A stretch of 33,274 nt of DNA from Lachnospiraceae bacterium. GTDB lineage: Bacteria > Bacillota > Clostridia > Lachnospirales > Lachnospiraceae. The first letter of the stretch is position 1, and the number at the start of each line of letters is the position of its first letter. Below the pieces are notes generated by a model. That model ran no database searches. It was not told the DNA's origin and was given only the letters and a program-made list of their open reading frames with translations. Below are positions 1 through 33,274 of the stretch, piece by piece. The position numbers and the translations under genes were made by a program. The DNA lies in contig CAJTBO010000040.1 of the NCBI GenBank assembly GCA_910573755.1, positions 1 through 33,274 on the forward strand, in the 5' to 3' direction.

Positions 1-13
1 CTGTTAATATTCT

Positions 14-44
14 TTGAAAAACCTGCCTGACGGACAGGTAGAAT
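14..44 (+). promoter_or_regulatory. Putative MerR-type promoter with dyad in a 19-bp spacer
   Basis: A -35 box TTGAAA (14-19) and a -10 box TAGAAT (39-44) are 19 bp apart. The spacer region holds an imperfect dyad, ACCTGCCTG-A-CGGACAGGT (21-39), with 7 of 9 paired positions. A long 19-bp spacer with a dyad between the boxes is the usual design of MerR-family-controlled promoters. No regulator gene is in the window, and the transcript would have a leader of about 190 nt before the ABC ATPase gene. The regulator family is inference. Confidence 0.4.
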
Positions 45-241
45 ACTTGTGCTTTCATACAGGTATTACTGTTTTATTTTTATGTTTTTCTAAATCAATA
101 GCATAAAAATCTGTATTTTCCGATATTATGAACGCCCATTCTCAAATTTAAGGTTCCCGTAAGGCGTATTTAAGTTTGGAGTAAGGAACAGATGTTAGAG
201 TATGGAAGAACTTAAAAAATATGATACGGAGGTCAAAAGGA

Positions 242-973
242 ATGAAAGAGATCATAAAAACAGAAAATCTTTCCAAAAGATACGGCGATACATTGATTGT
301 AAAGGGAATCAACCTCTCGGTGATGGAGAGAACCATTTACGGGTTCTGCGGCCCTAACGGCGCGGGAAAATCCACTACACTGAAAATGCTGCTGGGGCTG
401 GTAAGACCCACGGAGGGGGAGATCAGCCTCTTTGGCAAAAAGATGACGGCGAAAAACAGGATGGAAATTTTGAGGCAGAGCGGTTCTTTGATCGAAAGCC
501 CGTCCTATTATGGGCATCTGACAGGCAGGGAAAATCTGGAGATCTTACAGGGGCTGCTGAAGGTGCCGGAAGAAAATGTGGAAAAGGTATTGAAGATCGT
601 GCGCCTTGACGGGCAGGGGAAGAAAAAGGTATCTGCCTACTCGCTGGGGATGAAGCAGAGGCTCGGACTTGCGGCGGCGCTCCTTAACTTTCCGAAACTG
701 CTGATCCTGGACGAGCCGACCAACGGCCTTGATCCGGCGGGTATTCAGGAAATGCGGGAACTGATCCGGTCGCTGCCGGAAAAATACGGCATGACAGTGA
801 TCATATCCAGTCATCTTCTTTCGGAGATCGACCAGATCGTTGACGATATCGGGATTATTGCCAACGGAAAACTCAAGTATCAGGGGTCTCTCGGCAGGCT
901 CCACGAGCAGGATACAACAAAGACACTGGAAGAGATTTTTCTGGATATGACGATGGAAGAGGTGAGTTTATGA
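242..973 (+). CDS. ABC transporter ATP-binding protein, lantibiotic-immunity (LanF/BcrA) type
   Basis: This is the nucleotide-binding subunit of an ABC exporter; it hydrolyses ATP on the cytoplasmic side of the membrane to power the two permeases encoded next to it. The 243-residue protein shows Walker A GPNGAGKST (37-45), the signature-like YSLGMKQRLG (133-142), Walker B LLILDEP (153-159) and the switch-histidine stretch ISSHLLSEID. I chose ATG 242 because GGAGGT at 228-233 lies 8 nt upstream; an upstream ATG at 221 would swallow that site. The gene overlaps the permease gene by 4 bp (ATGA), so the two are translationally coupled. The family is typical of transporters giving self-protection or resistance to lantibiotics and bacitracin. 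No lantibiotic biosynthesis genes are visible, so resistance is more likely than immunity, but the substrate is unknown. Confidence 0.9.
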   Translation: MKEIIKTENLSKRYGDTLIVKGINLSVMERTIYGFCGPNGAGKSTTLKMLLGLVRPTEGEISLFGKKMTAKNRMEILRQSGSLIESPSYYGHLTGRENLEILQGLLKVPEENVEKVLKIVRLDGQGKKKVSAYSLGMKQRLGLAAALLNFPKLLILDEPTNGLDPAGIQEMRELIRSLPEKYGMTVIISSHLLSEIDQIVDDIGIIANGKLKYQGSLGRLHEQDTTKTLEEIFLDMTMEEVSL

Positions 974-1722
974 CAGCATTATGGAAGGCGGAGTACCAAA
1001 AGACAAGAAGGCGTTACCTGCTGCTGTTTGTACTTGGAATGACAGCAATGGAACTGATATGGGCTTTGCATGGAAAACTGAGTGAGGACGCCATAGAAAA
1101 GGGCTGGTATATGCTGCTTTACCAGATGCCTGTGACCAATATGATCGTATTGCCGATGCTGGCGATGCTGATCTCCTCAAGGCTGGGCGATCTGGAACAT
1201 AAAAACAATATGCTGCAACATCTATGTACGATAACGGAGCGGGGAAAGCTGTATGACGCAAAGCTGCTTTACGGAGCGGGGCTGATGCTGACCAGCATTT
1301 TGCTGCAATGGTTTGGTATTATTGCAGACGGATTTTTCAGGCATCACTTCGGCGGGGATTTTCTGGTGAAAGAATATGGATTGCTGCTGCTGTTTACGAT
1401 CATGCCCAGTTTTGCGGTTTATATATTGCTGCATACAGTGGCGATGTGCTGTGAAAAACCTGCGGTGCCTTATATTGTTGGTATTGTGGGGGAGTTTGTG
1501 GGATTGCTTTCAATGTTTTTGCCGTACCGCTGCCTCTATTACGGGACGCCCTGGGGCTACTATGGGGCGCTGATGCTGATGGGAGCAGAGTATGACAGGG
1601 AGACGAGAATTTCCACTTATTTTTACAGGGATGTCAACTGGGGCGGATTTGCGGCGGTTTCCATAATGGCGGTTGTTATTTTTTTCATCGGCAGGATGTT
1701 TTTTTGCAGGAAAGAAGTATAA
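970..1722 (+). CDS. ABC-2 type permease, LanE/MutE-like
   Basis: This 250-residue integral membrane protein is the first permease of the exporter. It begins with a short cytoplasmic basic stretch (WKAEYQKTRRR) followed by a hydrophobic segment, and it has about six predicted membrane spans, the layout of the MutE/EpiE/LanE permease group. It starts within the stop of the ATPase gene (ATGA, 970-973), which argues for a stable ATPase-permease pair. It ends with FFIGRMFFCRKEV. Assignment to the lantibiotic-protection family rests on overall pattern and on the company of an ATPase and a second permease. The substrate cannot be read from the sequence. Confidence 0.8.
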   Translation: MTALWKAEYQKTRRRYLLLFVLGMTAMELIWALHGKLSEDAIEKGWYMLLYQMPVTNMIVLPMLAMLISSRLGDLEHKNNMLQHLCTITERGKLYDAKLLYGAGLMLTSILLQWFGIIADGFFRHHFGGDFLVKEYGLLLLFTIMPSFAVYILLHTVAMCCEKPAVPYIVGIVGEFVGLLSMFLPYRCLYYGTPWGYYGALMLMGAEYDRETRISTYFYRDVNWGGFAAVSIMAVVIFFIGRMFFCRKEV

Positions 1723-2104
1723 AATCCGGATATATAGCGCTTAAATATATCAGACCCGGATATATCCAAGTACGATATATGGACAGAAAGATTTACCTGC
1801 AGTAAATACAGGACATTAGATCGCAGTGGAATATTTAAAGATCGGCAGGGAATCAGAAAACAATAAAGTGTTTAGGAACCGAGCGGTATGAAATTAGTAA
1901 CAGTGTATTTAAAGACCAATATCAGAGCATTTAAAATAACAGTAGTAATCCTGAAATAACAATAGTAATAAACAACAAAGTAATAAACGACAACAAAGTA
2001 ATAAAGTCAATCAAACCAGAGGAAATAAAAATAACATTTGTTATTTTAGAACAAATGATTCCGGTCAATTCCAAACAATTCCAAAATAAAAGAGGAGAAA
2101 GACA
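1723..2104 (+). other. AT-rich gap between the two permease genes
   Basis: The 382-bp stretch has no convincing gene. It carries repeated GGATATAT words at its start, a short direct repeat of the form AACAAAGTAATAAA around 1972-2003, and two overlapping inverted repeats near its end: AAAATAACA/TGTTATTTT (2028-2047) and CATTTGTT/AACAAATG (2035-2057). The Shine-Dalgarno of the next gene, AGAGGAG, is at 2091-2097. The base composition is much richer in A than the flanking genes. It may hold a separate promoter or leader for the second permease; I could not identify a good -35/-10 pair. Confidence 0.5.
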
Positions 2105-2836
2105 ATGATACTACAATTATACAAAGCAGAAAGAATGAAATTAAGGCGTTCCCCCATATGGCTGGTCTTTATCATCGTGCCGGCGGTACCGGCGTTTCTG
2201 GGAACAATGAACTATCTGAATAATATAGAGATCCTGCGGTCGGAGTGGTTTAGTCTCTGGACCCAGCATACGCTGTTTACCAGTTATTTCTTCCTGCCGA
2301 TCCTGCTGGGGCTTTACTGCAGCTATCTGATGCGGCTTGAAAAAAACAACCGTAATTTAACAAAGCTGCTGACGCTGCCCATATCCCGGAAGGAACTGTT
2401 TGTGGCAAAATTGCTGTCCGCAGGAAAGATTATATTATTTACGGAAGTCTGGATAGGAGTGCTGTTCCTGATTTCCGGGAAAATAGCAGGGCTTACGGCA
2501 AAACCGCCGGTGGGCAGTCTGGTAATCTGGTGTCTGTTCGGGACGCTGGGCGGGATAGCTATGGCGGCGCTGCAGCTGATCGTCTCCCTGTTATGCGACA
2601 GCTTCGCTCTTCCCGTCGGGATTTCCTTTGCAGGCGGCATAAGCGGCTTGATGGTGATGTCAAAGGGCGGCTGCTGGATGTATCCCTATTCCCTGATGGC
2701 CTACGGCATGGTTTCCAACAACAATAAGCAGCAGCTTACAGCGGAAGGCTACCCGCAGTTTGTATTGATATGCCTCTTTTATCTGGCGGTCTTTACGGCG
2801 GCCGGGGCGATGATCATGGACAGGAGGGAGGTATGA
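2105..2836 (+). CDS. ABC-2 type permease, LanG/MutG-like
   Basis: This 243-residue membrane protein is the probable second permease of the exporter. It opens with the basic cytoplasmic motif YKAERMKLRRSP before the first hydrophobic segment. It also has the stretch RNLTKLLTLPISRKELFVAKLL after the second span, a pattern typical of LanG/MutG-type permeases, and about six membrane spans. AGAGGAG at 2091-2097 is 7 nt before ATG 2105. In most such loci the two permease genes are adjacent; here 382 bp separate them, which suggests either an insertion-deletion event or independent expression of this subunit. The gene ends 3 bp from the convergent activase gene, with no terminator between them. Confidence 0.8.
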   Translation: MILQLYKAERMKLRRSPIWLVFIIVPAVPAFLGTMNYLNNIEILRSEWFSLWTQHTLFTSYFFLPILLGLYCSYLMRLEKNNRNLTKLLTLPISRKELFVAKLLSAGKIILFTEVWIGVLFLISGKIAGLTAKPPVGSLVIWCLFGTLGGIAMAALQLIVSLLCDSFALPVGISFAGGISGLMVMSKGGCWMYPYSLMAYGMVSNNNKQQLTAEGYPQFVLICLFYLAVFTAAGAMIMDRREV

Positions 2837-2839
2837 CCC

Positions 2840-5800
2840 TCACTCCAGATTTTTATACGCCGTAGACAGCATCAGTTTAATCCGATTGAGCTGGTTCACT
2901 TCGCTTGCCCCCGGATCATAATCGATCGCCACAATATTGGACTTCGGATAACGTTTCCGGATCTCCTTGATCACACCCTTACCAACTACATGGTTCGGCA
3001 GGCAGCCGAAGGGCTGGCAGCAGACGATATTGTTCACGCCGCTCCGGATCAGCTCGATCATCTCCCCGGTCAAAAACCATCCCTCACCGGTCTGATTCCC
3101 GATATTGACGATAGGTTCCGCATATTCCACCAGTTTGTAAATGCTGACAGGGGGGTGGAAATGGGTGCTCTTCTCAAAGGCCTTTGCGGCGGCGCCGCGC
3201 AGAAATTCAAGGGCGCGGATGCCGAGACGGCACATGCGTGCGGCCTTTTTACTGGTGCCCAGATAATCTGCTTTATAAATCTGGTTGTAGAAGCAGTAGA
3301 GCATAAAGTCGAGCAGATCCGGACAGACAGCTTCAGCGCCTTCCGCCTCTAACAGTTCCACAAGATGGTTGTTCGCCACCGGCGCGAATTTCACAAGGAT
3401 CTCACCCACAATACCGACTTTCGGCTTTTTCACATCCAAAAGCGGAAGGGCGTCAAACTCTTCGATGATCTGCCGGCACATGTTCCGGAACCGGAAGAAA
3501 TTCAGGTGTTTTCCGGTCAGGAACGAAACGCATTTCTGTTTCCATTTTTCATGCAGGGCATCGGCGGAGCCGGGCTCTTTCTCATAGGGCCTTGTGGCAT
3601 AGAGACAACGCATGAAGATATCCCCGAAAGTCACGCCGAAGGCGGCGTGGATCAGGAGGTCCGCGTTAATATGGAAGCCGGGGTTTGTCTCAATACCGCC
3701 CAGATTCAGGGAGATTACCGGAACCTGCGGCATGCCCGCCTTTTCCAGCGCCCGGCGGATAAAGCCTATGTAATTTGTGGCACGGCACCCGCCGCCGGTC
3801 TGTGACATGATAACGGCGGTATGGTTTAAGTCATATTTGCCGGAATGAAGTGCGTCCATGATCTGTCCGACCACGATCAGGGAAGGATAACAGGCGTCAT
3901 TATTCACATATTTCAATCCCATATCCACAGCATGTTTATTGTCGTTCCCCAGTACCTCAAAGTTATAGCCGCAGGCATTGAAGGCAGGCTGCAGCAGATC
4001 AAAATGGATCGGCGACATCTGCGGGCAGAGGATCGTGTAGTTTTTCCGCATCTCTTCCGTGAAGGAAATCTTCTCGATGGAAGAGGGGCGGATCGTCCGC
4101 TGCATATTCCGCATCTCCCGCACCCGGAGGGCGGAAAGGAGAGAACGGATACGGATTCTTGCCGCCCCCAGATTGTTGACTTCATCGATCTTTAGACAAG
4201 TGTATATTTTGTCGGAGCCGGAGAGGATATCATTCACCTGATCCGTGGTAACGGCATCCAGACCGCAGCCGAAGGAATTTAACTGGATCAGATCCAGGTC
4301 CTCTCTTGTTTTCACAAAACTTGCCGCCGCATAGAGTCTGGAGTGGTACATCCACTGGTCGGAAACGATCAAAGGACGCTCCGGCGCGGCGAGATGGCAG
4401 ACGGAATCTTCGGTGAGTACTGCGATATTATAGCTGTTGATCAGTTCCGGGATACCGTGGTTGATCTCCGGATCGATATGGTAGGGACGTCCCGCCAGCA
4501 CGATGCCTCTCGCCTGATGCTGTTCCATCCAGCTCAGCACTTCCCTGCCCTTTTGCCGGATATCATCCCGTGCCGCGTCCAGTTCCGCCCAGGCCGCGTC
4601 CACGGCATTTCGGATCTCTTCTGCGGGCAGTTCGGAAAATTCCCGCACCAGAGCCTGTTTCACCGTATCCGGCGATGCGAAACTCATAAAGGGATTGCGG
4701 AAGGTGATCTGCTGCTGCGCGATCTCGTCCACGTTATTTTTGATATTTTCGGAATAAGAGGTCACAATAGGACAATTATAGTGATTGTTTGCATCCTCAA
4801 ATTCGTTGCGCTCATAGAACAGTGCCGGATAGAAAATAAATTGTATGCCCTGTCTGATCAGCCAGGAAACATGCCCGTGGGCAAGTTTCGCCGGATAACA
4901 TTCTGATTCACTTGGTATAGATTCTATACCTAATTCATAAATCTTATGAGTGGAACTGGGGGAGAGCACCACCGAATAGCCCAGTTTCGTAAAGAAAGTG
5001 AACCAGAACGGATAGTTCTCATACATATTCAGCACCCGGGGAATGCCCACTTTGCCCCGCGGCGCCTCATCCACAGGCAAAGGCTCGTAGTGATGGAAGA
5101 GCCTCTCCAGTTTATATTCGTATAAATTCGGAATATTATTCTCGTTTTTCTGCTTTCCGAGTCCCCTCTCACAGCGGTTGCCGGAGATATACTGGCGACC
5201 GCCGGAGAAACGGTTGATGGTCAGACGGCAGTTGTTGGTACAGCCTTTGCACTTCGCCATGGTGGTGGTAAACTGCAGTTCATTGATCTTTTCGATGCTG
5301 AGCATGGTGGTCTGATAACCCGGTTCCATGTGACAGCGTTCTCTGGCGATCAGCGCACAGCCGAAAGCGCCCATGATACCGGCGATATCCGGACGGGTCG
5401 CCTCACAGTCCGCGATCTTTTCAAAGCTGCGCAGTACCGCGTCATTATAGAAAGTACCGCCCTGCACCACGATATTTTTCCCCAGTTCTTCCGCGGAAGA
5501 GACCTTGATCACCTTGAACAGCGCGTTTTTGATCACGGAATAGGCAAGCCCCGCGGAGATGTCGTTGACGGAGGCTCCCTCTTTCTGCGCCTGTTTTACT
5601 TTGGAGTTCATAAACACGGTGCAGCGGGTGCCAAGATCGATGGGATGCGCGGCAAACAGCGCCGCCTGCGCAAAATCTTCCACGCTGTAGTTTAGGGATT
5701 TGGCAAAGGTCTCGATAAAGGAGCCGCATCCCGAGGAGCAGGCTTCGTTCAACTGTACGGAGTCAACGGTCTGGTTTTTGATCTTGATACATTTCATATC

Positions 5801-7075
5801 CTGACCGCCGATATCCAGGATACAGTCCACCGAAGGGTCGAAAAAGGCGGCGGCATAGTAGTGCGCCACCGTTTCCACTTCGCCGTCGTCTAAAAGGAAA
5901 GCGGCCTTGAGCAGCGCTTCACCGTAACCGGTGGAGCAGGAGCGGACGATCTTTGCGCCTTCCGGCAGCAGGCTGTAGATTTCCTGAATGGAACGGATCG
6001 CGGTCTTTAACGGACTGCCGTTATTATTGCTGTAAAAGGAGTAAAGAAGTTCTCCCTCTTCCCCCACAAGCGCGGTTTTTGTGGTGGTGGAACCGGCATC
6101 GATCCCCAGATAGCAGTTGCCCTGATAAGTGGAGAGATCTCCCTTTTTTACCATGGTTTTTTCATGGCGGGTGCGGAATCGATCATATTCTTCCCCGGAC
6201 GCGAACAGCGGCTCCATCCGCGCCACCTCAAATTCCATCTTGATCCCCGAGGATAATTTCCCGATCATATCGGAGAGCAGGACGGAAACCTCTTCTCTGG
6301 CATTCAGGGCGGAGCCCATTGCCGCAAAGAGGTGGGAGTGTTCCAGTGTAATGGTATGTTCCTCATCCAGCTTCAGGGTGCGGATAAAAGCAGCTTTTAA
6401 CTCCGATAAAAAGTGAAGCGGGCCGCCCAGGAATGCCACATGCCCCCGGATCGGCTTGCCGCAGGCAAGGCCGGATATGGTCTGGTTCACCACCGCCTGA
6501 AAGATGGAGGCGGACAGATCTTCCCTGGTAGCGCCTTCGTTGATCAGGGGCTGGATATCGGACTTGGCAAATACGCCGCAGCGCGCTGCGATCGTATAAA
6601 GAGACTGGTAGTGTTTGGCGTATTCATTTAAACCGGAGGCGTCCGTCTGCAGCAGGGATGCCATCTGGTCGATAAAAGAGCCGGTGCCGCCGGCGCAGAT
6701 CCCGTTCATTCTCTGCTCCACGTTACCGCCTTCAAAATAGATGATCTTCGCGTCTTCCCCGCCCAGTTCGATCGCCACGTCAGTCTTCGGGGCAAAGGCT
6801 TGCAGGGAGGTGGATACGGCGATCACTTCCTGCACAAAAGGAATCTCCAGATGGTTTGCCAGCGTCAGGCCGCCGGAACCGGTGATCACGGGATGAACGG
6901 TGAGTTCACCCAGCTTTTCCTTCGCCTTTTCCAGAAGGCGGCTCAAAGTTTCCTGAATATTGGCAAAATGCCGCTCATAGTCTGCAAATAACAGGTTGTT
7001 TCCGGCGTCCAGCACGGCGATCTTGACTGTGGTGGAGCCGATATCGATACCTAATGTATATGTGAAATCTTTCAT
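2840..7075 (-). CDS. Giant 2-hydroxyacyl-CoA dehydratase activase-related protein (two BadF/HgdC-type modules plus DUF2229)
   Basis: The 1411-residue protein belongs to the acyl-CoA dehydratase activase family, whose small members (HgdC) are ATP-driven [4Fe-4S] electron donors to 2-hydroxyacyl-CoA dehydratases. Module 1 has the nucleotide-binding [10 protein letters not shown] (9-18) and cluster cysteines in GICAGGTG (C127) and RCGVFAKSD (C166). Module 2 repeats this with [10 protein letters not shown] (324-333), EACSSGCG (C446) and RCTVFMNS (C485). Next come a cysteine cluster CKGCTNNC (C609, C612, C616) with GNRCERG (C635), and a C-terminal half of the DUF2229/dehydratase-like type ([22 protein letters not shown]). 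ATG 7075 is preferred over an ATG at 7198: GAAAGGGA is about 5 nt upstream and the promoter would start transcripts near 7200. No separate dehydratase genes are in the window. The electron acceptor is unknown; the protein is presumably cytoplasmic and oxygen-sensitive. Confidence 0.9.
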
Positions 7076-7200
7076 AAATTCCCTTTCTTTTGCACGGATC
7101 TGCCTGTGCATAATGGGTCTGCGCCGGAACTGTGCCGACATGCTCTCATACATGAGAACGGCCGTGATTTTTCGTATCGAAACTGTCCGGTCAGACATTC
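7076..7200 (-). other. Leader of the activase gene
   Basis: Between the predicted transcription start (about 7200) and ATG 7075 lie about 125 nt. The stretch stays open in the activase frame back to an ATG at 7198, but the translation looks unlike the family N-terminus. It contains an imperfect palindrome with arms CTCAT/ATGAG (around 7140-7157). It could be a plain leader or could contain control structure; I recognise no known riboswitch. Confidence 0.4.
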
Positions 7201-7206
7201 CCAGAC

Positions 7207-7235
7207 ATTATACGACATTCTTCTTTAGATTTCAA
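7207..7235 (-). promoter_or_regulatory. Sigma-A-type promoter for the activase gene
   Basis: Read on the minus strand, TTGAAA (7235-7230) is followed by a 17-bp spacer and a perfect TATAAT (7212-7207). The start point would be near 7200. This is the best consensus promoter in the left part of the window, and it supports the downstream start codon at 7075. Confidence 0.75.
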
Positions 7236-7563
7236 CGTACTAAAATTTAGAAAAAAATAAATAAAGTAAAATCTTTTTCTTAAAAAAGAATAACTGTTAT
7301 GCAAATTGTATTAAAATAGAAGAGAATCGATGCTTCACAGTTTACTTTTTTTTCCTGAAATGGTATTATAACTTGAAATGATGTGAATGAGCGGCGGCAG
7401 CCGGCAAAGGATAAACGCCAGCGAGGGTCTGGTGCGGCGGGAGCCGTTTCTCATGCTGTTATTGTCCGGAAGCTTTGATCTTGGCAGTATGCGGTGATGC
7501 GGAAAATATGGAAACGGTAACTGTATTATAACTGTATATATATAGAAAAAAGAGGAAAGCAAA
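7236..7563 (+). other. Divergent intergenic region with a long leader for the rhomboid-like gene
   Basis: The region between the two divergent transcription units is AT-rich up to about 7385. It then contains a GC-rich block in which ATGAG-CGGC (7387-7395) can pair with GCCG-(TTT)-CTCAT (7443-7454), enclosing further possible short stems such as CCAG/CTGG. This block would sit in the 5' leader of the rhomboid-like gene if the promoter at 7341-7369 is used. I do not recognise it as any known riboswitch. A T-rich stretch and TATATATATAG precede the Shine-Dalgarno GAGGAAAG at about 7550-7559. Confidence 0.4.
7341..7369 (+). promoter_or_regulatory. Possible promoter for the rhomboid-like/sigma-like group
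   Basis: TTTACT (7341-7346), a 17-bp spacer and TATTAT (7364-7369) form a moderate sigma-A match. The implied leader to ATG 7564 is about 188 nt. The -35 box is weak, so this is tentative. Confidence 0.35.
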
Positions 7564-8421
7564 ATGCAGAAATTTGTGAAAAATATGGAAAAAAAGTTCG
7601 GCAGGTATGCGATACCTGACCTGATTAATTACTTTATCGTATGTTATGTGGCGTCTACGATCATCAGCCTTTTTATGCCGGGGCTGTACTACGGTTTTCT
7701 GGCGCTGGATTTTGAGAAGATCATGCACGGGCAGGTCTGGAGGCTGTTTACGTTTATTCTGGCGCCGGAGACTTTGTCGAGCGGTTTTTTCGGAACGGGG
7801 ATCAATATATTCTTTTTTGTGATCAAGATCCATATCTATTATCTGTTCGGGCATTCGCTGGAAAATATGTGGGGAGCTTTCCGGTTTAACCTGTATTTTA
7901 TCGGCGGCATCATCCTGACGATCCTGGCGGAGTTGATCCTGTTTGTGACGACGGGGCAGAGCGCTTATTACGGCGGTATGAACTATCTGTACCAGTCCAT
8001 GTTTTTTGCCTTCTGTGTGCTGTTCCCGGAAGAGCAGTTTTTGATCTATTTTGTGTTCCCGATTAAGGCGAAGGTGCTTGCCGTGCTGGACGCCATCCTG
8101 CTGGCGGTGGATCTGATTCAGTATCTGGGAGCAGGGATGTACTCCTATTGTCTGGCAATCGTTGTGGCGATGCTGAATTTCCTGATTTTCTTCTATGTTT
8201 ATAAAGGGCTTGACAGATACAGTCCGAGGCAGATGAAGCGGCGCAGGGAATTTAAGCGGCAGACCATGCGGCAGCCTCAGGGAGTGACAAAGCATCAGTG
8301 TGCGATCTGCGGCAGGAACGAGATGACGAATCCGGAATTGTCTTTCCGGTTCTGCTCCAAGTGCAACGGAAATTATGAGTATTGTGAAGAACATTTATTT
8401 ACCCATCAGCATGTAAAGTAA
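7564..8421 (+). CDS. Rhomboid-like polytopic membrane protein with C-terminal zinc ribbon
   Basis: The 285-residue protein has about six hydrophobic segments in residues 15-220, then a basic stretch (RQMKRRREFKRQ) and a C-terminal zinc-ribbon-like module CAICG...CSKCNGNYEYCEEH with a final THQH. The stretch HSLENMWGAFRFNLYF resembles the rhomboid L1-loop motif (G-x-x-L-E...W-G...R-F). I do not see the GxSG serine motif, so it is probably a non-catalytic member of the rhomboid superfamily; the zinc ribbon would face the cytoplasm. The start ATG 7564 follows a good GAGGAAAG site. The next gene begins 14 bp downstream, so this protein is likely co-expressed with the sigma-like protein, which would fit a membrane-linked signalling role. 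That role is inference only. Confidence 0.65.
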   Translation: MQKFVKNMEKKFGRYAIPDLINYFIVCYVASTIISLFMPGLYYGFLALDFEKIMHGQVWRLFTFILAPETLSSGFFGTGINIFFFVIKIHIYYLFGHSLENMWGAFRFNLYFIGGIILTILAELILFVTTGQSAYYGGMNYLYQSMFFAFCVLFPEEQFLIYFVFPIKAKVLAVLDAILLAVDLIQYLGAGMYSYCLAIVVAMLNFLIFFYVYKGLDRYSPRQMKRRREFKRQTMRQPQGVTKHQCAICGRNEMTNPELSFRFCSKCNGNYEYCEEHLFTHQHVK

Positions 8422-8435
8422 AGACAGAGGGGAAT

Positions 8436-9176
8436 ATGGACAGAGAGATTTTATTTGCAAAGACGCTGGAACAGGTCAGAAAACAGGGAAAGATACAGGG
8501 AAACCGCATTGGCAAAGAGCAGGTGCGGGAAGCCTTTGCGGAACTTTCTCTGGAGGAGTCCCAGCTTGAACTGGTTTATGATTATCTGGAAAAGCATCAT
8601 ATCGGCGTGGACAGGGAGGCTTCCGGGGAGGAAAACCTGACGGCTGAGGAGACGGATTATCTGCAGGAATATCTGGAAATGCTGCAGGCTATACCGGAAC
8701 TTCCGGACGGGGAAAGGGAAGCGCTGCTTTTGTCGGCTATGGCGGGGGATCTGTCGTCCCAGAAGCGGCTGACGGAGGTTTTTCTGCCGAAGGTGCCGGA
8801 AATGGCGAGGATCTACGCGGGGCAGGGCGTCTATCTGGAGGATCTGATCGGGCAGGGAAATATGGCGCTGAGCGAAGGCGTCGCCATACTTGGCGCAGCG
8901 GAAAACGCGCAGGACGCGGAAGGAATGCTGGCATGGTTTATCATGGATTCCATGGAAAAGCTGATCGCGGAGGGCGCGGAAAACAGAAAGGCGGATAAAA
9001 AACTGGAAGATAAAGTCAACCATATCGCGAAGCAGGCAAAGCAGCTCGCGGAGGATCTGCGGCGCAAGGTGACTGTAGGGGAACTGGCTGAGGAGACCGG
9101 CATTCCGGAGGAGGAGATCCGGGATGTGTACCGGCTCAGCGGGTATGTGATAGAGGACCTGGAAGATAAGCAATGA
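8436..9176 (+). CDS. Sigma-70-like protein lacking promoter-recognition regions
   Basis: The 246-residue acidic protein resembles parts of a primary sigma factor. Residues 1-55 resemble region 1.1 (FAKTLEQVRKQGKI...LVYDYLEKHHIGV). LTAEETDYLQEYL (about 68-80) resembles region 1.2. LPKVPEMARIYAGQGVYLEDLIGQGNMAL (about 116-145) resembles region 2.1-2.2, the core-RNA-polymerase-binding helices. Residues about 190-235 (VTVGELAEETGIPEEEIRDVYRLSG) resemble region 3. The aromatic TYATWWIRQAI stretch of region 2.3-2.4 is replaced by AWFIMDSMEKLIAEG, and there is no region 4. It could bind RNA polymerase without recognising a -10/-35 pair, for example as an accessory or inhibitor. GAGGGG precedes ATG 8436, and the gene sits 14 bp after the rhomboid-like gene. 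Confidence 0.6.
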   Translation: MDREILFAKTLEQVRKQGKIQGNRIGKEQVREAFAELSLEESQLELVYDYLEKHHIGVDREASGEENLTAEETDYLQEYLEMLQAIPELPDGEREALLLSAMAGDLSSQKRLTEVFLPKVPEMARIYAGQGVYLEDLIGQGNMALSEGVAILGAAENAQDAEGMLAWFIMDSMEKLIAEGAENRKADKKLEDKVNHIAKQAKQLAEDLRRKVTVGELAEETGIPEEEIRDVYRLSGYVIEDLEDKQ

Positions 9177-9294
9177 GGCGCCTGTTTTATTCGGGTACGG
9201 GAATTTGGAGGACGGGCGGCAGGGCGCCTGTTATGCGAAATATAATTTTTTGCAGCGGCGAAAGCGGAAATGTTGCAGGGAAAAGGATGAGGTT

Positions 9295-9789
9295 ATGCCG
9301 TTTCGGTTGTCGAAAATAAAGGACTTGATACAGGAAAAGAAGAAGGAAGGCGGGAACCCGAAAAGTTCCACGGCTGTCTATGAAGATTTTAAGTATATGC
9401 TGCAGGATGTGGGCCGCATTTATATCGGGGCGAAATATACCTACCGGGAACTGATGGAGAATCCGGAGGCGGCGTTTAAGTTTAAATCGGTGATAGAGCA
9501 TTATCTGCTGCGGGAGACGGATCCGGATACTTCTCTGGAAAGTGATTTTTACTATATGAAGCCGGAAAGCTTTTCCTGCAGGACATATGAGCAGTTAAAA
9601 GTAAAATTAAAGATCAGTATCCTTGTGGACAGGCAGGGAAAAGGCGGAAAGACAGAACGGGTATACCGGGAAAAGACGGTATCTCTTTCAGAACTTGCAT
9701 CGATACCCCTGGCACAGAAAAAGAGGGACGGTATTGTCGTACAAGAGCTGATTTTGTCGAAACTCGCGCTCGTTTCTTTTGTACTTTAG
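9295..9789 (+). CDS. Hypothetical protein (164 aa)
   Basis: I do not recognise this protein. It is 164 residues, soluble-looking and charged. It starts MPFRLSKIKDLIQEKKKEGG, has a central part YEDFKYMLQDVGRIYIGAKYTYRELMENPE, and ends with LILSKLALVSFVL. There is no signal peptide and no clear motif. The open frame extends to an ATG at 9205, but ATG 9295 is preferred: AAGGATGAGG lies just upstream and the earlier residues (cysteine- and glycine-rich) look like non-coding translation. It follows the sigma-like gene by 118 bp, which contain the word GGCGCCTGTT twice. It may be the third gene of the same unit, since a terminator lies at 9907-9940. Confidence 0.6.
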   Translation: MPFRLSKIKDLIQEKKKEGGNPKSSTAVYEDFKYMLQDVGRIYIGAKYTYRELMENPEAAFKFKSVIEHYLLRETDPDTSLESDFYYMKPESFSCRTYEQLKVKLKISILVDRQGKGGKTERVYREKTVSLSELASIPLAQKKRDGIVVQELILSKLALVSFVL

Positions 9790-9800
9790 AAGAAAAATAC

Positions 9801-9829
9801 TTGAAAATTGTCGAGAAATCTGGTATTGT
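9801..9829 (+). promoter_or_regulatory. Promoter directly after the hypothetical gene, candidate small-RNA promoter
   Basis: TTGAAA (9801-9806), a 17-bp spacer and TATTGT (9824-9829) form a good sigma-A match 12 bp after the preceding stop codon. Transcription would start near 9836 and run into the terminator at 9907-9940, with no sizeable reading frame between. Confidence 0.5.
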
Positions 9830-9835
9830 ATGGAT

Positions 9836-9940
9836 AGCGGGAGGATAAAGTAAAGAAAATAGAGATCCTGCGATTATAAATTTTGGTAAAATTCCCCTTT
9901 TACACTGAACAGGTTAGGGTTATGCCCTGCCTGTTCTTTT
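9836..9940 (+). ncRNA. Candidate small RNA (promoter to terminator, ~105 nt)
   Basis: This is the stretch from the predicted start of the 9801-9829 promoter to the end of the following intrinsic terminator. It holds an unpaired GGGAGGATAAAG, a small AATTTT/AAAATT hairpin around 9876-9894, and the terminator hairpin. I see no homology to a known RNA. It exists only as a promoter-terminator inference; it could equally be the 3' untranslated region of the upstream gene. Confidence 0.35.
9907..9940 (+). terminator. Rho-independent terminator
   Basis: GAACAGG (9907-9913) pairs with CCTGTTC (9930-9936), with an inner AGGG/CCCT pair, followed by TTTT. It ends the plus-strand group that begins at 7564. 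There is no T-run on the other side, so it is not a minus-strand terminator. Confidence 0.75.
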
Positions 9941-10119
9941 ATATGCGCAGACCCGCAAATAGAAGATAGCAGCTGACGCAGCATGCGGGCCGCGCGGTGA
10001 GCAGGGGAAGATGAACTTCCCTGCTCAATTGTACAGACCCGCAAATAGAAGATAGCAGCTGACGCAGCATGCGGGCCGCGCGGTGAGCAGGGGAAGGTGA
10101 GCCTTCCCTGCCCGTTCGC
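9941..10119. repeat. Pair of 86-bp-spaced hairpin repeats between convergent genes
   Basis: A stretch of at least 60 bp starting CAGACCCGCAAATAGAAG occurs at 9948 and again at 10034 (period 86). Each copy can fold: CCCGCA pairs with TGCGGG within the unit, flanked by GCGC words, and a second hairpin GAGCAGGG-GAAG/CTTCCCTGCTC follows. In copy 2 this second hairpin is GCAGGGGAAGG/CCTTCCCTGC, so it is kept although its loop differs. The unit starts right after the terminator with ATATGCGCA, a word also found after the gap terminator at 14620. It is probably a dispersed intergenic repeat element. The hairpins lack T-runs. Confidence 0.7.
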
Positions 10120-10130
10120 ACACACCGTGT

Positions 10131-11192
10131 TTATCTTGTATAATCGGCTTCCAGCAGCGGCCTGACTTCCGGATTTTCTTCGACCCAATGCCGTGCGCGG
10201 TAGCAGAGCCGCCAGATCATATTGTCGCGTACATCTCCGTCTTTCAGCGCATCTACGATTTCTTCCACATAAGGATCAGGTCCGTCATATGGATTTGTCA
10301 GGTTAAGGTAGTCCCGGAACGTATAGAGCATTTTCCGGTAATCATCACCCCAGTTCAGTCCGCCGTTGTCCAGCAGTTCGTGTTCGATCCTGCCCGCGAT
10401 GCGGATGACTTCCCCCTGGGCGGTCTGTGCCCGTCCATCAGGAGGGACGAGAAAGTTCCAGAGTTCTTTAAAATTGTCCTTAAATCCGCCGACATTAGTC
10501 ACGATGATCGGAGAGACACCGTCGTGGAAGGAGGATGCAGGCAGCATTTCGGCGTCGAAAAGCTGACAAAGACTCCGCAGAGAGGCTTCCTGATTTTGGA
10601 TAAATTTAGTGACTTTTTTCCCTGCGTTATGACGATAGAAAGTCTCTGAAAAGGCAGATACAAACTGGCGGCAGCGCTCGCTTATCCCGGCGCCGTGCTT
10701 TAATAAAAGTCTGCAGATATCATATTTTTTTGTACTGCTCAGATCCGGTTCGATCAGAACGGCTTCCAAAGGAGTAAAATGGCAAAAGCCGCCGAAATCC
10801 ATTGTCTGCGCATCAACGCAGGCGCCGGCCTTCAGCAGTGCCCGCACTGCCTTCATTCTACCCCGGGTGGCGGCGGCATGGAGCGGTGTAAATCCTCCCG
10901 GAGCGGCAGCTTCAATATCGGCGCCGAGTTTTATCAGAAGCGGGATATTCCCGTCCAGTCTGATGATATCAAAGATCGGCGTATTTCCGGAATCATTCCG
11001 GAAATTGATATCGGCGCCCTGTTCCTTTGCCCAGATAGCAAATTCCTCAGGCATGGGCGATAAGGAAAAAACATTGGAACCAATACAGGTTTGGGCATTT
11101 GGCTCACATTGGGAAAAGAGTTTTTTGGCTTCCTGGATATCCCCGGCTTTCAGCAGATCCTCTAATTGTCGGGGCAGTTTTTGTTTGAGCAT
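10131..11192 (-). CDS. Ankyrin-repeat protein
   Basis: The 353-residue soluble protein has ankyrin repeats in its N-terminal half. Recognisable units are GADINFRNDSGNTPIFDIIRLDGNIPLLIKLGADIEA, GGFTPLHAAATRGRMKAVRALLKAGACVDA and FTPLEAVLIE...ICRLLLKHGA. The C-terminal half (about 180-353) has no motif I recognise; it includes VTNVGGFKDNFKELWNFLVPPDG and ends in an acidic helix region. Ankyrin repeats normally bind other proteins. I chose ATG 11192 because a perfect AGGAGG (reverse strand, 11206-11201) lies 8 nt upstream; the frame also extends to an ATG at 11234, which lies inside the promoter palindrome. No signal peptide is seen. The gene stands alone, convergent with the preceding group. 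Confidence 0.85.
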   Translation of the reverse strand: MLKQKLPRQLEDLLKAGDIQEAKKLFSQCEPNAQTCIGSNVFSLSPMPEEFAIWAKEQGADINFRNDSGNTPIFDIIRLDGNIPLLIKLGADIEAAAPGGFTPLHAAATRGRMKAVRALLKAGACVDAQTMDFGGFCHFTPLEAVLIEPDLSSTKKYDICRLLLKHGAGISERCRQFVSAFSETFYRHNAGKKVTKFIQNQEASLRSLCQLFDAEMLPASSFHDGVSPIIVTNVGGFKDNFKELWNFLVPPDGRAQTAQGEVIRIAGRIEHELLDNGGLNWGDDYRKMLYTFRDYLNLTNPYDGPDPYVEEIVDALKDGDVRDNMIWRLCYRARHWVEENPEVRPLLEADYTR

Positions 11193-11215
11193 ATGGTATA
11201 CCTCCTGATTAAAAC

Positions 11216-11266
11216 GCAGATTGTTTTGTATCATTATAATTTAAATGATGATACAAAACAATCTGC
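11216..11266 (-). promoter_or_regulatory. Promoter of the ankyrin gene embedded in a perfect 19-bp inverted repeat
   Basis: The arms at 11216-11234 and 11248-11266 are perfect 19-nt reverse complements with a 13-bp centre. Read on the minus strand, TTGTTT (11261-11256), a 17-bp spacer and TATAAT (11238-11233) make a good promoter, so one arm covers the -35 box and the other the -10 box and start point. This is how an operator for a dimeric repressor would be placed. As DNA or RNA it could also extrude as a hairpin. The binding protein is unknown. Confidence 0.65.
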
Positions 11267-11396
11267 ACATCGGTAATGCCGGCGGATATTTTTGCAGCCT
11301 CTGACGTGAGATGCCGGTTTTTCCAAGCAGATATTTCAACAAAACAGTCTTTTGGAATGAATTCGGTATTTCTTATTCACTTTTTCTGATCGTATA

Positions 11397-11425
11397 TTGT
11401 TTTTTGCATACAAAAAATATATACT
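11397..11425 (+). promoter_or_regulatory. Promoter for the PHP-family phosphatase gene
   Basis: TTGTTT (11397-11402), a 17-bp spacer and TATACT (11420-11425) form a good sigma-A match about 40 bp before ATG 11465. The spacer includes the palindromic stretch TTTTTTGCATACAAAAAA. Confidence 0.6.
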
Positions 11426-11464
11426 GTTACCAAAAAGGAATCATACAATGAAACGGAGGTTATT

Positions 11465-12283
11465 ATGTCGATCAAATCAGATTATCATCTGCATTCCCAT
11501 CATTCCGGGGACAGCGATGCGCCTATGGAGGAGATGGTGAAAAACGGCATTGCCGCAGGACTTGAGGCAATGTGTTTTACGGAGCATGTGGATTTTGACT
11601 TCAGGCCCCTCGGAAAAGAGAAGAGCGATATGTTCGAATTGAATGCGGATTCTTATTTATATGAACTGCTGAGCCTGAAAAAGAAATACGAGGATCAGAT
11701 CGAACTGCTCTTCGGGCTTGAATGCGGGATGCAGCCCCATACCGCCCGGGAGAATGTGCGTTTTATCAAAGAGCACGAATATGATTTTGTGATCGCTTCC
11801 GTCCATCTCTGCGGGGGGAAAGATCCCTATTACCCGGAATATTTTGAGGGAAAAGAGGAGGAAGAGGCGCTTCGGGAGTATCTGGAGGAGACTTTCCGCA
11901 ATATAAAGGTATTCGGTAATTTTGACTGCCTCGGTCATCTGGATTACATCATACGCTACTGTAAGAAGATGGACAGACAGTATGAATATGTAAAATACAA
12001 GGATATTATTGACAGGATACTGTCCTATCTGATCGACAGGGAGAAAGCGCTGGAGTTGAATACGGCCGGCATCAGAAAGGGCATGCAGGAGATGAATCCC
12101 TGCAGGGAGGTCATCCGGCGTTATCATGAGATGGGCGGCGAGCTGATCACCATAGGCTCCGACGCTCACAGGCCCGGGGAAGTGGCTTCCGGTTTTGACA
12201 AGGCGGAAGAGCTGCTGCGGGACTGCGGTTTTCAGTATTATACAGTATACAATGGCAGGATCGCTATGATGAAAAAATTATAA
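11465..12283 (+). CDS. PHP-domain phosphoesterase, histidinol-phosphatase (HisJ/HisK) family
   Basis: The 272-residue protein is a cytoplasmic metal-dependent phosphatase of the PHP superfamily. Members of this subfamily typically remove phosphate from L-histidinol phosphate in histidine synthesis. The N-terminus carries the metal-binding DYHLHSHHSGDS; then follow FTEHVDFDF, GLECGMQP, ASVHLCGG, GHLDYIIRYC, and near the end TIGSDAHRPGEV, in the order expected for the trinuclear metal site. The length is normal for the family. GGAGG at 11455-11459 is 5 nt before ATG 11465. There are no other his genes nearby, so another phosphomonoester substrate is possible. The gene has its own promoter and may be co-transcribed with the C39-like gene. 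Confidence 0.88.
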   Translation: MSIKSDYHLHSHHSGDSDAPMEEMVKNGIAAGLEAMCFTEHVDFDFRPLGKEKSDMFELNADSYLYELLSLKKKYEDQIELLFGLECGMQPHTARENVRFIKEHEYDFVIASVHLCGGKDPYYPEYFEGKEEEEALREYLEETFRNIKVFGNFDCLGHLDYIIRYCKKMDRQYEYVKYKDIIDRILSYLIDREKALELNTAGIRKGMQEMNPCREVIRRYHEMGGELITIGSDAHRPGEVASGFDKAEELLRDCGFQYYTVYNGRIAMMKKL

Positions 12284-12293
12284 ATACCAAAAT

Positions 12294-12509
12294 TTACGGA
12301 ACTGGAAACAGTAAGCCCGCTGACAGCGCCCAGAGTATTTACGGACGCAGGGCGGCCGGAAATATCTCTGCCGGGAAAGGGGCTGTGAGAGGGCTTACGG
12401 AACTGGAAACAGTAAGCCCGCTGACAGCGCCCAGAGTATTTACGGACGCATAGCGGCCGGAAATATCTCTGCCGGGAAAGGGGCTGTGAGAGGGCTTACG
12501 GAACTGGAA
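12294..12509 (+). repeat. Tandem 101-bp structured leader element, two copies plus partial third
   Basis: The unit occurs at 12294-12394 and 12395-12495 with only two differences, and its first 14 bp recur at 12496-12509. Each copy folds into a long hairpin (12311-12398 and 12412-12499): GTAAGCCC pairs with GGGCTTAC, ACAGC with GCTGT, and CAGAGTATTT with AAATATCTCTG (one bulge), around an apical ACGGACGCA...GCGG. ACAG precedes each stem and GGAACTGGAA follows it; after the last copy comes AGGAG (12511-12515) and the start codon 12523. The same architecture with different stems lies upstream of pgk and tpiA. Confidence 0.8.
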
Positions 12510-12522
12510 TAGGAGAATAAAC

Positions 12523-13305
12523 ATGGGTTTAGAGGATTTAACGGCGCTTGGCGCGAAAGCAGGAAGTCTTTTGAAGGAAATGACGGCAGGAAAGGCGGAA
12601 AACGCTGCAAATGAGCGGGCGGAGGCGTTTAAAAAGATCTGTGCCCTGATCCCCAATAAAGTGGATAATGCAACGGTGGTGAGCGTGCTGGATCTGATGC
12701 GCAAACAGCAGAAGGCGGTGAAGAAGGATTTTTCGAGCCATACGGCAAGGAACGAGGAGGCATTTAAAAAACATGCTCCTGTCATCACAAAGAATAAAGG
12801 CTTTGTGGAGGATCAGAACAGCTATACGGATATGGCTTACGGGGATGCTACGATGCAGTATTCCGGCTGTGAAATTTTTGCGACTTATAATGCGATATAC
12901 AGTATCACGGGGAAGACCGTGATGAGTCTGGCAAAGATGATCTCCGAATATGAGAAGGATGGTATGGTGCTTTCGGGTAAATTCGGCACGGCGCCGAAGG
13001 CCATCAAGGATTTTCTGGATAAACATGGTTTTAAAACGGAAATGACCACTAATGAGGCGGACTTTGACAATTTCGGGAAAAAGTTCCAGAGCCTGATCCT
13101 TACCATGTACAATGATAAGGATGACATCAGCAAGGAAGTGCATACCGTCAATATTTCCAAAGAAGGCGGGAAGTATCTTGCACACAATGTATACTGCAAC
13201 GGCAAGGTGGTGGGACCTGAGGCTTCCGTAAAGGATTTGATCGGGAAGATGAATGGCGGAAAGGCGAAGGGGATTTCCCTGATCGGCGTCTCTAAAGCGG
13301 TTTAG
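12523..13305 (+). CDS. Putative C39/papain-like cysteine peptidase
   Basis: The 260-residue protein has a helical N-terminal part (1-95) rich in K, E and A, then a region that looks like a papain-fold peptidase. The possible nucleophile is C116 in MQYSGCEIFATYNAIYSITG, followed by KTVMSLAKMI, which resembles the N-terminal helix of C39-like domains. A likely histidine is H207 in EVHTVNISKEGGKYLAHNVYCNGK. There is no signal peptide or transmembrane segment, so it acts in the cytoplasm or leaves by an unusual route. AGGAG at 12511-12515 is 7 nt before ATG 12523. The tandem structured leader sits immediately upstream. The fold call is my inference from motif spacing; the substrate is unknown. 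Confidence 0.5.
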   Translation: MGLEDLTALGAKAGSLLKEMTAGKAENAANERAEAFKKICALIPNKVDNATVVSVLDLMRKQQKAVKKDFSSHTARNEEAFKKHAPVITKNKGFVEDQNSYTDMAYGDATMQYSGCEIFATYNAIYSITGKTVMSLAKMISEYEKDGMVLSGKFGTAPKAIKDFLDKHGFKTEMTTNEADFDNFGKKFQSLILTMYNDKDDISKEVHTVNISKEGGKYLAHNVYCNGKVVGPEASVKDLIGKMNGGKAKGISLIGVSKAV

Positions 13306-13402
13306 GGATCTGATATGAGCGCCCGTGCGGCATACGTGGGATTCGGGGAACCGGGATAAACTAAAATTTTCCTAAATTTACGAAAAATATGGTAATTACA
13401 TC

Positions 13403-13431
13403 TTGAATTTTAAAAGCAGATTGGGTAGAAT
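13403..13431 (+). promoter_or_regulatory. Promoter of gap
   Basis: TTGAAT (13403-13408), a 17-bp spacer and TAGAAT (13426-13431) precede gap by about 95 bp. The leader includes a short GACAG/CTGTC hairpin near 13478-13488 and an AT-rich tract before the strong AGGAGG (13511-13516). A second -35-like TTGACA at 13450-13455 has no matching -10 box. Confidence 0.65.
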
Positions 13432-13524
13432 ACTAATGGTGACAAAATTTTGACAGATACACTCCGGAATATGAGGGGACAGACTGTCAGAAAAAATATA
13501 AATTTTTTTAGGAGGGACTAAAAA

Positions 13525-14553
13525 ATGGCAGTAAAAGTAGCAATTAATGGTTTTGGCCGTATCGGTCGTCTTGCATTCAGACAGATGTTTGGTGCGGAAG
13601 GTTATGAGGTTGTAGCGATCAACGATCTGACAACACCTTCTATGCTGGCACACCTGTTAAAGTATGATTCTTCTCAGGGCAGATATGTTGCTGTCGGTGA
13701 AGAAGATCAGGTAACAGCTGATGACGAAGCAGGCACGATCACAGTAAAAGGCCAGACGATCAAAATTTACAAAGAGCCCGACGCAAATAACTGTCCTTGG
13801 GGCGAACTTGGTGTAGACGTAGTTCTGGAGTGCTCCGGTTTCTATACCTCCAAAGCAAAAGCTCAGGCACACATCAATGCCGGCGCTAAGAAAGTTGTTA
13901 TTTCTGCTCCTGCAGGAAACGACCTTCCTACCATCGTTTACAATGTAAACCATGACACACTGACAAAAGAAGATACTATCATTTCCGCAGCATCCTGTAC
14001 AACAAACTGCCTGGCTCCCATGGCAAAGGCTCTTAATGACCTTGCTCCCGTTGAGTCCGGTATTATGTGCACGATCCATGCTTATACAGGCGACCAGATG
14101 ATCCTTGACGGACCTCAGAGAAAAGGCGATAAGAGAAGAAGCCGTGCAGGCGCTATCAACATCGTTCCCAACTCCACAGGTGCAGCAAAGGCTATCGGCC
14201 TTGTTATTCCTGAACTGTCCGGCAAGCTGATCGGTGCGGCACAGCGTGTTCCGACCCCGACAGGTTCTTCCACGCTTCTGTTCGCAGTTGTTAACAAGAC
14301 TGTAACAAAAGACGAAGTAAACGCAGCTATGAAGGCAGCAGCAAACGAGTCCTTCGGTTATAACACAGACGAGATCGTTTCCTCTGACGTTGTAGGTATG
14401 AGATTCGGTTCCCTGTTCGATGCTACTCAGACAATGGTTAGCCCTCTGCCGGATGGCAAGACACAGGTAGAAGTTGTTTCCTGGTATGACAATGAGAATT
14501 CCTATACAAGCCAGATGGTTCGTACGATCAAGTACTTCGCTGAGTTAGGTTAA
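13525..14553 (+). CDS. gap: Glyceraldehyde-3-phosphate dehydrogenase, type I
   Basis: This enzyme converts glyceraldehyde-3-phosphate, NAD and phosphate to 1,3-bisphosphoglycerate in cytoplasmic glycolysis. The 342-residue protein shows the Rossmann motif [14 protein letters not shown] at the start and [10 protein letters not shown], where the aspartate fits NAD preference. The catalytic C158 is in [17 protein letters not shown]. Other family stretches are [32 protein letters not shown] and [15 protein letters not shown]. Length is normal. AGGAGG (13511-13516) is 8 nt before the ATG. The gene uses a codon set typical of highly expressed genes (AAA, GAA, GTT, GCA more than its neighbours). It has its own promoter and a strong terminator, so it is probably a single-gene unit at the head of the glycolytic block. 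Confidence 0.98.
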
Positions 14554-14589
14554 TTCAGAAAACAGTCAGAAATGATGTAAGTGACTATG

Positions 14590-14619
14590 AGGTCCGGTCC
14601 ATAGAGGACCGGACCTTTT
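14590..14619 (+). terminator. Rho-independent terminator of gap
   Basis: GGTCCGGTCC (14591-14600) pairs perfectly with GGACCGGACC (14606-14615) around a 5-nt loop, followed by TTTTA. It separates gap from pgk. Confidence 0.9.
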
Positions 14620-14690
14620 ATATGCGCACAGGTGCGGAGAGGAAGGATACAGTATAAGCTGCCCGCACCCGGTGCGATATGAATCCGCGG
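14616..14690 (+). repeat. Hairpin element after the gap terminator
   Basis: ATATGCGCAC (14620-14629) pairs with GTGCGATAT (14672-14680), and inside it TGCGG (14633-14637) pairs with CCGCA (14663-14667), leaving an apical AGAGGAAGGATACAG region. The opening word TTTTATATGCGCA is identical to the one at 9937-9949, where another hairpin repeat also begins right after a terminator. It looks like a member of a dispersed repeat family, distinct from the tandem leader that follows. Confidence 0.5.
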
Positions 14691-14918
14691 ATGCGGAACT
14701 GGAATAAAACAGCATCAGTCCGGACAGTGCCCAGAGAATTTACGGACGCAAAAGCGGGCGGAAATTTTTCTGAGTCAATCGGTACTGGGAGGACAGATGC
14801 GGAACTGGAATAAAACAGCATCAGTCCGGACAGTGCCCAGAGAATTTACGGACGCAAAAGCGGGCGGAAATTTTTCTGAGTCAATCGGTACTGGGAGGAC
14901 AGATGCGGAACTGGAATA
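14691..14918 (+). repeat. Tandem 106-bp structured leader element upstream of pgk
   Basis: Two apparently identical copies (14691-14796 and 14797-14902) are followed by the first 16 bp of a third. Each forms a long hairpin (14712-14800 and 14818-14906): GCATC-A-GTCC pairs with GGAC-A-GATGC, CAGTGCC with GGTACTG (one G-U), and CAGAGAATTT with AAATTTTTCTG (imperfect). The apical sequence is ACGGACGCAAAAGCGGGCGG. ACAG precedes the stem and GGAACTGGAA follows. The last copy leads into AGGAGG (14918-14923) and ATG 14932. The stems differ wholly from the copies at 12294 while core and flanks are conserved. Confidence 0.85.
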
Positions 14919-14931
14919 GGAGGATGGTAAA

Positions 14932-16155
14932 ATGGGATTAAATAAGAAATCCGTAGATGATATTAATGTAAAGGGAAAACGCGTGCTGGTAAGGTGCGAC
15001 TTTAATGTGCCTTTGAAAGACGGCGCTATCACAGATGAGACCCGTATCGTAGCAGCGCTTCCCACGATCAACAAACTGATCGCTGACGGCGGCAAGGTGA
15101 TCCTTTGCTCCCACCTCGGCAAAGTAAAGAACGGCCCCAACGAAGGAGAATCTCTTGCACCTGTGGCAAAGAGGCTTTCCGAGAAACTGGGCAAGGAGGT
15201 AAACTTTGTTTCCGATTACAATGTAACTGGCGAAGCTGCAACAAAGGCAGTGGAGGCAATGAAGGAGGGAGACGTAGTTCTTCTGCAGAATACACGTTTC
15301 CGCGGAAAAGAAGAGACAAAGAACGGCGAAGAGTTCAGCAAGGAACTGGCTGAACTGGCTGATCTGTATGTATGTGACGCATTCGGCTCTTCCCACAGAG
15401 CACATGCATCCGTGGAAGGCGTGACAAAGTTCATCAAGGAAAAAGGCGGAGAGAACGCGGTTGGTTATCTGATGCAGAAAGAGATCGACTTCCTCGGCAA
15501 TGCGGTAGAAAATCCGGTAAGGCCTTTCGTAGCGATCCTCGGCGGTGCAAAAGTTGCGGATAAACTGAACGTGATCAATAACCTGCTGGAGAAATGCGAT
15601 ACCCTGATTATCGGCGGCGGCATGGCTTATACATTCCTGAAAGCAAAAGGCTATGAGATCGGTACATCTCTGGTGGATGAAGAGAAGCTGGATTACTGTA
15701 AAGAGATGATGGCAAAAGCAGAAGAAAAGGGCAAACAGCTCCTGCTCCCTGTAGACACCACGATCGCTGCAGATTTCCCGAACCCTATCGACGCTGAGAT
15801 CGCAGTGGAGGTAGTTCCCTCCAACGCAATCCCTGCAGATAAGATGGGGCTGGATATCGGTACAGAGACAGCAAAACTCTATGCAGATGCTGTGAAATCC
15901 GCTAAGACAGTTGTATGGAACGGTCCTATGGGCGTATTTGAGAACCCGATCCTTGCAAAAGGTACGATTGCTGTAGCACAGTCTCTGGCTGATACGGATG
16001 CAACAACGATCATCGGTGGCGGTGACTCCGCAGCGGCAGTGAACCAGCTCGGCTTTGCGGATAAGATGAGCCATATCTCCACAGGCGGCGGCGCTTCTCT
16101 GGAGTTCTTAGAGGGCAAAGAGCTTCCCGGCGTGGCAGCAGCAGATGATAAATGA
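14932..16155 (+). CDS. pgk: Phosphoglycerate kinase
   Basis: The enzyme transfers the acyl phosphate of 1,3-bisphosphoglycerate to ADP, the first ATP-yielding step of glycolysis. The 407-residue protein has the N-domain substrate motif [12 protein letters not shown], then [12 protein letters not shown] and [10 protein letters not shown], followed by [15 protein letters not shown] and [16 protein letters not shown]. The C-domain nucleotide motifs are [25 protein letters not shown] and [11 protein letters not shown], with a final [19 protein letters not shown]. Length is slightly above the usual 390-400. AGGAGG (14918-14923) is 8 nt before ATG 14932. The tandem structured leader occupies the region upstream, with no clear promoter between it and the gap terminator. 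A tandem 69-bp repeat follows the stop codon at once. Confidence 0.98.
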
Positions 16156-16157
16156 CC

Positions 16158-16364
16158 GAGCGAAGCGAGGGATACGAGCACAGTGCCAGCGAAGCAGGTA
16201 CGGGCGAAGCGGTTGCGAGTCGATGAGAGCGAAGCGAGGGATACGAGCACAGTGCCAGCGAAGCAGGCACGGGCAAAGCGGTTGCGAGTCGATGAGAGCG
16301 AAGCGAGGGATACGAGCACAGTGCCAGCGAAGCAGGCACGGGCGAAGCGGTTGCAAGTCGATAG
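16158..16364. repeat. Three tandem copies of a 69-bp repeat after pgk
   Basis: Copies at 16158-16226, 16227-16295 and 16296-16364 are nearly identical. The unit is rich in GCGAAGCGAG and GCGAAGCGGTT words and contains AGTGCCAGCGAAGCAGGCAC. The period is a multiple of three, so frames stay open across the array on both strands, but the translations are low-complexity and overlap no known family. There is no spacer diversity, so this is not CRISPR. The array begins 2 bp after the pgk stop and ends 16 bp before the next gene. Confidence 0.9.
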
Positions 16365-16380
16365 TTGATGGAGGAAACTT

Positions 16381-16998
16381 ATGAGTAAAGGAAAAAAAAT
16401 CGGCGGTATTATTTTAGTGATCTTCGGCACGATCTTTCTGGTGATCGGCCTTGCGGTCGGCGGGCTGTTCGGTGCAATGAACGGCGCGATGGATGAAGCG
16501 ATCTCGGAACTTCAGGAGGAGATCGATGATTTCCGTGAAAACGGCGTGACAACTCTTGGAGAGATCACGGATATAGACAGCGACAGTATGGCGACAATAG
16601 AGTATTATTGTGACGAAGACGGTTACTGGTATGAAACTTATATTATGGTATTGGATGAAGGGTATCAGGTCGGCAGCGCGGTTGAAGTGTGCTATGACAG
16701 CAGCGATCCTACCAATGTCATGGTGCCTCAGTTATATATGGAAGCCATGGGCGTGGTCGGCGATACGGTACCGGGTGTCGGCATCGGCGTAGGCGCTGTG
16801 TTTGGCGTAATCGGCGCAGTCCTGCTGATCATCGGCATCGTACTTCTGGTGAGCAATAAGAAAGATAAACAGTGGACTGACCAGATCAATTCCCGCAATG
16901 CGTCAATGGGCGTGGGCGGAGCGCAGTATAACGGTTATCAGCAGCAGGGCGGCTATAACTCGAATTCATACCAGCAGAATAACAACCAGAATATGTAA
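16381..16998 (+). CDS. DUF3592-like two-span membrane protein
   Basis: The 205-residue protein has an N-terminal hydrophobic span (about 7-33), an extracytoplasmic-type domain of about 80 residues, and a second glycine-rich hydrophobic span (about 125-160) leading to a cytoplasmic tail. The middle domain carries the pattern [41 protein letters not shown], as in DUF3592 proteins, where a Y-x-G-x-x-V-x-V-x-Y-x-x-x-x-P motif recurs. The tail ends in a Q, N, Y and G-rich stretch, which may be disordered. GGAGG lies just before ATG 16381. It sits between pgk and tpiA and may be co-transcribed with them. The function is unknown. Confidence 0.65.
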
Positions 16999-17013
16999 AG
17001 AATATAAAAACAG

Positions 17014-17098
17014 TATGAGTACGGCGGTGCGCAGGATGATCTTCGGATGCAAAGCGGCAGGAAAGCTGTCTTTGTTACATTGCGCACCCGGACTCATA
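17014..17098 (+). promoter_or_regulatory. Diverged single copy of the structured leader element upstream of tpiA
   Basis: TATGAGT (17014-17020) pairs with ACTCATA (17092-17098), CGG with CCG, and GTGCGCA (17027-17033) with TGCGCAC (17081-17087). The apical part TTCGGATGCAAAGCGGCAGGAAAG resembles the core of the elements before pgk and the C39-like gene. ACAG precedes the stem, and GGAACTGAAAAGGAG follows with ATG 17123. The stem sequences are unlike those of the other copies but still pair. Confidence 0.65.
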
Positions 17099-17122
17099 TG
17101 GAACTGAAAAGGAGAAGAAGAA

Positions 17123-17869
17123 ATGGCAAGAAGAAAAATCGTAGCCGGAAACTGGAAGATGAATATGACACCTTCTCAGGCGGTAGCACTTTGTGAGGAA
17201 TTGAAGGATCTGGTAAAATCCGACAGCGTAGACGTGGTTTACTGCGTACCTGCGGTTGATATCGTACCGGTAGTGGAAGCCGTTAAGGGCACAAACGTAG
17301 AAGTCGGCGCCGAGAATATGTATTTTGAGGAGAAGGGCGCTTACACAGGCGAAATCTCCGCGGCTATGCTGGTGGACGCAGGCGTAAAATATGTGATCAT
17401 CGGCCACTCCGAGAGACGTGACTACTTCAAAGAGGATGACGCTCTGTTAAATAAGAAGGTGAAAAAGGCTTTTGAAGCCGGCCTGACACCGATCCTTTGC
17501 TGCGGCGAATCCTTAGAGCAGAGAGAAATGGGCGTTACCATGGACTGGATCCGTTTCCAGATCAAGTCCGATCTTGTTGGCATTACAGCAGATCAGGTAA
17601 AAGAGATGGTGATCGCTTACGAGCCGATCTGGGCGATCGGCACAGGCAAGACAGCAACAACAGAGCAGGCTGAAGAAGTTTGTAAGGGAATCCGTGACTG
17701 CATCGCTGAAATGTATGACGCAGCTACGGCGGAAGCGGTTCGTATACAGTACGGCGGCTCCGTAAACGCTGCAAACGCCGCAGAACTGTTCGGACAGCCG
17801 GATATCGACGGCGGTCTTGTGGGCGGCGCTTCCCTGAAAGCTGATTTTGGAAAGATCGTCAATTATTAA
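17123..17869 (+). CDS. tpiA: Triosephosphate isomerase
   Basis: The enzyme interconverts dihydroxyacetone phosphate and glyceraldehyde-3-phosphate in the cytoplasm. The 248-residue TIM barrel has all catalytic parts: K12 in GNWKMN, H95 in [12 protein letters not shown]167 in [15 protein letters not shown] (the last including the mobile loop 6), and the phosphate-binding [10 protein letters not shown] and [11 protein letters not shown]. Length is normal. GGAG (17111-17114) is 8 nt before ATG 17123, directly after the structured leader element. It is followed by a strong terminator, so it likely closes the pgk transcription unit. Confidence 0.98.
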
Positions 17870-17927
17870 TTTCCTGCAAAAATCAGTGATCATAAATTAT
17901 AACTAAGGGACGACTTGCACAGTAATA

Positions 17928-17970
17928 ACACCGGATGCAGTACAAATATCTCCTGCATCCGGTGTTTTTT
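17928..17970 (+). terminator. Rho-independent terminator after tpiA
   Basis: ACACCGGATGCAG (17928-17940) pairs with CTGCATCCGGTGT (17953-17965), followed by TTTTTT. The 13-bp perfect stem makes it a strong terminator. Confidence 0.92.
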
Positions 17971-18074
17971 GTGGGCGTTTACCGGTATGCTTTCATATTG
18001 CTTCAGAACAAAAACAGAATTGAAAGGATATCGATCCTTGCCGGTACCTGCATCCATGATCGGAGGAAGAACCT

Positions 18075-18668
18075 GTGAAAAAAAATATGTTATTTGATCT
18101 GTTTTTTACTTTTATGAAAATCGGACTGTTTACCTTCGGCGGCGGATATGCCATGATTTCAATAATCGAAAATACATGCGTAGAAAAGAAAAAGTGGATA
18201 TCCCATAATGACATGCTGAATGTTGCGGTGATCGCCGAGTCTACCCCGGGTCCGATCGCTATTAACTGCGCCACTTTTGTAGGATACCGGCAAGCCGGAT
18301 TTCCCGGCTCATTAGCGGCTACGTTAGGCGTGATAGTTCCGTCTTTTACGATCATTTATATTATTTCAACAATCTTGAATAATTTTCTTGAGATCCCTGT
18401 TATTTCCAATGCTTTTAAAGGGATTAAAATCGCAGTCGGCATCCTGATCTTGGATGTGGCTGTTACTATGATCAGGAAAATGCCGAAAAAAATTTTGCCC
18501 TGTACGATCATGACTTTTTCTCTTATTGCCATGTTTTTCATAAATATCTACTCCTGGAAGATTTCATCCATAGGGCTGATGTTGACGGCGGCAGCGATCA
18601 ATCTTGTTATTTTTGTTATGATAGATACTTTTGGGAGGAAAGGCGGTACAAAAAATGATCTATCTTGA
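18075..18668 (+). CDS. Chromate transporter (ChrA half-protein), first subunit
   Basis: The 197-residue membrane protein is a half-size member of the chromate ion transporter family, proposed to move chromate or a related oxyanion across the membrane. The family motif appears as FFTFMKIGLFTFGGGYAMISIIE at the start, followed by WISHNDMLNVAVIAESTPGPIAINCATFVGYRQAG. There are about five to six membrane spans. The start is GTG 18075, with GGAGG (18062-18066) 8 nt upstream; no nearer ATG fits. The gene overlaps the second half-ChrA gene by 14 bp. Paired short ChrA proteins normally work together as a heterodimer. The physiological substrate in an anaerobe is uncertain. Confidence 0.9.
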   Translation: MKKNMLFDLFFTFMKIGLFTFGGGYAMISIIENTCVEKKKWISHNDMLNVAVIAESTPGPIAINCATFVGYRQAGFPGSLAATLGVIVPSFTIIYIISTILNNFLEIPVISNAFKGIKIAVGILILDVAVTMIRKMPKKILPCTIMTFSLIAMFFINIYSWKISSIGLMLTAAAINLVIFVMIDTFGRKGGTKNDLS

Positions 18669-19215
18669 TCTGTTACTCGGGTTTCTGCGCGTGGGCCTCT
18701 TTTCGTTTGGCGGCGCATACGGGGCAATTCCCATTATTCGTGATACCGTGCTTTCCTACGGGTGGCTGACAGACGAAGAATTAACCTATATGATCGCCGT
18801 TAGCGAAAGTACGCCGGGCCCCATTATGGTTAATCTTGCCACTTATATCGGAAGTACACAGGCGGGATTTTTTGGCGCTGCCCTTGCAACAATAGCGGTT
18901 GTACTACCGGCATTTATTGTGATGCTGCTTGTTATGATTTTTTTTAAAACATTGCTTAAAAATAAGTATGTGCAGGCAATACTACAGGGATTAAAGCCCT
19001 GCATTATAGGCATAATTTTTGCTACGGGTATTTATATGACAGGTAATAACTGTATTTCCCTGAGAAAAAATACTTCCGTAGATGTACAGGCTGTGATCAT
19101 TACGGCAATTTTGGCTGTAATGATGTTTGGGACAAGAGCGATATGGAAAAAGAAAATCTCTCCGGTTATGCTGATCGTTATATCAGCGTGTCTTGGAATT
19201 ATTTTGGAGGGCTGA
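18655..19215 (+). CDS. Chromate transporter (ChrA half-protein), second subunit
   Basis: The 186-residue membrane protein is the partner half of the ChrA pair. It carries the motif LLGFLRVGLFSFGGAYGAIPIIRD and then ELTYMIAVSESTPGPIMVNLATYIGSTQAGFFGA. It has about five to six spans. ATG 18655 is chosen with AGGCGG (18641-18646) 8 nt upstream; it lies inside the end of the first half gene (18075-18668), so the two are translationally coupled. A TTG further upstream at 18631 would place the Shine-Dalgarno inside the gene. The two halves share the motif but differ elsewhere, as expected for an ancient duplication with opposed membrane orientation. Confidence 0.9.
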   Translation: MIYLDLLLGFLRVGLFSFGGAYGAIPIIRDTVLSYGWLTDEELTYMIAVSESTPGPIMVNLATYIGSTQAGFFGAALATIAVVLPAFIVMLLVMIFFKTLLKNKYVQAILQGLKPCIIGIIFATGIYMTGNNCISLRKNTSVDVQAVIITAILAVMMFGTRAIWKKKISPVMLIVISACLGIILEG

Positions 19216-19317
19216 AAAGAAGAGAACCGGCAGAGCAGATACAGGTTCCGTATATAGTGTATTTTGTTGAACTGGTGTATAATTGGTTTAAAACAGGGCA
19301 GGAAGGAGGCAGTGATT

Positions 19318-21567
19318 TTGAATAATATAAATGATCTGGAATACCGCCTTTGGCTGTTGCAGGGGGAAGTAAATCAGGCGATGCAGAATGCCGGCAGGGC
19401 TGATTTTACCTATCTCAACAGATTGAATCATATGGAATCCGAAATTCGTTACCTGCAGCAGCAGATCACGGAGTTAAAAAAAGCCGGGCAGGGAGTGGTG
19501 CGGCCTTTGAATCAGCCGTTGCCATCCGTTCAGCCGTTGCCATTCGTTCAGCCGTTGCCATCCGGTCGGCCGCAGTCATTCGTTCAGCCGTTGCCATCCG
19601 GTCGGCCGCAGTCATTCGTTCAGCCGTTGCCATCCGTTCAGCCGCAGCTATCCGGTAATCCTCTGCCATCCAGTCAACCACAATCCGCCGGTCAACCATT
19701 ACCTTTCGGTCAGTCACAGCCCTTTGCGCAGCCATTACCATCCGGTCAGCCCTTTTCCTCCGGAAATCCCGGGAAAAAGGATCTGGAAAAAACATGGGGA
19801 ACCGGTGTGATGGGGATCGTGGCGTCTGTGTTGATCTTTATCAGTATCATTATTTTCGGGGGGCTTTTGCTTCCATACCTGACAAATATTATCATGACAG
19901 CCGTCATGTTTTTGTTAAGCTTTGTTTTATTTGGCGCAGGGTACTGGCTGCTGCGGAAGAATCCGAAAAATAAGTTTCATATATCGCTGTGTGCCTGCGG
20001 CGTGACAGCCATTTGTGTGTCGCTTTTTGTGACAAGGCTATATTTCGCATTGATAAATGACGCTGCATTTCTTTTGCTGATCGCCGTATGGCTGGCGCTG
20101 ACAGCCTGCGTGTGCAGGAAATATCAGCATTATATATTCCGGATCATCGGAGAGATCGGTATCTTTCTTACCCTGTGCCTCGGAAGTGCCAGGCTGACTA
20201 TGGCAGAGATGACAGAGAGCGGCTGGTTTATGTTCTGCGCTCTCCTGTTTGTATTCGGATGCAGTTCGTTCATCTTTCATATCGTTATTCCGAAGACAGG
20301 CTATGAGAAAAATGCGTTTTCACATATTGTCAGAACGCTGGTATTGATACTTCTCCTTGCGGTTTTTGCAAACGGGCCGAAAGGAGGCATCGGCATTTAT
20401 GCGGGATTTGCCTTTGTGAGCGCCCTTTTGTTGATGGAAATCCGGATAAGTTACAGGGATGTATTGAATGACGGCTGTTTATTTTATTGTCTGATGAGTA
20501 TGGACGCTCTGGTGTATTGCGCGATACTTTGCGGCACCTTTCAACTGAAAAGCTTTCTGCCGTATTATGCCGCATCAATACTGCTGGCGGGATTTTTTGA
20601 GGTAAAACAAAGCAAAAACAGTATCTTCGGCAATATTCTTGCGAGCCTTATCTTTTTGTGGAGCGGATGGGCATGGCTTCATAGGGGCGTTTTTTATGCG
20701 ATGCTGGTGATGCTTCCGCTGTTTGCCTGCGGTTTTGTAAAGAAAAAGGCGGCGCCTTTGTATATCGGGCTGTTCTGTATTGCGGGGATTTTTGGTGCGG
20801 AAAGCACGGTTTTGGGTATACTGCTTTTATGGGCGGTACCGTTTTTATGTTTCGCGGTTCTGGCAAGGATCATGAAGGATCAGATATTTGCGTCAATCGG
20901 GTATCCGTTGTTCATGGTCTGCGGGGCGATCATGTTTTTCAGATTGCTGGATAAATATGACACACCTGTCAGAGAGGGGATGATCCTGACATTTCTGGTG
21001 TTTGCCGTGCTGCATATGCTCCTTGTCAGGCTGAAGGCTTTGGCGCAGGAGGGAACCGGATTTGAGATAACTGCCGCTGCGATGACCGTATTTTTCATGA
21101 TATGCAGTTCTTTTGCGGTTTATCAGGAATATTTAAACATCCTTACGATGGTTGTGATGGCGGCGATGTTTACGATGAATACGGTGCATCTGCTGAAGAA
21201 ATCGGAGAATTTCGGTTATTATATCGGATTGAAATATACAATATTAATGATATTGCTGGTGGATGCGCATTTTCGGATTTCCATGCTGATCAGCGTGCTG
21301 ATGCTGCTTTTTGCGGCGGGCAGTATTGCGTTTGGTTTTTATAAAAAGTATAGATCCTTCAGAATTTACGGCCTGATCCTTTCCATGGTAAGCGTATGTA
21401 AGCTGATATTGTTTGATGTCTCGGGCAGAAGCGCACTTGATAAGGCGGTGGGATTTCTTGTCTGCGGCCTGATCTGTTTCGGAATCAGTTTTCTGTATAA
21501 CAGAATAGAAAACAGGGTAAAGAAAAGGGAAAAGGAAGATATTGAAAGATCCGGTAAAATTGTATAA
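19318..21567 (+). CDS. DUF2339-like large multi-span membrane protein with proline-rich linker
   Basis: The 749-residue protein has an N-terminal coiled-coil-like helix (about 1-50; YRLWLLQGEVNQAM, ESEIRYLQQQITELKK). Next is a repetitive P, Q, L and S-rich linker (about 65-150; QPLPSVQPLPFVQPLPSGRP type), and then some 20 hydrophobic segments to the end. This layout matches DUF2339 proteins. TTG 19318 is the likely start: AAGGAGG (19303-19309) lies 8 nt upstream, while GTG 19312 would be only 2 nt away. The final stretch NRVKKREKEDIERSGKIV is cytoplasmic. The function of the family is unknown; a cell-envelope role is a guess. The next gene follows after 80 bp. Confidence 0.65.
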   Translation: MNNINDLEYRLWLLQGEVNQAMQNAGRADFTYLNRLNHMESEIRYLQQQITELKKAGQGVVRPLNQPLPSVQPLPFVQPLPSGRPQSFVQPLPSGRPQSFVQPLPSVQPQLSGNPLPSSQPQSAGQPLPFGQSQPFAQPLPSGQPFSSGNPGKKDLEKTWGTGVMGIVASVLIFISIIIFGGLLLPYLTNIIMTAVMFLLSFVLFGAGYWLLRKNPKNKFHISLCACGVTAICVSLFVTRLYFALINDAAFLLLIAVWLALTACVCRKYQHYIFRIIGEIGIFLTLCLGSARLTMAEMTESGWFMFCALLFVFGCSSFIFHIVIPKTGYEKNAFSHIVRTLVLILLLAVFANGPKGGIGIYAGFAFVSALLLMEIRISYRDVLNDGCLFYCLMSMDALVYCAILCGTFQLKSFLPYYAASILLAGFFEVKQSKNSIFGNILASLIFLWSGWAWLHRGVFYAMLVMLPLFACGFVKKKAAPLYIGLFCIAGIFGAESTVLGILLLWAVPFLCFAVLARIMKDQIFASIGYPLFMVCGAIMFFRLLDKYDTPVREGMILTFLVFAVLHMLLVRLKALAQEGTGFEITAAAMTVFFMICSSFAVYQEYLNILTMVVMAAMFTMNTVHLLKKSENFGYYIGLKYTILMILLVDAHFRISMLISVLMLLFAAGSIAFGFYKKYRSFRIYGLILSMVSVCKLILFDVSGRSALDKAVGFLVCGLICFGISFLYNRIENRVKKREKEDIERSGKIV
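19512..19760 (+). repeat. In-frame tandem repeats encoding the proline-rich linker
   Basis: Inside the DUF2339-like gene, short units such as CAGCCGTTGCCATCCG and GGTCGGCCGCAGTCATTC recur many times with small changes. They encode QPLPS, QPLPF and GRPQS blocks. Such tracts readily change length by slippage or recombination, so linker length probably varies among strains. Confidence 0.85.
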
Positions 21568-21647
21568 AATAGAAAAGAGCAGAATATACGGGTGGAAAAA
21601 AATCGAAAGAGGATTTATAATGAAGGATAGCGAAGGGAGGTGCTGTG

Positions 21648-22676
21648 ATGAAATGTAGAAAATGCGGAGCGGTTTTACTCGATACGGATACATTCTGTGT
21701 GAAGTGCGGACAGAGAGTGGGCGAGCCGATGTTTTGTTTCCATTGCGGGGAGCAGCTTCGGGACGGGGAGCGGTTTTGTCATAAATGCGGATCACCGGTG
21801 GAGACAGATGAAGAAATACCGCTCAGCCAGCAGAAAACAGTGGATATTCCCTTTGACCAGATAGAGCAGGGAATTTTAATGGAGGCGGAGCAGGCGATCG
21901 TGAAGCGGCCGGGAACGGAGAAGGCGGAGAGGAGAAATCCCGAAACCTACAGGCGTCCCGGAACAGAGATATCCGGCGGTTACGGATATCCGGGAGAGCC
22001 CTCCGGCGGTTACAGAAACCCTGAAGGGATGTCCGGCGGTTATCAGGCCCCCGGAGAGCCGTTTGAGGGCCGCAGGCTGCCTCCTCAAAGAGCAGCAGAG
22101 AACTATCAGGCGGCGGAGGCGTACAGACAAAAACCCGTGCGGGATACAGCATACTATGAGGACATTGAAAAAGAGGAGCCGTATGAGGCCCCGGTAAGGC
22201 CGCGAAGACGCATGGAACCGCCCCGCCGTTATGAAGAGGATTACGAAGAGTATGATGACGATGACGAGGAAGATGAGGATTCCGGCGATTCCAAAATGAA
22301 AGTTATCACTGTCATACTGGGTATTATCGTGATAGCCATTGCGCTGGCAATAGGATTTATTTTATGGCAGAGAAATGATCCCTCCCGCTACGAGAGGACG
22401 GAAGAGGAAACCGGACAGGAAGAGGATTCCGGTGAAGATGACGAAGACGGGGAAGAAGGGGAAGCTTCCGCCGATACGGCGGGCAGGATTCAGATCCTTT
22501 CCAACGTCAATATCCGCACCGCGCCCAGTACGGAAGGCTCCGAAGTGCTGATGGTGGCAAAGCAGGGCGAGACCTACGAGTACTATGAACTGGTGGATAG
22601 TGCCTGGTACCATATTAAGCTGGAAGACGGCAGGGACGGGTATGTTTCAAGTAAATATGTGGAAGACTTGGAATAG
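21648..22676 (+). CDS. Double zinc-ribbon, single-span membrane protein with C-terminal SH3 domain
   Basis: The 342-residue protein starts with two zinc ribbons (C3, C6, C17, C20 and C30, C33, C44, C47). A long low-complexity linker follows with G-G-Y and P-rich repeats (about 90-190) and an acidic stretch (EEYDDDDEEDEDSGD). A single membrane span (VITVILGIIVIAIALAIGFI) comes next, then a second acidic linker and a bacterial SH3-type domain (ILSNVNIRTAPSTEGSEVLMVAKQGETYEYYELVDSAWYHIKL...GYVSSKYVEDLE). The ribbons would be cytoplasmic and the SH3 domain outside, where such domains bind cell-wall peptides. The start is ATG 21648 after GGGAGGTG; GTG 21645 is too close to that site. It may be a wall sensor or scaffold, but no partner is visible. 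Confidence 0.75.
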   Translation: MKCRKCGAVLLDTDTFCVKCGQRVGEPMFCFHCGEQLRDGERFCHKCGSPVETDEEIPLSQQKTVDIPFDQIEQGILMEAEQAIVKRPGTEKAERRNPETYRRPGTEISGGYGYPGEPSGGYRNPEGMSGGYQAPGEPFEGRRLPPQRAAENYQAAEAYRQKPVRDTAYYEDIEKEEPYEAPVRPRRRMEPPRRYEEDYEEYDDDDEEDEDSGDSKMKVITVILGIIVIAIALAIGFILWQRNDPSRYERTEEETGQEEDSGEDDEDGEEGEASADTAGRIQILSNVNIRTAPSTEGSEVLMVAKQGETYEYYELVDSAWYHIKLEDGRDGYVSSKYVEDLE

Positions 22677-22887
22677 AAGAAACGCCGCCTGTGTGGGCTT
22701 TGGCCGGCATCTGCGAGGATATGCTCTGACATTTGTGCGGATCCGGTTTGCATGCGTCCGGGGAAACGGTGAGAGCAGTTAAATCCGGTATGTTTGACTT
22801 AGCAATCATTCTGCGGCATTTCAGGAAAGGATCGTTTCCGGAAATGTTTGCAGGTATATCAATAGAATAGAAAAGAGGAGAAGAAAA

Positions 22888-24432
22888 ATGAGTAAGAAAC
22901 CTGTAGTTTTAATGATTCTTGACGGCTATGGCCTGAATGACACAAAGGAACATAATGCCGTGGCTGAGGCGAAGACGCCTGTGATGGATAAGCTGATGGC
23001 GGAATATCCTTTTGTGAGGGGAAATGCCAGCGGGATGGCGGTAGGGCTTCCCGACGGACAGATGGGGAATTCCGAGGTCGGCCATCTGAATATGGGCGCG
23101 GGCCGCATCGTATATCAGGAACTGACAAGGATCACAAAGGAGATTCAGGACGGTACGTTTTTTGAGAATAAAGCACTGATGGATGCGGTAAATAACTGCA
23201 AAAAGAACGACAGTGCACTGCACTTTTTCGGATTATTGTCAGACGGCGGCGTACACAGCCACAATACCCACCTTTACGGCCTTTTAGAACTGGCAAAACG
23301 CAACGGCCTTGAAAAGGTATATGTACACTGTTTCCTGGACGGACGTGATACGCCACCTGCCAGCGGAAAAGAATATGCGGAAGCGCTGGAGGCTGAGATG
23401 GCGAAGATCGGCGTAGGCAAGATCGCCTCTGTGGCAGGCCGTTATTATGCGATGGACAGGGACAACAACTATGACAGAGTACAGAAAGCCTATATCGCGT
23501 TGACAAAGGGCGAGGGACTGACGGCGGAGAGCGGCCCTGCGGGAATTCAGGCTTCCTATGACAGGGGGGAGACGGATGAGTTTGTAAAACCGACCGTTGT
23601 GCTGGAGAACGGCGCGCCTGTGGCAACGATAAAAGACGGTGATTCGGTGATATTTTTCAACTTCCGCCCCGACCGTGCAAGGGAGATTACCAGAGCCTTC
23701 TGTGACGATGACTTTAAAGGTTTCGAGAGAGGGAAACGTCCGGATCTGACTTATGTATGCTTCTCCGATTACGATCCTACGATCCCGAACAAGGAAGTTG
23801 CCTTTGAGAAGATTGCGGTGACCAATACCTTCGGCGAGTGGCTCGCGGCAAACGGCATGAAACAGGCAAGGATCGCGGAAACCGAGAAATATGCCCATGT
23901 AACCTTCTTCTTCAACGGCGGCGTGGAAAAACCCAACGAGGGTGAGGACAGAATCCTTGTGAATTCCCCGAAGGAAGTGGCTACCTATGATCTGAAGCCG
24001 GAGATGAGCGCCTATGAGGTGTGCGACAGACTCTGCGAAGCCATCACAGGCGGTAAGTACGACGTGGTGATCATCAACTTTGCAAACCCGGATATGGTAG
24101 GCCATACCGGCGTGGAAGCGGCGGCGATCAAGGCGGTGGAAGCAGTGGATTCTTGTGTGGGAAGAGCGGTGGAAGCAGTGAGATCCGTGGACGGCGTACT
24201 CTTTATCTGTGCGGACCACGGCAACGCGGAGCAGCTTGTGGATTATAAGACAGGAGAACCTTTTACAGCCCATACCACAAATCAGGTGCCTTTCATCCTT
24301 GTAGGTTATGATGAGAAATATACGCTGAGAGAGGGCGGCTGTCTGGCGGATATCGTACCCACGCTGATCCAGATCATGGGCAGGGAACAGCCTGCGGAAA
24401 TGACCGGAAAATCCCTTCTTGTGGAAAGATAA
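22888..24432 (+). CDS. gpmI: 2,3-bisphosphoglycerate-independent phosphoglycerate mutase
   Basis: The enzyme interconverts 3- and 2-phosphoglycerate through a phosphoserine intermediate and needs Mn2+. The 514-residue protein has the alkaline-phosphatase-superfamily start LMILDGYGLND (metal-binding D12), the catalytic S62 in GNSEVGHLNMGAGR, FLDGRDTPP, GRYYAMDRDNNYDR, FNFRPDRAREITRAF, and the metal residues in NFANPDMVGHTG and CADHGNAEQ. Length is normal. AGAGGAG lies just before ATG 22888. The 211-bp region upstream holds no gene; a TTGACT at about 22794 lacks a convincing -10 box. The enzyme is pH- and manganese-sensitive in spore-formers, but no regulator can be read here. Confidence 0.98.
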   Translation: MSKKPVVLMILDGYGLNDTKEHNAVAEAKTPVMDKLMAEYPFVRGNASGMAVGLPDGQMGNSEVGHLNMGAGRIVYQELTRITKEIQDGTFFENKALMDAVNNCKKNDSALHFFGLLSDGGVHSHNTHLYGLLELAKRNGLEKVYVHCFLDGRDTPPASGKEYAEALEAEMAKIGVGKIASVAGRYYAMDRDNNYDRVQKAYIALTKGEGLTAESGPAGIQASYDRGETDEFVKPTVVLENGAPVATIKDGDSVIFFNFRPDRAREITRAFCDDDFKGFERGKRPDLTYVCFSDYDPTIPNKEVAFEKIAVTNTFGEWLAANGMKQARIAETEKYAHVTFFFNGGVEKPNEGEDRILVNSPKEVATYDLKPEMSAYEVCDRLCEAITGGKYDVVIINFANPDMVGHTGVEAAAIKAVEAVDSCVGRAVEAVRSVDGVLFICADHGNAEQLVDYKTGEPFTAHTTNQVPFILVGYDEKYTLREGGCLADIVPTLIQIMGREQPAEMTGKSLLVER

Positions 24433-24460
24433 AAATATAAGCGGAAACACAGGATAAACA

Positions 24461-24507
24461 AACCTCCTTTGGAAATACTAACAAAAATGGTAATTCCAAA
24501 GGAGGTT
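24461..24507 (+). promoter_or_regulatory. Perfect 14-bp hairpin sequestering the eno Shine-Dalgarno
   Basis: AACCTCCTTTGGAA (24461-24474) is the exact reverse complement of TTCCAAAGGAGGTT (24494-24507), with a 19-nt loop. The right arm contains AAAGGAGG, the ribosome binding site 7 nt before ATG 24513, so in RNA the site would be fully paired. The hairpin is followed by ATTTTATG, a weak U-tract, so it could also work as a terminator or attenuator for gpmI. Either use ties eno output to unfolding of this stem. Confidence 0.8.
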
Positions 24508-24512
24508 ATTTT

Positions 24513-25988
24513 ATGTCTTTGACGATACGTATTATGGATGTGCATGCAAGGGAGATTCTGGATTCCAGAGGAAATCCCACAGTGGAGGCGGAGGTGACGG
24601 TGATCGCGGGGGAGGGCGCCTTCGGCGGGCCCTGCATCAACGGCAGAAATATGGAGGCGGCAGCCGGAAATCACAAGGAAACGGTCGGTAACTGCGGCTG
24701 CCCGGCACCTGTGGGTGCGCCCTATCCTCTCTCCGGAAAACTTTTTACAGGCAGGGCGTCTGTGCCCTCCGGTGCCAGCACCGGCAGGTTTGAGGCCGTG
24801 GAACTGCGGGATAAGGAGAGCCGTTATCAGGGGAAGGGTGTGCAGAAGGCGGTGAGGAATGTGAACACCGTACTGCGGGAGGCGCTGCTTGGGCGAAACG
24901 CGCTCTGTCAGGAAGAGATCGACAAAATTCTTGTGGAGACGGACGGAACGGAAAACAAGGAAAAGTTAGGCGCCAATGCCACGCTCAGCGTTTCCATGGC
25001 GGCTGCAAGAGCGACGGCGGCTGCCCTTGACATGCCTTTATACCGTTATCTGGGCGGTATTTCCGCAAAGAAGATGCCGGTGCCGATGATGAATATTTTA
25101 AACGGCGGAAAGCATGCGGACAATACGGTGGATTTTCAGGAGTTTATGATCATGCCGGTGTCGGCAAAAAGCTTTCAGGAGGGTCTGCGGATCTGCGCGG
25201 AGGTCTATCAGAAGCTGAAACAGCTTCTTGTGAAGGACGGGCTGTCCACGGGGGTGGGCGATGAAGGCGGATTTGCCCCTTCCCTGAAAAATCCGAAGGA
25301 GGTGCTGGATTATATTGTCAAGGCGGCTCTGGCAGCGGGTTACCAGCCCGGCAGCGATATCAAGATCGCCCTTGATGTGGCGGCGAGCGAACTGTATCAG
25401 GAGGATTCCGGCATGTATTACTTCCCGGGAGAGACAAAGGCGCTGCATGGCAGCAGAGGGGATCTGATCAGTTCCGCCGATACGAAAGAGTCCAGCGTCC
25501 TGCGCAGCACGGAGGAGATGATCGCCCTCTATGAAGAACTTTGTAAAGAATACCCGATCATTTCCATTGAGGACGGGCTCAACGAAGATGACTGGGACGG
25601 CTGGAAGAAACTGACGGAAAGGCTCGGGGATAAGGTCCAGCTTGTGGGGGACGATCTTTTTGTAACAAATACGGGACGGCTCTCGGCGGGGATACGCCTG
25701 CGTACAGCCAATGCCATTCTGGTGAAGGTGAATCAGATCGGTACGCTTTCGGAGGCTTTTGCGGCGATAGAAATGGCGCACAAAAACGGTTATAAAGCGG
25801 TGATCTCCCACCGTTCCGGCGAGACGGAGGATACGATCATCGCGGATATCGCGGTGGCGGTCAATGCGGGCCAGATCAAAACAGGGGCGCCCTGCCGGAC
25901 AGACCGTGTCAGCAAATACAATCAGCTTCTGCGGATCGAGGAAGAGCTGGGCGGCGTTTCCGTATATGAAGATCCTTTCCGGGACTGA
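24513..25988 (+). CDS. eno: Enolase with an internal insertion
   Basis: Enolase dehydrates 2-phosphoglycerate to phosphoenolpyruvate. The 491-residue protein is about 60 residues longer than usual. All key residues are in place: SGAST loop (86-90), [22 protein letters not shown], metal ligands in [16 protein letters not shown] and LVGDDLF, catalytic lysine in [10 protein letters not shown], then [10 protein letters not shown] and GQIKTGAP. Two insertions stand out. About 41 residues (39-79) lie between GAFG and [11 protein letters not shown] and contain GPCINGRN and GNCGCPAP. A shorter one of about 20 residues follows FPGETK ([24 protein letters not shown]). Both are in frame. The start is ATG 24513 after AAAGGAGG, which the upstream hairpin can hide. 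I cannot tell whether the insertions are shared by relatives. Confidence 0.95.
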
Positions 25989-26227
25989 TAATGACAGAGG
26001 ATGCTGGGGGAAAAATCAAATCCTCCGGTATAATGCTCTCGCTCCGTAGAAAATGAAACGGTCACCGGACTTGAAAAGATATCGACAAGTGCCGGCAGCA
26101 ATGTATACCAAGTTATGTCTGTACGAAACGGATAAAATCTGCTAAGATAAGAAAATGAGATCGAAAGGCCTGTTATCCGGGAGAGAGATATTTGGATATC
26201 TGCCGGGACAGGATGGGCGGGAGTGAT

Positions 26228-27559
26228 ATGACAAAAGAGCAGCAGCAGAAAGCAGCATATCTGGCACAGGAGGTATTGCGCCTTTCCAGAGACAGCATTA
26301 TCATGAACATGCGGTTTCTGGATGCGGCGCTTTCCGCGATGCGGCCGGTTTCGCAGCCGGGATTAAAGGGCGTGGCGGCAGACGGGGAAAGCTTCAGGTA
26401 CGACGATGCCTTTGTGCTGCGCCGCTATAAAGGAGAGCCGGCTTATATTGCGAGGTGCTGCCTTCACAGCCTGCTGCATCTTGTGTTCTATCATCCGTTC
26501 CGCTACGGAGAGGTGGAGACGAAGTACTGGGATATCGCTGCGGATATTGCCGTGGAAAACGTGATACTGGAGATGGATCTGCATTTTTTGAAGATCCACA
26601 GGGATACGGAGCGGAAGGCGGAAGGGGCGGCGCTGAAAATAAAGTGCGGCGCTTTGACGGCGGAAAAAATATACCGGTATCTGATGAAGGAGAAGCCGGA
26701 TGAGGAGGAGCTTGCGGGCCTGAAGCTTTTATTTCACCGGGATGAGCATCTATACTGGGTGCAGCCTCAGCAGATGGAAGTTTCTCTGGCGCAGTGGAAA
26801 AAGATCAGCGAGAGGATCAGGACGGATCTGAAAACCTTTTCCAAAGGGAAGTTTTCCGGCGAAAAGGGGAACGGCGACTCTCTGGAAAAGAATCTGGCGG
26901 AGGCGGTGAAGGACCGTTATGATTACGGGGATATCCTGCGCCGGTTTATGGTGACGGGGGAGGAAATCCATCCCAACGATGAGGAATTCGACTATATTTA
27001 TTATACTTATGGACTCGAACATTATGGAAATATGCCTTTGGTGGAGCCGCTGGAGTACAAGGATATCAAAAAGGTAAAGGAGTTTGTGATCGCTATCGAT
27101 ACCTCGGCCTCCTGCAGGGGGAAGATCGTGCGGGGATTTTTAAACAGGACTTATTCGATCATGAAAAGTGCGGAGAATTTTTTCAGTAAGGTCAATGTAC
27201 ATATTATTCAGTGCGATAATGAGGTGCAGAGCGATGTGAAAATCACCTGCGACGAGGATTTTGAGGAGTATATCAGGACGGGGAAACTGACAGGATTCGG
27301 GGCGACGGATTTCAGGCCTGTCTTTGCGTATGTGGATGAACTGGCAGAGCAGGGGGCTTTTGAGAATTTAAAAGGGCTTATTTATTTCACCGACGGTTAT
27401 GGCGTCTATCCGGAGAGGATGCCCGCCTATGACGTGATCTTCGCTTTTTTAAACGAGGATGAGCGGCGGCCCGCGGTGCCCTGCTGGGCGCTGCCGGTCG
27501 TGCTGGAGGAGGAGGAACTGGAAGATACGGATGAGAGAGGAAGCGAAACTGACGTTTAG
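26228..27559 (+). CDS. VWA-domain protein with metallopeptidase-like N-terminus (DUF2201 type)
   Basis: The 443-residue protein has an N-terminal region like DUF2201_N. There HSLLHLVFYH (H80, H84, H89) stands where related proteins have HExxH...H, so the metal-binding histidines remain but the catalytic glutamate is replaced by serine. The C-terminal half is a von Willebrand A domain with a complete MIDAS: DTSAS (291-295), GATDF (T360, D361) and TDGYG (388-390). Such proteins pair with MoxR AAA ATPases, as here, where the ATPase gene follows after 83 bp. The pair may remodel or mature a protein complex. ATG 26228 is chosen because the conserved-looking part begins there; TTG 26192, with a better-spaced GGGAG, is an alternative. 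No signal peptide. Confidence 0.8.
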   Translation: MTKEQQQKAAYLAQEVLRLSRDSIIMNMRFLDAALSAMRPVSQPGLKGVAADGESFRYDDAFVLRRYKGEPAYIARCCLHSLLHLVFYHPFRYGEVETKYWDIAADIAVENVILEMDLHFLKIHRDTERKAEGAALKIKCGALTAEKIYRYLMKEKPDEEELAGLKLLFHRDEHLYWVQPQQMEVSLAQWKKISERIRTDLKTFSKGKFSGEKGNGDSLEKNLAEAVKDRYDYGDILRRFMVTGEEIHPNDEEFDYIYYTYGLEHYGNMPLVEPLEYKDIKKVKEFVIAIDTSASCRGKIVRGFLNRTYSIMKSAENFFSKVNVHIIQCDNEVQSDVKITCDEDFEEYIRTGKLTGFGATDFRPVFAYVDELAEQGAFENLKGLIYFTDGYGVYPERMPAYDVIFAFLNEDERRPAVPCWALPVVLEEEELEDTDERGSETDV

Positions 27560-27642
27560 AACAGAAATGGGCGGCTGCCGTTACCATGAGCCGCCGGAAG
27601 CTGTGACTGGCAACAGAGAAGGAACGAAGGAGAGAGTCGGAT

Positions 27643-29148
27643 ATGAATATGAAACAGGCAAAAGAGTGCATTAAAGATACGGTGCGGCTCTATTTAAAGA
27701 AGGATGCGTTCGGGGATTACCGGATTCCCGTTGTACGCCAGCGCCCGGTCTTTCTGATCGGGGCGCCGGGAATCGGGAAAACGGCTATTATGGAGCAGAT
27801 CGCGCAGGAGCTGTCCATCGCGCTGGTCTCCTATTCCATGACACACCATACGAGGCAGTCCGCGCTGGGGCTTCCCTTTATTGATCATCGGGAATTTGGG
27901 GAGAGAGAGTATGAGGTGTCGGAGTATACGATGAGTGAGATCATCTCCTCCATTTATGAGGTGATGCGGGCAAGCGGCCTGAGGGAAGGCATTTTGTTCT
28001 TGGATGAGATCAACTGCGTATCGGAGACTTTGGCGCCGTCCATGCTGCAGTTCCTGCAGTACAAGGTATTCGGCAGACACGCGGTTCCGGAGGGCTGGGT
28101 CATCGTAACGGCGGGAAATCCGCCGGAATATAATAAGTCCGTCCGGGAGTTTGATGTGGTGACGCTGGATAGGCTGAAGATCATGGAGGTGGAGGCGGAT
28201 TACGGGATCTGGAAGGAATATGCCTCCGAAAAAGGTCTGCACAATGCGGTCGTCAGTTATCTGGATCTGAAAAAAGAGGATTTCTATCATGTGGAGACGA
28301 CCGTCAGGGGAAAATCCTATATTACAGCCAGAGGGTGGGAGGATCTGTCGCAGATCCTGCAGCTCTACGAAGAGGAAGGGCTTTTGGTGGATGAAACGCT
28401 GGTAGGGCAGTATCTGCGCAACGACAGGATCGTAAAGGAGTTTACGGCTTATTATGACCTGTATAATAAATATAAGAAGGACTATAAGACAGAGGAGATC
28501 CTTTCGGGGAAGGTTTCCGAGGAGGCGCTGAAGAAGGCGAAAGGGGCGGCTTTTGATGAGCGTCTGTCTCTTCTCGGGATGCTGCTGGATAAGCTGCAGG
28601 GAGAGATACGGGAGACGATGAGGCTGGCAGACTGCCTGAAGGAGATGCGTATACCATTGAGGGCGCTTTCGGGCTGTGCGGAGAAGGAAAAGCTGCTTCA
28701 AATGCTTCAGATGCAGGAACGGGCGAGGGAAAAGCTGTTAAGGTCTCTGCAGGCGGCAGGCGCCTTATCCGATGTGGAACAATATAAAAACAGGTATATC
28801 CTGCGTTTTCTGGAAGCGGCGGAGAAGGAAATACGGATCAGGGATTTATCCGACAAAGATGCCGCCTATGAATATATCAGGGAGAAATTCGGAAAAGAGG
28901 CAGCATCCCTGAAGGAGCGGACACAAAAGACCGGTGAGCGGCTTCATTATCTGTTTGCGTTTGTGGAGCGCGCCTTTGAGGGCGGAAATGAAATGCTGAT
29001 CCTTGTGACGGAGCTTACGGTACATGAGGACAGCGCAAGGTTTATCGCCTCCTTCGGCTGTCCCGATTACCAGAGGCATAACGAGGAACTGATGCTTTCG
29101 GAGAGGCAGAGCAGGTTTATGGAAGAGATCGAGAAGCTGGAATTGTAG
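27643..29148 (+). CDS. MoxR-type AAA ATPase
   Basis: The 501-residue cytoplasmic ATPase carries Walker A GAPGIGKT (40-47), Walker B ILFLDE (117-122) and a sensor-1 stretch VIVTAGNPPEYN (N159), followed by VTLDRLKIMEVEADY, typical of the MoxR group. Residues beyond about 320 form a helical, charged extension not found in short MoxR proteins. AAGGAGAGAG lies before ATG 27643. The start is 83 bp after the VWA gene, and both lie on one strand without a terminator. MoxR ATPases act as chaperones with VWA partners, often to assemble or activate metal enzymes or membrane complexes. The client here is not evident. Confidence 0.88.
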   Translation: MNMKQAKECIKDTVRLYLKKDAFGDYRIPVVRQRPVFLIGAPGIGKTAIMEQIAQELSIALVSYSMTHHTRQSALGLPFIDHREFGEREYEVSEYTMSEIISSIYEVMRASGLREGILFLDEINCVSETLAPSMLQFLQYKVFGRHAVPEGWVIVTAGNPPEYNKSVREFDVVTLDRLKIMEVEADYGIWKEYASEKGLHNAVVSYLDLKKEDFYHVETTVRGKSYITARGWEDLSQILQLYEEEGLLVDETLVGQYLRNDRIVKEFTAYYDLYNKYKKDYKTEEILSGKVSEEALKKAKGAAFDERLSLLGMLLDKLQGEIRETMRLADCLKEMRIPLRALSGCAEKEKLLQMLQMQERAREKLLRSLQAAGALSDVEQYKNRYILRFLEAAEKEIRIRDLSDKDAAYEYIREKFGKEAASLKERTQKTGERLHYLFAFVERAFEGGNEMLILVTELTVHEDSARFIASFGCPDYQRHNEELMLSERQSRFMEEIEKLEL

Positions 29149-29258
29149 GGAAGCCGGCGGCGGATATCGGGATACAGGTATGAAGGTTCGGTTTTGGTAT
29201 ATTATGTAAACCGGAAGGCGGAATGAGGATCAGATGCCGGTTATGTTGGAGTGTATAT

Positions 29259-30227
29259 ATGGAGTACAGATATGTTCTGAAGGAAGGGGTATTAACCCTG
29301 AAAGATTATAAAAAGGGGCTCGAAGTGGTCTCCTATGAAGGGGAGGATATCTATCTGACGGTTCCGGAAAAGATACCTGTGGAAGCGGGAGAGGGCGGGG
29401 AGGACGGTCTGGAGAAGCCGGTCATTTCCATCGGAAAAAAGGCGATGCTCTCCCGCAAGAGCCTGCGGCGGGTGATATTGCCGGAGACGATCGAGGAGGT
29501 GGGGGACTGGGCTTTTGCCTATTGCGACGCCCTGCGCGAGGTGGTTTTGCCGGAGAAGGAGATTCGTTTCGGGAAAGGGATCTTCAGAGAGTGCGGCAGG
29601 GTGAAGTCTGTTTCAGTACGGGGAAAGCATCAGGATGTCGGCGCCCTTTTGGCGGCGGCGGTGACGCTTCTGGATACGCCTTATCTGTTTACCCCCGTGC
29701 ACTGCGGCGAGGAGGACTGGCTGAGACAGTGGGATGCCCGCATGCTGCAGCTGCTCCATGCGGCGGATCAGGACGGGTACTCCAAAATGGTGCTCTGCGG
29801 CGAGGAGGATTACGGCAGCAAAGAAAATAATCTGGATTATTTTCTGAACCAGAAAAGAAAGAGCAAGGTGCGGATCGCGTTTATGAGGCTTCTGCATCCT
29901 CTGGGGCTGAAGGACACGGTGAAAAAGGAACTGGAACTGTATCTGCTGGAGCATACGGCAGGCTGCAGCGCTTCTCCGGCGGCGTTTTTGGAAAAGGAAA
30001 ACACCGGGGCGCTGGATGAGACCTGGCAGGTGCTTGGCTCGGAGCACGGGGAGGACAGTGAGTATTATAAACTGTTTACACAGATCGGCTGTCTGAGAGA
30101 AGAGAACTTTGACCGGATCTTATCGGAGACAGGAGAAAATTATCCGGAAATGAAGGCATGGTTCCTGAAATATAAAGAGGAGGAGATCGGATACACGGAT
30201 TTTTTTGAAGCGTTAAGTCTGGACTAA
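29259..30227 (+). CDS. Leucine-rich-repeat (BspA-like LRR_5) protein
   Basis: The 322-residue protein opens with MEYRYVLKEGVLTLKDY. It then has a short run of BspA-type leucine-rich repeats (about 58-130): ISIGKKAMLSRKSLRRVILPETIEEVGDWAFAYCDALREVVLPE and KGIFRECGRVKSVSV. The rest (about 130-322) is helical and charged with no motif I recognise. There is no signal peptide, unlike surface BspA proteins, so it is probably cytoplasmic. ATG 29259 with TTGGAG 7 nt upstream is preferred; ATG 29223 is in frame but adds MRIRCRLCWSVY, which looks non-native. It follows the MoxR gene by 110 bp and may be the substrate-recognition partner of the VWA-MoxR pair, which is inference from position. Confidence 0.7.
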   Translation: MEYRYVLKEGVLTLKDYKKGLEVVSYEGEDIYLTVPEKIPVEAGEGGEDGLEKPVISIGKKAMLSRKSLRRVILPETIEEVGDWAFAYCDALREVVLPEKEIRFGKGIFRECGRVKSVSVRGKHQDVGALLAAAVTLLDTPYLFTPVHCGEEDWLRQWDARMLQLLHAADQDGYSKMVLCGEEDYGSKENNLDYFLNQKRKSKVRIAFMRLLHPLGLKDTVKKELELYLLEHTAGCSASPAAFLEKENTGALDETWQVLGSEHGEDSEYYKLFTQIGCLREENFDRILSETGENYPEMKAWFLKYKEEEIGYTDFFEALSLD

Positions 30228-30258
30228 AATATTTTTCGTACAAGATTGGAAAAAACTG

Positions 30259-30287
30259 TTGAAAAACCCATATTTGTATGCTAAACT
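30259..30287 (+). promoter_or_regulatory. Promoter of secG
   Basis: TTGAAA (30259-30264), a 17-bp spacer and TAAACT (30282-30287) lie about 30 bp before ATG 30317. Confidence 0.65.
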
Positions 30288-30316
30288 TAGTTTTGCGTGA
30301 TATTAGGAGGTTGGAA

Positions 30317-30556
30317 ATGGAAATACTCAGATATATATTGACAGGAATTTTTATATTAGATTGTCTCGTACTGGTGGTTCTCGTTTTAATGCAGGAAGGG
30401 AAATCCGCCGGACTCGGCGCTATCAGCGGTTCTTCCGATACGTACTGGGGAAAGAATAAAGGGCGTTCCAGGGAAGCGAATCTTGTAAGGCTGACAAAGA
30501 TCCTTGCGATTCTTTTTATCGTACTGGCTGCGGTGCTGAATATCAACAAATTCTAA
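30317..30556 (+). CDS. secG: Preprotein translocase subunit SecG
   Basis: The 79-residue protein is the small non-essential subunit of the SecYEG channel in the cytoplasmic membrane and aids protein export. It shows the family layout: a first span (EILRYILTGIFILDCLVLVVLVLMQ), the conserved loop QEGKSAGLGAISGSSDTYWGKNKGRSREANLVRLTK, and a second span (ILAILFIVLAAVLNI). AGGAGG (30305-30310) is 6 nt before ATG 30317; a start further upstream at 30278 would overlap the promoter. It has its own promoter and a strong terminator, and lies upstream of rnr and smpB, a common Firmicutes order. Confidence 0.95.
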   Translation: MEILRYILTGIFILDCLVLVVLVLMQEGKSAGLGAISGSSDTYWGKNKGRSREANLVRLTKILAILFIVLAAVLNINKF

Positions 30557-30566
30557 GAGCGAGTAG

Positions 30567-30597
30567 AAAATCCTGCGACAGCAGGATTTTTTGTTTT
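30567..30597 (+). terminator. Rho-independent terminator after secG
   Basis: AAAATCCTGC (30567-30576) pairs perfectly with GCAGGATTTT (30581-30590) around a GACA loop, followed by TTGTTTTG. A second inverted repeat, CATATAGGA/TCCTATATG (30600-30624), follows directly. The remaining stretch to 30806 holds no gene I can support. Confidence 0.9.
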
Positions 30598-30806
30598 GTC
30601 ATATAGGAAATTTTATCCTATATGACGGATCCTCCGGGGGATGCGCACTGCGCGTATAAGGAAAACGGCTGCTGCCGGGTGAAACGGCATACGGATCTGC
30701 GGATCGGGACTGATACCGGAAGGTGCGGGAACCGATACGATAGAAACGCCATACGGGCCGCGGAGCGGGCTGAGAGCCTGACGGGAAGCAGAAAAGAACA
30801 GGAGAT

Positions 30807-32576
30807 ATGTTGACGGAAAAACAGACTGGGATCAAAGAAAAAGCAAATAAAATAAAACTGACGGGCGTGTATCAGCAGAGTAAAAATTATGGTTTTGTGG
30901 TGCCGGACCGGCGCAGGGATTCCGCGGATATTTTTATCCCGAAGGAAAAGGCGAACGGCGCCCGGGACGGCCAGAAGGTTGTGGCGGAGATCAGCGCGGC
31001 GGCAAAGCCCGAGGAGCATAAAAACCCGGAAGGGAAGATCATAGAAATTCTCGGAAACGCGGAGGACCCCGGGGTGGATATCCTCTCTGTGGTCAGAAAT
31101 TACGAACTGCCGGACGCATTTACCGAAAAGGAACTGCGGCAGGCGGAACGGGTGGCGAAGGATGTCAGCGAAGCCGACCGGGCGGGCCGCATGGATCTCC
31201 GGGAGATACAGATGGTGACGATCGACGGTGATGACGCGAAGGATCTGGATGATGCGGTGAGTTTATCCGTGCATGGCGGGATTTTTGAACTGGGGGTGCA
31301 TATTGCCGATGTCAGCAACTATGTACAGGAATATTCGGCGCTGGACAGGGAAGCCTTAAAGCGGGGCACCAGCATTTATCTGCCGGACCGTGTGATACCG
31401 ATGCTGCCGAAAGCTTTATCCAACGGCATCTGTTCTCTGAATGCGGGAGAAGACCGTCTTGCGTTAAGCTGTCTGATGCAGATCGACCGGGACGGGACCC
31501 TCGTGGATTATCGGATCACGGAATCGGTGATCCGGGTAGACAGACGGATGAGTTACAGCGCGGTAAAGCGGATTCTGGAAGACGATGATAAGGCGTTGAA
31601 GGAGGAATATCAGGCTTTTGTGCCGATGCTTGAAAAAATGGGGGAACTTTCGGCGATTTTGCGGAAGAACAGGGAGAAGAGAGGCTCCATTGATTTTGAT
31701 TTCCCGGAGAGCAGGCTGATCCTGGACAAAAAGGGGGTGCCTTTGGAGATCAGGCCCTATGAGCGCAATACGGCGACGAAGCTGATCGAGGAATTTATGC
31801 TGCTGGCAAACGAGACGGTGGCGCAGCATTTTTACTGGCTGGATATCCCCTTTGTATACCGCAGCCATGAGAGCCCGGAACAGGAGAAAGTCAGGAAACT
31901 GGCGCTTCTGATGCGGAATATGGGCTTTCAGATCAAAACGGGAAGGGAAGAGATCCATCCGAAGGAGATACAGAAACTTTTGTGGCAGGCGGAGGGGAGC
32001 GAGTCCGAAGCGCTTGTGAGCCGGCTGGCACTGCGCAGCATGCGTCAGGCGAAATATACATCGGCTTCCTTAGGGCATTTCGGCCTTGCCAGCAGGTATT
32101 ACTGCCATTTTACATCTCCGATCCGCAGATATCCGGATCTGCAGATTCATCGTATTATCAAACAGCATCTGCGGGGAAAACTGGACGAGGAAAAACAGGC
32201 GCATTACCGGGAGATTCTGGATGATGTCGCCGCACAGTGCTCCGCTATGGAGCGGCGGGCCGCCGAGGCGGAGCGGGAATGTGAGAAGATCAAAAAGGCG
32301 GAGTACATGGAACAGCATACCGGAGAGCATTTTTGGGGCGTGGTTTCCGGCGTCAATGCATTCGGTATTTATGTGGAACTGGAAAATACGGTGGAAGGGC
32401 TGGTTTCGGTTTCGGATCTGCAGGGGGATTTTTACCGGTATGAGGAGAGCGGCTACCGGCTGATCGGAGAACATACCGGCAGATGTTTTTCGCTGGGACA
32501 GCGCCTTAAGGTGGAAGTAAAACGGGCGGATAAGACACTGAAATATGTAGATTTTATACCGGCAGAGCCGGAATAA
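30807..32576 (+). CDS. rnr: Ribonuclease R, N-terminally short form
   Basis: RNase R is a processive 3'-5' exoribonuclease that degrades structured RNA and, with SmpB and tmRNA, non-stop messages. The 589-residue protein has a cold-shock-like domain (about 17-65; LTGVYQQSKNYGFVVPDRR...DIFIPKE). Its RNB catalytic domain carries TIDGDDAKDLDDA (138-150), with the expected aspartates D140, D146, D148 and D149. Family stretches RGTSIYLPDRVIPMLP and YCHFTSPIRRYPDLQIHRII follow, then an S1 domain near the end (GVVSGVNAFGIYVELENTVEGLVSVSDL). The usual N-terminal winged-helix domain and part of the first cold-shock region are absent, and upstream DNA does not encode them in another frame. AGGAG is only 2 nt before ATG 30807, so TTG 30810 is possible. 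smpB follows. Confidence 0.93.
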   Translation: MLTEKQTGIKEKANKIKLTGVYQQSKNYGFVVPDRRRDSADIFIPKEKANGARDGQKVVAEISAAAKPEEHKNPEGKIIEILGNAEDPGVDILSVVRNYELPDAFTEKELRQAERVAKDVSEADRAGRMDLREIQMVTIDGDDAKDLDDAVSLSVHGGIFELGVHIADVSNYVQEYSALDREALKRGTSIYLPDRVIPMLPKALSNGICSLNAGEDRLALSCLMQIDRDGTLVDYRITESVIRVDRRMSYSAVKRILEDDDKALKEEYQAFVPMLEKMGELSAILRKNREKRGSIDFDFPESRLILDKKGVPLEIRPYERNTATKLIEEFMLLANETVAQHFYWLDIPFVYRSHESPEQEKVRKLALLMRNMGFQIKTGREEIHPKEIQKLLWQAEGSESEALVSRLALRSMRQAKYTSASLGHFGLASRYYCHFTSPIRRYPDLQIHRIIKQHLRGKLDEEKQAHYREILDDVAAQCSAMERRAAEAERECEKIKKAEYMEQHTGEHFWGVVSGVNAFGIYVELENTVEGLVSVSDLQGDFYRYEESGYRLIGEHTGRCFSLGQRLKVEVKRADKTLKYVDFIPAEPE

Positions 32577-32582
32577 AGAACA

Positions 32583-32601
32583 GATCTGCGACAGGCAGAT
32601 C
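32583..32601 (+). terminator. Small hairpin between rnr and smpB
   Basis: GATCTGC (32583-32589) pairs with GCAGATC (32595-32601). The following CATTTACTG has only a short T-run, so it is at best an attenuator or a processing or protection hairpin. Confidence 0.35.
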
Positions 32602-32675
32602 CATTTACTGTATTGCGATGCGCAGGTCAGATTGCAGCGGTTCCCGTTATGAGAACAGAACAGGAGAATATCTAT

Positions 32676-33140
32676 ATGGCGAAGGAAGGCATGAAACTGG
32701 TAGCGAACAATAAAAAAGCGTACCACGACTATTTTATAGAAGAAAAACATGAAGCCGGACTGGTGCTGCACGGCACGGAGGTAAAGTCCCTGCGGCTCGG
32801 AAAGTGCAGTATCAAGGAAGGATACGCAAAGATTGAGAACGGGGAGGCGTATGTATACGGCATGAATATCAGCCCCTATGAAAAAGGAAATATTTTTAAC
32901 CGTGATCCGCTGCGCCCTAAAAAGCTTCTGCTGCATAAGCAGGAGATCAGGAAACTGACGGGGCAGCTTGCGGAGAAGGGTTATGCGCTGATACCGCTTC
33001 AGGTATATTTTAAGGATGGCAGGGCAAAACTGGAATTGGGGCTTGCAAAGGGAAAAAAGAACTACGATAAGCGGGAAGCCATCGCGAAAAAGGATCAGAG
33101 AAGAGAATATGAGAGATCTTTTAAGATCAAAAATTTATAG
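32676..33140 (+). CDS. smpB: SsrA-binding protein SmpB
   Basis: SmpB binds tmRNA and brings it to stalled ribosomes for trans-translation. The 154-residue protein has the family features: [30 protein letters not shown], then [38 protein letters not shown], and the basic C-terminal tail [25 protein letters not shown] that inserts in the ribosome. AGGAG (32662-32666) is 9 nt before ATG 32676; an upstream in-frame ATG at 32613 gives unrelated residues. It follows rnr by 99 bp. The tmRNA gene, which often follows, does not start recognisably in the remaining 134 bp. Confidence 0.97.
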
Positions 33141-33166
33141 ACGTTCCTTCCGGGGTATGCTATAAT
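33138..33166 (+). promoter_or_regulatory. Putative promoter overlapping the smpB stop codon
   Basis: TAGACG (33138-33143), a 17-bp spacer and a perfect TATAAT (33161-33166) could drive a gene or RNA beyond the window, possibly ssrA. The -35 box is weak. Confidence 0.4.
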
Positions 33167-33188
33167 ATCTCAAGTTTTGAAGCAAAAA

Positions 33189-33221
33189 CGGCGTAACCCT
33201 TATAAACACTGGGCTGCGCCG
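33189..33221 (+). terminator. Hairpin after smpB
   Basis: CGGCG-TAA-CCC (33189-33199) can pair with GGG-CTG-CGCCG (33211-33221) with one mismatch and one G-U, around an 11-nt loop; ATTTCTCT follows. It may be the smpB terminator, although the U-tract is poor. Confidence 0.4.
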
Positions 33222-33274
33222 ATTTCTCTGTATAGCGTAATGGGAACTTTTTTGAAGTAATAAAAATATTTTTA

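Follow-up and report, generated by a model that had tools for sequence, protein, structure and literature searches.

The DNA analysed here, which we call the window, is a contig of 33,274 nt from a Lachnospiraceae bacterium. Five copies of one hairpin precede three genes in it (positions 12308-12509, 14709-14916 and 17010-17109), and both these positions and the stems quoted by a first-pass annotation, made from the letters alone, were confirmed in the sequence. The features of the three loci are as follows, with element copies scored by the covariance model R1:

12298-12307, + strand: GGAACTGGAA left over from an earlier unit, upstream of the first array (from the sequence)
12308-12408, + strand: element copy 1, 5′ of the gene at 12523 (R1, 93.3 bits)
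12409-12509, + strand: element copy 2, 5′ of the gene at 12523 (R1, 94.6 bits)
12510-12515, + strand: TAGGAG Shine-Dalgarno, adjoining the element, with the start codon at 12523 (from the sequence)
12523-13305, + strand: 260-aa gene, called 'C39-like' in the first-pass annotation (ORF)
14695-14704, + strand: GGAACTGGAA remnant, upstream of the array before pgk (from the sequence)
14709-14810, + strand: element copy 1, 5′ of pgk (R1, 93.6 bits)
14815-14916, + strand: element copy 2, 5′ of pgk (R1, 93.6 bits)
14917-14923, + strand: TAGGAGG Shine-Dalgarno of pgk (comparison with the element-free site of the close species G003)
14932-16155, + strand: pgk (sole NCBIfam match is the Pgk part of NF010569, under the cut-off of that fused model)
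17010-17109, + strand: lone divergent element copy, 5′ of tpiA (R1, 65.8 bits)
17110-17114, + strand: AGGAG Shine-Dalgarno, with the tpiA start codon at 17123 (from the sequence)
17123-17869, + strand: tpiA (TIGR00419, above cut-off)

The first two copy pairs were returned by Tandem Repeats Finder as arrays with periods of 101 and 106. Each tandem pair consists of near duplicates, so that the five copies of the window amount to only three independent loci, and the earlier comparison with cooperative riboswitches was set aside, the pairs being near-identical duplications with no evidence for cooperativity. The pgk gene is 88-99% identical in eight other members of the genus, and its Shine-Dalgarno exists without the element, as the element-free G003 site carries the same AGGAGGATGGTAAA-ATG. 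The 260-aa gene matched nothing in Pfam (E up to 1e-5) or NCBIfam (E up to 1e-20), which leaves the 'C39-like' label without backing at these thresholds.

Fold and covariation of the hairpin

The element is about 100 nt long and consists of ACAG, a three-part hairpin and then the GGAACTGGAA linker. The shared fold comprises P1, which is free in sequence yet paired, P2, a one-sided bulge of 8-9 nt, and P3, whose inner A.G mismatch is conserved (153 of 183 full copies, against 74 of 183 with A.G at the outer mismatch). When eight copies were folded singly, the z-scores against dinucleotide shuffles lay between -2.8 and -8.2, the weakest being that of the tpiA copy, whose own minimum-energy fold is without the P3 apex.

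The covarying stems described in the first-pass annotation were borne out, both sides changing in 23 of 29 pairs. In 14 genome copies, 92.6% of cells were paired, compared to 74.3% in shuffles and 35-49% in slid versions of the fold. In an alignment of 104 own-genome matches (101 distinct rows) that is fitted to the model, two-sided changes occur in 28 of 29 pairs; this set counts one match twice (the L040/L141 overlap), and its follow-up used the other 103. The copies from which the covariance model was built were chosen by eye among 109 rows of a stem search, most of them chance. On the sense strand, G-U pairs far outnumber A-C/C-A (254 vs 64, 160 elements), which fits pairing in RNA; the excess derives from related sequences aligned by a model that favours G-U, and it is absent from the ungapped P1 of the genus-relatives set (3 vs 4). 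These observations support a structured RNA with covarying stems. That it is undescribed, as first proposed, is consistent with the absence of Rfam 15 matches at gathering score in the window and of any Rfam match in seven loci from other arrays and genomes; a search of 12200-17200 gave two snoRNA matches only, far under their cut-offs (E 2.1 and 4.3). A search restricted to a library of open-access papers gave no account of this hairpin family.

Spread across genomes and placement before genes

We considered the GGAACTGRAA motif alone as a marker of the element. It has 377 exact matches against 20 reversed, and most of the listed sites are hairpin-free and look coding by eye, for which reason the covariance model was used instead. 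With 150 of 1892 candidates scored, the own genome (G000) contains at least 94 element matches. A first set of 60 stretches was made up of contiguous parts of C1, C2, C4, C5 and C6, together with ten of C3 chosen at listed pattern matches. In the own-genome stretches examined there are 67 arrays, which lie 5′ of unrelated genes, including alaS, dnaG, recN and pheT and, by kind, tRNA synthetases, DNA repair, amino-acid metabolism, transporters and a sigma-70 type factor. Other members of the genus have from 0 to 72 matches each, as lower bounds (at most 98 candidates scored per genome), and matches occur in at least 7 of 298 sampled genera (at most 13 candidates scored per genome). A genome of another genus, G021, carries at least 104. 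The model also confirms the element on contigs titled as strains 1XD8-76 and D16-50 (L162 and L200). Only 2 of 58 downstream genes are common to the own genome and another genus, both with weak G000 matches, and such differing gene sets are as expected for a selfish repeat. In viral contigs there was one exact match to a 19-base junction pattern, and the contig concerned (L415) has no model match.

The first-pass annotation had placed the element at translation starts, and its placement agrees. A Shine-Dalgarno with an open start was found on the 3′ sense side of 57 of the 67 own-genome arrays, and of 53/59 and 43/49 arrays in two other sets, compared to none of 175 arrays on the antisense side and 1120 of 40000 random positions (2.8%). 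Antisense starts were again absent (0/200) once 25 arrays from three further genera had been added and the position was taken from each array's own 5′ end. In these three genera the sense test was passed by 14 of the 25 arrays, and by eye a purine run with a start codon follows 24 of them, the remaining one standing at a contig end. The distance from the base of P1 to the start codon has medians of 23.5, 23.5 and 23 nt (64/67, 58/59 and 46/49 arrays), and same-strand ORFs end within 200 nt upstream of 53 of the 67 own-genome arrays. Three of the 67 are without a convincing downstream gene (no ORF at L040:16600 and L146; an 86-aa ORF at L056).

In most copies of the own genus and of G021, the GGAACTGGAA linker adjoins the Shine-Dalgarno of the next gene. 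The Shine-Dalgarno word stands exactly one base past it in 46/57, 35/53 and 32/43 of those arrays for which a start was identified, and in the three further genera the two adjoin in 4 of the 14 arrays passing the start test. Of 36 full copies that stand singly in the own genome, 27 are preceded by a GGAAC-like remnant under a permissive pattern. A simple insulator that frees the Shine-Dalgarno by folding was rejected, as the predicted accessibility from Shine-Dalgarno to start does not change whether the element is left in place, taken out or shuffled (0.589/0.567/0.575 in G000, n=57, p 0.3 and 0.74; 0.546/0.539/0.538 in G021, n=52, p 0.64 and 0.48). An intrinsic terminator was likewise rejected, as the hairpin is followed by GGAACTGGAA and not by a T run, and terminator-like sites are not in excess in 12200-17200 (5 vs 4.3 in shuffles).

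Similar copies and orthologous sites

Five pairs of copies at unrelated loci are 90-96% identical with sharp ends, which points to dispersal, and in some of them the similarity takes in the upstream GGAAC remnant. The copies of G021 are more homogeneous, in a similarity set that contains one locus twice (L312 = L363). No target-site duplication above permutation was seen in 26 single copies without a remnant. The mobile repeat that the first-pass annotation had kept as its alternative is thus borne out in part: closely similar copies do lie at unrelated loci, but the matches are sense and start-proximal, and not scattered at random in both orientations.

We then compared orthologous sites with the close species G003, for which 25 of 38 matches were queried (30 were available as loci; left out were the incomplete loci L392 and L409, the tandem neighbour L395, L402, whose element lay away from the assumed offset, and L413, the inner copy of an array). 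A G000 ortholog was found for 17 of the 25, and the full element is present in both species at 12, a co-occurrence inflated by the enrichment of the compared G000 DNA for arrays. Of the P1 cells at these 12 elements, 74 are the same, 11 compensatory, 4 G-U and 7 broken, while the 48-nt flanks are 0.40-0.57 identical at 11 of the 12. Compensatory changes beside flanks that look random indicate that the fold has been kept; gene conversion among copies could be another way of preserving it. A mixed set from relatives within the genus gave the orthologous element as best match in only 2 of 13 cases. Among nine genus members, the own included, the element is missing 5′ of pgk in four (G006, G003, G002 and G004) and 5′ of tpiA in five (G001, G005, G008, G002 and G004). 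Remnants and short forms of the element also occur. Its loss or shortening at many orthologous sites means that it is dispensable there.

Possible action in cis and alternative explanations

The spread of this element to dozens of genes in some Lachnospiraceae, nearly always in sense orientation and immediately 5′ of the ribosome-binding site, with its fold kept by matched changes, suggests a mobile gene-control RNA rather than a switch of sugar metabolism. Judged on sequence comparison, we consider it somewhat probable that these copies form a lineage-specific family of dispersed, mobile-like structured RNA elements that act in cis on the next cistron. Action within the mRNA and after transcription is suggested by the position of P1, whose base lies mostly 22-26 nt 5′ of the start codon, usually in the gap following a same-strand ORF; this distance roughly matches the place of a ribosome's 5′ edge during initiation. 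In the most likely mode, a trans-acting factor or a ribonuclease would recognise the conserved core and the linker, and this recognition would set the initiation rate or the stability of the downstream cistron. Such control would work gene by gene, defining no metabolic regulon.

The main competitor, which we regard as rather unlikely, is a purely selfish small interspersed repeat that inserts at AGGAGG-like motifs and does nothing for the host, its sense placement reflecting the choice of target together with the removal of harmful insertions. The exact one-base spacing of the Shine-Dalgarno word, its presence at the pgk site without the element, the patchy distribution with differing gene sets, the more homogeneous G021 copies and the remnants and short forms all agree with such a repeat. 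However, it does not readily account for orthologous sites at which fold and core persist while flank similarity is lost, nor for the three further genera, in which abutment is uncommon and a start nevertheless follows nearly every array; the lack of target-site duplications and of any array with an antisense start at its 5′ end also speaks against it.

Insertions of ERIC and Correia elements in transcribed regions can alter transcript processing, in the case of ERIC depending on orientation (PMC3049150); the likeness is by description only, and a single orientation next to the Shine-Dalgarno is absent from the description in the cited part of PMC3049150. The BOX, RUP and SPRITE repeats of Streptococcus pneumoniae are small interspersed repeats with many copies that are seen as mobile, BOX having a modular, internally repeated structure, and they may be transcribed with neighbouring genes (PMC3049150). 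In experiments cited there, expression of downstream genes increases with boxA and boxC and can decrease with boxB, and the same account, in the part used here, reads the repeats as parasitic, notes their over-representation between convergent genes and argues that they do not generally serve to regulate the genes that follow them (PMC3049150). Our family shares with them, as so described, the small size, the many copies and the mobile-like character; in contrast to their position between convergent genes, 57 of 67 arrays here pass a strict sense start test and none an antisense one, and base pairing is kept through compensatory change.

REP/BIME and REPIN sequences are short palindromic intergenic repeats with many copies. 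A hairpin of the REP or IS200/IS605 kind, acting as DNA and moved by a Y1 (HUH) transposase, is very unlikely here: small hairpins with conserved foot sequences, present in many copies, are reminiscent of REP, and the own genome has 13 Y1_Tnp matches, but the carriers G021, G001 and G005 have none, which led us to reject this mobiliser, and the G-U over A-C asymmetry favours RNA pairing. The tandem copies here are, moreover, direct, and the hairpin is three-part over 100 nt. Even less probable is a target of CsrA or another known global RNA-binding protein, with the GGA triplets of linker and Shine-Dalgarno as its sites. GGA repeats with six-base spacing do adjoin the Shine-Dalgarno in some copies, those of the window among them, and a CsrA gene is present in 8 of 8 carrying genomes; it is also present in 22 of 33 non-carrying genomes, so that CsrA does not explain the distribution of the element. 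A GGA placed in the apical loop is a known feature of CsrA sites, and the aligned copies have no such GGA in common.

Riboswitches and ribosomal-protein leaders lie at translation starts and have covarying stems around a conserved core, and the element resembles them in both respects; it differs in having no pathway common to the downstream genes that were identified, copies at new loci, 67 arrays in one genome and no Rfam family. The metabolite-binding riboswitch or glycolysis-specific leader that the first-pass annotation proposed, from pgk and tpiA downstream and a conserved core within varied stems, is least probable of all and is largely refuted as a regulon by the unrelated functions of the downstream genes, the absence of model matches 5′ of gap and gpmI in the window, the sites before pgk and tpiA that are empty in several genus members and the lack of excess terminator-like sites.

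Alongside the cis-acting family that we favour, we hold a bolder proposal to be doubtful: that a mobile element installs a ready-made RNA control module in the correct orientation 5′ of ribosome-binding sites, its insertion perhaps guided by the Shine-Dalgarno and possibly proceeding via RNA. In this way a lineage could rewire the translation or stability of many unrelated genes. Close species supply natural pairs of genes with and without the element, in which an effect would be directly measurable. A family that is placed in sense at translation starts, keeps its fold by compensatory change and still spreads would connect the emergence of regulatory RNA leaders with mobile repeats.

Fold of the repeated leader RNA

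Five copies of one hairpin architecture lie upstream of three genes in the window, which spans positions 1-33274 of contig C40 in genome G000, and their coordinates and stems in the first-pass annotation agree with the window sequence. As tandem copies are near-identical, the window represents three independent loci:

Element copies in the window
12308-12408: copy 1 before the 260-aa gene starting at 12523
12409-12509: copy 2 before the same gene
14709-14810: copy 1 before pgk (start 14932)
14815-14916: copy 2 before pgk
17010-17109: the copy before tpiA (start 17123)

Neither Pfam nor NCBIfam supported the label "C39-like" for the gene at 12523. Between gap and pgk lies a terminator-like GGTCCGGTCC...GGACCGGACCTTTT hairpin (14590-14620), which recurs in all seven genus mates whose sequence extends that far and places the pgk array downstream of a likely transcript end. 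Other repeats in the window are three direct ones of 69 nt (16158-16362, 97% matches), between pgk and a gene starting at 16381, a tandem repeat of period 86 (9948-10111, 1.9 copies, 96% matches), and 18/36-nt repeats (19512-19751) encoding a proline-rich repeat region inside ORF 19264-21567.

Further copies were collected from 60 G000 stretches (contiguous parts of contigs C1, C2, C4, C5 and C6, and ten C3 stretches chosen at pattern matches), and 14 were aligned, the window loci among them. All have ACAG, a P1 of 8-11 pairs, P2 and, beyond an 8-9 nt bulge on one side, P3, which has single opposed bases and a CGC/GCG-like apex and is followed by GGAACTGGAA. Of 183 full copies, 153 have A.G as the inner opposed bases and 74 as the outer ones. 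Short forms of roughly 26-55 nt, which keep ACAG-P1-GGAACTG and lose P2 and P3, are also present. The covarying stems proposed earlier were confirmed, with changes on both sides in 23 of 29 pairs and 92.6% of the cells paired, compared to 74.3% in shuffles and 35-49% when slid (14 copies); in 104 matches (101 distinct, in an alignment fitted to the model), two-sided change extends to 28 of 29 pairs. Since A-C is the other-strand image of G-U, the excess of G-U over A-C (254 versus 64 in 160 elements), although inflated by the model's G-U preference, by a wobble conserved in P2 and by the kinship of the copies, points to the sense strand as the pairing strand. Within the first eight pairs of P1, which are ungapped, the counts were 28 versus 7 with three sets summed, and 3 versus 4 in the genus relatives alone. 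The window copies had zero matches in Rfam 15; this is a real family, undescribed in Rfam 15 and in the open-access papers searched.

Placement at translation starts

The covariance model, R1, was built without the Shine-Dalgarno and has at least 94 matches in the G000 genome (150 of 1892 candidates scored). The sampled stretches contain 104 matches at E up to 0.01 (103 without one double count), which form 67 distinct arrays; 25 of these hold more than one copy. Array 3′ ends sit directly upstream of a gene, in keeping with the position claimed previously. A strict automatic test, which asks for a Shine-Dalgarno word and then a start codon open for 60 codons, was passed by 57/67 arrays in G000, 53/59 in G021 (a genome of another genus) and 43/49 in the genus relatives, compared to 1120 of 40000 random positions. 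On the opposite strand, outward from the 5′ end, no array passed (0/175 in these three sets), nor did any of 200 when measured from the array's own 5′ end with three more genera added. The Shine-Dalgarno word starts one base past GGAACTGGAA in 46/57, 35/53 and 32/43 passing arrays. The median distance from P1 end to start codon is 23.5, 23.5 and 23 nt over 64/67, 58/59 and 46/49 arrays, respectively. Exceptions in G000 are the arrays at L040:16600 and in L146, without a downstream ORF, and L056, where the ORF is just 86 aa. A same-strand ORF, called mechanically, ends within 200 nt upstream of 53/67 G000 arrays. In the three further genera, where the linker is often longer, 14/25 arrays passed the strict test and the Shine-Dalgarno word abuts in 4, while a purine run and start codon are seen by eye in 24/25. 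At two G000 loci (L036, ~10330; L156, ~6120), a weak element match is separated from the Shine-Dalgarno by another hairpin (GTGC.GTCGCGCAGC.ACTT).

Distribution, dispersal and retention

The element was found in 8 of 41 relatives, namely G000 itself, six of its eight genus mates (11-72 matches each) and G021, and in none of the 31 other genera sampled among them. A wider family survey gave matches in 8/299 genomes and 7/298 genera, one of which (G246) rests on a single weak match. A sequence scan for the 3′ junction pattern returned at least 117 stretches; among the 80 matches listed, entry names were Lachnospiraceae, Acetatifactor, Lachnoclostridium and [Clostridium] symbiosum, together with unplaced Clostridia or bacteria and one Oscillospiraceae. 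The model matched 13 of 20 such loci searched, a viral contig being among the seven without a match.

Copies 90-96% identical occur at separate loci in G021 and once in G000. In five aligned pairs, the 5′ limit of similarity lies at about AACAG or, for some of them, beyond a GGAAC remnant further upstream, and the 3′ limit at GGAATA or GGAATAGGAGG. Mean copy identity is 0.75 in G021 versus 0.63 in G000, as after a more recent spread in G021. No target-site duplication was found at the 26 single copies tested, and the presence of Y1 transposases does not follow that of the element. Adjacent tandem copies are 0.90-1.00 identical in 28/30 G000 pairs; arrays thus grow by duplication. With a permissive pattern, a GGAAC-like remnant was found within 45 nt upstream of single full copies in 27/36 (G000), 31/38 (G021) and 23/33 (genus relatives) cases; most single copies thus look as if formerly preceded by another unit. 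Only 2 of 58 downstream genes are common to G021 and G000, both with weak element matches in G000 (35.9 and 29.4 bits); one protein pair, whose G000 member follows the L036 hairpin copy, shares 96% identity, pointing to horizontal transfer.

Retention was followed in the closest genus mate, G003 (94% identity for the gene at 11465), where 17 of 25 queried elements have an ortholog in sampled G000 DNA. Both genomes carry a full element at 12 of these sites and G000 a short form at two; the other three lack a model match in G000, two of them keeping the GGAAC remnant. The 12 pairs are 0.61-0.90 identical, and the orthologous copy ranks 1-3 among 91 G000 copies in eight, while in 11 the upstream flanks (48 nt) have an identity of 0.40-0.57. 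Among the P1 cells of the 12 pairs, 74 are unchanged, 11 show compensatory change, 4 changed on one side with G-U, and 7 are broken. In the mixed genus-relatives set, the orthologous copy was the best match in 2/13 pairs (two of the 13 from G003), as expected where fold and core alone persist or where copies undergo replacement.

Possible roles of the element

At pgk, the full element is present in G000, G005 and G008 (cut there by the contig end), a short form in G007 and in G001 (by eye), and none in G006, G003, G002 and G004; the element-free G003 site matches G000 in its AGGAGG and spacer. At tpiA, G000 has the full element, G006 a short one, G007 and G003, by eye, a different hairpin with the same feet, and G001, G005, G008, G002 and G004 none. 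Among the 29 of 65 downstream proteins scanned, those above NCBIfam cut-offs include TIM, a phosphoglycerate mutase, aspartate kinase, DnaG, AlaS, TypA, aspartate-semialdehyde dehydrogenase, CinA, Fmt, RecN, PheT, PlsY, CCA tRNA nucleotidyltransferase, purine-nucleoside phosphorylase and others, and Pfam added dehydroquinate synthase, enoyl-CoA hydratase, an ABC transporter, cytidine deaminase, a P-type ATPase, an Rnf/Nqr subunit, a GH43 enzyme and a sigma-70 type factor. Hence, with no shared pathway apparent in this sample and the element absent before pgk or tpiA in several genus mates, the glycolytic role suggested at first is not borne out, and a riboswitch is very unlikely.

The element is a mobile-repeat-like RNA leader with an unusual placement. 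Judged from sequence, it fits an RNA that acts within the mRNA on whichever cistron follows it. Predicted Shine-Dalgarno and start accessibility gave no support to a plain folding insulator. That the element is purely a selfish repeat is a less likely but plausible alternative. Conservation of the core and linker suggests recognition by something, which favours a reading in which a factor or ribonuclease would recognise the element and set initiation or stability gene by gene. The element may have spread by some copying route and been kept where it is harmless or useful.
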